Origin: Sphingomonas cavernae | GTDB lineage: Bacteria > Pseudomonadota > Alphaproteobacteria > Sphingomonadales > Sphingomonadaceae | DNA length: 64,000 nucleotides | Direction: 5' to 3' | Assembly (NCBI RefSeq): GCF_003590775.1 | Contig: NZ_QYUM01000003.1 | Location: forward strand, 1,180,501-1,244,500 | Part shown: positions 1 through 64,000 of the stretch, piece by piece | Position numbering within the stretch: the stretch's first letter is position 1 | Layout of the letters: each line of letters begins with the position of its first letter | Made by a program: the position numbers and the translations under genes | The notes under the pieces: generated by a model | Told to the model about the DNA's origin: nothing | The model's database searches: none | What the model saw: the letters and a program-made list of their open reading frames with translations, nothing else

Positions 1-59
1 GAGCGCCGCCTTCGCATCCCCAGGCTGGTCGGAAACCAGCCAAATTCGGAGCATATGAC

Positions 60-290
60 GTGAAAAAAGGCATTCATCCCGACTACCACATGATCAAGGT
101 CCAGATGACCGACGGCACCGTCTACGAGACGCGCTCCACCTGGGGCTCGGAAGGCGAGACGATGGCGCTCGAGATCGACCCGCTGGCACACCCGGCCTGG
201 ACCGGCGGCAACCAGCGCCTGCTCGATGCAGGTGGCCAGGTGGCGCGCTTCAACAAGCGCTTTGGCGGCCTTACGCTCGGCAAGAAGTAA
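60..290 (+). CDS. rpmE: 50S ribosomal protein L31
   Basis: This 76-residue basic protein is bacterial ribosomal protein L31, part of the large subunit. The N-terminus ([10 protein letters not shown], then [13 protein letters not shown]) is the family hallmark, and the HPAWTGG segment and basic C-terminus fit. There is no CxxC zinc motif, so it is the zinc-free form usual in alphaproteobacteria. The start is GTG at 60, because the nearby ATG at 55 runs into a stop at once. A 7-bp hairpin (arms 23-29 and 35-41) lies just upstream and could be a leader structure or the terminator of the preceding gene. Confidence 0.95.
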
Positions 291-315
291 GTCGGTGCGG
301 CAGAAGCGCGGAACG

Positions 316-1626
316 ATGCCCGCAAGGGTGGTCTCCGCGCTTCGCCCGTTGATCCTGTTGGCGCTGGCCGCGGCGACTCCCGTCGCGGCTGCGCCTGCTC
401 GTGCGCCCGAAGATCGGACGATCGCGTCGATCCGCGCGCTGCCTGCATACAGGAAGGCGGCGCAGACGCTCTCAGCGCAGCATGACCGCTTTGTCGGCGA
501 AATCATCGCGCTCACCGAAATTCCTTCGCCACCCTTTGGTGAAGCGAAGCGCGCCGCGGCGTATCGTGAAATGCTCGCCCGCCACGGCCTGACCGACATC
601 GAGACCGATGCCGAGGGCAATGTCATGGGGCTCAGGCGCGGCACCGCGCCCGCAGGCGGCAAAGTGATCGTGGTGTCCGCGCATCTCGATACCGTCTTTC
701 CCGCAGGCACCGATGTGAAGGTGCGCCGCGAAGGCACCAAGCTCCACGCGCCGGGCATCGGCGACGATTCGCGCGGGCTTGCGACGATGCTCGCCTGGAT
801 CCGCGCGCTTGATGCCGCGAAGATACGAACAAGGCATGACGTTCTTTTCGTCGGCACTGTCGGTGAAGAGGGGCAGGGCGACCTGCGCGGCGTCCGCCAT
901 TTCTTCACCCAGGGCAAATACAAGGACCGCGTCGCCGCCTTCTATTCGGTTGATGGCATCGATCCCGCGCAACTGACCCACGCAGCCGTGGGCTCGAAGC
1001 GCTACCGCGTCACTTTCAAAGGCCCGGGTGGTCATAGCTTCAGCGCTTTCGGAATCGTCAATCCGATGGCGGCTGCGGCGCGCGCGATCACCGATCTCTA
1101 CGAAATTGTGCCCCCCGCGCAGCCTAAGACGACCTATGCCGCGGCTGTGGTAGGTGGGGGCACCTCGGTCAATTCGATCCCCGATTCGGTGTTTGTCGAA
1201 TTCGACATGCGCTCCGAAAGCGCAGCGGAACTCGACGGTCTCGAAAAGCGCTTCCTTGCGACCGTCGATCGGGCGGTGGCTGCGGAGAACGCGGCGCGCT
1301 CGACGCGCGAGGGCGCGATAACCGCAGAGAAGAAGAAGATCGGGGACCGTCCTGCGGGTGTTACGTCACGCACCGCGCCGATCGTTACGTTCACCGCGGC
1401 CGCGGCGCGTGCGCAGGGCTTTTCGCCCGAATATGAAGCCTCGTCGACCGACGCCAATGTACCGATAAGCCTCGGCGTGCCGGCGATTACGATCGGCTCG
1501 GGCGGTACGGGCGAGCGCGCTCACTCGACGGATGAATATATCGACGTCGAGGCGACCGAGAGCCTGCGCGGCCTGCAGGTCGGGCTCCTCTCGCTGCTCG
1601 CTGTCGCAGGGATGGAGCGCCGCTGA
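316..1626 (+). CDS. M20-family metallopeptidase, secreted
   Basis: A 436-residue zinc peptidase of the M20 (carboxypeptidase/aminoacylase) family. The ATG at 316 is chosen because it opens a signal peptide (MPARVVSALRPLILLALAAA, ending near PVAAA). The metal and catalytic motifs are visible: SAHLDT, GIGDDSRG, GTVGEEGQG and SVDG, with a dimerisation domain in the middle (GGHSFSAFG). It is expected to hydrolyse a peptide or N-acyl bond in the periplasm; the substrate is unknown. It stands alone, 25 nt after rpmE. Confidence 0.88.
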   Translation: MPARVVSALRPLILLALAAATPVAAAPARAPEDRTIASIRALPAYRKAAQTLSAQHDRFVGEIIALTEIPSPPFGEAKRAAAYREMLARHGLTDIETDAEGNVMGLRRGTAPAGGKVIVVSAHLDTVFPAGTDVKVRREGTKLHAPGIGDDSRGLATMLAWIRALDAAKIRTRHDVLFVGTVGEEGQGDLRGVRHFFTQGKYKDRVAAFYSVDGIDPAQLTHAAVGSKRYRVTFKGPGGHSFSAFGIVNPMAAAARAITDLYEIVPPAQPKTTYAAAVVGGGTSVNSIPDSVFVEFDMRSESAAELDGLEKRFLATVDRAVAAENAARSTREGAITAEKKKIGDRPAGVTSRTAPIVTFTAAAARAQGFSPEYEASSTDANVPISLGVPAITIGSGGTGERAHSTDEYIDVEATESLRGLQVGLLSLLAVAGMERR

Positions 1627-1706
1627 AGCAACGACCGACGGTTGGCGTGATACGGATTCATGTGGGGCCGCGGCTCGCGCATCCATATATTCATCGGCCA
1701 CAGTGC

Positions 1707-1717
1707 GGGATTTTCCC
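1707..1717. promoter_or_regulatory. GGG-N5-CCC site upstream of BASS transporter
   Basis: GGGATTTTCCC lies in the 151-bp gap between the M20 peptidase and the transporter, 60 nt before the transporter start. It is one of a set of similarly placed sites in the first 15.2 kb (3751, 7887, 8060, 12480, 12602, 14920, 15176). It is a candidate operator for the NarL-type regulators encoded at 12716 and 15312. The motif is seen; its role is inferred. Confidence 0.5.
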
Positions 1718-1777
1718 GATCTACAGAACGCCCCGCCGGGTTCATTGATAGGTGAAACGGCGACAGGGTGATGTCCG

Positions 1778-2635
1778 ATGGAATTGATCAAGCAATTTGT
1801 CCCGATCCTGCTGACCGGCAGTCTTGCATTGCTGGTAGTCTCGATCGGTCTCGGATCGAAGCACGGTGAACTGCTCTATGTATTTCAGCGACCGGGCCTG
1901 CTGGCACGCGGCATTCTTGCGGTAAGCATCATACCGCTCGTTGCTGCGATCCTCATCGTCACGATCTTTCCGATTTCGCTTCCCGCCAAGGCGGGGATTA
2001 TCCTGATGGCGATCTCGCCGGTACCGCCGCTGGTTCCGGGCAAGATGCTCAAGTTCGGGGGACGGAGCGAATATGCCTATGGTCTCTACGCCGCCATGGC
2101 ATTGCTGGCGATCATCACCGTGCCGTTGCTCGGGTTGCTCGTGTCGCACTATTTCGACGTCAAAACCCAGTTTCCGATCTCGGTGGTCGCCCGCAACGTG
2201 TTTGTCGGCCTCATCGTGCCTGTTTCGATCGGTCTCATGCTCGGACGCTGGCTGGCCCCGGAATTCTCGCATCGCGTCGCGCCCATCGTGGCAAAGGTAG
2301 CGCTGGGATTGGTGTTGCTCGCCTTTGTCCCGATCCTGGCTGGCTCGTGGCCTTCGATGGTGACACTGATCGGCGATGGCACACTTGTCGCGATCATCAT
2401 CGTTGTCGTCATTGCCATCGCCGGTGGCCATTTTCTGGGTGGTGAAACACTCCACGACAAGTCTACGCTCGCGTTTGCCGCAGCAATGCGCCACCCCGGC
2501 ATCGCGCTTGCGCTCGCGGGCGCCAACCACCTCGACAAGCGCGTATCAGGTGCCGTGCTGCTGGTGCTGATCGTGGGCGTTGTCACGCTGATTCCGTACC
2601 AGATCATGATCAGGCGGCTGGAAGCCCGCAGCTAG
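1778..2635 (+). CDS. Bile acid:sodium symporter (BASS/SLC10-like) family transporter
   Basis: A 285-residue, very hydrophobic protein with about nine membrane segments. It carries BASS-like signatures: the GIILMAISPVPPLVPGKML stretch resembling the crossover helix, and AAMRHPGIALALA near the C-terminus. The family uses ion gradients to move organic anions, including, in some animal members, sulfated steroids. A GGG-N5-CCC site 60 nt upstream ties it to the sulfatase locus, which makes an organosulfate or its product a reasonable but unproven substrate. Confidence 0.75.
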   Translation: MELIKQFVPILLTGSLALLVVSIGLGSKHGELLYVFQRPGLLARGILAVSIIPLVAAILIVTIFPISLPAKAGIILMAISPVPPLVPGKMLKFGGRSEYAYGLYAAMALLAIITVPLLGLLVSHYFDVKTQFPISVVARNVFVGLIVPVSIGLMLGRWLAPEFSHRVAPIVAKVALGLVLLAFVPILAGSWPSMVTLIGDGTLVAIIIVVVIAIAGGHFLGGETLHDKSTLAFAAAMRHPGIALALAGANHLDKRVSGAVLLVLIVGVVTLIPYQIMIRRLEARS

Positions 2636-2660
2636 TCGCGAGTGGCACTTGCGCGAGCAA

Positions 2661-3659
2661 TCAGGGTGGGGCGCCCGCGGGCATCTTCATGCTGAGCGGC
2701 AGCGTGAGGCTCGCGAAAACCGATGCACCTTCAAGTCGGTTAGTGGCCTCGAATTCCTTCAGCACCCTGATGCGAAATGTTGCAGGGGCCTTTCCGAGCA
2801 CCACGTTCGTTGCCGCGGTCACGCCCAAGCCGATGACCTCGCCCTTGAAAGCGCCGAGCCGTGCACCAGCACCGCTGTCGCCCGAAATCTGCTTGAAATA
2901 ATAGCCTTGAATCCCTGCCGAAAAAGTCGGTGAAAAGGTTTTTTCGGCCGCGGCCTCAAGGTGAAATTCGTTACCGGTGTTGTAATCGGTATAGTCGTTC
3001 TTGCCGTTGAAGGTCACGCCGAGCTTGCCCGACACGTCCCATCCGGCCTTGGGGTCGTGCCAGCTCACGGCAAGCGACGCGTCGCCCGCCCAGCGGTGAA
3101 AGGCAATATTTGCAAGCTGGTCCTCGCGATAATGGCCGACGGGAATGTTCACCATTGTGCTCGCCTGGATGTGGACATTACCGGTCTTCCAGCCAAGCAT
3201 GGCAGTTGCGATCGGATCGCCCAGGGTGAGTGTCGAATCGTGTCGCGATACAGCGATCTGTCCCCCGCGAGGGCCGGTGATCACCGCATTCACATCCACG
3301 ATCGGAGCGCCTAGCGGTAGCGCAACGCCAAGCGCTAGCGTGCCGCCAGCGAGGTCAGTCGTCGGAACCCAGAGCGCAGTGGCGAAATCAGCGACGATGG
3401 TCGCGTCCAGGCCCGCAACGACGTTGCCGCCGATCACGAACTGCTTCCCCCCTCCGGCGCTGCCGTCATAGATATAGATCGTGTTGTCGAGATACACGCC
3501 TTCGAGCGGCGGCATGACCGCGGCGCCCGGACCACCCGAGCCGAGCAGATAAAGGCTTGCGCCGCCCTCCGAGGCATGCGCCGGGGCGACTCCCAACGCT
3601 GACACTGCACCGATCGCCGAGAAAATAAGTGTCGAAAGTCCACGTACGCGCCGCCCCAT
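2661..3659 (-). CDS. MetA-type outer-membrane channel protein (phenol_MetA_deg-like)
   Basis: A 332-residue predicted outer-membrane beta-barrel. The start at 3659 opens a signal peptide (MGRRVRGLSTLIFSAIGAVS, ending near APAHA). The mature part alternates polar and hydrophobic residues, with Gly-rich turns and features of the MetA-pathway-of-phenol-degradation family, which is thought to let hydrophobic compounds cross the outer membrane. It is divergent from the second outer-membrane gene at 3959, and a GGG-N5-CCC site lies 91 nt upstream. The substrate is unknown. Confidence 0.7.
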   Translation of the reverse strand: MGRRVRGLSTLIFSAIGAVSALGVAPAHASEGGASLYLLGSGGPGAAVMPPLEGVYLDNTIYIYDGSAGGGKQFVIGGNVVAGLDATIVADFATALWVPTTDLAGGTLALGVALPLGAPIVDVNAVITGPRGGQIAVSRHDSTLTLGDPIATAMLGWKTGNVHIQASTMVNIPVGHYREDQLANIAFHRWAGDASLAVSWHDPKAGWDVSGKLGVTFNGKNDYTDYNTGNEFHLEAAAEKTFSPTFSAGIQGYYFKQISGDSGAGARLGAFKGEVIGLGVTAATNVVLGKAPATFRIRVLKEFEATNRLEGASVFASLTLPLSMKMPAGAPP

Positions 3660-3750
3660 GACAACTCTCCAATCTGTTTGCACAGCTCTCGCCCCGGTTC
3701 GCACGGAAGGGGGCGCGTAATCGTCGGCTTCCTGTGCGCTGTTGACCATC

Positions 3751-3761
3751 GGGATAATCCC
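3751..3761. promoter_or_regulatory. GGG-N5-CCC palindromic site between divergent outer-membrane genes
   Basis: GGGATAATCCC sits within the longer inverted repeat TCGGG...CCCGA (3749-3764), in the 299-bp gap between the divergent starts at 3659 and 3959. The gap also holds weaker relatives at 3854-3864 (GGG-CAACC-CCC) and 3875-3885 that are closer to the plus-strand gene. No other feature is apparent in this gap. Confidence 0.5.
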
Positions 3762-3958
3762 CGATTTAGGACTGGATATTCCATTGACGCCCACCGTAAG
3801 CGTCCATGGCAATGCGGGGTGCCCATGGCTGCCGTATTTTTCCCGCGGACTCAGGGCAACCCCCGCGACTTCTCGTAATTTCCCCTGATATCGCGGCTGA
3901 TCGCGCAACCTATATTCGACTGTCTCCTTCGGGAGTTCGCATAGACGTCGGAGCTGAT

Positions 3959-5116
3959 ATGTGTCGTCGACGACAGCGCTTGTTGCGGATGAACCGCGCG
4001 CTTCTTGCGCTCGGCTTGATCGGCGTCACGATATGCCCGTTTCCGGCATTTGCCCTCGAACGTGAGCATCCGGTCGAAGAAATGAGCGAGGACGCGCAGG
4101 CCGCGACCAAGTCACGAAAGAAAGCCGATCTTCTCATCGTGCCGATTCCGCAATCGAGCCCGACACTGGGCTCCGGCCTGACGCTCGCGGCGGTGCTTTT
4201 CTACAATCCCAATCAGTCCAAGGATCCCTGGATCAGCGGGGCGGGCGCGATGTACACCAGCAACAAGAGCTGGGGCGTCGCGGCTTTCCACAGCATGGCG
4301 CTGTCGAAAGACAGGTTCAAGGTACTGGCGATGGCGGGCTATGCCGACATCAACGTCAATTTCTATGGCATTGGGCCCAACGCGGGCGAACGCGGCGTCT
4401 CGGTGGACATTGAGGATCGCGGCGCGCTTGCCGTGGTCCAGGGTCAGATGCGCGTCGTGAAAAACCTGCATGCCGGCGCGCGCTACGAGTTTCTCGACCT
4501 CCGATCCCGCATCAACAATCCAAATCCGGTCTTTCCCGATCTGAATATCTCCGATGCCGAGCTTCGCAGCAGGCTTTCGGGGATCGGCCCCGTCATTACC
4601 TACGATACGCGCGACAGTTCGCTGAACCCGCGCAAGGGCATTTATGCGACGGCGGTTGCGATGTTCAATCGCAAGAAGCTGGGCAGTGATTTTTCGCACG
4701 ACAAGCTCCAGCTCGCCGGCAACGCCTATGTCCCTTTCGGCGATACGACCGTGCTTGCGATGCGCGGGTCGATGTGCGGGGTGTCCACGGAGGGGCCTTT
4801 CTACGACCTGTGCCTTTATGGTCAAAGCAGCGATCTCAGGGGGTATGAGACCGGCCGATTTCGCGATCGCGCCTCGTGGGCGGCACAGGCCGAGGTCCGC
4901 CAGCAACTCTGGGGGCGCTTTGGCCTGGTATTCTTTGGCGGCGTCGGAGGAATTGCCCCGAAACTGGGGGATTTGGGCGACACCAAGTTCCTGCCCTCGG
5001 TTGGTACGGGACTTAGGTACCAGGCCTCCAAGTCGACAAAGATCAACCTGAGGCTCGATGTCGCGATCGGCAAGAATTCCAATGCGCTCTACTTCGGCAT
5101 CGGAGAAGCCTTCTGA
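3959..5116 (+). CDS. BamA/TamA-type surface antigen (Bac_surface_Ag) outer-membrane protein
   Basis: A 385-residue protein with a C-terminal Bac_surface_Ag-like barrel: ITYDTRDSSLNPRKGIY is typical, the RGYETGRFRD motif matches the lid-loop RGY of Omp85 proteins, and the last residue is Phe. There are no obvious POTRA domains, so it is a short barrel-only form. The start at 3959 has GGAG five bases upstream; ATG at 3989 is an alternative that directly opens the signal peptide (MNRALLALGLIGV, ending PAFA). It is divergent from the MetA-type gene. Confidence 0.78.
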   Translation: MCRRRQRLLRMNRALLALGLIGVTICPFPAFALEREHPVEEMSEDAQAATKSRKKADLLIVPIPQSSPTLGSGLTLAAVLFYNPNQSKDPWISGAGAMYTSNKSWGVAAFHSMALSKDRFKVLAMAGYADINVNFYGIGPNAGERGVSVDIEDRGALAVVQGQMRVVKNLHAGARYEFLDLRSRINNPNPVFPDLNISDAELRSRLSGIGPVITYDTRDSSLNPRKGIYATAVAMFNRKKLGSDFSHDKLQLAGNAYVPFGDTTVLAMRGSMCGVSTEGPFYDLCLYGQSSDLRGYETGRFRDRASWAAQAEVRQQLWGRFGLVFFGGVGGIAPKLGDLGDTKFLPSVGTGLRYQASKSTKINLRLDVAIGKNSNALYFGIGEAF

Positions 5117-5131
5117 CGTCTGGCGGCGCCT

Positions 5132-6121
5132 CTACCGTTGCGGATGATCGGATGACCCGGGCCTGACGATAAGCCGAAAACCGACATGCGATGTCGACGT
5201 GTCCACGGGCTGGGCATGGCGCGCGGCAGGTCTGTATCGGCGACAATAGCTCGGCGCGCAAAGATGGGATCCACCCTTGAGGACGCGGCGCGCAATCCTG
5301 AGCGCGTCGCCTTCATCTGCGCTATCCTGCTCTGCGCCTCCGCGTGGGTTCTTGACGCCGCAACATGTTTTGCTCTGGCTTTCGCCCGATGTCTGCGACC
5401 ACCAGTCCGCGGTCCATTCCCATGTATTGCCGATCATGTCCAAAAGCCCGTAGCCGTTCGCCGGATAGGCGCCGACGGGCGAGGTGCGATACCAGCCGTC
5501 CTCCAGACTATTGTCATGCGGGAAGTTGCCCTGCCAGGTGTTTGCCATGAAAGCGCCGCCCGGCGCATACTCGTCACCCCAGGCGAATTCGGTGTCCTCC
5601 AGACCACCGCGCGCGGCATATTCCCATTCGGCTTCGGTGGGGAGTTCGGCACCCGCCCAGTTGGCATAGGCCTCGACATCAGCGAGTGCCACATGGACCA
5701 CGGGGTGATCTTCCATCCCCGCGACATTGCTGTCGGGGCCCGCCGGGTGGCGCCAGTCTGTGCCCGGCACATAGGACCACCACTGCGTAATTGGGCCACC
5801 GAGCGCGACGGGTGCGTCAGGCGGCGTGAAGAGCAGCGACGCGGGCACCAGATATTCGGGCAGGGCGCCCGGATAGTCAGCGGGATCGGGTGCAATCTCG
5901 GCGATCGTCACATGCCCCGTCGCCTCCACGAAGCGCGCAAAATCACGATTTGTAACGGGTGTCCGGTCAATCCAGAAACCGTCGACCGAGACGCGGCGCT
6001 TGGGCCGTTCTTCGGGATAATGGCTGTCGGAGCCCATGAAAAAGGCTCCCCCGGGGATCCAGACCATATCTTCGCGCTGTGGGTCGGGCATTGTATCGGC
6101 GGTGGTCGATTTGCTTGCCAT
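5132..6121 (-). CDS. Formylglycine-generating enzyme (SUMF1/FGE-sulfatase family)
   Basis: A 329-residue FGE-sulfatase protein. It oxidises the active-site Cys of a type I sulfatase to formylglycine. The fold shows in MVWIPGGAFFMGS (N-terminus), PVTNRDFARFVEATG, LPTEAEWEYAARGG and GNTWEWTADWW. The decisive C-terminal motif GGSHLCAPSYCRRYRPAAR carries both cysteines (C288, C293) that bind copper and catalyse in aerobic FGEs. No signal peptide is seen, so it acts in the cytoplasm. Its ATG overlaps the stop of the DUF202 gene by one base (TGATG). The likely client is the arylsulfatase at 8131. Confidence 0.92.
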   Translation of the reverse strand: MASKSTTADTMPDPQREDMVWIPGGAFFMGSDSHYPEERPKRRVSVDGFWIDRTPVTNRDFARFVEATGHVTIAEIAPDPADYPGALPEYLVPASLLFTPPDAPVALGGPITQWWSYVPGTDWRHPAGPDSNVAGMEDHPVVHVALADVEAYANWAGAELPTEAEWEYAARGGLEDTEFAWGDEYAPGGAFMANTWQGNFPHDNSLEDGWYRTSPVGAYPANGYGLLDMIGNTWEWTADWWSQTSGESQSKTCCGVKNPRGGAEQDSADEGDALRIARRVLKGGSHLCAPSYCRRYRPAARHAQPVDTSTSHVGFRLIVRPGSSDHPQR

Positions 6122-6615
6122 CAGTAGGGCCCCAGACGAAAGAGAATGCTGCCAATCGCCAGTAGACCGACAATGAACAGCGCCACTGCTATCGCCGTGA
6201 TCGACGATATATGGAATTGCGCAAGATGCCGGAGCAGGCCCTGTCGGAACAGCCAGTTGCGACGTTGCCGGAGGGTCTTCACCGTCTTGAGATGGTTGTA
6301 GATGCCGAGGCACAGCAGGACAAGGCCGAGCACGATCAGCGTGATGCCGAAACGGCGCGGAGCGGCGTCGCCCACGGCATCGGCAAGCTGGTTTTTCTTC
6401 AACATATTGAAGAACTGGAAGATCGTGAAGCCGAAGCTGATCAGCGAGAGCGAGGTGCGGAGCACCGCCATCAGCGTGCGATCGCTCGCCGCCTCGGTCC
6501 GCACCAGCGCCAGCGCGGTGCGGTTCGACGCAAGTTCGGTCGAAGCGCTGTCGTTGACGAGCTGGTCGTCGGCGAGCTCTTCGTCGCCCATGCCGGGGCG
6601 CGGCGTATCGGTCAT
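6121..6615 (-). CDS. DUF202 (YidH-like) membrane protein
   Basis: A 164-residue protein with a charged N-terminal third and three membrane segments (LISFGFTIFQFF; FGITLIVLGLVLLCLGIY; ITAIAVALFIVGLLAIGSI), matching DUF202/YidH. The DUF202 core (ASDRTLMAVLRTSLSLISFG) is preceded by several spaced copies of an R-T-x-x-A heptad (SNRTALA, LVRTEAA, SDRTLMA, VLRTSLS). Family function is unknown. It lies in an operon between a longer DUF202 paralogue and the FGE gene. Confidence 0.85.
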   Translation of the reverse strand: MTDTPRPGMGDEELADDQLVNDSASTELASNRTALALVRTEAASDRTLMAVLRTSLSLISFGFTIFQFFNMLKKNQLADAVGDAAPRRFGITLIVLGLVLLCLGIYNHLKTVKTLRQRRNWLFRQGLLRHLAQFHISSITAIAVALFIVGLLAIGSILFRLGPY

Positions 6616-6632
6616 GGTCTCGCCTCCATGAA

Positions 6633-7265
6633 CTAGGACATGGCACCGAATGCGATGCTGAGAATTGCGGCCATTCCGATCAGCGCCAAAGCAATGGATG
6701 CGATCAGGGTGACCGACACCGGGTAGCGGCTTTGACCGTGGATCAATCCCTCCTCCGTCAACTCCGCTCGGCTGTTCCGCAACTCGGTTGCGAACTGGAT
6801 ATGCCGCCAGATGCCACCCACCATGACGAGGATGCCGACTATAATGAGCGCGATACCAAAGTTCCGCGGTGCTTCGGCACTCCGGAAGGTGCCGGCCTCG
6901 ACCAGCTTCGCAAAGGCCTGGTTGATGGTGAAGCCGAATCCGATCAGCGACAATGCCGTCCGGATCACAGACATCAGTGTGCGATCCGCCGACATTCGCG
7001 TGCGCTGAATACTCATGCCCGTGCGGCGCATCGACAGTTCGGTGCGATCGCCCGACAGATCGGTCCGGTAGGTCGAAAGATCGGTGCGATATTCGGACAG
7101 GTCGGTGCGGTGCTCGGACAGCTCGGTGCGATGATGGGAAAGCCCGGTGCGGTAGTGCGAATAGGTCGTCGAGGCTTCTTCGGCGGGCAGGTTTGCGACG
7201 CTCGGGAGATCGGGCAGCGGCGTTTCTACCACTTTTTCCGGTCGTTGTGGGCGTGGAGAGGTCAT
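6633..7265 (-). CDS. DUF202 membrane protein with ten tandem RT heptads
   Basis: A 210-residue DUF202 protein; the ATG at 7265 gives a plausible Pro-rich N-terminus (MTSPRPQRPEK). Residues 37-106 are ten uninterrupted seven-residue repeats of form x-x-R-T-x-[LM]-S, from HYRTGLS to VIRTALS. The last copies merge into the normal DUF202 start (ADRTLMSVIRTALSLIGFG), so the array looks like outward duplication of a native heptad. Three membrane segments follow. It sits 13 nt after the lipoprotein gene and 17 nt before the second DUF202 gene, in one operon. Confidence 0.82.
   Translation of the reverse strand: MTSPRPQRPEKVVETPLPDLPSVANLPAEEASTTYSHYRTGLSHHRTELSEHRTDLSEYRTDLSTYRTDLSGDRTELSMRRTGMSIQRTRMSADRTLMSVIRTALSLIGFGFTINQAFAKLVEAGTFRSAEAPRNFGIALIIVGILVMVGGIWRHIQFATELRNSRAELTEEGLIHGQSRYPVSVTLIASIALALIGMAAILSIAFGAMS
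6948..7157 (-). repeat. Ten tandem 21-bp units encoding xxRTx[LM]S heptads
   Basis: Ten in-frame 21-bp units, visible on the plus strand as repeated 'cggtgcgat'-like words (for example near 7038-7141). The Arg-Thr codons and the sixth and seventh positions are held while other positions drift, so selection on the heptad is likelier than recent slippage. Confidence 0.85.
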
Positions 7266-7278
7266 GGTTGCGCCTTCC

Positions 7279-7824
7279 TCACTGCTTTGCCGGCGGTGGC
7301 GGAAACTTGGCGAGCACCGAGTCGACCGCGGTATCGATCGTCGCCTGATCCACCTTGCCGGGGGTAATCTGCTGCGTTGCCGTGCCGTGCCAGATCGGCT
7401 TTTTGGTTGTCGCATCGTAGATATCAACCGCGAGCGTTCCGTCGGTCACGTTGCGCACCTCGACATTGCTATAGGGGCGGGCCCAGCCATAGCGATAGCC
7501 GATCCCCCAGCCGGGGTAGAAGGTGCTGTAGGGGCCGTAATCAGATACCTCGACACGGTCACGCGCGCCCAGCGTGAAGGCGATGGCGAAATCGCCTGGC
7601 GACGCCTGCGTGTAGGAGCGCGCGGCGAGGCTGCGGTCGATCGACGCCTTCACCCGCTGGAACGCCAGCGGGTTCATGCCCTGCGGTACGCCGGTGAAGA
7701 CCCAGCTATACGTGCGATACTTGCTGAAATCGGCGGTGGGGTCGTGGTCATAGTTGATCGTTGGCGTGGAAGCGCAGGCGCTGAGGACGGCAAGACCAGC
7801 CAGCAAGGGCGTACGCGATACCAT
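7279..7824 (-). CDS. DUF4136-type lipoprotein
   Basis: A 181-residue predicted lipoprotein: MVSRTPLLAGLAVLSAC has a lipobox with Cys17. The mature part has the DUF4136 pattern (YDHDPTADFSKYRTYSW near the N-terminus; a second half ending DTAVDSVLAKFPP). Function is unknown; it is probably an envelope protein. It is the first gene of the minus-strand operon DUF4136-DUF202-DUF202-FGE. A GGG-N5-CCC site lies 62 nt upstream. Confidence 0.8.
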   Translation of the reverse strand: MVSRTPLLAGLAVLSACASTPTINYDHDPTADFSKYRTYSWVFTGVPQGMNPLAFQRVKASIDRSLAARSYTQASPGDFAIAFTLGARDRVEVSDYGPYSTFYPGWGIGYRYGWARPYSNVEVRNVTDGTLAVDIYDATTKKPIWHGTATQQITPGKVDQATIDTAVDSVLAKFPPPPAKQ

Positions 7825-7886
7825 CGACTTTCTCCATCTTGGTCGAAGGTCCGCATTATCGAACGTTTTTTGGTAATGACCTATCA

Positions 7887-7897
7887 GGGTTTTTCCC
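7887..7897. promoter_or_regulatory. GGG-N5-CCC site, lipoprotein-FGE operon
   Basis: GGGTTTTTCCC, 62 nt upstream of the lipoprotein start at 7824 on the minus strand. It matches the spacing and AT-rich core of the other sites. Proposed operator; role inferred. Confidence 0.5.
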
Positions 7898-8059
7898 GTC
7901 TTCGGCGGGGAACACACCTGATCACGCCGCCGACGCCGAGAACCCGGCGTGCTTGCTCACGCCTGTGCGTCATCTGCGCGGCCGCTCCAGCCAAGCCGCG
8001 GCCCGGGCGCAAAGGAAGCCCGGATCACGTCGATTAAGGGCAAGTCCCCCCCCAATAGC

Positions 8060-8070
8060 GGGTTTGTCCC
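8060..8070. promoter_or_regulatory. GGG-N5-CCC site, sulfatase operon
   Basis: GGGTTTGTCCC, 60 nt upstream of the sulfatase start at 8131, the same distance as for the transporter site. The core is identical to that of the site at 12480. Proposed operator; role inferred. Confidence 0.5.
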
Positions 8071-8130
8071 GATTGGCTCCGTCCGGACGCGCTGCAAAGC
8101 TCAACAAGGTTTCACGGATGGAGAGTCATC

Positions 8131-9672
8131 ATGCCCAAGGGAAAACCTAACATTCTCGTGATTTGGGGCGATGATATCGGGATCAGCAACCTCAGTTGCT
8201 ACAGCCGGGGGCTGATGGGTTATCAGACGCCCAATATCGATCGCATCGCCAAGGAAGGCATGATGTTCACCGACAGTTACGGTGAACAGAGCTGCACCGC
8301 TGGCCGGTCATCCTTCATCACCGGGCAAAGCGTTTATCGCACGGGTCTTTCCAAGGTCGGACGTCCGGGCGGCGAGGAAGGCCTCCAGCCCGAATCCGTG
8401 ACGATCGCGGAACTGCTCAAGAATCACGGCTACACTACCGGTCAGTTCGGCAAGAACCACCTCGGCGATCTCAACAAATATCTGCCGACGGTTCATGGCT
8501 TCGACGAATTCTACGGCAATCTCTATCACCTGAATGCCGAGGAAGAGCCGGAGATGGAGGATTATTTCCCCGAGAAGGACTTCCCGGGCATCAAGAAAAA
8601 GATCGGCCCGCGTGGCGTTCTCCATTGCTTCGCGACCGACAAGGACGATCCCACCGAGCAACCGCGCTGGGGCAAGGTCGGCAAGCAGAAGATCGAGGAT
8701 ACCGGCCCGCTCACCAAGAAGCGGATGGAAACCTGCGACGACGATTTCGTCGAGAAGGCCAGTGCCTTCATCAAGAAGGCGAAGGAGGACGATAAGCCAT
8801 TCTTCGTGTGGCTGAACACGACGCACATGCACATGTTCACCCACACCAAGCCGGAGAGCAAGGGCCAGGCCGGGCGCTGGCAGTCCAACTATCACGACAC
8901 GATGATCGACCATGACAGGAATGTCGGCCAGATGCTCGACCTGCTCGACGAGCTTGGCATCGCTGAAGACACGTTCGTCATGTATTCGACTGACAACGGG
9001 CCGCACCGCAATTCGTGGCCGGATGCCGGCACCACCCCGTTCCGCAGCGAAAAGAACACCAATTGGGAAGGCGCCTTCCGCATCCCGAAACTGGTACGAT
9101 GGCCGGGCAAGATCGAGGCCGGATCGGTCGCCAATGGCATCGTCCAGCATCATGACTGGCTGCCGACCTTCCTCGCCATGGCGGGCGACACCGAAGTTGT
9201 CGATAAGCTCAAGAAGGGCGGCTACGAAGCCAACGGCAAGAAGTTCAAGAACCACATCGACGGCTTCAACCTGCTGCCCTATCTGACTGGCGAGGTGAAG
9301 GAGAGCCCGCGCCAACTGTTCTTCTATTTCAGTGACGATGGCGACGTGCTCGGCGTGCGCTACGACAACTGGAAGATCGTCTTCATGGAGCAGCGCTGCA
9401 AGGGCACGATGCAGACCTGGGCCGAACCGTTCACGACGCTGCGCGTGCCCAAGCTCTTCAACCTGCGCACCGATCCTTTTGAGTATGCCGATATCACGTC
9501 GAACAGCTATTATGAGTGGTTCCTCTACCACGATTATATCCTGTTCGGTGCCTTCGGGCTGGCCGACAAGTTCGTCGCGACCTTCAAGGAATTCCCGCGC
9601 GTGCAGAAGCCGGGAAGCTTCACGATCAGCGATGCGCTCGACAAGTTGAACCAGGTCGGCGGCGCGAGTTGA
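8131..9672 (+). CDS. Arylsulfatase (type I, formylglycine-dependent)
   Basis: A 513-residue alkaline-phosphatase-fold sulfatase that should hydrolyse sulfate esters. The N-terminus carries the metal Asp pair (IWGDDIG, D14-D15). The modification site is SCTAGRSSFITG with Cys55 as the FGE target and Arg59; the usual proline (CxPxR) is Ala here. Later motifs include FFVWLNTTHMH and YSTDNGPH for metal and sulfate binding. No signal peptide is present, so it is cytoplasmic like the FGE at 5132. RBS GGAG lies upstream. It is first in an operon with the phosphatase and HAD genes. Confidence 0.92.
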   Translation: MPKGKPNILVIWGDDIGISNLSCYSRGLMGYQTPNIDRIAKEGMMFTDSYGEQSCTAGRSSFITGQSVYRTGLSKVGRPGGEEGLQPESVTIAELLKNHGYTTGQFGKNHLGDLNKYLPTVHGFDEFYGNLYHLNAEEEPEMEDYFPEKDFPGIKKKIGPRGVLHCFATDKDDPTEQPRWGKVGKQKIEDTGPLTKKRMETCDDDFVEKASAFIKKAKEDDKPFFVWLNTTHMHMFTHTKPESKGQAGRWQSNYHDTMIDHDRNVGQMLDLLDELGIAEDTFVMYSTDNGPHRNSWPDAGTTPFRSEKNTNWEGAFRIPKLVRWPGKIEAGSVANGIVQHHDWLPTFLAMAGDTEVVDKLKKGGYEANGKKFKNHIDGFNLLPYLTGEVKESPRQLFFYFSDDGDVLGVRYDNWKIVFMEQRCKGTMQTWAEPFTTLRVPKLFNLRTDPFEYADITSNSYYEWFLYHDYILFGAFGLADKFVATFKEFPRVQKPGSFTISDALDKLNQVGGAS

Positions 9673-9679
9673 GGGTGGC

Positions 9680-9704
9680 GGGGCGCCGTCTTCGGCGGCG
9701 CCCC
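9680..9704. terminator. GC-rich hairpin after the sulfatase gene
   Basis: A perfect 9-bp stem (GGGGCGCCG at 9680-9688, CGGCGCCCC at 9696-9704) with a 7-nt loop, between the sulfatase and phosphatase genes. No T-run follows, so it may attenuate or protect the upstream mRNA rather than fully terminate. Confidence 0.5.
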
Positions 9705-9726
9705 GCTCCACATCAGGAGAATGACC

Positions 9727-10584
9727 ATGCGGACCGGGAATGGAACGAAAAGGGGTTCCGTGTTCGCGGCGCTCGCGCTGCTTGCAGCGGGATCAGCGTC
9801 GCAATCGGCACCAGCGCAGGACCAGCCGGCGAGCGGTTCGGCCGCCAATCCCACGGCGGTCGACAAGATGAAGCTGCCGCCGGGGTATCTGCCGCGCGAA
9901 GCGCTGCCCGACAGTCTTGCACTGCTTCCGCCGCCGCCGGCCAAGGGATCGGCGGCGATGCAACGTGACGAGGAGGCGCGCAAGGCGGCCGACAAGCTGC
10001 GCGGCACGCCACGCTATGCGCGGGCGGCAAGCGACGCGGTGATCGGTTTTCCCCAGATCCCCGACGACTTCGCCTGTGCAATGGGCATTCCGATCGGCAA
10101 GGAGGCAACGCCAAAGCTCTATGCACTGATGGGCCGGATGCTGATCGACGTCGGCCTTTCCACCTACGGCGCCAAGAACAAATATAACCGCACCCGTCCG
10201 TTCGTCGCCCACAAGGCAGCGACCTGCTATCCCAAGGATGAGGCGCTGCTTCGCAATGACGGCTCCTACCCATCCGGCCACAGCGCGGTGGGCTGGGGGC
10301 TGGCGCTGGTGCTAGCCGAGGTCAATCCCGACCGCGCTGACGCCATCGTCCAGCGCGGCCGCGACTTCGGCCAGAGCCGCGTAGTGTGCGACGCACATTG
10401 GCAGAGCGACGTCGACGCGGGGCGCGTGATCGCCGCCGCCACGGTCGCACGGCTGCACGGCGATGCGGCGTTTCGCGCCGATCTCGACGCAGCGCGCGCC
10501 GAAGTGGCCGCAGCGCGTCAGACCGCCGCCACCGGCGAGAGTCCTGCGTGCGCGGCCGAAGCCGCATCGTTGAAGCTACCGTGA
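9727..10584 (+). CDS. Class A (PAP2-type) acid phosphatase, secreted
   Basis: A 285-residue phosphatase of the PAP2/PhoN class. The ATG at 9727 is preferred to 9721 because AGGAGA ends at 9720, too close to the first ATG. A signal peptide (GSVFAALALLAAGSASQ, ending near APAQ) sends it to the periplasm. The catalytic motifs are complete: K-Y-N-R-T-R-P, PSGHS, and SRVVCDAHWQSD (the SRxxxxxHxxxD motif). It is expected to cleave phosphomonoesters. The stop overlaps the start of the HAD gene. Confidence 0.88.
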   Translation: MRTGNGTKRGSVFAALALLAAGSASQSAPAQDQPASGSAANPTAVDKMKLPPGYLPREALPDSLALLPPPPAKGSAAMQRDEEARKAADKLRGTPRYARAASDAVIGFPQIPDDFACAMGIPIGKEATPKLYALMGRMLIDVGLSTYGAKNKYNRTRPFVAHKAATCYPKDEALLRNDGSYPSGHSAVGWGLALVLAEVNPDRADAIVQRGRDFGQSRVVCDAHWQSDVDAGRVIAAATVARLHGDAAFRADLDAARAEVAAARQTAATGESPACAAEAASLKLP

Positions 10585-11501
10585 GCGCCGCGGCTCTGCC
10601 CTCGTGGAACGACGGCGTTGCCAGGGCTGCGATCCTCGATTTTGTCGCGCGGGTGACGCAGGAGGGGGGCGTCGACTTCGTGCCGCCCGCGCAGCGTATC
10701 GCGACCTTCGACAATGACGGCACGCTGTGGTGCGAGCAACCTCAACAGGTCCAGTTTTACTTCGCACGACAGCGCCTCGAGGCGCTGGTCGAAAAGGACC
10801 CCGGCCTGAAGACGCGGCAACCCTTCCAAGCCTATCTCGAGCACGACATGGCCGCGATCAAGGATCTGGGCAAGAAGGGCCTTTTCGAAGTGGCGGTCGC
10901 AGTGCACGCGGGCATGACCGAGGATGCGTTCGCCAATTATGCGCGGGGCTGGCTCGCCAAGACAAAGCATCCGAAACTTGGTCGGTTGTTCAAGGAACTC
11001 GTCTATCGACCGCAACTGGAACTGCTGGAGTATCTGCGCACCAACGGATTCAAGACCTTCATCGTCTCGGGCGGCGGGATCGACCTGATCCGGGCCTTTG
11101 CAGAGGAAGTCTATGGCATCCCGCCCGAACAGGTGATCGGTTCGAGCGTCCGGCTGCATTTCGAGATGCAGGACGGGCGTGGTGTACTGATGAAGGAGGC
11201 GGAACTCAACAGCTTCGACGATCGCGAGGTAAAGCCGGCCAATATCGGTCTCCATATCGGCCGGCGCCCGATCTTCGCCTTCGGCAATTCGGACGGGGAC
11301 CTCGCCATGCTGCGTTATGTGAGAACCGGGGAAGGGCCTCGGCTCGCACTGCTGCTTCATCACGACGATGCAGCGCGCGAATTCGCCTATGACCGCGAGT
11401 TTCGGTTCAGTCCGCTGGCCGAGGCGCTCGACAAGGCGGACGAATACGGCATCACGCTCGTGAGCATGCAACGCGACTGGAAAAGGGTCTTTGACGACTA
11501 G
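10581..11501 (+). CDS. HAD-family phosphatase
   Basis: A 306-residue haloacid-dehalogenase-type hydrolase. GTG at 10581 overlaps the previous stop (GTGA), so the two are translationally coupled. Motif I is TFDNDGTLW, motif II FIVSGGG, motif III FGNSDGDLAM. No signal peptide is seen, so it is probably cytoplasmic. An IS inserted at the stop codon: the TAG stop is built from the target TA plus the first G of the IS. Substrate unknown. Confidence 0.85.
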   Translation: MSAAALPSWNDGVARAAILDFVARVTQEGGVDFVPPAQRIATFDNDGTLWCEQPQQVQFYFARQRLEALVEKDPGLKTRQPFQAYLEHDMAAIKDLGKKGLFEVAVAVHAGMTEDAFANYARGWLAKTKHPKLGRLFKELVYRPQLELLEYLRTNGFKTFIVSGGGIDLIRAFAEEVYGIPPEQVIGSSVRLHFEMQDGRGVLMKEAELNSFDDREVKPANIGLHIGRRPIFAFGNSDGDLAMLRYVRTGEGPRLALLLHHDDAAREFAYDREFRFSPLAEALDKADEYGITLVSMQRDWKRVFDD

Positions 11502-12347
11502 GCGGCGTGGACGAATTGGTTGACGTGGACGGTGTGGGTTGATTCAAGGCTGCCTTTTGGAGGCAGGTTTGAGCCGGGGCGATCTGAGCGAAGCAGAATG
11601 GCGCGTTCTGAAGGGTCTGCTGCCGATCGAGCCAGAGAACCGAGGGCGCGGCCGCAGGCCTGAGCAGAATCTCTCGATAGTCAACGGCATACTCTGGCGG
11701 CTGCGCTGTGGGACTGCTTGGCGCGATGTCCCGCCAAAATACGGCAATTGGAACACGATCTACCGGCGGTTCCGTCGTTGGAGCGAGGCCGGGGTCTGGG
11801 AGGCCGTGTCGGTGACGCTTGCCGAGATCATGGCCGACACCGGACACTACAGCATCGACAGCACCACCCTTCGCGCCCATGTCTCGGCAGCGGGCGGAAA
11901 AGGGGGACTTGTCGACGCGCTCTTGGCCGCTCGCGGGGCGGGTTCACCAGTAAGCTTCACTGTCTGGCTGATGCCCGAGGACGCCCCGTCGCCTTCCACC
12001 TGACTGGTGGTGAAGCCGCCGACTGCACGGCCTATGACACGCTGATCCGCCTGCCGGACCGCGCTCCGGCGGCTCTGCTGGCCGACAAAGGCTACGACAC
12101 CAACGCCATTCGCGCCGATCTCGCGAGCCGCAGCATACAGGCTGTCATCCCGGCGCGCTCCAATCGCCGAGAAAGGATCGAGCACGATCGGCAGCTCTAC
12201 AGGCAGCGAAACGGCATTGAGCGAATGTTCGGCAAGCTGAAAATCAATCGTGCCGTCGCCACCCGCTACGATCAAACGCCCTCAAGTTTCCTCGGCATGG
12301 TCCATCTCGCTGCCATCCGGCTTTGGATCAAATTCGTCCACGCCGCC
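11501..12347 (+). mobile_element. IS5-family (IS427-like) insertion sequence, copy 1
   Basis: An 847-bp element with perfect 17-bp terminal inverted repeats (GGCGGCGTGGACGAATT at 11501-11517; complement at 12331-12347). It is flanked by a TA duplication (11499-11500, 12348-12349) within an original CTAG target. It encodes a frameshifted DDE transposase. Copy 2 at 49045-49891 has the same length and orientation and appears identical. Confidence 0.95.
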
Positions 12348-12350
12348 TAG
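11569..12350 (+). CDS. IS5-family transposase, made by -1 frameshift
   Basis: Two overlapping frames encode one DDE transposase. The first starts at TTG 11569 (GGAGG upstream; SRGDLSEAEWRVLKGLLP) and would stop at 12003. The second supplies the C-terminus to 12350. The shift is placed at A-AAA-G (11898-11901), where the Lys codon can slip back one base. Catalytic residues: D in IDSTTLRAH, D in ADKGYD, E in NGIERMFGK. The final stop TAG is formed by the target duplication, outside the IS itself. Confidence 0.88.
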
Positions 12351-12479
12351 CCCGTGACCGGTTCGGCCTGGCTGCGCGCATCAGCCGTGGCGCGCCGGGC
12401 CCGGTCCATATTGCGGCAATTGCCGGCGCGATTTGAGCCACGCTGAAAATCTATTGCAGCCGTCCCTGACCGACCATTG

Positions 12480-12490
12480 GGGTTTGTACC
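12480..12490. promoter_or_regulatory. GGG-N5-ACC site, distal to response regulator 1
   Basis: GGGTTTGTACC, with the same core as the sulfatase site at 8060 but A for the first C of the right half. It lies 225 nt before the regulator start. Confidence 0.4.
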
Positions 12491-12601
12491 GGAGCCGGAT
12501 GTCGATGAATCCGGAGGCAGCTACTCTCGGTTTGACGGATCGCGGCCGCTCGCGGCGTTCGCCGCCACGTTCCCCTACCGGATTTCCCCATGACGGCGTA
12601 G

Positions 12602-12612
12602 GGGTTTACCCC
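12602..12612. promoter_or_regulatory. GGG-N5-CCC site, proximal to response regulator 1
   Basis: GGGTTTACCCC, near-palindromic (GGGG-TTTA-CCCC), 103 nt before the start at 12716. It would allow autoregulation. Confidence 0.45.
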
Positions 12613-12715
12613 AATGGCCAATTTTCGATGAACGGAGGACTGTGCACAACCATGTTACCTGATGGTGTTCATTCTGGCTGATGACGTCAGCGCTACCACG
12701 GATGTGAGTGCAGCG

Positions 12716-13363
12716 ATGGGAACTTCGACGAGAAGAATATTAGTGGCGGATGACCATGAAGTGATGCGCCGGGGTGTCAAAACCGTGCTCGAATCTCGCC
12801 CGGAATGGCACGTCGTGGCGGAAGCTGGCGACGGCCAGTCGGCTATCGCGCTTGCCCGCGAAACCCAGCCCGACATCGCGATACTGGATTACATGCTGCC
12901 GATGTCGAACGGGCTTGATCTCACGCGAATCCTCAAGCGCGAGCTGCCCCGCACGGAAGTGCTCCTCTACACGATGCACGATCGCGAGGAGCTTATCGTC
13001 GATGTGCTGCGCGCCGGGGCTCGCGGCTATGTGCTCAAGTCGGATCATGCGCAACATCTTCTCGCCGCGGTTGACGCGCTTGCGATCCACAGGCCCTATT
13101 TCTCGAGCACGATCTCCGAAACCCTGCTCGGTCGTATCCTCGAGGCTGAGGCCGAGCCGGGCAGCACGACGTTGACGCATCGCGAGCGTGAGGTCGTGCA
13201 GTTGATTGCCGAGGGCAAGATCAACAAGGAGATCGGCCATATGCTGCACATCAGCGTCAAGACAGTCGAGACGCATCGCGCGGCATCGATGAGCAAGCTC
13301 CAGTTGCGGACAACGGCCGAACTGGTGCGCTATGCGGTCAGAAACAACATTGTGCAGGCTTGA
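12716..13363 (+). CDS. NarL/FixJ-type response regulator 1
   Basis: A 215-residue regulator with an N-terminal receiver domain (acidic pair in ADDHE, phospho-acceptor D58 in ILDYMLP, K in YVLKSD) and a C-terminal LuxR-type HTH (LTHREREVVQLIAEGKINKEI, then SVKTVETHRA). ATG at 12716 is chosen by alignment with its paralogue at 15312 (MGTSTRRILVADDHE vs MGSPLRRILIADDHE). The two differ throughout but share architecture. The likely partner is the HisKA_3 kinase at 15968. Confidence 0.92.
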   Translation: MGTSTRRILVADDHEVMRRGVKTVLESRPEWHVVAEAGDGQSAIALARETQPDIAILDYMLPMSNGLDLTRILKRELPRTEVLLYTMHDREELIVDVLRAGARGYVLKSDHAQHLLAAVDALAIHRPYFSSTISETLLGRILEAEAEPGSTTLTHREREVVQLIAEGKINKEIGHMLHISVKTVETHRAASMSKLQLRTTAELVRYAVRNNIVQA

Positions 13364-13405
13364 CGCCGTCTCGGCCGACGAGGGGCTCCGCGCCGGCCGG
13401 ACCGA

Positions 13406-14059
13406 TCACCGCGGCGGATTCACCACGATATACTGCACCGTCGTTCCCGCATATTGAGGCTGATACCAGGTGCTTCCGCACTGATAATAGCTGAGGCCGT
13501 TGACGATGACGGTTCCGCAACTCGGCGGGATCGTCCTCGTCACCGATCCGATCACCGCTGCAGTGACCGCAACCCCGGCAGTCACCGCCGCTGCCGTCGC
13601 AAAGGGATGATCATCCCAGTCGTCGCCCCAGCCACGGTCGTAGTCGACGTCGACATTCACATCGCGATTGATGTTGGTGTTGCGGTTGATGTTGGTGTTT
13701 CGGTTGACGTTGGCGTTCCGGTTCGCAGCGCGGTTATGGTTGATATTGGCACTGGCGTCATGTCGAACCTGACGGTTTTGGCCCCCCCCACCTGCGCCCG
13801 GGCGGGTGGCCGGCCGCGCTTGCGCACCGCCGCTGGGACGGGCCCGCTGCCCACCGCCACCACTGGGACGCGAGCGGGCAGTTCCACCGCTGCCGCCCCG
13901 CCGCTGGAATTCCCAGGCCACATCGGCGTCAGGGATCACGACTGACTGGTCGACTAATGGAGGAGCCGCTATTTCCGTGGCTGATGCGGCCATCGGCGTG
14001 ATCGATATGGCGAGGCAGGTTGCGAGCCCCAAAATCGAGCTTGTTGATTTGCTGATCAT
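13406..14059 (-). CDS. Secreted Asn/Gly-rich protein of unknown function
   Basis: A 217-residue exported protein. The start at 14059 opens a signal peptide (SSILGLATCLAISITPMAAS). The mature chain has a Gly/Arg/Pro-rich part (54-95), an Asn-rich tandem repeat (104-137, units like NRNTNI), an Asp-rich turn, a Gly/Ala membrane-like segment (154-172) and a C-terminal domain with two Cys (C181, C194; GLSYYQCGSTWYQP). Such C-terminal motifs occur in small uncharacterised envelope proteins. It sits 10 nt after the DUF2092 gene, in an operon. Function not assigned. Confidence 0.7.
   Translation of the reverse strand: MISKSTSSILGLATCLAISITPMAASATEIAAPPLVDQSVVIPDADVAWEFQRRGGSGGTARSRPSGGGGQRARPSGGAQARPATRPGAGGGGQNRQVRHDASANINHNRAANRNANVNRNTNINRNTNINRDVNVDVDYDRGWGDDWDDHPFATAAAVTAGVAVTAAVIGSVTRTIPPSCGTVIVNGLSYYQCGSTWYQPQYAGTTVQYIVVNPPR
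13649..13750 (-). repeat. Asn-rich coding repeat
   Basis: About 100 bp of tandem 6-residue units (NRNANV, NRNTNI, NRNTNI, NRDVNV) inside the secreted protein gene. On the plus strand it appears as repeated 'gatgttggtgtt' words. Such arrays can change length by slippage. Confidence 0.75.
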
Positions 14060-14069
14060 TGTCCTGTCC

Positions 14070-14849
14070 TTACTTGGCATCGACACTGCCGATTACGATC
14101 TTGCGCGCCTTTTCGGGCGGCTGGAACGCGAAGTCGGAATCCGCGACCGATGCCGCGTTGTTCCATTTCAGCAGCGCGACATATTGCGGCATGGCGGGAT
14201 CCTCGGTCGAGGTGATCACCATCTTGCACGGCAGCGCTTCCGCGCCTTCGCGGATCCAGATCTGCCAGTCCACGCCTGGCTGGCGCATCGCATATTGCTG
14301 GCAGGGATAGCCGCCGATATGCTCCACGCCGACCTTGAATGCCGAGGTCAGCCTGGCCGTCAGCGTCGGATCCTGACCAAGATCGAAAAGATCGGCGAGC
14401 GGAAACTCGATATCGTATTTGTCATGCGCCTGCGTGACCATTTCCCGGATCGTCGCGGGCGCCGGAACGGTGCCCCAATAGCCGAGATTGGGCGCGAAGA
14501 CCGTGAGCGTCTTGCCGTCGTAGAAGAAATCGCGCGACTTGCGGTCGGACTTCGAGCTGACGCGCAGGCGATCGGGCTTGCGTGCCTTGATCTCCACGGT
14601 GCCCGAATATTGAATTTTCTGGCCGGTGCTGAGCACTTCTTCTGTCGTGGCGTCGGCCGTCAGCGCCATGCTGTTGAGCTTGCGCAGCGACGCGCCCATC
14701 CGCTCAAGCGCTGCGATCGCTTCGGGCTCGCGAGCCGGGGCAGATGCGGGCGCCGCATTCTGCGCCGGCGGTGTCTGCGCCATCGGGCTGGACGGCGTCA
14801 ACGCCACCGCTAACCCGGCGCACCATCCCATCATCTCGGACTTCCGCAT
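14070..14849 (-). CDS. DUF2092-family periplasmic protein
   Basis: A 259-residue exported protein. The start at 14849 has GGAG upstream and opens a signal peptide (GWCAGLAVALTPSSPMAQ). The body matches DUF2092 (LolA/LppX-like fold): TEEVLSTGQKIQYSGTVEIKARKPDRLR, FFYDGKTLTVF, and WQIWIREG followed by PCKMVITS. The fold is associated with carrying or sensing lipid-like molecules in the periplasm; the role here is unknown. A GGG-N5-CCC site lies 70 nt upstream. Confidence 0.8.
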   Translation of the reverse strand: MRKSEMMGWCAGLAVALTPSSPMAQTPPAQNAAPASAPAREPEAIAALERMGASLRKLNSMALTADATTEEVLSTGQKIQYSGTVEIKARKPDRLRVSSKSDRKSRDFFYDGKTLTVFAPNLGYWGTVPAPATIREMVTQAHDKYDIEFPLADLFDLGQDPTLTARLTSAFKVGVEHIGGYPCQQYAMRQPGVDWQIWIREGAEALPCKMVITSTEDPAMPQYVALLKWNNAASVADSDFAFQPPEKARKIVIGSVDAK

Positions 14850-14919
14850 GACATTCTCCAGCTTTTGGATCGGGCGTTTCAACGCGTCCAAACTGAACCT
14901 TTGCGCGGGAGATGGTATC

Positions 14920-14930
14920 GGGATTGTCCC
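14920..14930. promoter_or_regulatory. GGG-N5-CCC site, DUF2092 operon
   Basis: GGGATTGTCCC inside the longer CGGG...CCCG context, 70 nt from the DUF2092 start at 14849. Confidence 0.5.
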
Positions 14931-15175
14931 CGAGAACGCGCGGGAGCAATACCCATCCGCGGTAGCGATCCATCGCGCGTCGAGCATGGTCTCAGGGTCT
15001 GCTCAACCTCAACAAATGGCTTTAATGTGCGATTTATACCGCTCATCGTGCCATCCACCGAAACGGATTTGTCGCGCATGAGGCAACCGGAGCATCGCAC
15101 GCGACGAACCGCCCGCGGGTGGGGGAATTCCGGATCTGAACACCCCTTGAGCAAGGTTTTGTCCGCCATAAGCTG

Positions 15176-15186
15176 GGGTATTCACC
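15176..15186. promoter_or_regulatory. GGG-N5-ACC site, response regulator 2
   Basis: GGGTATTCACC, 125 nt before the start at 15312. Weakest of the set; its right half resembles the site at 12480. Confidence 0.35.
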
Positions 15187-15311
15187 TATTGCGGAAATCC
15201 CGACGCCAGCCATGATGAACCTTCGTCCGTTCGACACATGCGTAGCGCGAGGTCGACAGTGGAGAGAAGGCCAGGGTGCCAGTGGCATGCTTGGGACTCA
15301 GAGGAACTATC

Positions 15312-15962
15312 ATGGGAAGTCCCTTGCGCAGAATACTGATCGCTGACGACCACGAGGCCATGCGACAGGGCGTGCGCAGTTTCATCGAGACGCGGCCGGG
15401 TTGGAGCGTCATCGCTGAAGCGTCAGATGGACATCAGGCGCTTCAACTGGCGCTACAGACCCGGCCCGATATCGCCATTATCGATTATTCCCTTCCGCTT
15501 CTGAACGGCCTGGAACTGACCCGCGCACTCAAGCGAGATATCCCGAACATCGAGATTCTGATCTACACGATGCATGATCGGGAAGATATTCTGATCGAAG
15601 TGCTACGCGCCGGCGCGCGCGGCTACGTCTTGAAATCGGATACTGGCCCACATTTGCTTGCCGCGGTCGAAGCGCTGGCAGTGCGGAAACCGTATTTCTC
15701 CGGGGCCGTATCCGAGACGCTGCTGGATCACTTCCTCGAAACGAGCGCGGCGTCCAGCAATGCCACGACGCTCACGCCTCGCGAACGCGAGATCGTCCAG
15801 TTGATTGCGGAGGGCAAGATCAACAAGGAAATTGCGCATATTCTGGAGCTAAGCGTCAAGACGATCGAAACGCACCGCGCGGCCGCCATGCACAAGCTCA
15901 ACCTCAAGACGACAGCCGAGCTGGTGCGCTATGCCGTCAGGAACAACATTGTGCAGCCTTGA
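15312..15962 (+). CDS. NarL/FixJ-type response regulator 2
   Basis: A 216-residue paralogue of the regulator at 12716: receiver domain with acidic pair, phospho-acceptor D58 (IIDYSLP) and K in YVLKSD, then a LuxR HTH (LTPREREIVQLIAEGKINKEI). ATG at 15312 has GAGG upstream. It converges on the sensor kinase gene with a 5-nt gap. Both regulators end almost identically (TTAELVRYAVRNNIVQ), so they may bind the same DNA sites. Confidence 0.92.
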   Translation: MGSPLRRILIADDHEAMRQGVRSFIETRPGWSVIAEASDGHQALQLALQTRPDIAIIDYSLPLLNGLELTRALKRDIPNIEILIYTMHDREDILIEVLRAGARGYVLKSDTGPHLLAAVEALAVRKPYFSGAVSETLLDHFLETSAASSNATTLTPREREIVQLIAEGKINKEIAHILELSVKTIETHRAAAMHKLNLKTTAELVRYAVRNNIVQP

Positions 15963-15967
15963 TCTGC

Positions 15968-17125
15968 TCAATATGGGATACGTGCAGAAATGCGGGTTCC
16001 CACTGGCAGAACAATGACGTCAAGGCGCCCCCCAAGCGCTTCGATCCGCTCGCGCATCCCCACAAGCCCAACCCCTAGTTCCGCCGCGCTACGCGTCGAA
16101 GCAATGTGTTTGGGCATGCCGATGCCGTTATCCTCGATCTCGAGGATCAATTCGCGATCACCCGGCAGCAAGCGAACGCTCGTCCTGGACGCGGCCGCGT
16201 GCTTGTGCACGTTCATCAGCGCTTCTTGTGCCACGCGATACAGCGCGACTTCCGCTTCCTGATCCAGTTCCAGATGCCCGGCTTCATTACGAAATTCGAT
16301 GTGAAGGCCGGCCCGTCGCCCGAACCCTTTGGCGAAATTATGGAGCGCAATCTCGATTCCAGCCGTGCCTATTTCGGGCGGATGAAGGACGTAGCTAAGC
16401 GTTCGCACCTGATGCTGTACCTGTCCGAGCGCCTCCTCGATCTTGTTGCAGGCAGATTCGATTGCTGTACCGTTTCGCGCATCTCTGAGCGCCATGAGCC
16501 CGAATTGCATCAGCGCCAGTTGTTGGGCTGTTTCGTCATGCAACTCGCGCGCGATCCGCTTGCGTTCCTCTTCCTCAGCGTGAAGCAGCGACAGGCAGTG
16601 TCGCCGTCGCTCTTCAACCATCTGATCGACGTCGGTGATCTCCGAAAACGACAGGAGCATCTCGCCGTTGTGGTCCCGGAGACGGGCGCCATTGGCGACG
16701 AAACGTCTTTTCTTGCCATCGATGATCATCGAATAGATGTGGCTTATCCGTGTCTGGCTGCCCTGGCGCAAATCGCTGAGATATTTACCTAGGATCCGGG
16801 CATCGCCGGCCAGACGTGCGCGAGCCCGGCAGGCCTCGATATAGCTGTCGCCAGGGTGAGTGATTCCACCAAGGGCGAGTCCATCGATACCCGCCTGGCG
16901 CCATGCATAATTGGTTGCAAGGATGTGTGCATCAGCGTCGAGGATTGCCGCCTGGGCTGGCATCGCTTCGAGCAACTCGCCGAAAGCTGTATGAACATCA
17001 TTGCTAGGACGACGCTTTGATGTGGCTTCCAGGCTAATTTGACCTGCGGGCAGCGAAAAATCTGCAAAAGGCGGGCGAGAAATCGAAGAGACGAGCGCGT
17101 GGTTGGGGGCCGGCAAATTCGGCAT
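15968..17125 (-). CDS. PAS-containing HisKA_3 sensor histidine kinase (NarX/DegS type)
   Basis: A 385-residue soluble kinase. It has a PAS-like domain (about 45-170; LLEAMPAQAAILDADAHILATNYAW), then the HisKA_3 dimerisation box RKRIARELHDETAQQLAL with His196 as phospho-acceptor, and an HATPase_c domain (N-box QEALMNVHKHA, G1 EIEDNGIGM, G2 GVGLVGMRERIEALGG). No membrane segment, so it senses a cytoplasmic signal. The start at 17125 is preferred to 17137 because GGAG lies six bases upstream. The neighbouring NarL-type regulators are the natural partners. Confidence 0.9.
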   Translation of the reverse strand: MPNLPAPNHALVSSISRPPFADFSLPAGQISLEATSKRRPSNDVHTAFGELLEAMPAQAAILDADAHILATNYAWRQAGIDGLALGGITHPGDSYIEACRARARLAGDARILGKYLSDLRQGSQTRISHIYSMIIDGKKRRFVANGARLRDHNGEMLLSFSEITDVDQMVEERRRHCLSLLHAEEEERKRIARELHDETAQQLALMQFGLMALRDARNGTAIESACNKIEEALGQVQHQVRTLSYVLHPPEIGTAGIEIALHNFAKGFGRRAGLHIEFRNEAGHLELDQEAEVALYRVAQEALMNVHKHAAASRTSVRLLPGDRELILEIEDNGIGMPKHIASTRSAAELGVGLVGMRERIEALGGRLDVIVLPVGTRISARIPY

Positions 17126-17473
17126 GGTTAGCTCCATCGTCGTTCACCCCCCCAAGGGCGCTGACGATCGTCGGACAACTCAAAAGCCCACCCCGATGAG
17201 CCTAAGATACGTCAGCATTATTGCGACTCGATTCAGGAGATTATTTTATATTATTGAAATGTTGCTTAACTGCGTCGGTGTTTCGATATTACCCATCTAA
17301 CTTAGCATTACAATTCAAAAATATACCAAAGTCTTGTCTGATTCGTTCTTTTGAACGATGGCCGTTGTTGGCAGCCCTTTCCGCTACGGCGCCTTTTTTG
17401 TTTCGCCGGTCGGTCATAGGGAGGGCTTTGGGGCCGCGTCGCTGGAAGCTTTCTATGCTGCAACACCGGTTGA
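17126..17473. other. Gene-free stretch with AT-rich core, between kinase and tRNA-Ser
   Basis: A 348-bp stretch. The part from about 17205 to 17345 is strikingly AT-rich (runs such as 'attattttatattattgaaatg') compared with the GC-rich surroundings. It must carry the kinase promoter and probably the end of the tRNA transcript. No gene is recognised. Confidence 0.5.
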
Positions 17474-17563
17474 TGGCGGACAGGGTGGGATTCGAACCCA
17501 CGGTGAGCTTGCACCCACGGCGGTTTTCAAGACCGCTGCCTTAAACCACTCGGCCACCTGTCC
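17474..17563 (-). tRNA. tRNA-Ser(UGA)
   Basis: A 90-nt class II tRNA. On the minus strand it begins GGACAGGTGGCCGAGTGG and ends with the paired CCTGTCC, discriminator G and encoded CCA. The anticodon loop CTTGAAAAC gives UGA (plus-strand 'tca' at 17527-17529), reading UCA serine codons. The T-arm GGTTCGAATCC and long variable arm fit tRNA-Ser. Confidence 0.97.
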
Positions 17564-17708
17564 GTTCAGGCGAGCCCATATCCTCGACGCGTGCCGAGGG
17601 GAAGGGGGAAGCTGCGCCGGCTTTATCGTAACGCAAACGATCTTTTGTGCCTCGCCTGAGACGAAAGGGGATTCCCGCGCGGCCCCGGCTATGGCATCCA
17701 TGGGGCTA

Positions 17709-17757
17709 GAGCACTTCCCGAAAAAGTGGGAACCGGTTTTTCGGCCGGGAAGTGCTC
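17709..17757. repeat. Palindromic intergenic repeat (CCGGTTCCCACTTTTTCGG type)
   Basis: A nested hairpin: outer arms GAGCACTTCCC (17709-17719) and GGGAAGTGCTC (17747-17757), inner arms CCGAAAAA (17718-17725) and TTTTTCGG (17737-17744) around an ACCGGT core. It resembles a palindromic repeat family dispersed in many alphaproteobacterial genomes. Confidence 0.7.
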
Positions 17758-17772
17758 AAGATGTGGAGTCGA

Positions 17773-17820
17773 GAGCCTTTCTTGTCCGGCAAGGCGATTC
17801 CACCTTGCCGGGAAAGGCTC
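17773..17820. other. Second hairpin in the transglycosylase leader
   Basis: Arms GAGCCTTTC (17773-17781) with GAAAGGCTC (17812-17820), and inner CCGGCAAGG (17786-17794) with CCTTGCCGG (17803-17811). It ends 13 nt before the transglycosylase start and abuts its ribosome-binding site, so it could affect translation if transcribed. Confidence 0.55.
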
Positions 17821-17833
17821 CAGGGGGAAGACG

Positions 17834-18877
17834 ATGCGTTACTTTCTGTTTTCTGCCGCTCTTCTGGTTGCCGCCGCGGTGCCCCAGAGCAGCAACCTTG
17901 TGGTTACGCCCGCACTTGCGCAAGACGAGAGCGGTTTCCAGTCGTTCCTGGCCGGACTGCGCGGTCAGGCCGAGCGGCAGGGAATAAGCCGCCGGACGCT
18001 CGACAGCGTGATCCCTACGCTCAGTTACAATCCGCGCGTGATCGAACTTGACCGCGCACAGCCCGGTGGCGCGACCAACAGTCCGATCCCCGCTTTCGCA
18101 CCCTATAAGGCGCGGCATGTCGATGCTGCGCGAATCAATCGCGGTCGCGCCAAGTATCAGCAGCTTCGCGGCAATCTTTCGCGGATCGAACGCGAGACGG
18201 GCGTACCCGAGGCGATCATGGTCGCGATCTATGGCCACGAAACCAATTACGGCAGCTATACCGGCGACTTCGATCTGCTGCGTGCGCTCGCAAGCCTCGC
18301 TTATGAGGGGCGCCGGCGTGATCTGTTTACCGCCGAGTTTCTGGCGGCGCTGAAGATGATCGATCAGGGTGTGCCGCGCGGTCGGCTGGTAGGGAGCTGG
18401 GCGGGCGCGACGGGCTATCCGCAATTCCTGCCTTCGATTTATCTGCGCCTCGCCAAGGATGGCGACGGCGACGGGCGCAAGGATATCTGGACCAGCGAAT
18501 CCGATGCGCTCGCTTCCATCGCCAATTATTTCGTCAATGCGGGCTGGCGGCCGAATGTTCCCTGGGGCGTGGCGGTGCGCGTGCCCGCGAGGCTGGATCG
18601 CAATGCGATTCGATCGAAGCTCGTCTCTCCGCGCTGCGCCCGGGTCCATGACCGTCATAGCCAGTGGAAGACGGTCGCCGAATGGAAGGCGCTCGGGGTG
18701 ACGCCGATCGGCTATCCGGTGCCGCGCGACAGCGAACTCGCATCGTTGCTTGAACCCGACGGCGCCGGACAGACCGCCTATCTGCTCACGGGCAATTATC
18801 GTGTGATCCTCGACTATAATTGCTCCAATTTCTACGCGTTGTCGGTGGGTCTGCTCGCGGATGAAGTGGCGCGCTGA
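17834..18877 (+). CDS. Lytic murein transglycosylase (MltB-type, SLT_2)
   Basis: A 347-residue periplasmic enzyme that cleaves peptidoglycan glycan strands. The start at 17834 (GGGGGAAG upstream) opens a signal peptide (MRYFLFSAALLVAAAVPQSS, ending PALAQ). The MltB/SLT_2 features are there: catalytic Glu in IYGHETNYGSYTG, LASLAYEGRRRDLF, GSWAGATGYPQFLPS and a DGDGRKDIW segment. It overlaps rlpA by 17 nt, forming a cell-wall operon with it and the D,D-carboxypeptidase. Confidence 0.93.
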   Translation: MRYFLFSAALLVAAAVPQSSNLVVTPALAQDESGFQSFLAGLRGQAERQGISRRTLDSVIPTLSYNPRVIELDRAQPGGATNSPIPAFAPYKARHVDAARINRGRAKYQQLRGNLSRIERETGVPEAIMVAIYGHETNYGSYTGDFDLLRALASLAYEGRRRDLFTAEFLAALKMIDQGVPRGRLVGSWAGATGYPQFLPSIYLRLAKDGDGDGRKDIWTSESDALASIANYFVNAGWRPNVPWGVAVRVPARLDRNAIRSKLVSPRCARVHDRHSQWKTVAEWKALGVTPIGYPVPRDSELASLLEPDGAGQTAYLLTGNYRVILDYNCSNFYALSVGLLADEVAR

Positions 18878-19640
18878 AATCGCGCTTACCGCATGGCTGC
18901 CGGCGCTGCTGGCAGGGTGCGGCGCTACCGATCAGGCCGGGGCGCCGGCAGAGCCACGAAATATGGGACGGGTCGCGGCCTTCTTCCCCACGAGTTCTGT
19001 GCCCGGCATGCCCGTGAAGATGGTGCCGCACTACGAGGCGACGGGCTATGCGAGCTGGTATGGCGACGAACTTCGCGGCAGGCCGACCGCGAGCGGTGAG
19101 CCATTCGACCCCGATGCGATCAGCGCTGCGCATCCGACCTTGCCGCTGTCGAGCTATATCGAAGTGACCGCGCTCGATACCGGGCGAACAATCGTGGCGC
19201 GCGTCAACGATCGGGGGCCCTTTTCAAACAACAGGTTGGTCGACCTTTCGCACGGCGCCGCGCGCATGCTCGGCATTTCAGGAACTGGACATGCCCGCGT
19301 GCGGATACGTCGAGTCCAACCCGGTGAGACACGCGGAGCGCCGGAGCCGCGCGGACATGCATTGGCGCCGCCATCGGGACCGGCGCCCGACGGCGTACCG
19401 CGCTTTGTTCAGATCGCCGCCTTTGCCAGTCATGGGCGCGCCAACGCGATGGCTCGCCGTATCGGTGCGCGCGTTGACCGCGCCGGTACGGTGTACCGTG
19501 TCCGTTTCGGGCCGTTCGACGACCAGGCTGCGGCGAAACAGGCGTTGCGCGAGGCAGGTGTGAAGGGCTATCCCGATGCACAGATCCTGCTGGATTCCGC
19601 GCCACGACACCCACTACGCCCCATTGAAAGGCTCCGATGA
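18861..19640 (+). CDS. rlpA: Septal ring lytic transglycosylase RlpA-like lipoprotein
   Basis: A 259-residue lipoprotein (lipobox LLAGC, Cys20). It has a double-psi beta-barrel domain (ATGYASWYGDELRGRPTASG, then ARVNDRGPF and VDLSHGAARMLGI) and a C-terminal SPOR domain (FVQIAAFASHGRANAMA) that would bind septal denuded glycan. It overlaps the preceding gene by 17 nt and the following one by ATGA. Confidence 0.93.
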   Translation: MKWRAEIALTAWLPALLAGCGATDQAGAPAEPRNMGRVAAFFPTSSVPGMPVKMVPHYEATGYASWYGDELRGRPTASGEPFDPDAISAAHPTLPLSSYIEVTALDTGRTIVARVNDRGPFSNNRLVDLSHGAARMLGISGTGHARVRIRRVQPGETRGAPEPRGHALAPPSGPAPDGVPRFVQIAAFASHGRANAMARRIGARVDRAGTVYRVRFGPFDDQAAAKQALREAGVKGYPDAQILLDSAPRHPLRPIERLR

Positions 19641-20797
19641 AACCCTTGGTCCTTCCTTCGCTGTTCGCGCTTGCGCTTGCCGTTCCCGTGAGCGCTGCGG
19701 CGCCGCCTTATGAGACGCCTGCGCCGATCGCCTATATGGAAGACCTCTCGTCGGGCGCGGTGCTCTATGCAAAGGGCGCGGATCAGCGCATTCCGCCCGC
19801 CTCGATGGCGAAGATGATGACGGTCTATGTCGCGTTCGACATGATCAAGCGCGGTGAGCTGAAGCTCGACCAGAAGTTCATGGTCCGCCCCGAAACCTGG
19901 CGGCAATGGCACGGCCCGGCAGCGGGATCGACGATGTTTCTCGAGACCGGCGAGCAGGTGAGCGTCAAGGACCTGCTTCACGGCATCGTGACGCTGTCGG
20001 GCAACGATGCCTGTGTCGTGCTCGCCGAGGGTATTGCGGGCACCGAAGCCGCGTTCGCGCAGCGCATGAACGATGCTGCGAAGAAGCTCGGCCTGACCAA
20101 CAGCCATTTCGGCAACAGCAACGGCTGGCCCGATGAGGGCGTGACCTATGTGACGGCGCGCGATCTTGCGAAGCTCGCAAAGGCGTCGATCGAGGAGTTC
20201 CCCGATCTCTACAAGGCCTTCTATAGCCAGCACGAATATACGCGCACGCTGTCCGACGGGAAGTCCATCACACAACCGAATCGCGATCCGCTGCTCGGTC
20301 GCGTAACCGGCGCCGATGGCCTCAAGACGGGCCATACCGAGGAGGCCGGTTATGGCTTCACCGGTTCGGCCATCCAGAATGGCCGCCGCATCGTCATGGT
20401 CGTGTCGGGGCTGACCAGTTTCAACGGCCGCATCGAGGAATCGGTGCGCTTCATGGACTGGGGCTTCAAGGCATGGACCGCCAAGCAGATCGTCTCGAAG
20501 GGCAAACGCGTCCAGACCGCCGAGGTCCAGCTCGGCGACGAGAACGAGGTCGGGCTGATCGCGCCGCGCGATATCGCGGTGACATTGCCCGGCGGCGCAG
20601 CGTCGAACATGAAAGTCTCGGTCGTCTATAATGGCCCGGTGAAGGCGCCTATCAAGAAGGGGCAGCACATCGCGGATCTCGTCGTGACCACGCCTGATAC
20701 CCCGCCGCAGACGATGCCGCTCGTCGCTGAAAGCGATGTCGGCGAGGCCGGGTTCTTTGGCCGCGCGTGGGCAGGATTGATGTCGATCTTCGCCTAG
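19637..20797 (+). CDS. D-alanyl-D-alanine carboxypeptidase (S11, PBP5/6 type)
   Basis: A 386-residue low-molecular-mass penicillin-binding protein trimming peptidoglycan stem peptides. Signal peptide at the N-terminus; active-site motifs S56-x-x-K59 (PASMAKMM), SGN (TLSGNDAC) and KTG (GLKTGHTEEAG); the PBP5-type C-terminal domain follows and the tail (AWAGLMSIF) could be a membrane anchor. ATGA overlap with rlpA. Confidence 0.94.
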   Translation: MKPLVLPSLFALALAVPVSAAAPPYETPAPIAYMEDLSSGAVLYAKGADQRIPPASMAKMMTVYVAFDMIKRGELKLDQKFMVRPETWRQWHGPAAGSTMFLETGEQVSVKDLLHGIVTLSGNDACVVLAEGIAGTEAAFAQRMNDAAKKLGLTNSHFGNSNGWPDEGVTYVTARDLAKLAKASIEEFPDLYKAFYSQHEYTRTLSDGKSITQPNRDPLLGRVTGADGLKTGHTEEAGYGFTGSAIQNGRRIVMVVSGLTSFNGRIEESVRFMDWGFKAWTAKQIVSKGKRVQTAEVQLGDENEVGLIAPRDIAVTLPGGAASNMKVSVVYNGPVKAPIKKGQHIADLVVTTPDTPPQTMPLVAESDVGEAGFFGRAWAGLMSIFA

Positions 20798-20885
20798 TGC
20801 CTGATCGCCGGACAGCGTTGCCTTGTTGTCCAGGGGAAAAACCGGATAGTAGGCGCGATGCGGCATCTCACGAACATCGAAACTC

Positions 20886-21551
20886 ATGGCTGACGGCAGG
20901 GCGGCGCGCGGGCGCTTCATCGTGGTCGAAGGCGGTGACGGATCGGGCAAGGGCGGCGTGATCGAGGCGCTGTCGGCGCGGCTGACCGCGGCCGACCACG
21001 ACCTGCTCGTCACGCGCGAACCCGGTGGCACCGACGAGGGACTGAAGCTGCGCGAGCTGCTGCTTTCGGCGGAGGGCGCGGTCTGGGATCAGGGTGCCGA
21101 ACTGCTGCTGATGACCGCGGCGCGCATCCAGCATGTCAAGCGGGTGATAGCGCCGGCGCTGGCGGCGGGGCGTATCGTGCTGTGCGATCGCTTTGTCGGC
21201 TCGACGCTTGCCTATCAAGGGGCTGGGCGCGGCATTTCGGAGTCCCTGATTCGGGGTCTGCACCGCGATCTTGTCGATGACCTCTGGCCCGACATCACCG
21301 TGCTGCTCGACGTCGATCCGCGGGTCGGGCTGGCGCGCAGCCGCGCAAGGCTGAGCGACGCGGAACTCGACGAAGGCCGCTTCGAGGATCTCGACATCGG
21401 CTTTCACGATCGCGTGCGCGGCGGCTTTCTCGATCAGGCGCAGCATGATGTCGAGCGCACATTGGTAATCGACGCCGCGCGCCCGGCCGATCAGGTCCGC
21501 GCCGATGCGATTACCCAGGTTCTGGCGCGGCTGGACCTGTTGCCGTCATGA
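20886..21551 (+). CDS. tmk: dTMP kinase
   Basis: A 221-residue thymidylate kinase making dTDP. P-loop is VVEGGDGSGKGG, an unusual ending in GG rather than ST or TT. The DRFVGSTLAYQGAGRG motif binds dTMP and a LID region follows (RSRARLSD). Start at 20886. ATGA overlap with holB, a pairing seen in many bacteria. Confidence 0.94.
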   Translation: MADGRAARGRFIVVEGGDGSGKGGVIEALSARLTAADHDLLVTREPGGTDEGLKLRELLLSAEGAVWDQGAELLLMTAARIQHVKRVIAPALAAGRIVLCDRFVGSTLAYQGAGRGISESLIRGLHRDLVDDLWPDITVLLDVDPRVGLARSRARLSDAELDEGRFEDLDIGFHDRVRGGFLDQAQHDVERTLVIDAARPADQVRADAITQVLARLDLLPS

Positions 21552-22537
21552 CGTCACTCATCGGGCATGACGCGCAAATCGCTGCCTTTTGCGAAGCGAT
21601 GGCGAGCGGCAAGCTGCACCATGCGTGGCTGCTGACGGGGGCGCAGGGCATCGGCAAGGCGCGCTTCGCCGATATGGCAGCGCTGCGTCTGCTCGCCGAG
21701 GCCGCGGGTCCGCCACCGGGCGGCGAGGGGCTGTATGTGGGCCCCGATCATCCGACCGCAAAGCTGGTCGCCGCCGGCAGTCATCCCGATTTCAGACGGC
21801 TCGAGCGGCTGGCGAAGGAGAGTACGGGCGAACTCGCGCGCAACATCCCGATCGCGCAGGTGCGGACGCTCCAGGGGATGTTCGTCACGACGCCTTCGAT
21901 GTCGTCGCGGCGCGTGATCGTGATCGACGCGATCGACGATCTCGAACGCGCGGCCGCCAACGCGCTGCTCAAGAATCTCGAGGAGCCGCCGGCCGATACC
22001 GTCTTCCTGCTCGTCAGCCACGCGCCGGGCCGGTTGCTGCCGACGATCCGGTCGCGATGCCGTCTGCTGCGCTTTTCCGCGCTCGACGAGGCCGCGATGG
22101 CGAACGTGCTCCGAGCTGAGCTTCCCGAGGCCGACGCCGCCGAGATCGCAGCGCTGGTCCGCGCAGGCGAGGGCTCGCCCGGGCGCGCGCTGGGCTTTGC
22201 GGGGCTCGACATTGCGGCGCTTGATGAAGCCATGGCGTTACTCGCGACCAGCGGTGATCCCGGCAACGCGACGCGGATCGCGTTGGCCAAGAGCCTTTCG
22301 CTCAAGGCCGCGCAGATGCGCTACGAGGCCTTTCTCCAGCGTGCCCCCGGCTTCATCGCGCGCGCCGCCGAACGCCGCCAGGGGCAGGCGCTCGCCGATG
22401 CGATCGCGCTGTGGGAACAATGCCGCGCGCTTGCCTCGAGCGCGGTCGGCACGTCGCTGGAGCCGCAAAGCGTGGTTTTCCAGATCGGCACGCTGATCGC
22501 CGGACTTGCCCCGAGGCGTTCTGACGCTAAAGGCTGA
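21548..22537 (+). CDS. holB: DNA polymerase III subunit delta'
   Basis: A 329-residue clamp-loader subunit. It opens with GHDAQIAAFCEAM, has a Walker-A-like GAQGIGKARF, and shows the characteristic NALLKNLEEPPADTVFLLVSH and TIRSRCRLLRF segments. It works with gamma/tau and delta to load the beta clamp. Coupled to tmk upstream and 5 nt before metG. Confidence 0.93.
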   Translation: MTSLIGHDAQIAAFCEAMASGKLHHAWLLTGAQGIGKARFADMAALRLLAEAAGPPPGGEGLYVGPDHPTAKLVAAGSHPDFRRLERLAKESTGELARNIPIAQVRTLQGMFVTTPSMSSRRVIVIDAIDDLERAAANALLKNLEEPPADTVFLLVSHAPGRLLPTIRSRCRLLRFSALDEAAMANVLRAELPEADAAEIAALVRAGEGSPGRALGFAGLDIAALDEAMALLATSGDPGNATRIALAKSLSLKAAQMRYEAFLQRAPGFIARAAERRQGQALADAIALWEQCRALASSAVGTSLEPQSVVFQIGTLIAGLAPRRSDAKG

Positions 22538-22542
22538 GGCCT

Positions 22543-24114
22543 ATGACGCAGCAGCCTTTCTACATCACCACGGCCATCTCCTACCCCAATGGCCGCCCGC
22601 ATATCGGCCATGCTTATGAAGCGATCGCGACCGATGCGATCGCGCGCTTCCAGCGGCTGATGGGTCGCGACGTGTTCTTCATGACGGGAACCGACGTCCA
22701 CGGTCTGAAGATGGCGCAGACCGCGCGCGACCGCGACATTGAGCCGGGCGCCCTCGCAGATGAAATGTCCGCTTATTTCAAGGAAATGGATGACGTTCTC
22801 AACGTTTCCTATGATCGCTTCATCCAGACCAGCGAGCCCGATCATCACGCGGCCAGCCAGGCGATCTGGAAGGCGCTCGAGGCCAATGGCGACCTCTATC
22901 TCGATCGATACGAAGGCTGGTACTCGGTTCGCGACGAGGCCTTTTACGACGAGAAGGAACTCGTCGAGGGGGAGGGCGGCGAAAAGCTGTCGCCGCAGGG
23001 CACGCCCGTCACCTGGACCGCCGAGGAAAGCTGGTTCTTCCGCCTTTCCAAATATCAGGAGCCGCTGCTGAAGCACTATGCGGCGAATCCCGATTTCATT
23101 CGCCCCGAAAGCCGCCGCAACGAGGTGCTGCGCTTCGTCGAGGGCGGACTTTCCGACCTGTCGGTTTCGCGCACCAGCTTCGACTGGGGGGTGAAGGTGC
23201 CTGACAGCGAGGGCCATGTCATGTACGTCTGGCTCGACGCGCTCACCAATTACCTGACGGGCGTTGGCTATCCCGGGGATACGGCGGAGTTCCGCAAATA
23301 CTGGCCCGCCGACTATCATATCATCGGCAAGGACATCGTCCGTTTCCACGCGGTCTATTGGCCCGCCTTCCTGATGTCGGCGAACATCGCGCTGCCGAAG
23401 CAGGTCTTCGGGCACGGCTTCCTGCTCAACCGCGGCGAGAAGATGTCGAAATCGCTCGGCAATGTCGTCGATCCGATCGCCTATGCCGAGCGCTTCGGCG
23501 TCGATCAGCTTCGCTATTTCCTGCTGAGCGAAGTCACTTTCGGCAATGACGGCAGCTATAGCGAGGAAGCGATCGTCACGCGTTGCAACGCCGACCTTGC
23601 CAACAGCTTCGGCAATCTCGCGCAGCGCACGCTGAGCTTCATTGCCAAGAATTGTGAAGGCAGGCTGGTCGCGGAAGGCTTTGAACCGACCGAGGACGAT
23701 GTGAAACTGCTCAACGGCGTCGTCGACGCCTGCAGCGTCCAGTTCGAGCGCCATATGGGGCAGCTCGAGATATCCGCAGCGATCGAAAGCTGGATGCGTG
23801 CAGTGTTCGCCTGCAATCAATATATCGACGCGCAGGCTCCCTGGACGCTTCGCAAGACCGATCCCGCGCGCATGGCTGCGGTGCTGGCGGTGCTTTACGA
23901 GGCCATCGGCAATCTGGCGATCGCGATCCAGCCGATCCTTCCCGCCGCCACGGCGAGGCTGCTCGATCAGATGGGCGTGCCGGAGGCGGCGCGGACCTAT
24001 GAGGCGGTCCGCAAGCGCGAATGGTATGGCGCGCTTGCCGCTTCGGACTTCACTTTGGCGCCGCCGAGCCCCATCTTTCCGAGGCTGGAGCTTCCCGCCG
24101 AAGAATCCGCCTGA
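22543..24114 (+). CDS. metG: Methionine--tRNA ligase
   Basis: A 523-residue class I synthetase charging tRNA-Met. The HIGH motif is HIGHAYEA and the second signature is KMSKS (near residue 300). The connective domain lacks CxxC pairs, so it is the zinc-free form. There is no C-terminal dimerisation domain. Operon tmk-holB-metG. Confidence 0.95.
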   Translation: MTQQPFYITTAISYPNGRPHIGHAYEAIATDAIARFQRLMGRDVFFMTGTDVHGLKMAQTARDRDIEPGALADEMSAYFKEMDDVLNVSYDRFIQTSEPDHHAASQAIWKALEANGDLYLDRYEGWYSVRDEAFYDEKELVEGEGGEKLSPQGTPVTWTAEESWFFRLSKYQEPLLKHYAANPDFIRPESRRNEVLRFVEGGLSDLSVSRTSFDWGVKVPDSEGHVMYVWLDALTNYLTGVGYPGDTAEFRKYWPADYHIIGKDIVRFHAVYWPAFLMSANIALPKQVFGHGFLLNRGEKMSKSLGNVVDPIAYAERFGVDQLRYFLLSEVTFGNDGSYSEEAIVTRCNADLANSFGNLAQRTLSFIAKNCEGRLVAEGFEPTEDDVKLLNGVVDACSVQFERHMGQLEISAAIESWMRAVFACNQYIDAQAPWTLRKTDPARMAAVLAVLYEAIGNLAIAIQPILPAATARLLDQMGVPEAARTYEAVRKREWYGALAASDFTLAPPSPIFPRLELPAEESA

Positions 24115-24123
24115 TCCTCTCCC

Positions 24124-24209
24124 GTCATTCCCGCGCAGGCGGGAATCCCGCTTCTTTCCGCAACTCAAGTCCTGCAAGAAAGCTGGATCCCCGCTTTCGC
24201 GGGGATGAC
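24124..24209. repeat. GTCATTCCCGC-type intergenic repeat
   Basis: Two hairpins (arms 24127-24134/24139-24146 and 24187-24194/24199-24206) framed by GTCAT...ATGAC. This is the common 'CCCGCgnAGGCGGG' repeat type of sphingomonads and relatives. A spurious ATG within it (24205) precedes the likelier start of the next gene. Confidence 0.75.
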
Positions 24210-24240
24210 AATGAAGGGGGGACGGCTTATCTGGCCCAGC

Positions 24241-25017
24241 ATGTTCGTCGATAGCCACTGCCACCTGAACTATAAGGGTCTGGTCGAGGACCAGTCGGGC
24301 GTGCTCGACCGCGCGCGCGCGGCAGGCGTGGGCATGATGCTCAACATCTCGACACGCGAGCGCGAATGGGACGAGATCATCGCGACCGCCGAGCGCGAGG
24401 ACGATGTCTGGGCGACCGTCGGCATCCATCCGCACGAGGCCGACCAGCATCCCGATATCGATACAGCGAAGCTCGTCAGCCGCGCGGCGCACCCCAGGGT
24501 GATCGGGATCGGCGAGACGGGCCTCGACTATTATTACGACCATTCGGACCGTGCGCAGCAGCAGAAGAGCTTTCGCGCGCATATCGCGGCATCGCGCGAG
24601 ACGGGCCTGCCGCTGATCGTCCACACGCGTGACGCCGAAGATGACACTGCCGCGATCCTGCGCGACGAGATGGGAAAGGGCGCCTATCCGGGCGTCATCC
24701 ACTGCTTCACAGCGAGTGGAGAATTCGCCGATATCGCGTTGGAACTCGGCCTTTATATCTCGATATCGGGTATCGTAACCTTCAAGAATGCGAAGGATCT
24801 GCAGGCAACCGCTGCACGGCTTCCCGCTGACCGCCTGCTGATCGAAACCGACTCGCCGTTCCTTGCGCCGGTGCCGCACCGCGGCAAGCCGTGTGAGCCA
24901 GGCTATGTGGCCGATACCGCGCGCTTCCTGGCCGATCTGCGCGGCGAAAGCATCGAGGCGCTTGCCGAACAGACGACGCGCAACTTCCACGCGCTCTTCG
25001 CCAAGGCCGTGGCGTGA
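24241..25017 (+). CDS. TatD-family metal-dependent hydrolase
   Basis: A 258-residue TatD-type (beta/alpha)8 hydrolase, possibly a 3'-5' DNase. Metal ligands: HxH in DSHCHLNY at the N-terminus, E in GETGLDYYY, H in PLIVHTRDA, H in IHCFTAS, D in IETDSPFL. ATG at 24241 directly precedes the FVDSHCH motif as in the family; an earlier ATG lies in the repeat. Next comes a second intergenic repeat and the MBL gene. Confidence 0.92.
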   Translation: MFVDSHCHLNYKGLVEDQSGVLDRARAAGVGMMLNISTREREWDEIIATAEREDDVWATVGIHPHEADQHPDIDTAKLVSRAAHPRVIGIGETGLDYYYDHSDRAQQQKSFRAHIAASRETGLPLIVHTRDAEDDTAAILRDEMGKGAYPGVIHCFTASGEFADIALELGLYISISGIVTFKNAKDLQATAARLPADRLLIETDSPFLAPVPHRGKPCEPGYVADTARFLADLRGESIEALAEQTTRNFHALFAKAVA

Positions 25018-25027
25018 GCATCGAGTA

Positions 25028-25090
25028 CCCCCGCGCAGGCGGGGGTCCAGCTTCGGTTAGTGGACTCTGGGCTCCCGCCTTCGCGGGAGC
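25028..25090. repeat. Paired GC hairpins between tatD-like and MBL genes
   Basis: Hairpin one CCCCCGC (25028-25034)/GCGGGGG (25039-25045); hairpin two GCTCCCGC (25071-25078)/GCGGGAGC (25083-25090). Same general repeat type as at 24124. Confidence 0.7.
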
Positions 25091-25096
25091 GCGCAA

Positions 25097-25864
25097 ATGA
25101 AGCTTCGGATACTGGGCTGCGGCACGTCCTCGGGCGTGCCGCGGATCGGGAATGACTGGGGCAATTGCGATCCGACCGAGCCGAAGAACCGCAGGCGGCG
25201 CGCCTCTATACTCGTCGAGAGCGCGACCACCCGCATCCTCGTCGATACCTCGCCCGATCTGCGCGAGCAGTTGCTCGACGCCGACATCGCCGATGTCGAC
25301 GCGGTGATCTGGACGCACGACCATGCCGATCATTGCCACGGCATCGACGATCTGAGGCAGCTCTTCCACGCCCGCGGACGGCCGGTGAACGGTTATGCGC
25401 GGCCCGACACACTGGCATCGCTGCGCACGCGTTTCGCCTATGCCTTTGACGGCAAGGATGGTTATCCGCCGACGGTGACGGGGCATGTGCTCGAAAGCGA
25501 CTGGCAGTTTGGCGATATTCGCGTCCGCGTCACCGACCAGCCGCATGGCAGCATCACCTCGGCGGGCCTGCGCTTCGACGGGCCGCAGAGTTCGATAGGA
25601 TATTCCACTGATTTCAACATCCTGACGGAGGATATGGCGAATTTGTTCGAAGGCGTCGACCTCTGGGTGGTCGATGCATTGCGCCACAAGCCACATCCGA
25701 CGCACCCGCATCTGGCGCAGACGCTGGAATGGATCGCAGCGCTGGCCCCCGATCGTGCGGTTCTGACTCATATGGACCAGTCGATGGATTATGCGACATT
25801 GTGCAGGGCGTTGCCCGAGGGCGTGATGGCCGCGTGGGACGGGCTGGAACTGGAGACAGGATGA
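25097..25864 (+). CDS. MBL-fold metallo-hydrolase (PhnP-like)
   Basis: A 255-residue metallo-beta-lactamase-fold hydrolase. It opens with LRILGCGTSSGVPRIG, and the metal motif is WTHDHADHCHG (HxHxDH). A conserved DALRHKPHPTH occurs late. It resembles PhnP and RNase-Z-like phosphodiesterases, so it probably acts on a phosphodiester. ATGA overlap with the aspartic protease gene. Confidence 0.88.
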   Translation: MKLRILGCGTSSGVPRIGNDWGNCDPTEPKNRRRRASILVESATTRILVDTSPDLREQLLDADIADVDAVIWTHDHADHCHGIDDLRQLFHARGRPVNGYARPDTLASLRTRFAYAFDGKDGYPPTVTGHVLESDWQFGDIRVRVTDQPHGSITSAGLRFDGPQSSIGYSTDFNILTEDMANLFEGVDLWVVDALRHKPHPTHPHLAQTLEWIAALAPDRAVLTHMDQSMDYATLCRALPEGVMAAWDGLELETG

Positions 25865-26457
25865 CCGACGATCAGAGCATCAATCTCATCTGGGGCATCG
25901 GCGCGCTGGTTCTGGTCGGGAGTTCACTTCTTGCACGGCGCCTGCCGCTGAAGAGCACGTTCAAGATCGTGCTGGGGTGGGTGGCGATCTTCGCGGCGCT
26001 TTTCGTGCTGTTCGCATTCCGACACCAGATCGGTGTCGCATGGAGCGAGATAAAGCTTTCCGCGCTCGGTCAGCATTCCGAGGCGCCGGGGGCTCCGCTC
26101 AGGATTGCGATGGCCGAGGATGGGCATTTCTGGGCCAATGGCACGATCAACGGACGACCGGTGCGCTTTCTGATAGACAGCGGCGCGACAATTACCGCGC
26201 TGTCGCGCGCCACGGCCGAGGCAGCGGGGGTCGATATCGACGATGGCGGCTTCCCGGTGGTCGTCGAAACCGCGAACGGGACGGTCGAGGCGCGTCGGGG
26301 GCGCATCGGCGTGCTGGAGGTCGGGTCCATCGTCCGGAAGGACATCGGCGCCACGGTGTCGCCCGAACTCGGCGAAATGAACCTGCTCGGCATGAATTTT
26401 CTGTCGACGCTCAAAAGCTGGCGCGTCGAGGGGACCACGCTGGTTCTTGAGCCCTGA
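25861..26457 (+). CDS. Retropepsin-like aspartic protease, membrane-anchored (TIGR02281 type)
   Basis: A 198-residue protein with two N-terminal membrane segments (LIWGIGALVLVGSSLLA; VLGWVAIFAALFVLFAF) and one retropepsin domain: catalytic VRFLIDSGATITALS, then GMNFLSTL. Bacterial members have a single DSG/DTG half and act as dimers. The active domain is probably periplasmic. Start by ATGA overlap with the MBL gene. Confidence 0.9.
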   Translation: MTDDQSINLIWGIGALVLVGSSLLARRLPLKSTFKIVLGWVAIFAALFVLFAFRHQIGVAWSEIKLSALGQHSEAPGAPLRIAMAEDGHFWANGTINGRPVRFLIDSGATITALSRATAEAAGVDIDDGGFPVVVETANGTVEARRGRIGVLEVGSIVRKDIGATVSPELGEMNLLGMNFLSTLKSWRVEGTTLVLEP

Positions 26458-26490
26458 CATACCAGTTAGAGCGGATCGAATCGCCCAGGC

Positions 26491-26600
26491 CGCTCATCCT
26501 GAGGAGCCGTTGAGCTTGACGAAACGGCGTCTCGAAGGCGCACGGTGCTGCCCTTCGAGACGGGCCTTCGCCTTCGCTCAGTCCCTCCTCAGGATGAGCG
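26491..26600. repeat. Long inverted repeat (GCTCATCCTGAGGAG type)
   Basis: Perfect 16-bp outer arms (26491-26506 and 26585-26600) with an inner 11-bp stem (26528-26538 and 26552-26562). It lies between convergent genes and could act as a two-way terminator. The type is dispersed in several alphaproteobacterial genera. Confidence 0.8.
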
Positions 26601-26623
26601 GTTCACGCTAATTATAGCGTGCC

Positions 26624-27469
26624 CTAACGCTTGATGGCCGCGCGGAAATCCTCGTTCTTGAGGAAAAGCGAGGTGTTGTCCGCGCCGAGATGCGTCCATT
26701 TGAGGTTCAGGCCGCCGTCCACGAGGATCGTCTGGCCGGTGATGTAGCTGGCCAGGTCCGACAGCAGGAAGGCGATGGCGCCGGCCTGTTCCTCGGGCTG
26801 GGCACGGCGACCCATCGCGACTGCTGCGCGATCGCGCTCGGCATCGTCGTCGATATAGGCGCCTGAGCCGGGCGTGATCGTGGTGCCGGGCGCAACGGTG
26901 TTGACCCGGATATTGTCGAGCGCCAGCTCGGCCGCGAGCGTGCGCGTCGCCGCCACGACCGCCGCCTTCGCGGTGCCATAGGCGATATGATAGGGCGCGG
27001 AATTCATGCCGCTGATCGAGGAAACGCCGACGATCGAGCCCGGCAGGCCGCGCGCGCGCAGTTCACGCGCCACGGCCTGGCTCATGAAGAACATCGTCTC
27101 GAGATTCTGCGCGAACAGCGCGCGCCAGTCGGCGCGCGTCACGCGCTCCGCGCGCATCCAGGTTTCGGGCGCTGCACCGCCGGCGACGTTGGCCAGGCCG
27201 TAAAGCGTGCCCTTGGCGGCAAGCGCCGCCTCCATCACCGCCGCGACGCCCTCGTCGGTCGAAACATCGGCCTTGACCGGGACGATGGAATGGCCCTGCG
27301 CCACCAATGGCGCGATGTTCTTCTCGATCTTTTCCTCTGACCGGCCCGCGGCGATCACGGTCGCCCCTGCCTGAGTGAGCATGCGCGTGAGCGCAGTGCC
27401 GATGCCGCCCCCGGACGCACCCGTCACGATGACAATTCGTCCGTCGAAATCCATGAGCTGCTGCGTCAT
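26624..27469 (-). CDS. Short-chain dehydrogenase/reductase
   Basis: A 281-residue SDR. Rossmann motif VTGASGGGIGTAL, structural NVAGG (NAG-like), catalytic Ser in VSSISG and Tyr/Lys in YGTAK. The start at 27469 has GAGG at suitable spacing; ATG at 27475 is too close. Divergent from the monooxygenase operon, so it may oxidise or reduce an intermediate of that pathway. Confidence 0.9.
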   Translation of the reverse strand: MTQQLMDFDGRIVIVTGASGGGIGTALTRMLTQAGATVIAAGRSEEKIEKNIAPLVAQGHSIVPVKADVSTDEGVAAVMEAALAAKGTLYGLANVAGGAAPETWMRAERVTRADWRALFAQNLETMFFMSQAVARELRARGLPGSIVGVSSISGMNSAPYHIAYGTAKAAVVAATRTLAAELALDNIRVNTVAPGTTITPGSGAYIDDDAERDRAAVAMGRRAQPEEQAGAIAFLLSDLASYITGQTILVDGGLNLKWTHLGADNTSLFLKNEDFRAAIKR

Positions 27470-27654
27470 CGGCATCCTCGATTCTGTGATTTCAGCCTGT
27501 CTTCGGCTTTGTGCGTTCGCTCTGCCAGTTCGGCCCGCAAGGCCTCAAGCCAAAGCGTTCGATATCTTGAAACCGCGCGCGATTCATCGCTCCCGCGAAA
27601 ACAGCGGCCCGCCCGGAACCTCCGCCACCTGCGCCATGTCAGCATTGTGCGTTG

Positions 27655-27670
27655 ATTTAATTGATTAAAT
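27655..27670. promoter_or_regulatory. Palindrome ATTTAAT-TG-ATTAAAT in divergent promoter
   Basis: A perfect 7-2-7 inverted repeat in the AT-rich gap between the SDR (minus) and monooxygenase (plus) genes. It is a good candidate operator for control of both. The regulator is not adjacent; the IclR gene at 52092 is a possibility. Confidence 0.5.
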
Positions 27671-27777
27671 TCTACGAAATCGCGTCAGTCGAGCGCCGTG
27701 ACCTTGCACTTTGAGAGTTGTAAATGAACAGGGCTGTTGATTATGCAGGTTCAAATAAGGAGATTACTGGAGTGGAG

Positions 27778-29607
27778 ATGACCTGCAAGCCGACGCAGAC
27801 GCCTGCGCCTGAAGAGTTCGACATCCCCTCGCTGCGGGAAAAGTACCGGCAGGAGCGCGACAAGCGCCTTCGGTCCGACCGGCAGGACCAATATGTGCCG
27901 TCGAACGCCGATGTGACGCATAGCTACGACGTCGACCCGCATATGCCGGTGACGGCGCGCGAGCCGATTTCGGAGGATCTCGACGTCGTCGTGCTGGGCG
28001 CGGGCTTCGCGGGGATCCTGGCTTCCTATCACCTAACCAAGGCGGGGGTGACCAATTTCCGCAATATCGATCACGCCGGCGACTTTGGCGGGGTCTGGTA
28101 CTGGAACCGCTATCCCGGCATCCAGTGCGACAATGACGCCTATTGCTATCTGCCGCTGCTCGAAGAGACGGGCTTCATGCCGTCCAAGAAGTTCGCAGAT
28201 GGCGCGGAAATCTACGAATATTGCAAGCTCATGGCGCGCAAGTTCGGCTTCCACGACAAGGCGGTGCTCCACACGCTGATCACGTCGCTGCGCTGGGACG
28301 AGGAAATCGGTCGCTGGCGCGTCGGGACGAGCCGCGGTGACGAGTTCCGCGCGCGCTTCATCATCATGGGCTGCGGCGTGCTCAACATGCCCAAGCTGCC
28401 GGGCATTCCGGGCATCGACCAGTTCAAGGGCAAACTGTTCCACTCGGCGCGCTGGGAGTATGACTATACCGGCGGCAGCTACCAGAACCCGGTGCTCGAC
28501 AAGCTGGCCGACAAGCGCGTCGCGATCATCGGCACGGGCGCGACCGCGATCCAGGCGGTTCCACACCTCGCGCGCTACGCCAAGCAGCTCTACGTCATCC
28601 AGCGCACGCCCTCGACCGTCGACGAGCGCCCCAACCCGCCGACCGATCCCGATTGGGCGAAATCGCTGGAGCCGGGCTGGCAGGACGAGCGCAAGGCCAA
28701 TTTCCACCGCGCGGCGATGGAATTCTTCGCGCCCGGCGAGGAAGACCAGATCTGCGACATCTGGACCGAGATCACGCGCAACCTCGCCGCCGAGCTGGCG
28801 GCCGAAGGGTGGCCCCAGCTCGCGCCCGAAGAGTTCATGGCGCGGCGCGAAGTCGTCGACTACCGCGTGATGGAGCGGCTGCGCGGCCGCGTCGAGACCA
28901 TGGTCGAGGACAAGGAAACCGCGGAATCGCTAAAGCCCTGGTACCGCTTCCTGTGCAAGCGGCCGCTGTCGAGCAACGAGTTCTACGGCGTCTTCAACCA
29001 GCCCAATGTGAAGCTGATCGACGTTTCGGACACCAAGGGCCTCGAGCGGATAACCGAAAAGGGTTTCGTCGCTAACGGCATCGAGTATGAGATCGACTGC
29101 CTGATCTGCGCCAGCGGCTTCGAAGTGACCAGCGAACTCAAGCGCCGCTGGGGCATCGACGTGGTCGAGGGCAGGGGCGGCGAGTCGATCTATGATCACT
29201 GGGCCAATGGTCCCGAGACGCTGCACGGCACGATGACGCGCGGTTTCCCCAACCAGTTCTTCATCGGCTATATCCAGGGTGGACTGAACGCCAGCGTGAC
29301 CGAGCAGTTCGGCCGGCAGGGCTATCACAGCGCGCATATCATCAGCGAGGCGCTGAAGCGCGGTCTGAAGGCCGTCGAGCCGACCAAGGAAGCGCAGGAC
29401 GCGTATGTCCGGCACTTCCATGAAGTCGAGATGGACATGTCCCAGTTCCAGCGTGAGTGCACGCCGAGCTACTTCACCAATGAAGGTCAGGTGAAGGCGC
29501 CCTGGGCGCTGTTCCGCAGCTATGGACCCGGCTGGGGCGCGTTCCAGAAACTGCTCGAGGATTGGCGCGCGAAGGGCGATCTGGAAGGACTTGAGCTCAG
29601 GTCCTGA
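27778..29607 (+). CDS. Flavin-containing monooxygenase (Baeyer-Villiger type)
   Basis: A 609-residue FAD/NADPH enzyme. FAD motif VVLGAGFAGILA, NADPH motif IIGTGATAIQ, and between them FKGKLFHSARW, matching the Baeyer-Villiger fingerprint FxGxxxHxxxW. It would insert oxygen next to a ketone. The start at 27778 has GGAG five bases upstream; an in-frame ATG at 27724 exists, but the extra 54 nt are AT-rich and unlike coding sequence here. First gene of the plus-strand catabolic operon. Confidence 0.88.
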   Translation: MTCKPTQTPAPEEFDIPSLREKYRQERDKRLRSDRQDQYVPSNADVTHSYDVDPHMPVTAREPISEDLDVVVLGAGFAGILASYHLTKAGVTNFRNIDHAGDFGGVWYWNRYPGIQCDNDAYCYLPLLEETGFMPSKKFADGAEIYEYCKLMARKFGFHDKAVLHTLITSLRWDEEIGRWRVGTSRGDEFRARFIIMGCGVLNMPKLPGIPGIDQFKGKLFHSARWEYDYTGGSYQNPVLDKLADKRVAIIGTGATAIQAVPHLARYAKQLYVIQRTPSTVDERPNPPTDPDWAKSLEPGWQDERKANFHRAAMEFFAPGEEDQICDIWTEITRNLAAELAAEGWPQLAPEEFMARREVVDYRVMERLRGRVETMVEDKETAESLKPWYRFLCKRPLSSNEFYGVFNQPNVKLIDVSDTKGLERITEKGFVANGIEYEIDCLICASGFEVTSELKRRWGIDVVEGRGGESIYDHWANGPETLHGTMTRGFPNQFFIGYIQGGLNASVTEQFGRQGYHSAHIISEALKRGLKAVEPTKEAQDAYVRHFHEVEMDMSQFQRECTPSYFTNEGQVKAPWALFRSYGPGWGAFQKLLEDWRAKGDLEGLELRS

Positions 29608-29758
29608 TCGCCCGGGGGATACCGAGTCCGAGGGGTCGCCTTTCGTTTTGGCAGGGTGTTTACTTGCGCTACGAGGATCAAAAATCTGTCCAGGTGGGAA
29701 GTCGGAGCGTGCCGATGCATGCCATTGTCCGCTCGGAATCGCGTTGGAGGAGGATTCC

Positions 29759-31174
29759 ATGAAAAAGCCGGAGCTGACTGCCACGGGCATCACTGCCGAA
29801 GACATGGATGCGGAGAAGCTGGTCACCTATCCGACCGAGGCTTTCCTTTCGCGCGACTATGCGCTGGCCGAGAAGAAGCTGCTCTGGCCGAAGATCTGGC
29901 AGATGGTCGAGCGCGAGACCGATCTGCCCGATCCCGGCGACTGGATGACGTACAACGTCGCTGACGAGTCGATCATCGTGCTGCGCAAGGACGACGGGAC
30001 GCTCAAGGCGTTCCACAATGTCTGCCCGCATCGCGGCCGGCAGCTAGTCAGCACGCCCGACATGCTGCCGGGCAAAGTCCATGACGTGCGCGGCAACAAC
30101 CGCAAGAAATTCGTCTGCGGCTTCCATGGCTGGACCTACGATCAGGACGGCCACAACGTCTACATCCTCGACCAGCAGGACTGGCATGGCGGCCTGACGC
30201 CCGAGATGACCTGTCTGTCCGAGGTGAAGGTCGATACCTGGGGCGGCTATATCTACATCAACATGGACCCGGATTGCGTGTCCCTGAAGGAGTGGATGGG
30301 TCGCGCCGGCGAGATCCTCGATCACTTCCAGCTCGACAAGATGCGCTACAAATGGCGCCAATGGGCGATCTATCCGTGCAACTGGAAGACGGCGATCGAG
30401 GCATTTCTCGAGCCCTATCATGTCGCGGGAACGCACACCCAGCTTCTCGCCTATGGCAATTATTACGCGCTTTCGAAGCAATATGGGCTGCACTCGGTCA
30501 GCAGCTACGACACACGTGACGCCAAGTTCCAGATGAGCGAGAGCGCGGGCACGACGCGCGCGGGCAAGGGCGAGGATCCGCGCGTCTCGACCTATGAGCT
30601 GATCCGCGAGAATTATGAGACGATCAACTACTCTGCCTCCACCGAGACGCTGGTAAAGGCGGCGAGCCGGCTGAAGGACGAACTGCCCGAGACCGCGACC
30701 GCGCAGGACTGCATCGCGCACTGGCTCGCCTCGGCAAAGAAGGACGATGCGGCGCGCGGCGTGATCTGGCCTGAAATTCCGCCCGAGATCATGACCGAGG
30801 CAGGGCTCGCCTGGGGGCTGTGGCCAAACCAGAACATCCTGCACGGCGTGACCTTCGCGCTTTGCTACCGCGTGCGGCCGTACGGCGACGATCCCAACAA
30901 ATGCGTGTTCGAGAGCTATGCGCTCGAACGCTTCCCCGAGGGCGAGGAGCCGGAGACCGAGTGGGTCTATGCCGACCCGATTGCGGCGAACTGGGGTTCG
31001 ATCCTCGAGCAGGATTTTTCCAACATGGAGTTCGTGCAGAAGGGCATGAAGTCGAGCGGATTCCGCGGGCCTTTGCCCAATCCGCACCAGGAGCAGAAGG
31101 TCATCAACCTGCACCGCAATCTCGCGGCCTTCATGGGCCGGGGTGCGCCACAATTGCTGCCCGATCAAGACTGA
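29759..31174 (+). CDS. Aromatic ring-hydroxylating dioxygenase, alpha subunit (Rieske)
   Basis: A 471-residue Rieske non-heme iron oxygenase. Start at 29759 behind AGGAGG. Rieske [2Fe-2S] ligands CPHRG (CxH) and CGFHGW (Cx2H); mononuclear iron His pair in EPYHVAGTH. No beta subunit, ferredoxin or reductase gene is nearby, so electrons must come from elsewhere or it is an alpha-only type. Substrate unknown. Confidence 0.92.
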   Translation: MKKPELTATGITAEDMDAEKLVTYPTEAFLSRDYALAEKKLLWPKIWQMVERETDLPDPGDWMTYNVADESIIVLRKDDGTLKAFHNVCPHRGRQLVSTPDMLPGKVHDVRGNNRKKFVCGFHGWTYDQDGHNVYILDQQDWHGGLTPEMTCLSEVKVDTWGGYIYINMDPDCVSLKEWMGRAGEILDHFQLDKMRYKWRQWAIYPCNWKTAIEAFLEPYHVAGTHTQLLAYGNYYALSKQYGLHSVSSYDTRDAKFQMSESAGTTRAGKGEDPRVSTYELIRENYETINYSASTETLVKAASRLKDELPETATAQDCIAHWLASAKKDDAARGVIWPEIPPEIMTEAGLAWGLWPNQNILHGVTFALCYRVRPYGDDPNKCVFESYALERFPEGEEPETEWVYADPIAANWGSILEQDFSNMEFVQKGMKSSGFRGPLPNPHQEQKVINLHRNLAAFMGRGAPQLLPDQD

Positions 31175-31236
31175 TCGGGCCTTCCACTTTCGCATCGAGA
31201 GCCCCGCGTGCGGGGACGCAATATTAGAGGTAGAAG

Positions 31237-33024
31237 ATGAGCTACGACGATCCCAAGCCGGCAACGGCAACATCAGACCTCAAGTTGAAGGCCGGCGGCA
31301 CGCCCGTCTACAAGCGCATCCTCGACCTGTTTGAGGCCGAGGGGATCAAGACCTTGTTCGGCATCCCCGACCCGAACTTCGTCCATCTCTGCCTCGAAGC
31401 CGAGGCACGCGGCTGGACTGTGGTCTCGCCGCACCATGAGGCGGCGGCCGGATTCATGGCCGAAGCCGCGTCGCGCATCACCGGCAAGCCGGCCCTGTGC
31501 TTCGGCACGCTCGGGCCCGGGCTGGCGAACATGATGCCCGCGATTCAGTGCTGCAAGGTCGAGAATTCGCCGGTCATCTTCCTCGGCGGCCAGCGCGCGC
31601 GCGTCACCGAACGGCGCGTGCGCCGCGGACGCATCCAGTTCGTCCGTCAGGAGCCGATGATCGAGGACTCGGTCAAATATTCGGGCGCGATCGAATATGC
31701 CGACCAGACCGACGAAGTTATCCGCGAGGCGATCCGCGTTGCAATGTCGGGCACGCCGGGGCCGACCTATGTCGAATATCCCAGCCACATCATTCTCGAA
31801 GAGCTCGACGTGCCGGAAGTGCTCCCGCCGCACCGCTATCGCCTGACCAATCAGGGTGCCGATGGCGACCGCATCGCCGAGGCAGCGAAGCTGATCCTCG
31901 AAGCCAAGAATCCGATCCTGCTGGTCGGCCACGCGGTGCACACGACCAAGTCGGGCGCGGCGGTGAAGGAACTGGCCGAGCTGATGAACTGCCCCGTCAT
32001 CCAGACCTCCGGCGGTACCTCCTATATCAAGGGCATCGAGGACCGCACCTTCCAGTACGTGTTCTCCGACGCCTCGATCGAGGCGGTGGAAGCTTCCGAC
32101 TGCGTCGTCGCGCTGGCGACCGAACTGGGCGAGCCCGTGCACTTCGGCCGCTGGCGGCATTGGCATGCCGGTGAAGCCAATCGCAAATGGATCTATGTGC
32201 AGCAGGATCCCACCGCGATCGGCGTCAACCGTCCGATCGACGTGCCGCTGGTCGGCGACGTCCGCGCCGTGGTGCCGCAACTCAGCCGCGCGCTGGGCAA
32301 GGGCCGTGCGGCGGGGCCCGACCTTGCCAGGTTCATGAAGGACGGGCAGGCCGAGCTCGACAGCCTTGCCGCGGAAACGCTGACCAAGAGCGATGGCACC
32401 GGCGATGTACCGATCCATACCTCGCGCTTCATTGTCGAGGCGACCAAGGCCTTCCCCAAGGACGGCATCATGATCCGCGACGGCGGCGCATCGGTGATCT
32501 TCGGCTGGACCTATAACCAGTGCAAGCCGAACGACGTGATCTGGAACCAGAATTACGGGCATATCGGCACGGGCCTGCCCTATGCCACCGGCGCGATGCT
32601 CGCCGATATCGCAGAGACGGGCGTGACGCGCCCGGGCATGCTGGTGACGTCTGACTCGTCCTTCCTGTTCCACATCGGCGAGCTCGAGGTCGCGGTGCGC
32701 CGCAATCTGCCGCTCGTCTGCGTGGTGGCGGTCGATTTCCAGTGGGGCCTCGAAGTGGGTGTGTACAAGCGCACTTTCGGCCTTGGCACTGCCGAGACCG
32801 GCACGCACTGGAGCAACAAGGTGCGCTTCGACAAGATCGCCGAAGGGCTGGGCGCCTATGGCCAGTATGTGACCACTGCGGACGAGATCGGCCCGGCCAT
32901 TGCCCGCGCTTTCGCGCATGGCGGCCCGGCGGTCATCCATGTGCCGATCGACCCCAAGGCCAATTCGGAAGAAATGCCGAAATACGACAAGTTCCGTACC
33001 TGGTACGCCGAAGGTACGCAGTAA
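31237..33024 (+). CDS. ThDP-dependent enzyme (acetolactate synthase-like)
   Basis: A 595-residue three-domain ThDP enzyme. The N-terminal domain holds the activating Glu (SPHHEAAAGFMAEAA) and FGTLGPGLANM. In the C-terminal domain the canonical GDG...N cofactor motif is SDS...VDFQWG: the Asp is kept, but Gly to Ser changes and N to D alter it. It could cleave or join a 2-oxo-acid or acyloin. Operon position suggests it acts on a product of the oxygenases. Reaction not assignable. Confidence 0.85.
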   Translation: MSYDDPKPATATSDLKLKAGGTPVYKRILDLFEAEGIKTLFGIPDPNFVHLCLEAEARGWTVVSPHHEAAAGFMAEAASRITGKPALCFGTLGPGLANMMPAIQCCKVENSPVIFLGGQRARVTERRVRRGRIQFVRQEPMIEDSVKYSGAIEYADQTDEVIREAIRVAMSGTPGPTYVEYPSHIILEELDVPEVLPPHRYRLTNQGADGDRIAEAAKLILEAKNPILLVGHAVHTTKSGAAVKELAELMNCPVIQTSGGTSYIKGIEDRTFQYVFSDASIEAVEASDCVVALATELGEPVHFGRWRHWHAGEANRKWIYVQQDPTAIGVNRPIDVPLVGDVRAVVPQLSRALGKGRAAGPDLARFMKDGQAELDSLAAETLTKSDGTGDVPIHTSRFIVEATKAFPKDGIMIRDGGASVIFGWTYNQCKPNDVIWNQNYGHIGTGLPYATGAMLADIAETGVTRPGMLVTSDSSFLFHIGELEVAVRRNLPLVCVVAVDFQWGLEVGVYKRTFGLGTAETGTHWSNKVRFDKIAEGLGAYGQYVTTADEIGPAIARAFAHGGPAVIHVPIDPKANSEEMPKYDKFRTWYAEGTQ

Positions 33025-33033
33025 GAAAGTTCC

Positions 33034-33157
33034 TCCCCAAGCTCGCTTGGGGAGGGGGACCGCTCGAAGAGCGGTGGAGGGGCCTTGCCCGACGGTGGAA
33101 TTACCCCTCCACCGTGCTGTGCACGGTCCCCCTCCCCGAACAAGTTCGGGGAGGATT
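33034..33157. repeat. Compound intergenic repeat with CTCCCC/GGGGAG hairpins
   Basis: A mosaic of hairpins between the ThDP and aldehyde dehydrogenase genes, including CTCCCCAAGC...GCTTGGGGAG near the left end and CCCCGAAC...GTTCGGGG near the right. It interrupts an otherwise continuous operon and could process or attenuate the transcript. Confidence 0.7.
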
Positions 33158-33176
33158 AAGAACGGAGAGGGATGAC

Positions 33177-34610
33177 ATGCGCGAGTATCTGAAGTTCTAC
33201 ATCGACGGCCGATGGGTCGACCCGGTCGAACCGAAGACGGCGGATGTCATCAACCCGGCCACCGAAGAGGCCGCGGGTCGAATTTCGCTGGGCTCGGTCG
33301 CCGATGTCGACAAGGCGGTTGCCGCCGCACGCAAGGCCTTTGCAAGCTGGTCACAGACCACGCGCGAGCAACGGCTCGATCTGCTCGGCGCGATCCAGGC
33401 CGAATATGCGAAGCGCCAGACCGAAATCGGCGATGCGATCATGGAGGAAATGGGCGCGCCCTCGTCGCTTGCCCACGGCTTTCACGTCGGTCTTGGCGCA
33501 GGCCACCTCCAGACCGCGATCGAGGTGCTGAAGGATTTCAGGTTCGACGAGCAGCACGGCGCGACGGTGATCGCCAAGGAGCCGATCGGCGTCTGCGCGC
33601 TCATCACGCCGTGGAACTGGCCGATGAACCAGACCTGCGTCAAGATCTTCCCTGCACTCGCCACCGGCAACACCATGATCCTGAAGCCGCCGCAGCTCGC
33701 GCCTTTCTCGGCGCAGATCCTTGCGGAGATCCTGCATGCGGCCGGTGTTCCTGCGGGCGTGTTCAATATGATCCAGGGCAGCGGCAGCGTTATCGGCGCC
33801 GCGCTCTCGACGCATGAGGATGTCGACATGGTCTCCTTCACCGGCTCGGAGCCGGTGGGCGTCCAGATCCAGAAGGACGCGGCGACAACGGTGAAGCGCG
33901 TCGGGCTCGAACTGGGAGGCAAGAGCCCGTTCATCGTGCTCGACGACGATCAACTCGCTACGAACGTCGCGGGCGCGACCGCAGGCATGATGGGCAATTC
34001 GGGACAGACCTGCAGCGCCGGTTCGCGGCTTCTGGTCCCGGCTTCGCGGATGGACGAGGCGATTGCAGCAGCCAGGGCCGCGGCGGAAGGTGTTACCGTA
34101 GGCGATCCCAAGGGCAATGTCGCGATGGGCCCGGTCGTCTCCAAGAGCCAGTTCAACATCATCCAGGATTATATCCGCAAGGGTCTGGAAGAGGGCGCCA
34201 CGGTCGTCGCCGGCGGTCCTGGGCGTCCCGAGGGGCTGGACAAGGGCTGGTTCGTCAAGCCGACCGTCTTCGTCGGCACCAACGACATGGTCATCGCGCG
34301 CGAGGAGATCTTCGGGCCGGTGCTCGTCATCATCGGTTATGACGATGTCGATCACGCCGTCGAGATCGCCAATGACACCGAGTTCGGCCTCGCCGGATAT
34401 GTCAACGGCAGCGATCTCGAGAAATGCCGCGCGGTGGCGCGCCGGATGCGGACGGGCTGGATCAGCATCAACGGCGGCTTCGACTTCCACGCGCCCTTTG
34501 GCGGCTACAAGCGCAGCGGCAATGGCCGCGAATGGGGCGAGCACGGGTTCCTTGAATATCTGGAGACCAAGTCGCTGCTCGGCTACGCGCCCGCACAGGC
34601 GGCCGAATAA
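33177..34610 (+). CDS. Aldehyde dehydrogenase (NAD(P)+)
   Basis: A 477-residue ALDH. Start at 33177 behind GGAGAGGG. Oxyanion Asn in TPWNWPMNQ, general base Glu in LELGGKSP, NAD loop FTGSEPVG, catalytic Cys in NSGQTCSAGSR, and EEIFGPVL. It would oxidise an aldehyde from the pathway to an acid. Sits between the repeat and the propeller gene. Confidence 0.94.
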   Translation: MREYLKFYIDGRWVDPVEPKTADVINPATEEAAGRISLGSVADVDKAVAAARKAFASWSQTTREQRLDLLGAIQAEYAKRQTEIGDAIMEEMGAPSSLAHGFHVGLGAGHLQTAIEVLKDFRFDEQHGATVIAKEPIGVCALITPWNWPMNQTCVKIFPALATGNTMILKPPQLAPFSAQILAEILHAAGVPAGVFNMIQGSGSVIGAALSTHEDVDMVSFTGSEPVGVQIQKDAATTVKRVGLELGGKSPFIVLDDDQLATNVAGATAGMMGNSGQTCSAGSRLLVPASRMDEAIAAARAAAEGVTVGDPKGNVAMGPVVSKSQFNIIQDYIRKGLEEGATVVAGGPGRPEGLDKGWFVKPTVFVGTNDMVIAREEIFGPVLVIIGYDDVDHAVEIANDTEFGLAGYVNGSDLEKCRAVARRMRTGWISINGGFDFHAPFGGYKRSGNGREWGEHGFLEYLETKSLLGYAPAQAAE

Positions 34611-34613
34611 GGC

Positions 34614-36212
34614 ATGGCATCGCAGGCAAGCCGGTACGCGGCTTCGGGCTCGGCAATCGCAGCCGAGGGCTGGACGATCGAACGGCTCACGCCGCCCAGC
34701 CGCCTGTATGGCGCAAACGGGCTGACAACCGGGGCCGACGGGCGCGTCTATGTCGCGCAGGTCGGCGGCAGCCAGGTCAGCGCGATCGGCGTCGACAGCG
34801 GCGCGATCGAGACGATCAGCGCGATGGGCGGCGATATCGTCGCGCCCGACGATCTTGTCTTTGACGAAGCCGGCAACCTGTACCTGACCGAGATCACCGA
34901 AGGTCGCGTGTGTATGCGCACGCCCGACGGCAGCGTGCGCGTCATTCAGGGAGACATGCCCGTCGCCAATCCGATCACCTGGCATCAGGGCCGGCTGATC
35001 GCGGGCGAATGCCGCGTCGGCGCGCGGATCATGGAACTCAGCCTCGATGGCGGCGCCCCCCGCGTCATCGTCGACAATGTGCCGATGGCCAACGCCTTTC
35101 AGGTCGGGCCCGACGGCAAGCTCTATTTCCCGGTGATGGGGACCAACGAGATCTGGCGCGTGAGCCTCGACGGTGGCGCGCCCGAAGTCGTCGCGGGCGA
35201 TCTGGGTGTGCCTGACTCGGTAAAGTTCGACAGCAAGGGACGGATCGTCACCACGCAGGTGGCGAGCGGTCAGGTGCTGAGGATCGACCCCGTCAGCGGC
35301 GCGCGCGAAGTGCTGGCCGATCTGGGGCCCGGGCTCGACAATGTCACCTTTGTTGGCGACCGGATCTTTGTTTCGAGCATTCCCGGCGAGATCACCGAGA
35401 TCCTTGGCGCCGGCAAGGTCCGCCCGGTCGTTCCCCGCGCGCTGCAATGGCCGCTGGGGCTGGCGGTTGGGGCGGACGGCGCGATCTTCGTGGCGGATGG
35501 CACCTTTGGGTACACGCTTCGGCCCGGCAGCAATCTCGAACTGGCGGGGATGATCTTCTATCCCGGCTGCCCCGGTTATCTGCGTGGTGTCGCGCCCGGC
35601 GCGGTGGCCGGCGAATGGGTGGTGACGACAGGGCTCGGCGCAGTGGCGCGCTACCGGCCTGCCGCAGGCGAAAGCGATTTCCTTGCCAATGGTTACGACC
35701 AGTTGATGGGCGTCGCGGTCGCGCCGGGCGGCGCGGTGGTCTTTGCCGAATATGGCACGGGCAGGGTGCTCTCGGCCGAAGGCGGCGCTGTCAGAGAGCT
35801 GGCTAGTGGTCTCGACAAGCCGATGGGCGTCGCGATTGACGCGGATGGTACCGTCTATGTCGCCGAAGCGGGCGCGGGCAGGGTGGCAAAACTTGCGCGC
35901 GGCAAGGCCGAGACGGTGGTCGAGGGGCTTGGGCGGCCCGAAGGGCTCGCGGTGAGCGGCGGCAAGCTGTTCGTCGTCGATACGACCGCGAAGGCGCTGA
36001 TCACCGTCGATGCCGCGACGGGTGCACAAAGCGCGGTCGCATCGAACCTGCCCGTTGGCGCGCCCCAGGGCGTGAAGCCAAAGTTCCTTGGCCCGATTGG
36101 CGATATGGCGGGACCGATGATCCCCTTCGCCGACGTGACTGTGGCTGCGGACGGCACGCTCTACGTCGCGGGCGATGGGGAGGGCAGCGTGCTCGAAATT
36201 CGCGCGGGCTGA
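34614..36212 (+). CDS. SMP-30/gluconolactonase-like beta-propeller protein
   Basis: A 532-residue cytoplasmic propeller (no signal peptide). It is built of many repeated blades of form DGRVYVAQ...G.V..I, for example LVFDEAGNLYLTEI, VGPDGKLYFPV and IDADGTVYVAEAGAGRVAKL. SMP-30/NHL-type propellers often act as lactonases. With a Baeyer-Villiger enzyme in the operon, hydrolysis of the lactone product is an attractive inference. Starts 3 nt after the ALDH stop. Confidence 0.78.
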   Translation: MASQASRYAASGSAIAAEGWTIERLTPPSRLYGANGLTTGADGRVYVAQVGGSQVSAIGVDSGAIETISAMGGDIVAPDDLVFDEAGNLYLTEITEGRVCMRTPDGSVRVIQGDMPVANPITWHQGRLIAGECRVGARIMELSLDGGAPRVIVDNVPMANAFQVGPDGKLYFPVMGTNEIWRVSLDGGAPEVVAGDLGVPDSVKFDSKGRIVTTQVASGQVLRIDPVSGAREVLADLGPGLDNVTFVGDRIFVSSIPGEITEILGAGKVRPVVPRALQWPLGLAVGADGAIFVADGTFGYTLRPGSNLELAGMIFYPGCPGYLRGVAPGAVAGEWVVTTGLGAVARYRPAAGESDFLANGYDQLMGVAVAPGGAVVFAEYGTGRVLSAEGGAVRELASGLDKPMGVAIDADGTVYVAEAGAGRVAKLARGKAETVVEGLGRPEGLAVSGGKLFVVDTTAKALITVDAATGAQSAVASNLPVGAPQGVKPKFLGPIGDMAGPMIPFADVTVAADGTLYVAGDGEGSVLEIRAG

Positions 36213-36232
36213 TTCAACGAGGAGGCAATGCG

Positions 36233-36646
36233 ATGATCAAGCAGATCGTCTTCCTGAAAAAGCGCGACGACATGTCCATGCAGGCGTTCATGGACTATTA
36301 CGAGAACCAGCACTCGCAGCTCTCAAAGAAGCTCGGCGCCAAGCCCGCGCTGCCCAATGCGCAGCGTTATGTGCGGCGCTATGTCACGCCCCAACCCAAT
36401 CCGCTGACGGGTGAGGTGATCCATCCTGGCTATGACTGCATCATGGAAATCTGGTGGAACACGCGCGCGGATTTCGAGGCTGCGATGAAGGGGCTCGCCG
36501 ATCCGGCGATGCTGCAGCACCGCCTTGAGGACGAGCGGAAGCTCTTCGCATCGAACAGCAACCCCGTGTGCATCGTCGAGGAGCATGACTCGCCTGTGGG
36601 GCCTGACAATCAGATCCCGAAGGTTATTCCGACGTTCGAAGGATAG
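36233..36646 (+). CDS. EthD-domain protein
   Basis: A 137-residue ferredoxin-like-fold protein of the EthD/dimeric alpha-beta-barrel type: IKQIVFLKKRDDMSMQAFMDYYENQHSQL at the N-terminus with the EthD-typical YYExxH. EthD proteins accompany oxygenase systems with no defined catalytic role. Last gene of the operon before the prophage. Confidence 0.82.
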   Translation: MIKQIVFLKKRDDMSMQAFMDYYENQHSQLSKKLGAKPALPNAQRYVRRYVTPQPNPLTGEVIHPGYDCIMEIWWNTRADFEAAMKGLADPAMLQHRLEDERKLFASNSNPVCIVEEHDSPVGPDNQIPKVIPTFEG

Positions 36647-36927
36647 GGGCGGTTCCCACCTCGATCCGGCTTCGGAGCTTCGCCGGCTTTCAAAGTTCAG
36701 GAAGGTCAGCCCTGCGGGAAAAATCCCCTCAATCAGTGCGCCCGCGCTGATCGGATTTTTCGATCAACGCTTCGCTTGTGATCTGCACGGTTCAAATAGC
36801 CATTGCCGATGTAGCGTGACAGGAGCTTCTGGAGTGTTTGACAAGACATTCTAGAGCACTGGAAAACCGATTGCGCAGCCCTAACAGGAACGGCGGGGCA
36901 GCAAAACCCCGCCGCATTGTCTCTCCG
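36647..36927. other. Gap at the left prophage boundary
   Basis: About 280 bp between the EthD gene and the prophage methylase. A terminator-like hairpin (36893-36914) ends the phage genes. The left end of the prophage should fall here; no clear terminal repeat or target duplication is recognised by eye. Confidence 0.4.
36893..36914 (-). terminator. Hairpin downstream of prophage methylase genes
   Basis: Arms GGCGGGG (36893-36899) and CCCCGCC (36908-36914) with an 8-nt loop containing AAAA. It is 13 nt beyond the end of the longer overlapping frame (36928). Confidence 0.55.
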
Positions 36928-37896
36928 CTAAGACGCCTCTAACTCGCCGCTCAGAGCCTGCTTAGCCGTTCGCATCGAAAGCAGCTTTGAGAGTTGCCCA
37001 CGCGAGCGCTGCAGCCAGACTGCAAACTCCGTTACCGGCACCTCGGGATCGGTCCACCCGATCGGCCAGCCCATCAGATGCTCGTAGAATTGCGGGTTGG
37101 AGATCAGGCCGGCCGTCGAGGATGTCGGCCCATGCTTGAAGCTCAGCAGGACCGGGGGCGAAGATGGGGATGACAGGCACTCCGGGCGGACCCCCAGCGC
37201 CTTCAGCGTCAGCCAGAGCAGCGTCCACGACCGGCTGGCCGTGTTGATCGCATACTGACCGCAACTCCCGTCGGCGATATCCAACGGCTTCGACAGATGG
37301 ATCGTCGCCGGTCCTACCAGCAGCTCCGGAAAGTAACCGGCATCGCTGGCGGTCGGCGTGGGCCAAGATGAAGAGGCGGCGACGCCTGTGGCTCGCGCCT
37401 GCTTCTCGCGCCGTGAACAGTCCTGCCTTAACGCGGTAGTCCATACCTTGAAGGCATTCGACGACGTCGGCGAATCCCACATCGAGGTGGCCCTCGACGT
37501 TCTCGCAAAAGACCCAATCGGGTTCGATTTCCGAGACCACGCGCGCGACCTCGGGCCAGAGATGTCGCGGATCGGCCGAGCCGCGACGCTTGCCGGCCTG
37601 GCTGAACGGTTGGCAGGGATAACCGGCAGCGACGAGATGAACTCGGCCGCGCCACGCGAGGCCGTCAAAGGATCGCAGATCGTCCCATATAGGCGCCTGA
37701 GCCAAGGCCGCGTCCGCCATCCTCGCCACGAGAGTGGCCGAAGCATGGGTTTCCCGCTCGACGTAACCCACAGTGCGATATCTGGGCTCCGCGATATGGA
37801 GGCCGAGGTCGAGCCCACCATATCCAGCGCAGAGGGAGATACCGCGCAGATCGGCGGCGTCGGGCGTAAATTGGGTGTGTAGATCCACAAGGTCAT
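36928..37896 (-). CDS. Overlapping phage ORF in the methylase region (possible second gene)
   Basis: A 322-residue frame on the same strand as the methylase, offset by two bases. It starts at ATG 37896 with a classic overlap of the Com stop. Its first half looks like a shadow. The second half has motifs I recognise from phage proteins accompanying methylases: SWPTPTASDAGYFP, then SNPQFYEHLMGWPIGWTDPE and AVWLQRSRGQLSKLLS. Either both frames are used, or the right half is an ancestral overlap. Function unknown. Confidence 0.4.
   Translation of the reverse strand: MTLWIYTPNLRPTPPICAVSPSALDMVGSTSASISRSPDIALWVTSSGKPMLRPLSWRGWRTRPWLRRLYGTICDPLTASRGAAEFISSLPVIPANRSARPASVAARPIRDISGPRSRAWSRKSNPIGSFARTSRATSMWDSPTSSNAFKVWTTALRQDCSRREKQARATGVAASSSWPTPTASDAGYFPELLVGPATIHLSKPLDIADGSCGQYAINTASRSWTLLWLTLKALGVRPECLSSPSSPPVLLSFKHGPTSSTAGLISNPQFYEHLMGWPIGWTDPEVPVTEFAVWLQRSRGQLSKLLSMRTAKQALSGELEAS
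36962..37888 (-). CDS. DNA (cytosine-5-)-methyltransferase, phage type
   Basis: A 308-residue C5 methylase. Motif I SLCAGYGGLDLGL (SAM), motif IV AGYPCQPFSQAGKRRG with catalytic Cys, motif VI FCENVEGH, motif VIII RRRLFILA, motif X SRGAGNGVCSLAAA. GTG at 37888. It would protect phage DNA from host restriction. It is overlapped along its whole length by another open frame (36928-37896) that also carries phage-like motifs. Follows Com by a few bases. Confidence 0.88.
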   Translation of the reverse strand: MDLHTQFTPDAADLRGISLCAGYGGLDLGLHIAEPRYRTVGYVERETHASATLVARMADAALAQAPIWDDLRSFDGLAWRGRVHLVAAGYPCQPFSQAGKRRGSADPRHLWPEVARVVSEIEPDWVFCENVEGHLDVGFADVVECLQGMDYRVKAGLFTAREAGASHRRRRLFILAHADRQRCRLLSGAAGRTGDDPSVEAVGYRRRELRSVCDQHGQPVVDAALADAEGAGGPPGVPVIPIFAPGPAELQAWADILDGRPDLQPAILRASDGLADRVDRSRGAGNGVCSLAAALAWATLKAAFDANG

Positions 37897-38063
37897 TTCC
37901 CTTCAGCCGTTCTAGCGACGGTCGTGCTGGGGCTCACTGGCCTCATGGTGTTGATCGCGCCGCAACGGCGGCACTTGATTTCGATAGCGGCCGCGATGGC
38001 GTTTGTCTCGGCCTTGAATAACAGCGCACCGCACGAGGCGCACCTAATCGACTCCTTCATCAT
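37893..38063 (-). CDS. com: Com-family zinc-ribbon translational regulator (phage)
   Basis: A 56-residue protein easily missed by length cut-offs. Two CxxC pairs (IRCASCGALL near 8-11; IKCRRCGAIN near 31-34) form the Com/Mu zinc ribbon. In Mu, Com activates translation of the adjacent DNA-modification gene mom; here it stands directly before a C5 methylase, an equivalent role. Tandem ATGs at 38063 and 38060. Confidence 0.8.
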   Translation of the reverse strand: MMKESIRCASCGALLFKAETNAIAAAIEIKCRRCGAINTMRPVSPSTTVARTAEGK

Positions 38064-38185
38064 TGGCACCTATTCGCTTCCCCGCCGGGGCGCCCGGTGG
38101 GGGAACTGAGCACCGCCGCGGCGGTGCGAGGTGCAGGGCTTCCTTCCTGCGGCTGAGGGGCGTTGGCGCGCCCCGGCCTCCCCCT

Positions 38186-38749
38186 TCAAGCAGCGAGGGA
38201 GGCGTCTTCCTTGTCCATGTCGACGGGTTGCTCCGCCGCGCCGATCGCAATGAAGAATTCGTCCTTCTGCGACAGCGCGAGGCCGAGGGCCTCGAGCGCT
38301 TCGGCATGATCGTCGCTGCCGAGCAGCTTGATGATGGCCGCCTTGTCGAGGCTGTGCTGGGTCTTCACCAGCTCGGGCCGCTTCGCCCCGAACAGCTTTG
38401 CGATCATGTCCTCGGCCGACACGTCCTTGGGCAGCTTCAGGCTGGGCGGCGTGCGGCGCTCGCCCATTGTGACGCCCGCGATGTCGATCGAGCGCCGCTT
38501 GCCCTTCGTCAGCTCACCCTGGTTGGCTGCCCACCAAGCCGCGAGCTGCTTGAACAGGGGCTTCATGGCCTCTTTATGTTTGGCGAGCTCGACGGCGAGG
38601 CCGGCCTTAATCGCGGCTATCCCGGCTTCGGCGACGGCCTCGCAACGCTCCATCTCGCGCTCGAGTGCGGCATAGCGAACGACCTGTGCGGTCCCCTCCG
38701 TCAACGTCTGGGGGGCGTCGATCGTCGCCGCCTTTCTCCGTTTGCTCAT
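38186..38749 (-). CDS. gam: Mu Gam-like host-nuclease inhibitor
   Basis: A 187-residue protein matching Mu Gam, a Ku-like DNA-end binder that protects phage DNA from exonucleases. N-terminal helix-rich part (ALEREMERCEAVAEAGIAAIKAG) and the typical RRSIDIAGVTMGERRTPPSLKLPKDVSAEDM core. ATG at 38749 overlaps the previous stop (ATGA). In Mu, gam is an early gene; here it lies after tail genes, showing rearrangement. Confidence 0.8.
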   Translation of the reverse strand: MSKRRKAATIDAPQTLTEGTAQVVRYAALEREMERCEAVAEAGIAAIKAGLAVELAKHKEAMKPLFKQLAAWWAANQGELTKGKRRSIDIAGVTMGERRTPPSLKLPKDVSAEDMIAKLFGAKRPELVKTQHSLDKAAIIKLLGSDDHAEALEALGLALSQKDEFFIAIGAAEQPVDMDKEDASLAA

Positions 38750-39516
38750 ACCCATTCCTCCATTCCGAATTCCCAGCGGGTCTGTATGCGGTTGCGGCGC
38801 TCGAACTGGCGCAGCTTCTCAAACAGGCCGTAGTGGATGCGATTCCTGAGCCCTGTGGTGGGCGCGGGATCCTCGACGACCAGGACGGGGCGCGACTCGC
38901 CGACATCGAGCGCGACGGCCTGCAGCCGGTCGGCTTCAGCGTCGGAGAGATCGCCGAACGTCCAGGCGAAGCCCATCTTTCTCGCGCCCTCGACCACGGC
39001 GAAGCCGCCATCGGGCAGCGGCGTCACGGTGCTGTTGTCGATCGGCCGGCGCCCGCTGCCCCATTCCTTGTTGAGCGCGGGTGTGAACGCGGCGCCGACG
39101 AGCGCGATTCCCGCCATCAACATCGGCGCGCCCGCGGGCTGCGTTATGGACAGGCGGAGATAGCGGACGTCCGTAGCAGCGCCATGCCACAGCGCATGGC
39201 TGAGTGAGGGCTGCTGCCCGGCCGCGTCGGCCGCCCTGAGCGGTCCCGACGCCTTCAGCACTGTCTCGGCGTACGCCGCAACGCCGCCCGTGATCGTCCA
39301 CACGGCACCGGGCGCAGGTCCGTGGATATGCCCAAGCAAGACGGTATCGATCGAGCGCGCCGCGCCCAGGTCGATATCGATGTTGACGGCGCTACCCACT
39401 GCGATGTCGACCCAGACTTCCTTGGGCGAGCTCGTCAGCAGGTTGGCCGCCCCGGTTCCTCGTGATGCGACGATCGCCGCGATCGGGGCCGGTGGTACGA
39501 TGATCAGGTTCGCCAC
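38746..39516 (-). CDS. Phage tail-region protein, unknown
   Basis: A 256-residue protein with a discoidin/galactose-binding-like middle (VDIAVGSAVNIDIDLGAARSID; VRYLRLSITQP) and the late segment RKMGFAWTFGDLSDAEADRL. Such proteins occur among tail genes of siphovirus-like and Mu-like phages. It ends in MEEWV with an ATGA overlap into gam. No defined function. Confidence 0.6.
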   Translation of the reverse strand: MANLIIVPPAPIAAIVASRGTGAANLLTSSPKEVWVDIAVGSAVNIDIDLGAARSIDTVLLGHIHGPAPGAVWTITGGVAAYAETVLKASGPLRAADAAGQQPSLSHALWHGAATDVRYLRLSITQPAGAPMLMAGIALVGAAFTPALNKEWGSGRRPIDNSTVTPLPDGGFAVVEGARKMGFAWTFGDLSDAEADRLQAVALDVGESRPVLVVEDPAPTTGLRNRIHYGLFEKLRQFERRNRIQTRWEFGMEEWV

Positions 39517-39526
39517 GATGCGCCTC

Positions 39527-39889
39527 CTACAGCCGGCAAAGCACGGTGACGGTCGACAGACCGCGGGCGAGATCGTCCTGCGCGTCCAGAACGAACACCG
39601 CCTTGCCGGCGTCGTAACCGAGGCGGCCGATGGTGAGCGTCACCACCTGACCCTTGCGGTGTCGCCAGCGCCCCGGCAGCAGATGCTCGTCTTCGGCGAG
39701 CGGACCGCCAAGGAACGCGAGCTGGCGGGCCGCCTCGTCAACCGCGTCTGCCTTGAACGCCAGAGCCGTCATGCGCTCCGCGGTTATCGCCTGCTCCCCC
39801 CATTGCGCCGCACGTGGCGCGTCGGTCTGGATCGCCCAAAGCCCTTCGGACTGAAGCCATTGGGCAAAGACGGGATCGACGCTGCTCAA
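39527..39889 (-). CDS. Phage hypothetical protein
   Basis: A 120-residue protein (SSVDPVFAQWLQSEGLWA at the N-terminus; RWRHRKGQVVTLTIGRLGYD later). It overlaps the preceding gene by 4 nt and precedes the 256-residue protein by 10 nt, part of the tail operon. Not recognised further. Confidence 0.6.
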   Translation of the reverse strand: MSSVDPVFAQWLQSEGLWAIQTDAPRAAQWGEQAITAERMTALAFKADAVDEAARQLAFLGGPLAEDEHLLPGRWRHRKGQVVTLTIGRLGYDAGKAVFVLDAQDDLARGLSTVTVLCRL

Positions 39890-40092
39890 GGCACGGGCTC
39901 TGCGGGTGGCGGGGTCGGCTCGGCCGGCGTGAGGCCCATGCCGGCCAGGGCGAACATGCCGGTGCGGAACGCCATCAAGTGCGGGCCGATACGTTGGTCG
40001 ACCAGCAGCAGCGGTTCCAGCGCTTCCAGTTGAGCGCGGACCTCCTCGAATTCGTCAGACGCGAGCAGGGCCTGGAGTTCTTCCATCATCAT
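39886..40092 (-). CDS. Small phage protein, unknown
   Basis: A 68-residue protein with an acidic helical N-terminus (EELQALLASDEFEEVRAQLE) and a Pro-rich tail. It overlaps both neighbours by 4 nt, which supports it as a real tail-operon gene. Confidence 0.55.
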   Translation of the reverse strand: MMMEELQALLASDEFEEVRAQLEALEPLLLVDQRIGPHLMAFRTGMFALAGMGLTPAEPTPPPAEPVP

Positions 40093-40646
40093 TCTCCTTC
40101 AGGAGGAACAGGCCACGCGATCGCGTCGATCGCGGCGATCGTCTCGGCCGTCTCGATCTGCGCGCGCAGCGCTTGGGCGGTGTTGTTGCAGGCGGCCGTC
40201 AGCGCATCCATCGCCTTGCCGGCCGCTATGATCTGCTCGGCGGAATGTGGGACATTGGTGTTATCAGTCATCGTCCAAAGGCGGCTGTAGGCCTGCCCTT
40301 CCGCCAACGCCGTTTGAGCAAACGGCATGGCCTCGAAAACGCGCCTGCGGCTGTCAGCATCGCTCTGCATATGGCCCAAGCCGATATCGACACCCGCGCC
40401 CTCGGCCCGCTGGCGCGCTTCCTTGATCTCGGCCCATTTCCTATCGCACGCGATGGTGAGGTCGGCCGCTTCGGCTGCTGCGGTGGTTTCGCGCGCCAGG
40501 TCGGTCAGGCACCCAGTGCAGAGGAACACGTCGCCCGATCGCAGCATCGCGAATGGAGCCACCTGACGGCTGCACCGCTCGCAGGGGTAATGTGCCGCGA
40601 CCTCCAGTCCTTGCGCGATCAGCGCGTCTTCGAGCGTCTCAGCCAT
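40089..40646 (-). CDS. Phage tail protein with DUF4376-like domain
   Basis: A 185-residue protein. The N-terminus has two CxxC pairs (YPCERCSRQ; FLCTGCLTDLA), a likely zinc ribbon. The C-terminus (WTMTDNTNVPHSAEQIIAAG) matches DUF4376-like domains found beside tail-fibre genes. Overlaps both neighbours. Confidence 0.65.
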   Translation of the reverse strand: MAETLEDALIAQGLEVAAHYPCERCSRQVAPFAMLRSGDVFLCTGCLTDLARETTAAAEAADLTIACDRKWAEIKEARQRAEGAGVDIGLGHMQSDADSRRRVFEAMPFAQTALAEGQAYSRLWTMTDNTNVPHSAEQIIAAGKAMDALTAACNNTAQALRAQIETAETIAAIDAIAWPVPPEGE

Positions 40647-43600
40647 TTTGCGGGTTCACCCTGAGAGGAAGGAGAGGCAGGTTTCCGGGCGTCGCCGTGC
40701 TCTCGGTCGCGCCGCTGTAATAGGTGTGGCTCACGCTGGTCAGGCCGGTGAGTGTGTTGATACCCACGCCATAAGTGGAACTGATGCTGACGCCGAATTC
40801 GGTGTTCGACGCATCGAGCCCGATCGCGCTGCCGAAATTGGCGATGAACGTCTTGTCGTAGGGCTGATTGCCATCGGTGCCCGCGCCCGCATTGACCTGG
40901 ACGATCGGGCCTTCGGTCCAGCTTCCGCCTGCAGGACGGAACCACGACTGGAACCTGATGTAGCCGTGATAAACCGTCTTCACCGGCCCGCCGTCGCCGA
41001 TGTCAACGGTGTCGGTCTGGCGGTACATCGTGCCCGTCACGCGGAAGGAGTAATTGCCGTCATAGGCATCGCTGGCGACGGCCTTGTTAGCCTGAAAGGT
41101 GGGGCCAGTGCCGGGGCTCGTGCCCGCGCCCGTGGTCGATGTCGTCGGCGTCGCCGCTGTGCTCTTCTTGACGCGAGCAGTGAAGCCGGTGGGCGTGTGG
41201 CTCTCGGCGCGAAACACGTAGCTTTGCCCGGATGGCAGCGCAGGAAAGCCGGAAAAATCGGGCGTCAGGAGAGGAATAGTGCCGAGGGACGCGCCATAGC
41301 TGACAACCTGCCCGTCATAGACGCTGATGTTGAACGCCTGCAGCGCAACGGGGATCTTGAGCCCGCCGACATAGATGCCGCCGCCGACGTTGAGGTTGCC
41401 ATAGAACGTCGCATCGCCGCCCGCGACTGCCGCCGCCTTCTTCCAAAGGCCGCCGCCCGCGGGGTTCCAAAGGCTGATCTCATCGGCCCCGAACGCCACG
41501 CTGCTCGCCCAGGACGGGCCTTGCGATGAGAAGACGAGGTTGTTCACCTCGGCGCCGACGTTGTAGATGTCGACTTGAGCGTAGTAGGTCACACTCCCTG
41601 GCGCCGCCACGACGCGGAAAACCTTGCCATTGCGGGCATACTGGACCGCGCTGCCCACGTGCCGGATCGACCACCGATCTGTCGGTTTCGCGTCGTTGAA
41701 ATACGAGGCGATGAAGGTACCATTTTCATAGACTACAATCGTTGTCGCGCCGTCCTGGTGGATGCCGTAGTCCATGTTGGCCCAATAGCCCGGGTAGGCA
41801 TCCGAATTCAGACCGATGAACGCCGCGGCCCCTACGCCGAAGCTGGCTTCGACATAGGCGTGATTGGTATAGCGCTGCTTGGTGTAACAGATGAACTGCC
41901 CCCAAGCGGACTCGCCGCCCACCTTCCTCACGCAACGAGGCGATATCTCCGTCGCGATCTGGACGGGGCGCACGGCGGAGAAAAGGAACATCAGATCAAC
42001 GGGTACGAGGGTCGGATCGTTCGTGTTCACCCGCGCCGCCATGAACGCGGACGCGCCGGAGCTGGCGTTCAGTTCGGTCTGCCAATAGGCCTCGGTGCGC
42101 CCCTGAATTGAAGCGAGCGCCCCCGCCAGTTGCTTCACCGATGCCGCCTGAATGTCAGGATCTGAGGCAGGTCTGAGAGACACCCTATGCCATTTCAGCG
42201 TCTTGGCGTAGCGACCGGCTCCACCGGGGGAAAAGCCCTCCCAGTTGTTCATGAAGTACAGATACCCGGTCCGTGCCGCGGACAGAGTAATGTCGATCAG
42301 CTTCGAGAATCGGTAAACCTTGTTCGCGACTATTGCGCCGTCGCGGAGAACCTCTCCGTTGGTGGTCGGCTCGGCGCAAAAATCGAAGTTCCACGACTGG
42401 GCAGCACCGGTACCCGTCGCGTCGTACACCGCGAGATGCATTCCCGAGCCTTCGAAGCGGATACCCGCCACTAGCTCGACGGCAGCCTCCAATAGGTACT
42501 TGCCCGGCGCAACGGTAACGGTCTGGGTGTAACCGCTGTTTGCATTGTCGGCCGCCGAAATCTGAAGGCAGTACGGGCTCTCATAGCCAGGCTGACGAGA
42601 CTTGGCGGGCGGCGCATTCCAGATGCTCCACTGCCCAGGCGTCCCGTCCGCGGCGGTGTCGGCAAACAAGGGGTTCTTGTTGATGCTGTTGCCGCCAATC
42701 TGGGCGGAAAGGATCGCGCTGCTTTGGGCAAGCGCTGCATGCGCGCCCGCTGATGCGGTGCTCGATGCGGCTGCATTGGCACTGGCATTGGCAGCCTGGC
42801 TTTCGGTGACGTCCTCGAACTCGATGAAGTCGACGTAGCCTGCAATATCCGGCGACGAGCCGGGATAGTTGACGATCGCCATCAACTTGATCCGAACGGT
42901 TCCAGGCGGGAACTTGACCCAGCTATCGTTGCCCTCACCGGTGACGATCACCTCAAACACGGGAGTCGCGCCGTTCAGGATGGTGGTCCCGGTGACCAAG
43001 CAATAGCGGTAGCTGCCAAACGCCCCGTGATTAACTGGGTTTCCGTCGACACCTATGCCGACGAAACCGACGTACATAACGGATCCGCCGCCGCCAACCG
43101 CGCGCCAGGCGCCCACACGGCAGCGAAATTTGTATTTTCGCGCCGGATCGACCTTGTATTCGGTCTTGCTGTAGATTTGGGCCTGAGCGCCTGCTTGAAC
43201 CACTAGCCAACCAGTCGGGATGCCGAACTCGCTGCCCGTAGTAGTTACATGCGAAGGCCACTCGCCGCTGCCGGTGACCTGCGGCGCCCACCCGTCGAAA
43301 CCAAGCTCGAAACTGCGGTTGGCCTGAGTGATCCCCTTGGCCTCATTGCCCCACTGGGCAGCGACCAGGGCACTCGAAGCCGCACCGGCCTCGGATGCAT
43401 CGGCATTCGCAGCCGAAGCGGCTGCGGCGCCGGCGTAGCCGTTGGCGTTCGTCTCCGCACCCTGGGCGACGAGCTTGGCCGCCTCTGCCGCTGCGGCGCT
43501 GACGGCGGCGCTCGCTGTATCGCCATAGGTCTCCTGCAATTCCGTGACGTCGACCAGGATTTCGTCGATCCGCGCCGTCTGGGCTACGAGACCAGAGACG

Positions 43601-43680
43601 GGATTGTTTACCTGCCCGACGGCGTCCGCAACGTCCTCGGCGGGAATGCCAGCGACCGGCGTACCGGCAGGCGCGCCGCG
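40639..43680 (-). pseudogene. Phage tail tip/fibre protein, 5'-truncated
   Basis: At least 966 residues: an Ala-rich coiled N-terminus (ASAAVSAAAAEAAKLVAQGAE), carbohydrate-binding-like jelly-roll segments, and a C-terminus with FKSHTP-like fibronectin-type strands. The frame is open back to about 43680 (TPVAGIPAEDVADAVGQVNN) without a normal start codon; only TTG at 43539 is available. At about 43680 the sequence changes frame into the gpI gene, so an N-terminal part has been deleted. Confidence 0.7.
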
Positions 43681-44534
43681 TGTCGCACCGCCTTCACGCC
43701 GACGCGCTTGGCTGCGATCGCCGTATCGACGAACGCTTCGGCGCGCTCGCGCTTGCCGTCGTCGCGCAGATCATTGAGCTGCTGGGTGACGTCGACGAGC
43801 TGCGACTGCAGGGCCATGACCTTGTCGCCGCCCTTGTCGGTCACGAGCTGCTGAACACCCGCCAGCACCGCCGCGGCATCCGCAGTGGTCGCCAGACCGG
43901 CTGCCTGGGCGATCGGCGCCAGCGCCGACTGCAACGCCGCCGTTACTGCCTCGGGCGCGGCTTTACCGCCAGCCTCGAGCTTGGCCTTCAACGCCGCGAT
44001 GATCGCGTCGTCGTCGGCAGCGCTGTCGAGGCCCAATGCCTCGAGCAGCCTTTCCTTAAGATCCATGTGATTGTCCTCCTGGTGAAGCGAGGTGAGGCCG
44101 ACCAAATTCGGCTTGTTGGTGAGGCTGGCGCGCAGGATCCGCGTGATCACGCCGTCCTGACGATGCGAGATCACTGGCGAAACGCCGCGATAGGCCTTGT
44201 CACCGGCAAGGCGACGGCCTTCGCCCGTCCATTCGACACGGCCCCAGATGCCGTCGCTGCGATGCTGCAGCTCGACGATCCAACCGCGTGCGGGAGCGGG
44301 CTCACCCTTGGGAGCCGCGAGGTCGGTGGAATGGTTCTCGTCCAGGACGAGCTTTTCGCCGTCCTTGAGCGAGGAGGCCATGAGCTGCGTCGCATCCAGG
44401 ATGCGATAGGGGCCGCGACCATCATGCGTGCGCGCGCCGTCCGCGGGCAGCAGGTGCAGCCATTCGGGAACGTCACCATCCGCGCTGAGATCGAGCGCGG
44501 CGCAGAGTGCGATATGAGGCGAACGACGGGTCAT
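43681..44534 (-). pseudogene. Mu gpI-like protease/scaffold, 3'-truncated
   Basis: Mu-like prophage I protein (capsid maturation protease and scaffold): TRRSPHIALCAALDLSADG, DGRGPYRILDATQLMASS, WGRVEWTGEGRR and YRGVSPVISHRQDGVITRI, then the scaffold helices. The natural reading ends near RVGVKAVRH; the frame then runs on through tail-fibre DNA to a stop at 43608. This is one side of a deletion scar. Confidence 0.78.
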
Positions 44535-44571
44535 GAAGACCGTCTTGCCCGGAGCTTGGAGGGGAAAACAT

Positions 44572-44587
44572 GCCCGCCTAGGCGGGC
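44572..44587. other. Short perfect palindrome upstream of gpI gene
   Basis: GCCCGCC-TA-GGCGGGC, 38 nt before the gpI start. Possible regulatory or attenuator element. Confidence 0.35.
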
Positions 44588-44715
44588 GGGAACGGCGCTA
44601 TGCGCCCTTCGTCATTACCACATTGCCATTCCCGGTCAGCGAAATCAAACTGTGGGCACACACATTTGGGTGACCGTCCATCGCGGCATCCTGCGAAATG
44701 CGCGGAAGGGGCAGA

Positions 44716-45600
44716 ATGTCATATATTCACGGCGGGGGCGCCGGCGTTCGAGAGAGGCAATATCTGTTTATCGACGGAGGAGCCCTGCGGAGCGCGGTCA
44801 AACAACTGTCCAAGGACGTTACGGGCGACGAGAACGAACTGACGGTTCTGTATCCTCAGTTCGCAAGCGGCGCCGACAAGGTGTTTTACTATGACGCGAT
44901 TTCGGCTCAGGAACATAACGAGCCGCGCGACGCGTACGAGCGACGCGTTACCGACGAGCATGAAAAGTTCGACAAAATCCGAGCGCTGGACCGCTTTCAC
45001 GTTGCGCTGGGAGAAGTGAAAGGCAAATCCCGTAACAGGCGCCAGAAGCAGGTGGACGTCAGGCTGGCGGTCGACATGCTGACGCATTCGTTCCGCCGCA
45101 ACATGCAATCAGCCGTCTTGTTCGCAGGTGACGACGACTTCATTCCGTTGGTCGAAGCGCTTGTTCGCGACGGGATGACCATCACAATCTGGCATCCGCC
45201 GCAGGCTACTGAAGCCCTCCTGGGTGCTGCAGATAACCGTCGCCCCTTCACGTTGAAGGAAGCGCTGCCGATGCTCACACGAGACGGCGTAATGCCGGCT
45301 TTCCGAGTTACGTCATCGGGTTCAAACCCGTCACATCCCGGTGCCTTGGGCATATGCACTATGTGGAAGGACCAGTTTTTCACATATGCAGGCCGATGGC
45401 ACGGCCAGTTGCTGCAGATGTGGCGCCAGTTGCAACTCGACGCGAATAGCTGGGAGTTCATCAACTTCCACACGCCCGATTCGTCGCTGGAACTGGCGCT
45501 TAGGATGTTCGATGTCGCGTCGGGCTGGGATATTTCCACCGATGCCGCAACACATCTTTCGGCGCCGTTTGCTCAACTATCGAGCGGCTCGCCAACATAG
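44716..45600 (+). CDS. NYN-domain (LabA/DUF88-like) putative ribonuclease, phage moron
   Basis: A 294-residue PIN-like NYN protein. Acidic catalytic residues are in place: LFIDGGALR (D20), QKQVDVRLAVDM and VLFAGDDDFIPLV. The C-terminal 110 residues form a separate, unrecognised domain. It is on the plus strand, opposite to the surrounding late genes, between gpI and gpG, the hallmark of a moron. AAGGGG precedes ATG 44716. NYN proteins cleave RNA; here it may serve defence or superinfection exclusion. Confidence 0.8.
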   Translation: MSYIHGGGAGVRERQYLFIDGGALRSAVKQLSKDVTGDENELTVLYPQFASGADKVFYYDAISAQEHNEPRDAYERRVTDEHEKFDKIRALDRFHVALGEVKGKSRNRRQKQVDVRLAVDMLTHSFRRNMQSAVLFAGDDDFIPLVEALVRDGMTITIWHPPQATEALLGAADNRRPFTLKEALPMLTRDGVMPAFRVTSSGSNPSHPGALGICTMWKDQFFTYAGRWHGQLLQMWRQLQLDANSWEFINFHTPDSSLELALRMFDVASGWDISTDAATHLSAPFAQLSSGSPT

Positions 45601-46064
45601 TCGTCGGCAATATCCACGATCTCGCGATCGTCGCGATCGGACAGCCCCAGCCAGACGCGCGCAGGAATATTGCCCCAGGGAATCGGCCGACCGCTTCTGT
45701 CCGTTCCAAACGCCCCCTTGGCCGCGCCGCCCTGCATGACGCCCGAATATTCTAGCGCCGAGCCCACCTCGACGCCGGCCCGGCTGAAGAAGTAGTGAAC
45801 CTCGGTCGATAGGCGCTTTGACGGGCCAATCAGCGGCTTGGTGCGACTGCCGTCGCCGGCTGCCTTGTAACGGTCAATCGTCACCTGGCTCTTGGGTGCC
45901 CATTTGCTTCCATTGGGTGCCTCACCGATCACGAAACGCTGCTTGGTCGCGTTGACGACATACTCACCGATCTCCTGATACATCGGCGCAGGGTCATCCA
46001 GGCGTCGCTCAGCCGCCTGCAATCTATCGATGATCGGCTGTTCGTTGAACTGAACCCGAAACAT
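45573..46064 (-). CDS. Phage virion morphogenesis protein (Mu gpG-like)
   Basis: A 163-residue tail-completion/virion morphogenesis protein: MFRVQFNEQPIIDRLQAAERR, a central FVIGEAPNGSKWAPKSQVT, then HYFFSRAGVEVGSALEYSGVMQGG and IPARVWLGLSD. ATG at 46064 with AGGAAGGA upstream. Its 3' end overlaps the 3' end of the NYN gene on the other strand by 28 nt. Confidence 0.85.
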   Translation of the reverse strand: MFRVQFNEQPIIDRLQAAERRLDDPAPMYQEIGEYVVNATKQRFVIGEAPNGSKWAPKSQVTIDRYKAAGDGSRTKPLIGPSKRLSTEVHYFFSRAGVEVGSALEYSGVMQGGAAKGAFGTDRSGRPIPWGNIPARVWLGLSDRDDREIVDIADDYVGEPLDS

Positions 46065-46134
46065 GGCTATATTCCTTCCTTGAGGCGCGTGCATCGTGGC
46101 GTCGGGCTCATAACCCGAAAACGGATGTGGACGT

Positions 46135-47406
46135 TTAGCGCGGGGGCGCGCCTCTCTTCACATGAACATACATTGTCTTGAGCGCGAGCGTGCGACGCCC
46201 GCGGCGCACGGCAAACACGGCGTTGAACCGCTCACCGTGGATCTCGCGCACCAAGCGCACAAGCGGCTCGTTGAGGTCGGACGTGCCCGCATCCTCGATC
46301 GCGTCCGGCTTGTTGAGCAGCGTGGGCAGCACCGCATAATCCTGGGCGACGATCGCGCGCTGTCCCTGGCGCGCTTCGGTCGCGTCATCGCCATGCTGGC
46401 GGCGCACATGCTTGATGTCTGAAGGCGCGAGCGAGAAATCGAACAGATCCACGTCGGCGCCCTTCATCGTGCCGATCTCTCTGGACTGCGCGGAGCTCAG
46501 CAGGCCGAGCGTTTGGACCGGCGCGATCTCGGCAAGCTCCGCTCCGTCAATCACGCGCTGCGCGTAGCGACGCGCATCGTCGGCGGTCGACGGCAGCGAA
46601 CGATAGCTGGCGGCGAGCGCGTCGCGCTGGCGTGCGGGCACGCTGTCCATGAACGCCTTGGCGATCCGGTAATCCCATTGCCGGACCTTTTCCGCCATCG
46701 CCTGGACAATCGTCGCGACGCTAGCGCCCGGCGCATAGCCCCAACCCTTGCCGATGCCGGTCGGCGCGCCCGTCTTGGGATCGATCGCATTCCAGCCTTT
46801 TGGCAATGCCTTGCCCGGCTCACCGCCCAGACGGCGCACGCCGCGCTCGCTGCGCGCGCCCACAACATAGCAGGAGCAGTTGAAGGCGGACGGTGGATAG
46901 TGTGTGCCCCAAAACGGATGAGCGGGCGGCAGCGCCAGCCCGTTCCAGCTCAGGTGAACCAGGCGCGGATGCTCCGATCCCCCATGCCTGTAGATCCAGA
47001 AGAAGAAGTTGCCTTGTTCGAGCTGCACGCGCCGGCCGGCCGAATAGCTGGTCGCGGCGTTAGTGCGATAGATCGTGCGTGTACGCCACGCTCGGCCGGC
47101 CGCCGTGTCCTCGCCGGTCCAGCCATGCCAGCCATGTTTTTCGACGATCGTGCGGAAGTCCTTGCGGAACGCGTCGAGGCTCTTGCCCTCGGCGATCGCG
47201 CGATCGACCGCCGCGCCCAGATCGGAGAGCAGGTCGGCCTTGGCCGCGCCGGCCACCATGAAGCCGGTATCGTGCTGCTCCTCCCACAGATCGTCCCAGC
47301 GCTCGGTCGGCACGAGGTTGCCGAGCTTGGCTCGAAAGAACGCCACCTGTTCGGCAAAGGGCTTCTTAAGCGCCCCTGAGACGGTGCTTGGATGTTGCTC
47401 AGGCAC
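46135..47406 (-). CDS. Mu gpF-like head morphogenesis protein with C-terminal nuclease-like domain
   Basis: A 423-residue protein. The N-terminal part (RTIYRTNAATSYSAGR; FNCSCYVVGARSE) is the Mu F minor head domain. The C-terminal 110 residues (DIKHVRRQHGDD...GRRTLALKTMYVHVK) resemble the PBECR/BECR nuclease-like domains found at the ends of phage head proteins, which may act on entry. GTG at 47406 overlaps the stop of the portal remnant. Confidence 0.82.
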   Translation of the reverse strand: MPEQHPSTVSGALKKPFAEQVAFFRAKLGNLVPTERWDDLWEEQHDTGFMVAGAAKADLLSDLGAAVDRAIAEGKSLDAFRKDFRTIVEKHGWHGWTGEDTAAGRAWRTRTIYRTNAATSYSAGRRVQLEQGNFFFWIYRHGGSEHPRLVHLSWNGLALPPAHPFWGTHYPPSAFNCSCYVVGARSERGVRRLGGEPGKALPKGWNAIDPKTGAPTGIGKGWGYAPGASVATIVQAMAEKVRQWDYRIAKAFMDSVPARQRDALAASYRSLPSTADDARRYAQRVIDGAELAEIAPVQTLGLLSSAQSREIGTMKGADVDLFDFSLAPSDIKHVRRQHGDDATEARQGQRAIVAQDYAVLPTLLNKPDAIEDAGTSDLNEPLVRLVREIHGERFNAVFAVRRGRRTLALKTMYVHVKRGAPPR

Positions 47407-47510
47407 TCTCGTCTTCCAGGTCCGAGCGGCCGGCAGCGTGCGCCGCGGTCAGCGCGAGGCCGATCTTCGCCGCGATCGCGCTGCTGTCGAGATCGGGATA
47501 GGGGGCCCGT
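47399..47510 (-). pseudogene. C-terminal remnant of phage portal protein (Mu gp29-like)
   Basis: The frame upstream of gpF reads PYPDLDSSAIAAKIGLALTA, then AAGRSDLEDESA and stop, overlapping the gpF start. Its position and character match the C-terminus of Mu-like portal proteins. The rest is missing; DNA jumps to the ner gene 30 nt further on. Confidence 0.45.
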
Positions 47511-47539
47511 GGGCTCGTTGTGTGAAGGAGGCGTCATGT

Positions 47540-47800
47540 CTAGCGCGCCTCCGCATTTAGACGGTGCGCGGCACTGTCATTTTCGCTAACATCCGAATCT
47601 TCGGATTGCACAAACTCGGAAACCGGACGGCTGATGACAGACTGGATAGCATCCGACACGCGCTGGCTTTTGTACCCGCGCAGCAGATCGGTGACCGACT
47701 TGCCGGGCAGATTGAAGCTCCGCTCAAAGGACGCAACTGTCCGAAATCGTTTCCGAATTTCGGCTTTCACATCCTCAGGATGCATTTTTATGAGGTTCAT
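47540..47800 (-). CDS. ner: Ner-like DNA-binding protein (Mu early regulator)
   Basis: Up to 86 residues; ATG 47785 (MHPEDVKAEIRKRF) may be the true start. The HTH core FRTVASFERSFNLPGKSVTDLLRG matches Ner/Nlp proteins, which turn down early transcription in Mu-like phages. Divergent from the repressor, as in Mu. Its downstream partners, transposition genes A and B, are absent. Confidence 0.78.
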   Translation of the reverse strand: MNLIKMHPEDVKAEIRKRFRTVASFERSFNLPGKSVTDLLRGYKSQRVSDAIQSVISRPVSEFVQSEDSDVSENDSAAHRLNAEAR

Positions 47801-47881
47801 GTGGCAAAATCCGAATTAAAATCCGAAAATACGGATAAGCCGAAAATTCGGGGCGGTCAACGTCATTTCTCGGATAATCCG
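47801..47881. promoter_or_regulatory. Putative operator region between ner and repressor
   Basis: An AT-richer segment with repeated CCGAA/TTCGG words: ATCCGAA at 47809-47815 and 47821-47827, GCCGAAAATTCGGG at 47839-47852 and TCGGATAATCCGG at 47870-47882. A further perfect ATCCGAA-TC-TTCGGAT lies at 47590-47605 within ner. It fits an operator array for the repressor. Confidence 0.5.
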
Positions 47882-48550
47882 GTGGGCGATCGAATTCTGC
47901 GCGCGCTGGGCGACCGTTCTCGGAAATGGCTGGCAGAAAAATCCGAAAACTCAGATAGTTCAATCAGCGACTATATCGCCAAGGGTATTGCCAAGGCCGA
48001 CGCCGCCGTACGTATTGCCAAGGCGTTAGGGGTGTCTGTTGATTGGTTATTGACCGGGAATGGGCCACAGAAATCCGGATTATCGGTTATAGATGCCGAA
48101 AACGCGGATTGGGTGATGGTTCCCGAATATGACCTGCGACACATTGATGACCACGGCAAAGGCGAACCAATTGATCCCACGCCCTTTCGGCGGGACTGGC
48201 TGCACGCGATGCTGGGGGTGTCATCGGGCCTATGGCTGTCACGGCTGCTGTCGGATTTCCCTTCGGCGGGTCTGTCGAGAGGGTCGCTTGTCTTTTGCCA
48301 GGACATCCGCGCCGAGGAACTGCTGGAAGGCAACGTCTGCATATTCCGTGTCTACGGCGGGCTTGTGATCGGGCGCTTCACATTCCGACCGCCGCAGCCG
48401 GGAGCGATCGGTCATCTTGCCGCCGCCCAAGGCAGCTTGGGCGCGATCTATCCGTCTGACATGGACGTCCACAAAGAGGCGATCGGCAACAGCGACGGAG
48501 AGTACATTCCAGTCGCACGCGTCCTGGGCGCATTCATGCGGCCGATCTGA
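47882..48550 (+). CDS. Phage repressor (XRE-like HTH N-terminus)
   Basis: About 222 residues: GDRILRALGDRSRKWLAEK, then the HTH region SISDYIAKGIAKADAAVRIA, ALGVSVDWLLTG, and a C-terminal part with VFCQDIRAEELLEGNV and a peptidase-S24-like look, though catalytic residues are not clear. GTG at 47882 gives a compact repressor; GTG at 47801 (GAGG upstream) would add 27 residues but leave no intergenic operator. Divergent from ner. Confidence 0.72.
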   Translation: MGDRILRALGDRSRKWLAEKSENSDSSISDYIAKGIAKADAAVRIAKALGVSVDWLLTGNGPQKSGLSVIDAENADWVMVPEYDLRHIDDHGKGEPIDPTPFRRDWLHAMLGVSSGLWLSRLLSDFPSAGLSRGSLVFCQDIRAEELLEGNVCIFRVYGGLVIGRFTFRPPQPGAIGHLAAAQGSLGAIYPSDMDVHKEAIGNSDGEYIPVARVLGAFMRPI

Positions 48551-48567
48551 GGTCTTAGGGGGTAAGT

Positions 48568-49008
48568 ATGGAAGAGAAAAAGCAAAAACGCGGGAGCACA
48601 GCACTGCTCGTTGGCGTTTGCGCGGGAGCCATCCTGCTGGTTGGAACGCTGGACCGCATCATTCCGAAATCGGACGAGCGGAAGCAGTACGAAGCTGACC
48701 AGGCGCGCGCGGAGCTCGTCGAGCAACAGCAGCGCGAGACGAACACTGCGGCGCGACGTGTGGCGAGCCTGCATTGCGCCAGCGCAACAGGAGAGGTTCT
48801 CCCGTTCTCGCGCCTCCTCAAGCAAACGATGCGCAACCCCGGCAGCTTCGAGCACGTCTCGACCAAGATCGGGCCCAACGAGAACGGGGTGCATGCGATC
48901 GCAATGACCTATCGCGGGTCCAACGGCTTCGGCGCGATCGACGCAGGCGTGGCAATGGGTGAGCTGCGCAACGGTGATTGCGCGGTGAAGTTGATCGCAG
49001 CGAAGTGA
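48568..49008 (+). CDS. Membrane-anchored hypothetical protein (phage early region)
   Basis: A 146-residue protein with one N-terminal membrane segment (STALLVGVCAGAILLVGTL), a charged helix, and a C-terminal globular part (LLKQTMRNPGSFEHVST; YRGSNGFGAIDAGVAMGEL) with a Cys pair. The NPGSFE pattern is common in small phage or plasmid envelope proteins. Function unknown. Confidence 0.65.
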   Translation: MEEKKQKRGSTALLVGVCAGAILLVGTLDRIIPKSDERKQYEADQARAELVEQQQRETNTAARRVASLHCASATGEVLPFSRLLKQTMRNPGSFEHVSTKIGPNENGVHAIAMTYRGSNGFGAIDAGVAMGELRNGDCAVKLIAAK

Positions 49009-49044
49009 CGCCGGTCATTTTGTTCTTGTTCTAGTTTTGTTCTA

Positions 49045-49891
49045 GGCGGCGTGGACGAATTGGTTGACGTGGACGGTGTGGGTTGATTCAAGGCTGCCTT
49101 TTGGAGGCAGGTTTGAGCCGGGGCGATCTGAGCGAAGCAGAATGGCGCGTTCTGAAGGGTCTGCTGCCGATCGAGCCAGAGAACCGAGGGCGCGGCCGCA
49201 GGCCTGAGCAGAATCTCTCGATAGTCAACGGCATACTCTGGCGGCTGCGCTGTGGGACTGCTTGGCGCGATGTCCCGCCAAAATACGGCAATTGGAACAC
49301 GATCTACCGGCGGTTCCGTCGTTGGAGCGAGGCCGGGGTCTGGGAGGCCGTGTCGGTGACGCTTGCCGAGATCATGGCCGACACCGGACACTACAGCATC
49401 GACAGCACCACCCTTCGCGCCCATGTCTCGGCAGCGGGCGGAAAAGGGGGACTTGTCGACGCGCTCTTGGCCGCTCGCGGGGCGGGTTCACCAGTAAGCT
49501 TCACTGTCTGGCTGATGCCCGAGGACGCCCCGTCGCCTTCCACCTGACTGGTGGTGAAGCCGCCGACTGCACGGCCTATGACACGCTGATCCGCCTGCCG
49601 GACCGCGCTCCGGCGGCTCTGCTGGCCGACAAAGGCTACGACACCAACGCCATTCGCGCCGATCTCGCGAGCCGCAGCATACAGGCTGTCATCCCGGCGC
49701 GCTCCAATCGCCGAGAAAGGATCGAGCACGATCGGCAGCTCTACAGGCAGCGAAACGGCATTGAGCGAATGTTCGGCAAGCTGAAAATCAATCGTGCCGT
49801 CGCCACCCGCTACGATCAAACGCCCTCAAGTTTCCTCGGCATGGTCCATCTCGCTGCCATCCGGCTTTGGATCAAATTCGTCCACGCCGCC
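49045..49891 (+). mobile_element. IS5-family (IS427-like) insertion sequence, copy 2
   Basis: Same 847-bp length, orientation and terminal repeats as copy 1 at 11501, and by eye identical in sequence. TA duplication at 49043-49044 and 49892-49893, again in a CTAG target. It lies between two phage early-region genes and interrupts no recognisable gene. Confidence 0.95.
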
Positions 49892-49894
49892 TAG
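49113..49894 (+). CDS. IS5-family transposase, made by -1 frameshift (copy 2)
   Basis: Same as the copy-1 transposase: TTG start at 49113, slippery A-AAA-G at 49442-49445, DDE residues intact. Identity of both copies and intact frames point to recent transposition. Stop TAG again comes from the target duplication. Confidence 0.88.
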
Positions 49895-49942
49895 TCTCCT
49901 TAGCCCGTCGAGTCGGTCGGCGGATCGCTACGGAGAGAGAGC

Positions 49943-50188
49943 ATGGCCTTTTTCGACACGAACCCTTCGCGCTACACGCGGACCAAGCCGAGCTTCGCAC
50001 GCTGGTTGCTGGAGCAGAAGGCACGCGACGGCGGTATCGGTGAGCTCGCACGCGCGGCCGCGACGGATCGAGGCTATCCGTCTGAAGGTGATTTCAAGGC
50101 CGTTTCGAAGCGGCTCAATGAGCTCGGCGCCACGCCTGAAATGCACATTGCCCTGGAAGAGGCCCAGATTGATTGGGCCGCCTACTGA
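49943..50188 (+). CDS. YozE SAM-like-fold small protein
   Basis: An 81-residue protein: SFARWLLEQKARDGGIGELARAAATDRGYP followed by MHIALEEAQIDWAAY, the layout of YozE-like sterile-alpha-motif-type proteins seen in phages and plasmids. GAGAGAG precedes the ATG. It ends in TGATG, coupled to the next gene. Confidence 0.7.
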   Translation: MAFFDTNPSRYTRTKPSFARWLLEQKARDGGIGELARAAATDRGYPSEGDFKAVSKRLNELGATPEMHIALEEAQIDWAAY

Positions 50189-50367
50189 TGCGGTACCCCA
50201 ATCGCTTCCGCCTCATGCTGTTCGGTCGGCCGCTCGCGCCTTGGCGCGACAGCAAGGCCGAGGCTCAACAGGACGCGCTCGACCAGTGTCTCGCCAGTCG
50301 CGACGCCTGGAGCCGTACGATCTATTTAACGGTGCCGGCCTGGATAGACGAGGCGGTGGCTCCATGA
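50188..50367 (+). CDS. Small phage protein, unknown
   Basis: A 59-residue protein (MRYPNRFRLMLFGRPLAPW). Coupled to its upstream neighbour by TGATG and to the next gene by ATGA; the tight overlaps support it. Similar short basic proteins sit in phage early operons. No function assigned. Confidence 0.6.
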   Translation: MRYPNRFRLMLFGRPLAPWRDSKAEAQQDALDQCLASRDAWSRTIYLTVPAWIDEAVAP

Positions 50368-50730
50368 GCTATCATCGCTTCGATGACGATCAGTTGCGAC
50401 ACAAGGCGTTCGCTGTCTTGGAAGACGCCGTCAATCGCGGCTCCAGTGCGCCCGTGGAAAAAAAATGCTGGTATAGCATTCGCGCTTGCATGGCTCGCCA
50501 ATGACTGCGCTGATCGCAGTTGCTTCGATGAGTTCTGGAAAGAACTCGAGAACCCCGAGCGTTGGCGCTCGGCCAATCTGACCCGATTGATCAACGGCAT
50601 ATACCTGGTGCTGGGCGTTCGGCGAGTGGTCGGCCGGATGCATCGAGGCTGGGGCGCCGGCTGTGAGCCGCCAATCGGTAGTGTGATTCCCGGCTGGAAA
50701 GCGAATCGCGAGTGGGATCAGCAGCACTGA
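50364..50730 (+). pseudogene. Phage early gene broken at an A8 run
   Basis: The frame starts MSYHRFDDDQLRHKAFAVLE and reads to PVEKK, where eight A residues (50458-50465) shift it to an early stop at 50504. With seven A it would continue NAGIAFALAWLANDCADRSC to WDQQH at 50730. It is a recent frameshift, a sequencing error, or transcription slippage. Confidence 0.65.
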
Positions 50731-51268
50731 AAATAGGTCCCACTTGCGGGCAGCGCCTGTGGTTCAACTTTTCGGCTTGGCCCGCTCTGAGGTCGGGATT
50801 TCCGCTGATTTTCCTAAGTGGGACCTCGAAATGCGGCGTTCTCCGATATCGGCCCACTTTCCCATGGGCGCGGCCCACATAAATCTATGTGCCTGGGCCC
50901 GCATCGAAGCGTCTTAGATGGTGGTTTTCCGCCGCTGAGACGTTTCTAAGACCGCCTCCGCTCACCGGCCGGCCTCTCCGAATGATCTTGTCACAGGGCT
51001 GTCTAAATCGCCCGACACTCTAGACAAAGGCCCGCCGCATGCTTTTCCCGGAGAGGCTCTCGAAATCCCACGATTTCCGCCGATGTTCCCACCAGAGATG
51101 GGCTTTCCCCGCTCGATCCCGGTTATTCCCGTCTACTCTAAATAGAAGTGTCACCTAACAGCCGACCGAGCCGTGACAGAACGGGGACGTGTAGGACAGC
51201 GGTTTATTGACCGTTTTCGACCCAATTACGGACTTGACGACCCGACATTTGTCGTCGCTACTGACGCC
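50731..51268. other. Gene-poor stretch at the right prophage side
   Basis: Over 500 bp with no convincing gene. It holds an 11-bp inverted repeat AGGTCCCACTT (50735-50745) / AAGTGGGACCT (50816-50826) and an 8-bp one GTCTTAGA (50912-50919) / TCTAAGAC (50946-50953). It may be the prophage end; no target duplication is recognised by eye. Confidence 0.45.
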
Positions 51269-51526
51269 ATGAGTGAAGGGTTCCAATGTCCTGTTTGCGG
51301 CTATCGCGACGAGAAGCTTCCGTCATATGATGATGACGAAGAGACGTGGTATCAGGAGATTTGCCCCTCCTGTGGCACGCAGTTCGGATACGACGACGCT
51401 ACGATCAGCCCTACGCAGCTACGCTCCCGCTGGCTTGCTTCGGGCGCAAAATGGTGGTCCGAGGGGCGACCACCGGCCGACTTCGATGGTCGCGAACAAC
51501 TCAGAAGAGCCGGGCTGCTCGACTAA
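51269..51526 (+). CDS. Small zinc-ribbon protein
   Basis: An 85-residue protein with two CxxC pairs (FQCPVCGYRD and EICPSCGTQFGYDD) and a C-terminal SRWLASGAKWWSEGRPP. Such CPxCG proteins are common and uncharacterised. GTG at 51173 would add 32 residues, but neither start has a clear ribosome-binding site. Convergent with the DUF385 gene. Confidence 0.6.
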   Translation: MSEGFQCPVCGYRDEKLPSYDDDEETWYQEICPSCGTQFGYDDATISPTQLRSRWLASGAKWWSEGRPPADFDGREQLRRAGLLD

Positions 51527-51559
51527 TTTGAGAGTCTACTTTCCACGACAACCCGCCGA

Positions 51560-52048
51560 TCAACTGCCGAAGCGCTCTACCGTCCCGATTGCCGACAGCA
51601 TCACGAGCGGGATCTGGCGTTCGGTGAATGCCTGATAGCCTTTGTAGGGCGGGAAGACGCCTTCCATGAAATCCCAAATCTTCTGACGCTCGGTCTCGGC
51701 TGGCTCGCGCCAGGTGGCGCGGAAGGCTTGCGTCGCAATCTGGAACTCCAGTTCCTTGCTTTCGCGGATGTTGAGATACCATGCGGGATGGTGGTCGGCG
51801 CCGCCTTTGGACGCGACGATCACGACCTCGCCGTCGATGTCGCCATAGATGAGCGGCGTGATCATCGTCTTGCCGCTCTTGCGGCCGACATATTTGAGCA
51901 GCAGCGTTGTTGTGAACTTGTGCCCGCCGATATCGCTGACATCGACGATATGACCTTCGGCGCCGCCCGAATCCAGATACATGCCGAGATGGTCGGTCTT
52001 CCAGTCACGCCGTGCTTCGGCGATCACTGCGCTGCTGTTATCACTCAT
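51560..52048 (-). CDS. DUF385/nitroreductase-type F420- or flavin-dependent reductase
   Basis: A 162-residue split-barrel protein: GRKSGKTMITPLIYGDIDGEVVIVASKGG and HHPAWYLNIRESKELEF are the DUF385 (deazaflavin-dependent nitroreductase) hallmarks. ATG at 52048 with GGGAGG upstream. It could reduce a quinone or enoyl intermediate. First gene right of the prophage. Confidence 0.85.
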   Translation of the reverse strand: MSDNSSAVIAEARRDWKTDHLGMYLDSGGAEGHIVDVSDIGGHKFTTTLLLKYVGRKSGKTMITPLIYGDIDGEVVIVASKGGADHHPAWYLNIRESKELEFQIATQAFRATWREPAETERQKIWDFMEGVFPPYKGYQAFTERQIPLVMLSAIGTVERFGS

Positions 52049-52091
52049 AGCGGCCTCCCAATCAGGCACCTATAGTCCCCAGGAATGCGCG

Positions 52092-52916
52092 CTATGTCCA
52101 GTCCGCGGAGACGTCGCCGCAGAGCTGGTTGGACAGCGATCGCGCCGCCGATACAAGGCCATCCTGCAATTCGGGCAGGCCGCTGCGCTTCAATGCGCTG
52201 CCGATGCCGGTGGCGACGAGCGCGTGGCTGGGCTTGCCACGCGCCTTCCACACGGGCGCCGAGACGACGGTGACGCCCGAGATGTAATTGCCCTGATCGA
52301 CCGCAAATCCTTGGGTGCGTGCGAGGCTCACCTGTTGCTTCCATTCCGCGAATGTCGGGGGCTCGTCCCAACGCAGCGTGCTGAAGCGCGCTTCCAGTTC
52401 GGCTTCGGAATAGTCGCCAAAGGCCGCGATGCAGCGTCCGGTTGCGCTGATGAGTGCGGGGAAGCGGCTGCCGATCTGCGTGCTCAACTGGAAGCTCTGC
52501 CCCGATTGAGAGATCGCCACCACGATCATGTGGTCGAGCCCCATGGTCTGCACGCCGAGCATGGTCGCGCCGAATGTCTGGGCGAGGCGGTCCAGCAACG
52601 GCTGGGCAAGATCGTTGAACTGGTTGCGCCTGAGCCATTGCCGGGCGAGCGTGAGCACGCCGGCTTCAAGCGCGTAGCGCTTGGTATCGGGATCGAAGGA
52701 GACAAGCTCCTCGTCCGCAAGCGCTCTCAGCACATAGAGGCAAGTGCTTGGCACAAGGCCCAATTCCCGCGCGATCGCCTGAACGCCGAGCGGGTTCTCG
52801 CTTTTGCCGAGCAGCCGAAGCACGGCCGCCGCGCGCGAAATGGCGGGGGCCTTGCTGCGCTTCACCGTCCTGGCGAGGTCCTGATCGGTCGATGCGGCGT
52901 GTTGCTGCCGGGTCAT
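52092..52916 (-). CDS. IclR-family transcriptional regulator
   Basis: About 274 residues: N-terminal winged helix (SRAAAVLRLLGKSENPLGVQAIARELGLVPSTCLYVL) and C-terminal IclR effector domain (RTQGFAVDQGNYISGVTVVSAPV). ATG at 52916 or 52934. It faces away from the acyl-CoA ligase gene and is the only classical regulator near the catabolic genes, so it probably controls them in response to a pathway compound. Confidence 0.92.
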   Translation of the reverse strand: MTRQQHAASTDQDLARTVKRSKAPAISRAAAVLRLLGKSENPLGVQAIARELGLVPSTCLYVLRALADEELVSFDPDTKRYALEAGVLTLARQWLRRNQFNDLAQPLLDRLAQTFGATMLGVQTMGLDHMIVVAISQSGQSFQLSTQIGSRFPALISATGRCIAAFGDYSEAELEARFSTLRWDEPPTFAEWKQQVSLARTQGFAVDQGNYISGVTVVSAPVWKARGKPSHALVATGIGSALKRSGLPELQDGLVSAARSLSNQLCGDVSADWT

Positions 52917-52953
52917 GATTGAATTGCCTCGCATCCCTGTGACGATGACTTGG

Positions 52954-52992
52954 TTGTTCTATATATTGAATAGCACTCTATATTTACAACAA
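52954..52992. promoter_or_regulatory. AT-rich operator candidate between iclR-type gene and ligase
   Basis: TTGTT (52954-52958) and AACAA (52988-52992) frame CTATATATTGAATAG (52959-52973) and a second CTATATTT. The symmetry and position suggest the IclR operator and divergent promoters. Confidence 0.5.
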
Positions 52993-53075
52993 CAAGGCAT
53001 CTGTGACATTGCCTTGTCTGTTCCCGGCGAACGCGCGAGTCTGTGTTCAGCGGGTAGAACGGAACTGGTGGACTG

Positions 53076-54641
53076 ATGGCGAAGCTGACCGACTACACGC
53101 GCTATGAAGACGCCCAGGCGTATGCCAATTCGCCGGCGCTGTGGGAGCTGTTCGAGGGCGACAGGGAACGCCTCAACATCGCGCATGAGTGCATTACGCG
53201 ACATGCCGATGGTTCGGGTCGAGCGGCAGTGCGGATCGCGCATGCCGATGGTCGCGACGAGATACTGAGCTTCGATGAAATCTCTGCCGGCGCCGCGCGC
53301 TTCGCGCATTGGCTCGATGCCAACGGCATTCAGCCGGGTGAACGCATCGCCTTCATGCTCGAACCGTCGCTGCCCTTCTATGTGTGCCTGTTCGGCGCGA
53401 TGCAGACGGGCGCGATTTCAGTGCCGCTGTTCACGCTGTTCGGTCCCGATGCGCTGCGCCTGCGCGTCGACGACTGCAAGCCGAGCATTCTCATCACCAA
53501 TGCAGAGAAGGCCGATCTGGCGCGTTCGGTGGAGGGGCCGCGGGTGATCGTCGCCGACGATGGGTTGCTCGACGAGATCGCGAAATATCCCGCGTCCTAC
53601 GCGCCCAGGACCAGGGCGAATGACCTCGCGGTGTTCCAGTACACATCGGGCACGACGCGCGAATTGCCCGAAGCGGTGAAACACACGCACCGCGCGCTGG
53701 TGACGCTGATGTTCGCGGCGCTTTACGGCACGGGTATCCGGCCCGGGGACGAGTTCTTCTGCCCGTCCTCGCCCGCATGGGGGCATGGGCTGTGGCACGG
53801 CACGCTCGCGCCGCTCGGATTAGGCGTGACGACCGGAACCTTTGCCGGTCGCTTCGATCCTGTGCGGCTGATGAAGGCGCTGCAGGACTACAGGATCACC
53901 AACATGTCGGCGGCGGCCACGCACTACCGGATGATGAAGAATTCCGGGAAGGCGGGGGATTTCACCTTCTCGATCAGGAAGCTTTCCTACACCGGCGAGC
54001 CGATCGATCCGGCGACGCTGGACTTCATCGACGAGACCTTCCGCGTGCCCGCGTGCAGCATGTACGGCACCACCGAGATCGGCGTGGTGCTGGTCAACTA
54101 TCCAGGCGCGGATGATCACGAGGTGAAGCCGGGCTCGCTGGGCAAGGCCGTTCCGGGCCAGACGCTTCAGGTCCAGAACCCCGACGGCGCGCCCTCTGTG
54201 CCCGGCGTGATCGGCGAGCTGATGCTGTGGCGTCGCGACCGCTGGGAGACGACCAAGGACCTCGCGAAGATCGACGAGGACGGATATTTCTATCATTGCG
54301 GCCGCGCCGACGACGTCATCATCTCCGCCGGCTGGACGATGAGCGCGGTCGAGATCGAAAACACGATGCTCAAGCACGCCGACGTCAAGGAGTGCGCAGT
54401 CATCGGCGTGCCCGATGCGACGCGCGGACTCGTGGTGAAGGCCTTCGTCGTCAGCGATCGTGCCCCAAGCGACGCGTTCGTCACCGAATTGCAGAATTTC
54501 ACGCGGGAGCGGCTGGCGCAGCACGAATTCCCGCGTCTCGTCGAATTTGTGGGTGAACTCCCCAAGACGCCTGCGGGCAAGGTTCACCGCAAGGTCCTGC
54601 GCGATCGCGAAGCCGCCGCCGCGGCGGCGCTCGTCAACTGA
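53076..54641 (+). CDS. AMP-dependent acyl-CoA synthetase/ligase
   Basis: A 521-residue adenylate-forming enzyme. The P-loop is atypical: YTSGTTRELPEAVKHTH rather than SGTTGxPKG. Later motifs MYGTTEIG (A5), YFYHCGRADDVIISAGW (A7-A8) and KTPAGKVHRKVL with the catalytic Lys (A10) are intact. It would activate the pathway acid as a CoA thioester. First plus-strand gene of an operon-like row with the MaoC, CaiB and SDR genes. Confidence 0.9.
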   Translation: MAKLTDYTRYEDAQAYANSPALWELFEGDRERLNIAHECITRHADGSGRAAVRIAHADGRDEILSFDEISAGAARFAHWLDANGIQPGERIAFMLEPSLPFYVCLFGAMQTGAISVPLFTLFGPDALRLRVDDCKPSILITNAEKADLARSVEGPRVIVADDGLLDEIAKYPASYAPRTRANDLAVFQYTSGTTRELPEAVKHTHRALVTLMFAALYGTGIRPGDEFFCPSSPAWGHGLWHGTLAPLGLGVTTGTFAGRFDPVRLMKALQDYRITNMSAAATHYRMMKNSGKAGDFTFSIRKLSYTGEPIDPATLDFIDETFRVPACSMYGTTEIGVVLVNYPGADDHEVKPGSLGKAVPGQTLQVQNPDGAPSVPGVIGELMLWRRDRWETTKDLAKIDEDGYFYHCGRADDVIISAGWTMSAVEIENTMLKHADVKECAVIGVPDATRGLVVKAFVVSDRAPSDAFVTELQNFTRERLAQHEFPRLVEFVGELPKTPAGKVHRKVLRDREAAAAAALVN

Positions 54642-54658
54642 ATTTCAGGAGAAGAACA

Positions 54659-55810
54659 ATGGCAACAGTGCTCGAAAAACCGACCAACAAGTTTCCCAAG
54701 ATCACCGAAGAAGGTCTCGACGACCTGCGCAAGCGCATTGGCGTGAAGATCGAGAACACGGTGGAGCCGTGGAACTACGAAGCGAGCCGCGATGCGATCC
54801 GCCACTATGCCCACGGCATCGGCGACGACAATCCGCTGTGGTGCGATCCCGAATATGCCGCGAAGACGAAATATGGTTCGATCGTCGCGCTGCCGAGCTT
54901 CCTGTTCACCACCAGCCGGCTGATCTCGGGCTATTGCGGCGGACTTTCGGGCGTTCACGCGATGTGGGCGGGTGCCGACTGGACCTGGCACAAGCCCGTG
55001 CTGCGCAACGACACGATCAAGACCGAAGCGCACCTGAAGGATCTGGTCGAACACCAGACCAAGTTTGCCGGCCGGAGCTTCCAGCAGATCTACCATGTCG
55101 ATTTCTACAACCAGAATGGCGATCTGGTCGCGGAAGGCGATAGCTGGGTGTTCCGCACCGACCGCGACGAAGCGCGCGAGCGCGGCAGCAAGTACACCGA
55201 CGTCAAGGGCAAGGTCGAACCCTTCACCGACGAGCAACTCGCCGAATGGTCGAAGCTCTATGCCAATGAGGAAGTCCGTGGCGCCACGCCGCGTTATTGG
55301 GAGGACGTCAAGGAGGGCGAGCAACTGCCGCGCATGATGAAGGGGCCGATGACCGTCACCGGCTTCATCTGCTACGCGCAAGGCTGGGGCGGGCTCTACA
55401 TCCGCGCCAACAAGCTGGCGTACAAGATGCAGCAGGCGCATCCGGGCCTGGGCATCAAGAACCGCTTCAACGTGCCCGATTGCCCCGAGCGCGTGCACTG
55501 GGACGAGGCGTTCGCGCTCGAGGTCGGTGCGCCCGGCGCCTATGACTACGGTCCGGAGCGCTGCTCGTGGCTCACCCACCACATCACTAACTGGATTGGT
55601 GACGACGGCTTCCTGCACAAGAGCAAGTGCCAGATCCGCCGCCACAATCCCGACGGCGACGTGATCTTCATCGACGGCACCGTGACGCGCAAGTTCGTGG
55701 AAAACGGCAAGCATTATGTCGAGATCCAGCAGACCGCCGAAACGCACCGCGGCGAGGTTTCCGCATTCGGCACGTCGATCGCCGAACTGCCGAGCCGCTC
55801 GGGCAACTGA
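54659..55810 (+). CDS. MaoC/FAS1-like double hot-dog dehydratase
   Basis: A 383-residue protein with two hot-dog domains. The first (DAIRHYAHGIGDDNPLWCDP) matches the N-terminal MaoC dehydratase domain; the second holds MTVTGFICYAQGW and a later THHITNWIGDDGF. It should hydrate an enoyl-CoA or similar. Starts 17 nt after the ligase, GGAG upstream. Confidence 0.85.
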   Translation: MATVLEKPTNKFPKITEEGLDDLRKRIGVKIENTVEPWNYEASRDAIRHYAHGIGDDNPLWCDPEYAAKTKYGSIVALPSFLFTTSRLISGYCGGLSGVHAMWAGADWTWHKPVLRNDTIKTEAHLKDLVEHQTKFAGRSFQQIYHVDFYNQNGDLVAEGDSWVFRTDRDEARERGSKYTDVKGKVEPFTDEQLAEWSKLYANEEVRGATPRYWEDVKEGEQLPRMMKGPMTVTGFICYAQGWGGLYIRANKLAYKMQQAHPGLGIKNRFNVPDCPERVHWDEAFALEVGAPGAYDYGPERCSWLTHHITNWIGDDGFLHKSKCQIRRHNPDGDVIFIDGTVTRKFVENGKHYVEIQQTAETHRGEVSAFGTSIAELPSRSGN

Positions 55811-55947
55811 TTGCTCCTCGGCTGATCATCTGTCCCGGTCGTGTCCTCAGGGGCGCGGCCGGGATCGTCATTTTACGCAAGGGCGATGTTGACGGCCAAT
55901 GGCATTGAGAATGCCGTCCGCGCGCCATACACCCGGTCGCATCGCTT

Positions 55948-57162
55948 ATGACTGACAGTGCAACTTCTGGCTGGGGCGGCCCTCTTTCGGGGGTCCGCGT
56001 TCTCGATTTCACCCGCGTGCTGGCCGGCCCCGCCGCATCGCTGGCGCTCGCCGACCTTGGTGCGGAGATCATCAAGGTCGAGCCGCCGGGGACAGGTGAC
56101 GAAACGCGCACCTTCCCGCCGATGCGGGATGGAGAGAGCCATTATTTCCTGAGCATCAACCGCGGCAAGAAGAGCATCGTCATCGACCTCAAGACCGAGG
56201 CGGGCGTCGCGCTCGCCAGGGATCTGGCGGCCAAATGCGACATACTGACCGAGAACTACCGGTCGGGCGTGATGGACCGCCTCGGCCTTGGCTATGAGAC
56301 GCTCTCGGCGCTCAACCCGCGGCTGATCTACTGCGCGATTTCGGGTTTCGGGATGACCGGGCCGCTGAAGGACCGCCCGTCGTTTGACATCGTGCTTCAG
56401 GCGATGTCGGGCGCGCTCAGCGTCAATGGCGAACCCGGCGCGTTACCGTCGAAACTCGGTATTCCACTGGGCGATCTCGTCGGCGGGATCAACGGTCCGA
56501 TGGGCATCCTCGCGGCGCTCTATGAGCGCAGCGTCACGGGGCGTGGGCGCCTGATCGATGTCAGCCTGATGGACGGGTTGATCGGAATGCTCGGCTATCT
56601 GGCGCAACTCGCTTTCTTCACCGGCGAAGACCCCAGGCCGCAGGGATCGCAGCACCCCAATCTGGTGCCCTATGGCATATTCCCCGCCAGCGACGGCTCG
56701 ATCGTCATCGCCTGCCTGACCAACAGTTTCTGGGGACGCATCTGCGCGGCGCTTGGGATGCCCGAGCGTACGGATGATCCCCGCTTCGACACGATCGAGA
56801 AGCGGCGCGACAATCGCGCGGCGATCAACGCGATGATCTCGGAATTCACCAGTCAGCGGACCGTCGAAGAGCTTGCTGCGCTGCTCGCCGAACATCAGGT
56901 GCCACACGCGCCGATATTGGGCGTGATGGAGGCGCTGTCGCAACCACAGGCGATTGCGCGTGAGATGGTGGTGGAGACCGAGCACAAGGTGCTGGGAAAG
57001 ATCCCGATCGTGAACCGCTCGATCAAGTTTCCGGGGGACACGCAGCCGGTGCCCGACGCGCCGCCCGTGCTCGGCCAGCACACGGGCGAGATACTGGAAG
57101 AGATACTCGGGCTTACGCCCGGCCAGATCGAGGCATTGCGCGCTGCACAGGTCGTCGGCTGA
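55948..57162 (+). CDS. CaiB/BaiF-type (family III) CoA transferase
   Basis: A 404-residue class III CoA transferase. LSGVRVLDFTRVLAGPAAS and LADLGAEIIKVEPPGTGDETR open it; LGIPLGDLVGG carries the catalytic Asp; RGRLIDVSLMDG is typical. It would move CoA from one acyl group to another. 137 nt gap after the MaoC gene. Confidence 0.93.
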   Translation: MTDSATSGWGGPLSGVRVLDFTRVLAGPAASLALADLGAEIIKVEPPGTGDETRTFPPMRDGESHYFLSINRGKKSIVIDLKTEAGVALARDLAAKCDILTENYRSGVMDRLGLGYETLSALNPRLIYCAISGFGMTGPLKDRPSFDIVLQAMSGALSVNGEPGALPSKLGIPLGDLVGGINGPMGILAALYERSVTGRGRLIDVSLMDGLIGMLGYLAQLAFFTGEDPRPQGSQHPNLVPYGIFPASDGSIVIACLTNSFWGRICAALGMPERTDDPRFDTIEKRRDNRAAINAMISEFTSQRTVEELAALLAEHQVPHAPILGVMEALSQPQAIAREMVVETEHKVLGKIPIVNRSIKFPGDTQPVPDAPPVLGQHTGEILEEILGLTPGQIEALRAAQVVG

Positions 57163-57199
57163 TGCCGTTCGGGCCAACATAGTTTGAGAGGATCGCCTG

Positions 57200-58111
57200 A
57201 TGGCTGAATTGAGATTTGACGATCGGGTCGCCGTCATCACCGGCGCGGGCAGGGGACTGGGGCGCGCCTATGCGCTGCTGCTCGCATCGCGCGGCGCGAA
57301 GGTGGTCGTCAACGATCCCGGCGTCAGCATGAAGGGCGACGGCGTCGATGCCGGCCCCGCCGAAGAGGTGGTGCAGGAAATCAGGGCGGCGGGCGGTGAG
57401 GCGATTGCCTCCACCGACAGCGTCGCAACGCCCGAGGGCGGCAAGTCTATCGTCGACGCGGCGCTCGACAGTTTCGGCCGCATCGACATCCTTATCCACA
57501 ATGCAGGCATCGTTCGGCGCGGATCGTTGAAGGAGCTGTCCTGTGAGGATTTCGAGAGCGTCCTCGACGTCCACCTCCGCGGCGGCTTTCATGTCGTGCG
57601 TCCCGCGTTCCCGCGCATGTGCGCGGCGGGCTATGGCCGTATCGTCATGACCTCCTCGATCAACGGCCTCTACGGCAACGCCAATGTCGCCAATTACAGC
57701 GTGGCCAAGGCGGGCCTGATCGCGCTCTCCAATGTTGCGGCGATCGAAGGCGCGGCGGAAGGCGTCAAGAGCAACTGCATCATCCCGGCGGCGGTGACGC
57801 GAATGTCCGAAGGCGTCGACACCAGCGCCTTCCCGCCGATGGATCCCGAACTCGTGGCGCCCGCGGTGGGCTATCTGGCTCACGAAAGCTGTGCGGTGAC
57901 GGGCGAATTGCTGATCGCCGCTGCGGGCCGCGTGGCGCGCGCCTATGCGGCGGAGACGCCCGGCATCTATCAACCGGGCTGGACGATCGAACAGGTGTCC
58001 GAACAGATCGAGGCGATCCGCAACACCGATCAGCGGTTGATCTTCTCGCCCGTGCCCTCAGGCCATATCGACCATCTGCGCTACAGCTTCGCGATGGCCA
58101 GCAAGGGCTAA
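57200..58111 (+). CDS. Short-chain dehydrogenase, multifunctional-enzyme-2 (HSD17B4) like
   Basis: A 303-residue SDR: VAVITGAGRGLGRAYAL, VNDPG, HNAGI, catalytic SSINGLYG and YSVAKAG, with a long C-terminal extension ending HLRYSFAMASKG. This layout resembles the 3-hydroxyacyl-CoA dehydrogenase part of multifunctional enzyme type 2. It fits beta-oxidation after MaoC hydration. Confidence 0.9.
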   Translation: MAELRFDDRVAVITGAGRGLGRAYALLLASRGAKVVVNDPGVSMKGDGVDAGPAEEVVQEIRAAGGEAIASTDSVATPEGGKSIVDAALDSFGRIDILIHNAGIVRRGSLKELSCEDFESVLDVHLRGGFHVVRPAFPRMCAAGYGRIVMTSSINGLYGNANVANYSVAKAGLIALSNVAAIEGAAEGVKSNCIIPAAVTRMSEGVDTSAFPPMDPELVAPAVGYLAHESCAVTGELLIAAAGRVARAYAAETPGIYQPGWTIEQVSEQIEAIRNTDQRLIFSPVPSGHIDHLRYSFAMASKG

Positions 58112-58116
58112 CGCGA

Positions 58117-59271
58117 TCAGCGCCTGCAGCTAATGCCGAAGCGTTCGCAATAATCATTGAAATGGGCATGCACGCCTTCGCGCGTCAGGCCGTAATCCTC
58201 GAGCGCGTAGCTGTGCTTGCCATGCTTGCCCTGCGGGTTGCTGGCAAGGAACGCGTTCATCGCGGTTTCGGCTTCGGCGGCAAAAGGCTCGTCGAACCGC
58301 GCATAGAGCTTGCGCATCTCGCCGATCGGATCGCGCACCTGATCCTCATACTGGATGTCGTGGATCGAATCCTGCCCGTGCTTCTCGCGATGGGCGAGCA
58401 TCCGCTCGATCATCAGGTCGAAGGTCTGGACAAGGCCCTTGCCGACCTCCACCGGGTCGACCTCCGCGCTGAACATCTTGCGGACATTGTAGACGAGGCT
58501 GCAGGCCGAACCGACGACATCGGCGGGGTCGCGGTGCGTCATCGCGAGCTGCGCGTCGGGATAGACGCTGGTCATGTCGTCGAGGAACAGCGGATGCCAG
58601 GGGTTCTTCAGCGTCCAGCGACCGCCATTGTTCGCCTGAAGAAGCTGGAGCAACCGCTTGTGATAGCGGAAGGCGGGCAGATAGCTGGTGTTGAAGAACC
58701 ATTCCCGATAGCTCGGGATGTGCAGCACCGAGTCATAATATTGGGCGCAGAAGGACGGGGACATCGCGAACTGGCATTCGGTCGGGCTGTCGGCATCCTC
58801 ATGATGGATCGCCGAGATATGCGGCGCATATTTGAGCGACATGTTGAGCCGCTCCTGCTCGGCGACATAGCGCGGATCGCTGCTGAGCTCGCCCGCGGCT
58901 GCGGGCGGGGCCGAGTTGAAGGCTTCCCAGCGCAGGAAGCAGCGGCGCGCAGGATCGGCGTTGAGCAGGTTGATGGTAAGCGTCGTGCCCGTGCGCGGCA
59001 GGCCGAAGACGAACAGCGGCTTTTCGACGGGGCGTTCGAGCAGATCGGGGTGGCTGGCGAGCCAGTCCTCGACACTCAGGCGGTTGGCGAGCGTGGCAAC
59101 GATCATCCCCTCCCAGCGTGACGCCCCCGCCTCGGTCAGCTTCGCCTCGCGGTTGATGCTGTCGACGAGGACGTCGAGCCCCTCAAGGATGCCGTCATCG
59201 CCCAGATCGGAGAGCCCGGTCTGTTCGCGTGCGGCCGCCAGCAGGGCACTGGTCTCAAGCGCCATCGTCAT
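58117..59271 (-). CDS. PAPS-dependent sulfotransferase family protein
   Basis: A 384-residue protein. The 5'-phosphosulfate loop is FVFGLPRTGTTLTINLL; the 3'-phosphate region includes MTHRDPADVVGS. Start at 59271 behind GAGG. It would move sulfate from PAPS to a small hydroxyl substrate. It lies 38 nt after cysQ in the same direction, at the end of the cysD operon, so PAPS supply and use appear linked. Substrate unknown. Confidence 0.88.
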   Translation of the reverse strand: MTMALETSALLAAAREQTGLSDLGDDGILEGLDVLVDSINREAKLTEAGASRWEGMIVATLANRLSVEDWLASHPDLLERPVEKPLFVFGLPRTGTTLTINLLNADPARRCFLRWEAFNSAPPAAAGELSSDPRYVAEQERLNMSLKYAPHISAIHHEDADSPTECQFAMSPSFCAQYYDSVLHIPSYREWFFNTSYLPAFRYHKRLLQLLQANNGGRWTLKNPWHPLFLDDMTSVYPDAQLAMTHRDPADVVGSACSLVYNVRKMFSAEVDPVEVGKGLVQTFDLMIERMLAHREKHGQDSIHDIQYEDQVRDPIGEMRKLYARFDEPFAAEAETAMNAFLASNPQGKHGKHSYALEDYGLTREGVHAHFNDYCERFGISCRR

Positions 59272-59309
59272 CGTTCCTCTTTCTAGCTTCTTTTTATCGT
59301 CTGCGCGCG

Positions 59310-60062
59310 TCAGGCAACGGCGGGCTGCTCGCGCATGATCGTCAGCACTGGCTCGGCCCATTCGGGCCGGCAGATGAGCAGGTCGGGCATATAGCTGTCC
59401 TGCTGGTTGTAGATCAGCGGACGGCCATCGGCGCGGCTGACGTGCAGGCCGTGCGCGGCGGCGACTGCGACGGGCGCGCAACTGTCCCACTCATATTGTC
59501 CGCCGGTGTGGAGGTAGATGTCGGCCTCTCCGCGCACGATCGCCATTGCCTTTGCGCCCGCAGAGCCCATCGGAACCAGTTCGGCGCCGAGTGCCTCAGC
59601 TACCGCGACGGCTTCCGCAGCGGGCCGCGTGCGGCTGACCACCATGCGCGGGGTCGTGGCGCCCGCAGGCAGCGCCGCAGGCGCGTCGCTGCGCAACACC
59701 AGATCGAGCCCCGGCAGCGCGACCGCGCCGACCGTGGCCACGCCGTCGATCGCAAGCGCGACATGCACCGCCCAGTCGGTGCGCCCCTCGCCATATTCGC
59801 GTGTGCCGTCGACGGGATCGATGATCCACACGCGCGATCTGGCAAGCCGTGTGCCGTCGCACTGGCTCTCCTCGGAGAGCAGGCCGTCCTCGGGCCGCTG
59901 TTCACGGATCGCATGGCAGAGGAACTGGTTGGCGGTCTGATCGCCAGCCTTGCCCAGCGCCCTGGCGCTGAACAGACCGCTTTCCCGCACCTCGAGCAGC
60001 AGGCGGCCTGCGACATGCGCCAGATGCGCGGCAAGATCGGCGTCGTTCATATCCGCGTTCAT
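59310..60062 (-). CDS. cysQ: 3'(2'),5'-bisphosphate nucleotidase
   Basis: A 250-residue inositol-monophosphatase-fold enzyme that removes PAP, the by-product of sulfotransferases. Metal motifs GLLSEES and [13 protein letters not shown], and the C-terminal [16 protein letters not shown] overlap with cysNC. Confidence 0.93.
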
Positions 60063-62005
60063 TTGAGGGGCATGATTTTGCGGATGATGTGTTCGGCGGC
60101 TTGTTCGGGGGTCATCTCGACGGTGTTGACGCGGATTTCGGGGTGCTCGGGAGGCTCATAGGGGCTGTCGATGCCGGTGAAGTTCTTGAGCTGGCCCGAG
60201 CGCGCCTTTTTGTAGAGGCCCTTGACGTCGCGCGCCTCGGCGACGTTGAGCGGGGTGTCGACGAAGATCTCGATGAACTCGCCCTCGGGGAGCATCGCAC
60301 GGACCAGCTCGCGTTCGGCGCGGAAAGGCGAGATGAAGGCGGTGAGCACGATCAGCCCGGCATCGGCCATCAATCTGGCGACCTCGCCGACGCGGCGGAT
60401 ATTCTCGATGCGGTCGGCCTCGGTGAAGCCGAGATCCTTGTTGAGCCCGTGGCGGACATTGTCGCCGTCGAGCAGGAAGGTGTGGCGGTTCATCAGGTTG
60501 AGGCTCTTTTCGACCTCATTGGCGATGGTCGACTTGCCCGAGCCCGAAAGCCCGGTGAACCACAGCACGCGCGGCGTCTGGTTCTTGAGCCGCGCATGTT
60601 CCTGGCGCGTGATGTCGGTCGGCTGCCAGTGGACATTCTGCGCGCGGCGGAGCGAGAAGTTGAGCATGCCCGCACCCACGGTGCGGTTGCTGATCTTGTC
60701 GATCAGGATGAAGCCGCCCAGCGTGCGGTTGTCGGCATAGGGCTCGAAGACGATCGCGCGGTCGGTGGCGATCTCGGCGACGCCGATCGCGTTCAATTCG
60801 AGCGTCTTGGCGGCGAGATGCTCCATCGTGTTGACGTTGACGGTGTATTTGGGCGCATGGACCGTCGCCGACACCATCTGGGTGCCGAGCTTGAGCCAAT
60901 AGGAGCGCCCGACATGCAGCGCCGCATCGTCCATCCAGACGATCGTCGCCTCGAACTGGCTCGACGCCTCGGGCGGATTGTCCGCGACGGCGATGACATC
61001 GCCGCGCGAGCAATCGACCTCATCGGCAAGCGTGAGCGTGACCGACTGGCCCGCGACCGCCTCGTCGAGATCGCCATCGCCACCGGTCCCGCTTGCCGGG
61101 CCGGCTTTTCCTGGCATCGTCACGACCTTGCTGATCGTCGAGGTCTTGCCCGAGGGCAGCACGCGGATCGCGTCGCCGGGCTTGACGCTGCCGCTCGCGA
61201 TCAGACCCGAAAAACCGCGAAAGTCGAGATTGGGCCGGTTGACCCACTGGACGGGCATGCGGAAGGGCTTTGCCTGATCGGAGACATTGTCGATCTCGAC
61301 GCTCTCGAGATGCGCGATCAGCGCGGGGCCCTTGTACCAGGGGGTGTTGGGCGAGGGCGTGGTGGTGATGTTGTCGCCCTTGAAGCCCGAGATCGGGATC
61401 GCGGTGAAGCTCTCGATGCCGATGCTGTCGGCGAACTCGCGGTAATCCTTCACGATCGCGTCGAAGATCGCGAGATCATAATCGACCAGATCCATCTTGT
61501 TGACCGCGAGCACGATGTTGCGGATGCCGATGAGGTGCGCGAGGTAGGAATGGCGCCGCGTCTGCGTCAGCACGCCCTTGCGCGCATCGATCAGGATGAC
61601 CGCAAGGTCGGCGGTCGAGGCGCCGGTGACCATGTTGCGCGTATACTGTTCATGCCCCGGCGTGTCGGCGACGATGAACTTGCGCTTTTCGGTCGCGAAG
61701 AAGCGGTAGGCGACGTCGATCGTGATGCCCTGCTCGCGCTCCGCGGCGAGCCCGTCGACGAGCAGCGCGAAGTCGATCTCCTGACCCTGCGTGCCCACGC
61801 GCTTCGAGTCCGCCTCGAGCGCTGCGAGCTGATCCTCGAAGATCATCTTCGAATCGTAGAGCAGCCGCCCGATCAGCGTCGACTTGCCGTCGTCGACCGA
61901 GCCGCAGGTGATGAAGCGCAACAGCGACTTGTTCTGGTGCTGGACGAGATAGGCGTCGATGTCCTCGGCAATGAGGGCGTCGGTCTTGTAAATGGGCTCG
62001 GTCAT
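60059..62005 (-). CDS. cysNC: Bifunctional sulfate adenylyltransferase subunit 1/adenylylsulfate kinase
   Basis: A 648-residue fusion. N-terminal GTPase CysN ([28 protein letters not shown]) powers APS synthesis with CysD; the C-terminal APS kinase CysC ([27 protein letters not shown]) makes PAPS. ATG at 62005. Between cysD and this gene lies an inverted-repeat spacer. Confidence 0.96.
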
Positions 62006-62087
62006 CACAGCCTCGTCTGGCCGGCGAATGCCGGCATGATGGTGTCTTTGGCAAGCGGCGCAAGCGATCGGGCGGGGCGCATGTCCT

Positions 62088-62150
62088 CCGCGCCTCCGCG
62101 TCTCCGCGCGCCCATGTTTTTCCCGCGCGGAGACGCAGAGACGCGGAGAA
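62088..62150. repeat. CCTCCGCGTCTCCGCG-type inverted repeat between cysD and cysNC
   Basis: 'gcctccgcgtctccgcgcg' and 'cgcgcggagacgcagagacgcgg' form a long imperfect hairpin in the cysD-cysNC spacer (62006-62168). It could affect mRNA stability of the two halves of the operon. Confidence 0.65.
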
Positions 62151-62168
62151 GGAAAGAGGAGATAGGCA

Positions 62169-63074
62169 TCAGAAATATCCCTCCTGCTTCTTCTTCTCCA
62201 TGCTGGCGTCGCCGCCATCCTTGTCGATCACGCGGCCCTGACGCTCGGAGGTGGTGGTCAGCAGCATCTCCTGGATCACCTCGGGCAGCGTCGCGGCGGT
62301 GCTCTCGACCGCGCCGGTCAAGGGATAGCAGCCGAGCGTGCGGAAACGGATCGAACGCTCGACCACCGCCTCGCCGGGTTTCAGCGGAAAGCGCTCGTCA
62401 TCAACCATCAGCAGCAGCCCGTCGCGCGTCACCGTCGGGCGCGGCGCCGAGAAATAGAGCGGGACGATCGGAATGGCGTTGAGGTGGATATATTGCCAGA
62501 TGTCGAGCTCGGTCCAGTTGGAGATCGGGAAGATGCGGATGCTCTCGCCTTTGGCCTTCCTGGCATTGTAGAGGTTCCACAGCTCGGGCCGCTGGTTCTT
62601 GGGATCCCAGCCGTGGCTTGCGGTGCGGAACGAGAAGATGCGCTCCTTGGCGCGGCTCTTCTCCTCGTCGCGGCGCGCGCCGCCAAAGGCCGCGTCAAAG
62701 CCATATTTGTCGAGCGCCTGCTTCAGCCCCTCGGTCTTCCACATGTCGGTGTGCAAGGGGCCATGATCGAACGGGTTGATCCCGCGCTCGATCGCCTCGG
62801 GGTTCTGATAGACGAGCAGCTCCATCCCGCTCTCCACCGCCATCCGGTCGCGAAGCGCGTACATCTCCCTGAACTTCCACGTCGTGTCGACATGCAGCAG
62901 CGGGAAGGGCGGCGGCGAGGGATAGAACGCCTTCCTCGCCAGATGCAGCATCACCGCCGAATCCTTGCCCACCGAATACAGCATCACCGGTCGCTCGGCC
63001 TCCGCCACAACCTCCCGCAAGATGTGAATGCTCTCCGCCTCAAGCCGCTCAAGATGGGTCAGGGTCTTCGACAT
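62169..63074 (-). CDS. cysD: Sulfate adenylyltransferase subunit 2
   Basis: A 301-residue ATP-pyrophosphatase-type subunit: [18 protein letters not shown] (SGGKDS-like PP-loop), [31 protein letters not shown]. It forms APS together with CysN. First gene of the minus-strand operon. Confidence 0.96.
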
Positions 63075-63149
63075 GATATTGCACTTGCCTTCTAATTACA
63101 GAGTCCGAGTGTCACAGCCGCCCGTCACTGCCAAACGAGATAATCTATA

Positions 63150-63167
63150 AGATAGTAAGTACTATCT
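63150..63167. promoter_or_regulatory. Perfect palindrome AGATAGTA-AG-TACTATCT upstream of cysD
   Basis: An 8-2-8 inverted repeat 75 nt before cysD in an AT-rich gap. It is a strong operator candidate for control of the PAPS/sulfotransferase operon; the regulator is not in this window. Confidence 0.55.
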
Positions 63168-63181
63168 TTGTCAAAAATGAT

Positions 63182-64000
63182 CTACCCGCCGATCTCCGCC
63201 AAGCGGCTCTCGGCGTCCGCAATTTCGGCCTTCAGCCACATGGTCTCGGAGAGATTGCTGCCACCGCTTGCCACCAGCAGATGTTCGAGCGCGGTCTTCC
63301 TGACCGCAAGCGCTCCGGCATGCGTTGGCTCTGCAGCGAGCGCGACCTCGAGCAGGTGGAGCGCCTCAAGCGGCCTGCCGCTTTCGACATGCGCGCGTGC
63401 ACGCGTAGCCAGAGCGTCGGCGCCGCCCGCCAGTTCGGCCAGTTCGGCGTTCACCGCCGCGCGGGGCACGCCGTAGAGCGCGGTCGTTCCGTCGGCATAG
63501 TGGAACCAGCCGCCATTCTCTTCCCAGATGGCGCGCACCGCCCACGATGTCTTGCCATGGAACTCGCCGATCCTCAGATCCTCCGGCAAGACGATCTCAC
63601 GCATCAGATCCTGCACGGTCTTGCCCGCGTTCATGCCGGCAATCGTCTCGCGCTCGAGATACGACACCGCCGCGTGCATGGTATCGAGGTCGGCGCGGAT
63701 CCTGTCCGCGCCGCGGATCGGCTCGCCATGGCCCGTGATCACCAGTTCGGGCGCGAGCGCGCGGACTGCTTCGACCGAACGCAGATAGGCGCGGACGAGG
63801 CGAGGCTTGTCGCCGCGCATGGTCACGAGATTGGGCATGGCGCGCCACACCGGGCCGAACAGGTTTCCGGTAAACACGGTGCGTTCGTCGGGCATCCAGA
63901 CGAACACCGAGCACAGGGTTTCGCCGCCGGGGGTCTTCACGACCTCGAAGCGCCGGCCGCCCTGTTCGAAGGCGAGGACATCGGAGACCTCGATATCGGG
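63182..64000 (-). CDS. MBL-fold alkyl-sulfatase-like hydrolase, 5' part outside window
   Basis: The C-terminal 272 or so residues of a protein whose frame stays open to the window edge (SDVLAFEQGGRRFEV near the end). It has an MBL part (ITGHGEPIRGADRI with a metal His) and the alkyl-sulfatase dimerisation-domain features (FHGKTSWAVRAIWEENGGWFHY; GGADALATRARAHVESGRPLEALHLLEVAL). Such enzymes release sulfate from alkyl sulfates. The stop is at 63182, before the cysD promoter region. Confidence 0.8.
   Translation of the reverse strand, partial: PDIEVSDVLAFEQGGRRFEVVKTPGGETLCSVFVWMPDERTVFTGNLFGPVWRAMPNLVTMRGDKPRLVRAYLRSVEAVRALAPELVITGHGEPIRGADRIRADLDTMHAAVSYLERETIAGMNAGKTVQDLMREIVLPEDLRIGEFHGKTSWAVRAIWEENGGWFHYADGTTALYGVPRAAVNAELAELAGGADALATRARAHVESGRPLEALHLLEVALAAEPTHAGALAVRKTALEHLLVASGGSNLSETMWLKAEIADAESRLAEIGG

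Follow-up and report, generated by a model that had tools for sequence, protein, structure and literature searches.

Two long reading frames are encoded by the same DNA in a Sphingomonas cavernae methylase gene, lying in the 64,000-nucleotide stretch that we analyzed (the window). The methylase frame (A) and a second frame (B), which is +1 of A, are both open and conserved among relatives, and selective constraint switches along the overlap from A to B and back to A. We consider it likely that these two genes make one enzyme, with A as the catalytic alpha chain and B as a beta chain for recognition and motif IX, assembled as one cytosine methylase. The probable division of one enzyme between the frames, and the sharing of the arrangement by many other phage methylase groups, go beyond the sequence-only reading of this DNA, which had proposed overlapping genes of about 300 codons. 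Both of its frames were present, with its quoted motifs GLADRVDRSRGAGNGV in A and SWPTPTASDAGYFP and NPQFYEHLMGWPIGWTDPE in B.

Locus and genomic setting

The frames and the gene upstream of them are as follows.

36962..37888, minus strand: frame A, C5-cytosine methyltransferase of 308 aa with a GTG start; proposed alpha, catalytic chain
36928..37896, minus strand: frame B, +1 of A, 322 aa from an ATG or 320 aa from a TTG; proposed beta chain
37893..38069, minus strand: Com-like zinc-ribbon gene (Mu Com family) of 58 aa, upstream

Frame A matched phrog_363 (E = 5.2e-54) over residues 11-303 and PF00145 (E = 4.9e-30) over residues 15-181, the latter covering only positions 2-165 of the 324-position profile. 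In the protein search of frame B that the sequence-only reading had advised, B matched phrog_1008 (E = 5.9e-19), as did 64 of 64 aligned relatives, and no gathering-level family was found in Pfam or NCBIfam. With tblastn, frame B had no match in phages at 1e-3 and hit three plasmid records at E values up to 10. The Com-like product matched PF10122 (E = 1.1e-9) and the translational regulator phrog_6417 (E = 2.1e-9). This upstream gene, together with the Mu Gam-like, tail and head genes that neighbor the methylase (phrog_491, phrog_328, phrog_220 and others), indicates a Mu-like prophage. The sole tRNA gene found in the window was tRNA-Ser (tga) at 17474-17563 on the minus strand, and an Rfam search of positions 36500-38400 returned no match.

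Frame B is kept open

Relatives were fetched with B alignments and, independently of B, with A alignments, taking the best 80 places per list. Three further methylase groups were gathered by using as queries the A frames from Salmonella phage S9-5, Paenibacillus phage Bloom and Mycobacterium phage Rhynn. Counts from such capped lists, here and among the methylase groups, describe the best 80 places rather than all phages. Thinning by shared 12-mers reduced 279 sequences to 175, comprising 150 family members, 24 control C5-methylases and one intermediate that was left out. Expected stops were obtained by shuffling codons among synonymous positions of A, which keeps both the A protein and its codon usage.

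In the 150 non-redundant family genes, frame B contained 16 stops against 332 expected, and 12 of these fell in a single alignment column (550) near the 3' end. Frame +2 of the same genes served as a control and had 1,355 stops against 1,445 expected. Up to motif VIII, B held two stops against 218 expected. The set gathered with A gave a similar picture, with six B stops against 158 expected in 68 non-redundant genes from the best 80 loci. When each of the 21 clades was represented by one gene, three B stops were observed against 62.4 expected (sd 5.5), and none of 2,000 shuffles was as low. Frame A was likewise free of stops across the recognition region of B: among the genes with an A frame extending over that region, 0 stops were observed and 268 expected. 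At six loci with a profile score above 300 (L116, L141, L153, L160, L186 and L190), the A match ended before profile position 250. Nine relatives of B were found in viral contigs, including the window's own contig; the other eight shared 54-64 percent identity over nearly the full length, and both frames were open in each.

The 24 more distant control C5-methylases had 136 stops in the +1 frame against 134 expected. Some of them (L034, L036 and L037) are distant relatives with long +1 ORFs, so the contrast with the family is weakened rather than inflated. These +1 ORFs run for 379, 214 and 208 codons, respectively, and that of L036 contains an MGFPEGY motif; the overlap design may extend to such more distant C5-methylases. 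Chance openness of a GC-rich frame is ruled out by the shuffles, by frame +2 and by the 24 other methylases. Stops or frameshifts of B in most homologues had been named as the outcome that would count against two real genes, and 135 of the 150 non-redundant homologues had no B stop in the stretch examined. On this sequence evidence, frame B almost certainly encodes a translated protein under selection.

Constraint alternates between the frames

In this overlap, the first codon position of A (A1) is the third of B, A2 is the first of B, and A3 is the second. At amino-acid identities of 0.85-0.90, flanking genes differed by 0.083, 0.075 and 0.330 at A1, A2 and A3, respectively, and the overlap family, at the same A identity, by 0.116, 0.041 and 0.120. 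In the 3' half of the overlap family these values became 0.173, 0.044 and 0.076, the third position of B thus being the fastest.

Sliding windows over a 73-member clade (1,809 pairs) were A-dominated or balanced up to motif VIII. The recognition region was B-dominated, then balanced just upstream of the LMGWP motif and again B-dominated on LMGWP itself, and motif X was A-dominated (codons 281-295). The B-dominated stretch begins at the following motif.

37342..37365, minus strand: frame B WPTPTASD, +1 of A's ILAHADR just past motif VIII; differences in the 177-191 sliding window are 0.468 at A1 and 0.074 at A3

Across codons 177-191 of this clade, B evolved more slowly than A (Bid 0.93 versus Aid 0.68). 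The window's own clade, with 31 members and 303 pairs, showed the same A-B-A switch with more balanced windows. Among the other groups, S9-5-like genes had a single B-dominated window, at LNPQWVEWFMGWP, and the sliding windows of the Bloom-like and Rhynn-like groups were saturated, with no B-dominated window. Changes that are synonymous in A also altered B less drastically than expected, in both halves of the gene (e.g., a mean BLOSUM62 score of -1.10 versus -1.54 expected).

This codon-substitution analysis, which the sequence-only reading had called for, supports coding in both frames and, with the stop depletion, favors its view that the two overlapping genes are real. Since B is open and has milder changes in both halves and A is stop-free across the B stretch, the full length of both chains seems to be required.

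Probable interlocked start codons and the Com junction

The two proposed starts overlap by a single base.

37888..37890, minus strand: probable B start TTG, directly preceding an invariant TGG
37886..37888, minus strand: A start GTG, with one base in common with the B TTG

Together they form TTGTGG (37885-37890), in which the B TTG is interlocked with the A GTG. A Trp motif opens 148 of the 150 B sequences, and an ATG, GTG or TTG lies close before this Trp in 145 of the 148. The start codon directly precedes the Trp in 63 relatives (the NTG-TGG class) and lies one codon earlier in 82 (the ATG-NNN-TGG class), and the nearest A-frame start codon is one base before TGG in 92 of 148 and ten bases before it in 54 of 148. 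In the NTG-TGG class, TGG is preceded by TTG in 33 relatives, GTG in 20 and ATG in 10. An alignment of start regions from the window and 16 relatives picked from the 63 of this class had TTGTGG in all 17 sequences. The two classes also differ upstream. A Com-like ORF precedes 52 of the 63 NTG-TGG genes versus two of the 82 ATG-NNN-TGG genes. A Shine-Dalgarno-like 5-mer was found in 51 of the 63, and just seven of the 82 had one at positions -21 to -4. The stop codon of Com is often located 28 nt beyond the TGG of B (22 cases), which produces a three-frame overlap there. At 37885-37893 of the window and in Com-associated relatives, Com, B and A occupy all three frames of one strand.

The sequence-only reading had preferred as the B start the ATG at 37896, which overlaps the TGA of Com. 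This is probably wrong, as that ATG lies just 2 nt past the GGG of a Shine-Dalgarno-like AAGGGAA and is absent in five relatives (L004, L005, L006, L008 and L010), a pattern that also disfavors an independent gene beginning there. Judging from these alignments, B probably starts here at the TTG. The start region was also searched for conserved RNA structure, which gave three pairs with zero compensatory changes. In the proposed mechanism, A and B would be translated off one mRNA from interlocked starts; in the Com-associated clade the NTG of B and the GTG of A would share NTGTGG, and Com may control how much of each chain is made relative to the other.

Motifs and predicted folds

In ordinary C5-methylases, motifs VIII and X flank a recognition domain and motif IX. 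Frame A has motifs I-VIII and X, and PCQ and ENV are invariant in 62 aligned sequences. Three motifs were placed as follows.

37604..37624, minus strand: frame A motif IV with the catalytic Cys (GYPCQPF), residues G89-F95 in the alignment
37054..37098, minus strand: frame B NPQFYEHLMGWPIGW, proposed motif IX, with spacing as in LTxRMxARLQGFPDDW of ordinary C5-methyltransferases
37001..37045, minus strand: frame A motif X (RGAGNGVCSLAAALA), with G285, N286, G287 and V288 invariant in 62 sequences

No recognition domain with motif IX was found in the chain of A, where the Pfam match stops at profile position 165 of 324. A regular-expression search of the second half of A found no in-frame motif IX in any of 133 genes from the S9-5-like, Bloom-like and Rhynn-like groups, and 115 of these 133 had a IX-like motif in the +1 frame. 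Motif IX followed by motif X in one frame occurred in 11 of the ORFs gathered, all from L018-L040.

The B consensus LNPxFVEALMGWPxGW matches the spacing of LTxRMxARLQGFPDDW in the control methylases without gaps and at the corresponding position. A motif-IX matrix placed its best B window on LNPxFVEALMGWP in 75 of 150 genes, with low scores throughout; at these low scores, B exceeded A in 94 of 150 and exceeded one shuffle in 105 of 150. Profile comparisons gave no such match. Aligned with hhalign to the C-terminal part of ordinary C5-methyltransferases, B reached a probability of 0.6 percent, away from motif IX, and a 25-column profile of the B motif found no C5-methyltransferase in the PDB. 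Fold searches of the PDB and viral structures with the B model, which is mediocre (pLDDT 64.5, pTM 0.42), also had no match.

The AlphaFold model of A has a confident catalytic core and motif-X helix, and no folded small domain. Its residues 11-90 and 111-180 are mostly above 80-90 pLDDT, and residues 182-222 and 266-284 are under 50. In the B model, residues 1-41, 70-81 and 93-133 are under 50 and residues from about 141 to 320 reach a pLDDT of about 70-88, with a dip near 165-180. The two models are thus predicted to be disordered in complementary places. The cost of overlap to each chain would fall where its partner is folded, the recognition stretch of A and the N-terminal part of B being the predicted disordered parts.

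A proposed single enzyme from two frames

We propose that frame A would give the catalytic chain, with motifs I-VIII and X, and frame B a second chain with the target-recognition domain and motif IX in its C-terminal half, and that the two would join into a heterodimeric cytosine methylase. That B serves as the recognition and motif-IX subunit seems probable. The main competing idea is that B is a real overlapping protein with another task, such as a regulator or a counter-defence protein, overprinted on a self-sufficient methylase. The lack of detected profile or fold similarity to the small domains of C5-methyltransferases, and of a gathering-level NCBIfam or Pfam family, is in keeping with such a protein. 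However, a self-sufficient A is difficult to reconcile with the missing in-frame motif IX (by regular expression) and folded small domain (in the model), the constrained stretch of B is exactly the region missing between motifs VIII and X, and B overlaps a methylase in +1 wherever both ORFs were recognized (23 of 23, several being the same gene, and 9 of 9). We therefore regard this idea as unlikely, though it deserves to be kept in mind.

Two other explanations fare considerably worse. A single polypeptide could arise by two programmed frameshifts, from A to B past motif VIII and from B to A ahead of motif X, and would leave just the A-B-A pattern of constraint that we see. Such a product has no need of the openness of B upstream of motif VIII, nor of that of A through the B stretch, and both frames are depleted in stops (A in genes spanning the region); B also owns a conserved start codon. 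The double frameshift is therefore disfavored, and we give it little credence. Still less credible is that B is open only because high GC content, together with the sequence and codon usage of the methylase, leaves few +1 stops, its motifs being shadows of those of A. Several B motifs do correspond to conserved A motifs read in +1 (WPTPTA from ILAHADR and MGWPIGW from DGLADR), and the GC content of the family is about 0.66. However, shuffles that keep the A protein and codon usage still predict hundreds of stops, groups with GC contents of 0.39-0.61 and 0.45-0.62 behave alike, and B changes more slowly than A where B dominates.

Breadth across phage methylases

The two-frame arrangement is shared beyond this locus. 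phrog_1008 was present in 14 of 200 genomes of the window's phylum. An ORF with B motifs was recognized in 23 of 29 loci obtained, with a methylase ORF in its -1 frame each time (several are the same gene). In 20 records of named phages, both frames were recognized by pattern in nine, with B always +1 of A; the remaining records had a B-like ORF only (three), A only (six) or neither (two). Between motif IV and the LMGWP motif of B, the observed and expected +1 stops in the four methylase groups were 0/184, 0/167 (S9-5-like), 0/274 (Bloom-like) and 1/50.5 (Rhynn-like). Upstream of motif IV, stops were not avoided in the Bloom-like (170 versus 108.5 expected) and Rhynn-like (30 versus 31) groups, which provides an internal control and indicates that B begins later there.

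Annotation is uneven across these genes. PHROG labels phrog_363, which A matches, and phrog_1008, which B matches, both as DNA methyltransferase and catalogues them as two families, and in S9-5 and Bloom both are read from a single stretch of DNA in different frames. Bloom has a methyltransferase annotation on both frames, and in Stenotrophomonas SOVA965 and Synechococcus JY39 B alone is annotated. Xanthomonas phage PhiXhv-28 likewise has two overlapping methyltransferase CDS. The public records of L309, L311, L314 and L527 call either frame or both a methyltransferase or a hypothetical protein. In an Escherichia coli PCP07014 prophage (L318, 1001-1762), a methylase copy with an internal stop is annotated as a pseudogene. 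The Rhynn-like IMG/VR locus L498 has an HNH-endonuclease-like +1 stretch after the B stop, with frame A open through it, which resembles the ShiLan element (PMC11855218).

On balance, we lean toward the view that a large proportion of phage "orphan" C5-methylases are half-enzymes as annotated, with catalysis in one frame and target choice in +1, and that phrog_363 and phrog_1008 are one dual-coded enzyme. With the same slight preference, we would extend this to phages of Pseudomonadota, Bacillota, Actinomycetota, Bacteroidota and Cyanobacteriota. If true, many phage methylases are annotated without their recognition subunit; an annotated gene cloned alone would yield a protein that is inactive or lacks specificity, and attempts to assign motifs from that chain would not succeed. 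The function of phrog_1008-type phage proteins would become directly testable at the bench. This would also be an exceptionally long and widespread example of one enzyme whose two proteins are read from a single stretch of DNA in different frames, and its recognition domain would diversify under a constraint shared with the catalytic gene. The clean segment-by-segment division of constraint would suit it to testing theories of gene overlap.

Comparison with known systems

Split C5-methylases are already known. A literature search of partial coverage found no description of the full-length overlap, its reach across phage groups or the A-B-A division of constraint. The ShiLan element is an out-of-frame HNH gene within a phage methylase, an inserted homing endonuclease (PMC11855218). 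Like it, frame B is concealed in another frame of a phage methylase gene, but it is no insertion and has no HNH. M.AquI is a split C5-methylase with the C5 motifs over two chains, the smaller subunit holding the distal variable region and motifs IX-X (PMC3404938). Here, in contrast, motif X remains on the catalytic chain and the genes share DNA in two frames. M.EcoHK31I has its 176-aa beta gene nested within its alpha gene in a different frame, and our second chain would likewise come from an overlapping frame. It is a two-polypeptide C5-methylase (YGGCCR) whose larger chain has motifs I-VIII and X, with motif IX on a separate smaller polypeptide (PMC3404938). The chain of frame A likewise has I-VIII and X without a recognizable IX. 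In M.EcoHK31I the recognition domain is assigned to the larger chain (PMC3404938), whereas here the recognition region evolves under B. Comparing the systems by description, B also differs in covering all of A and beginning ahead of it.
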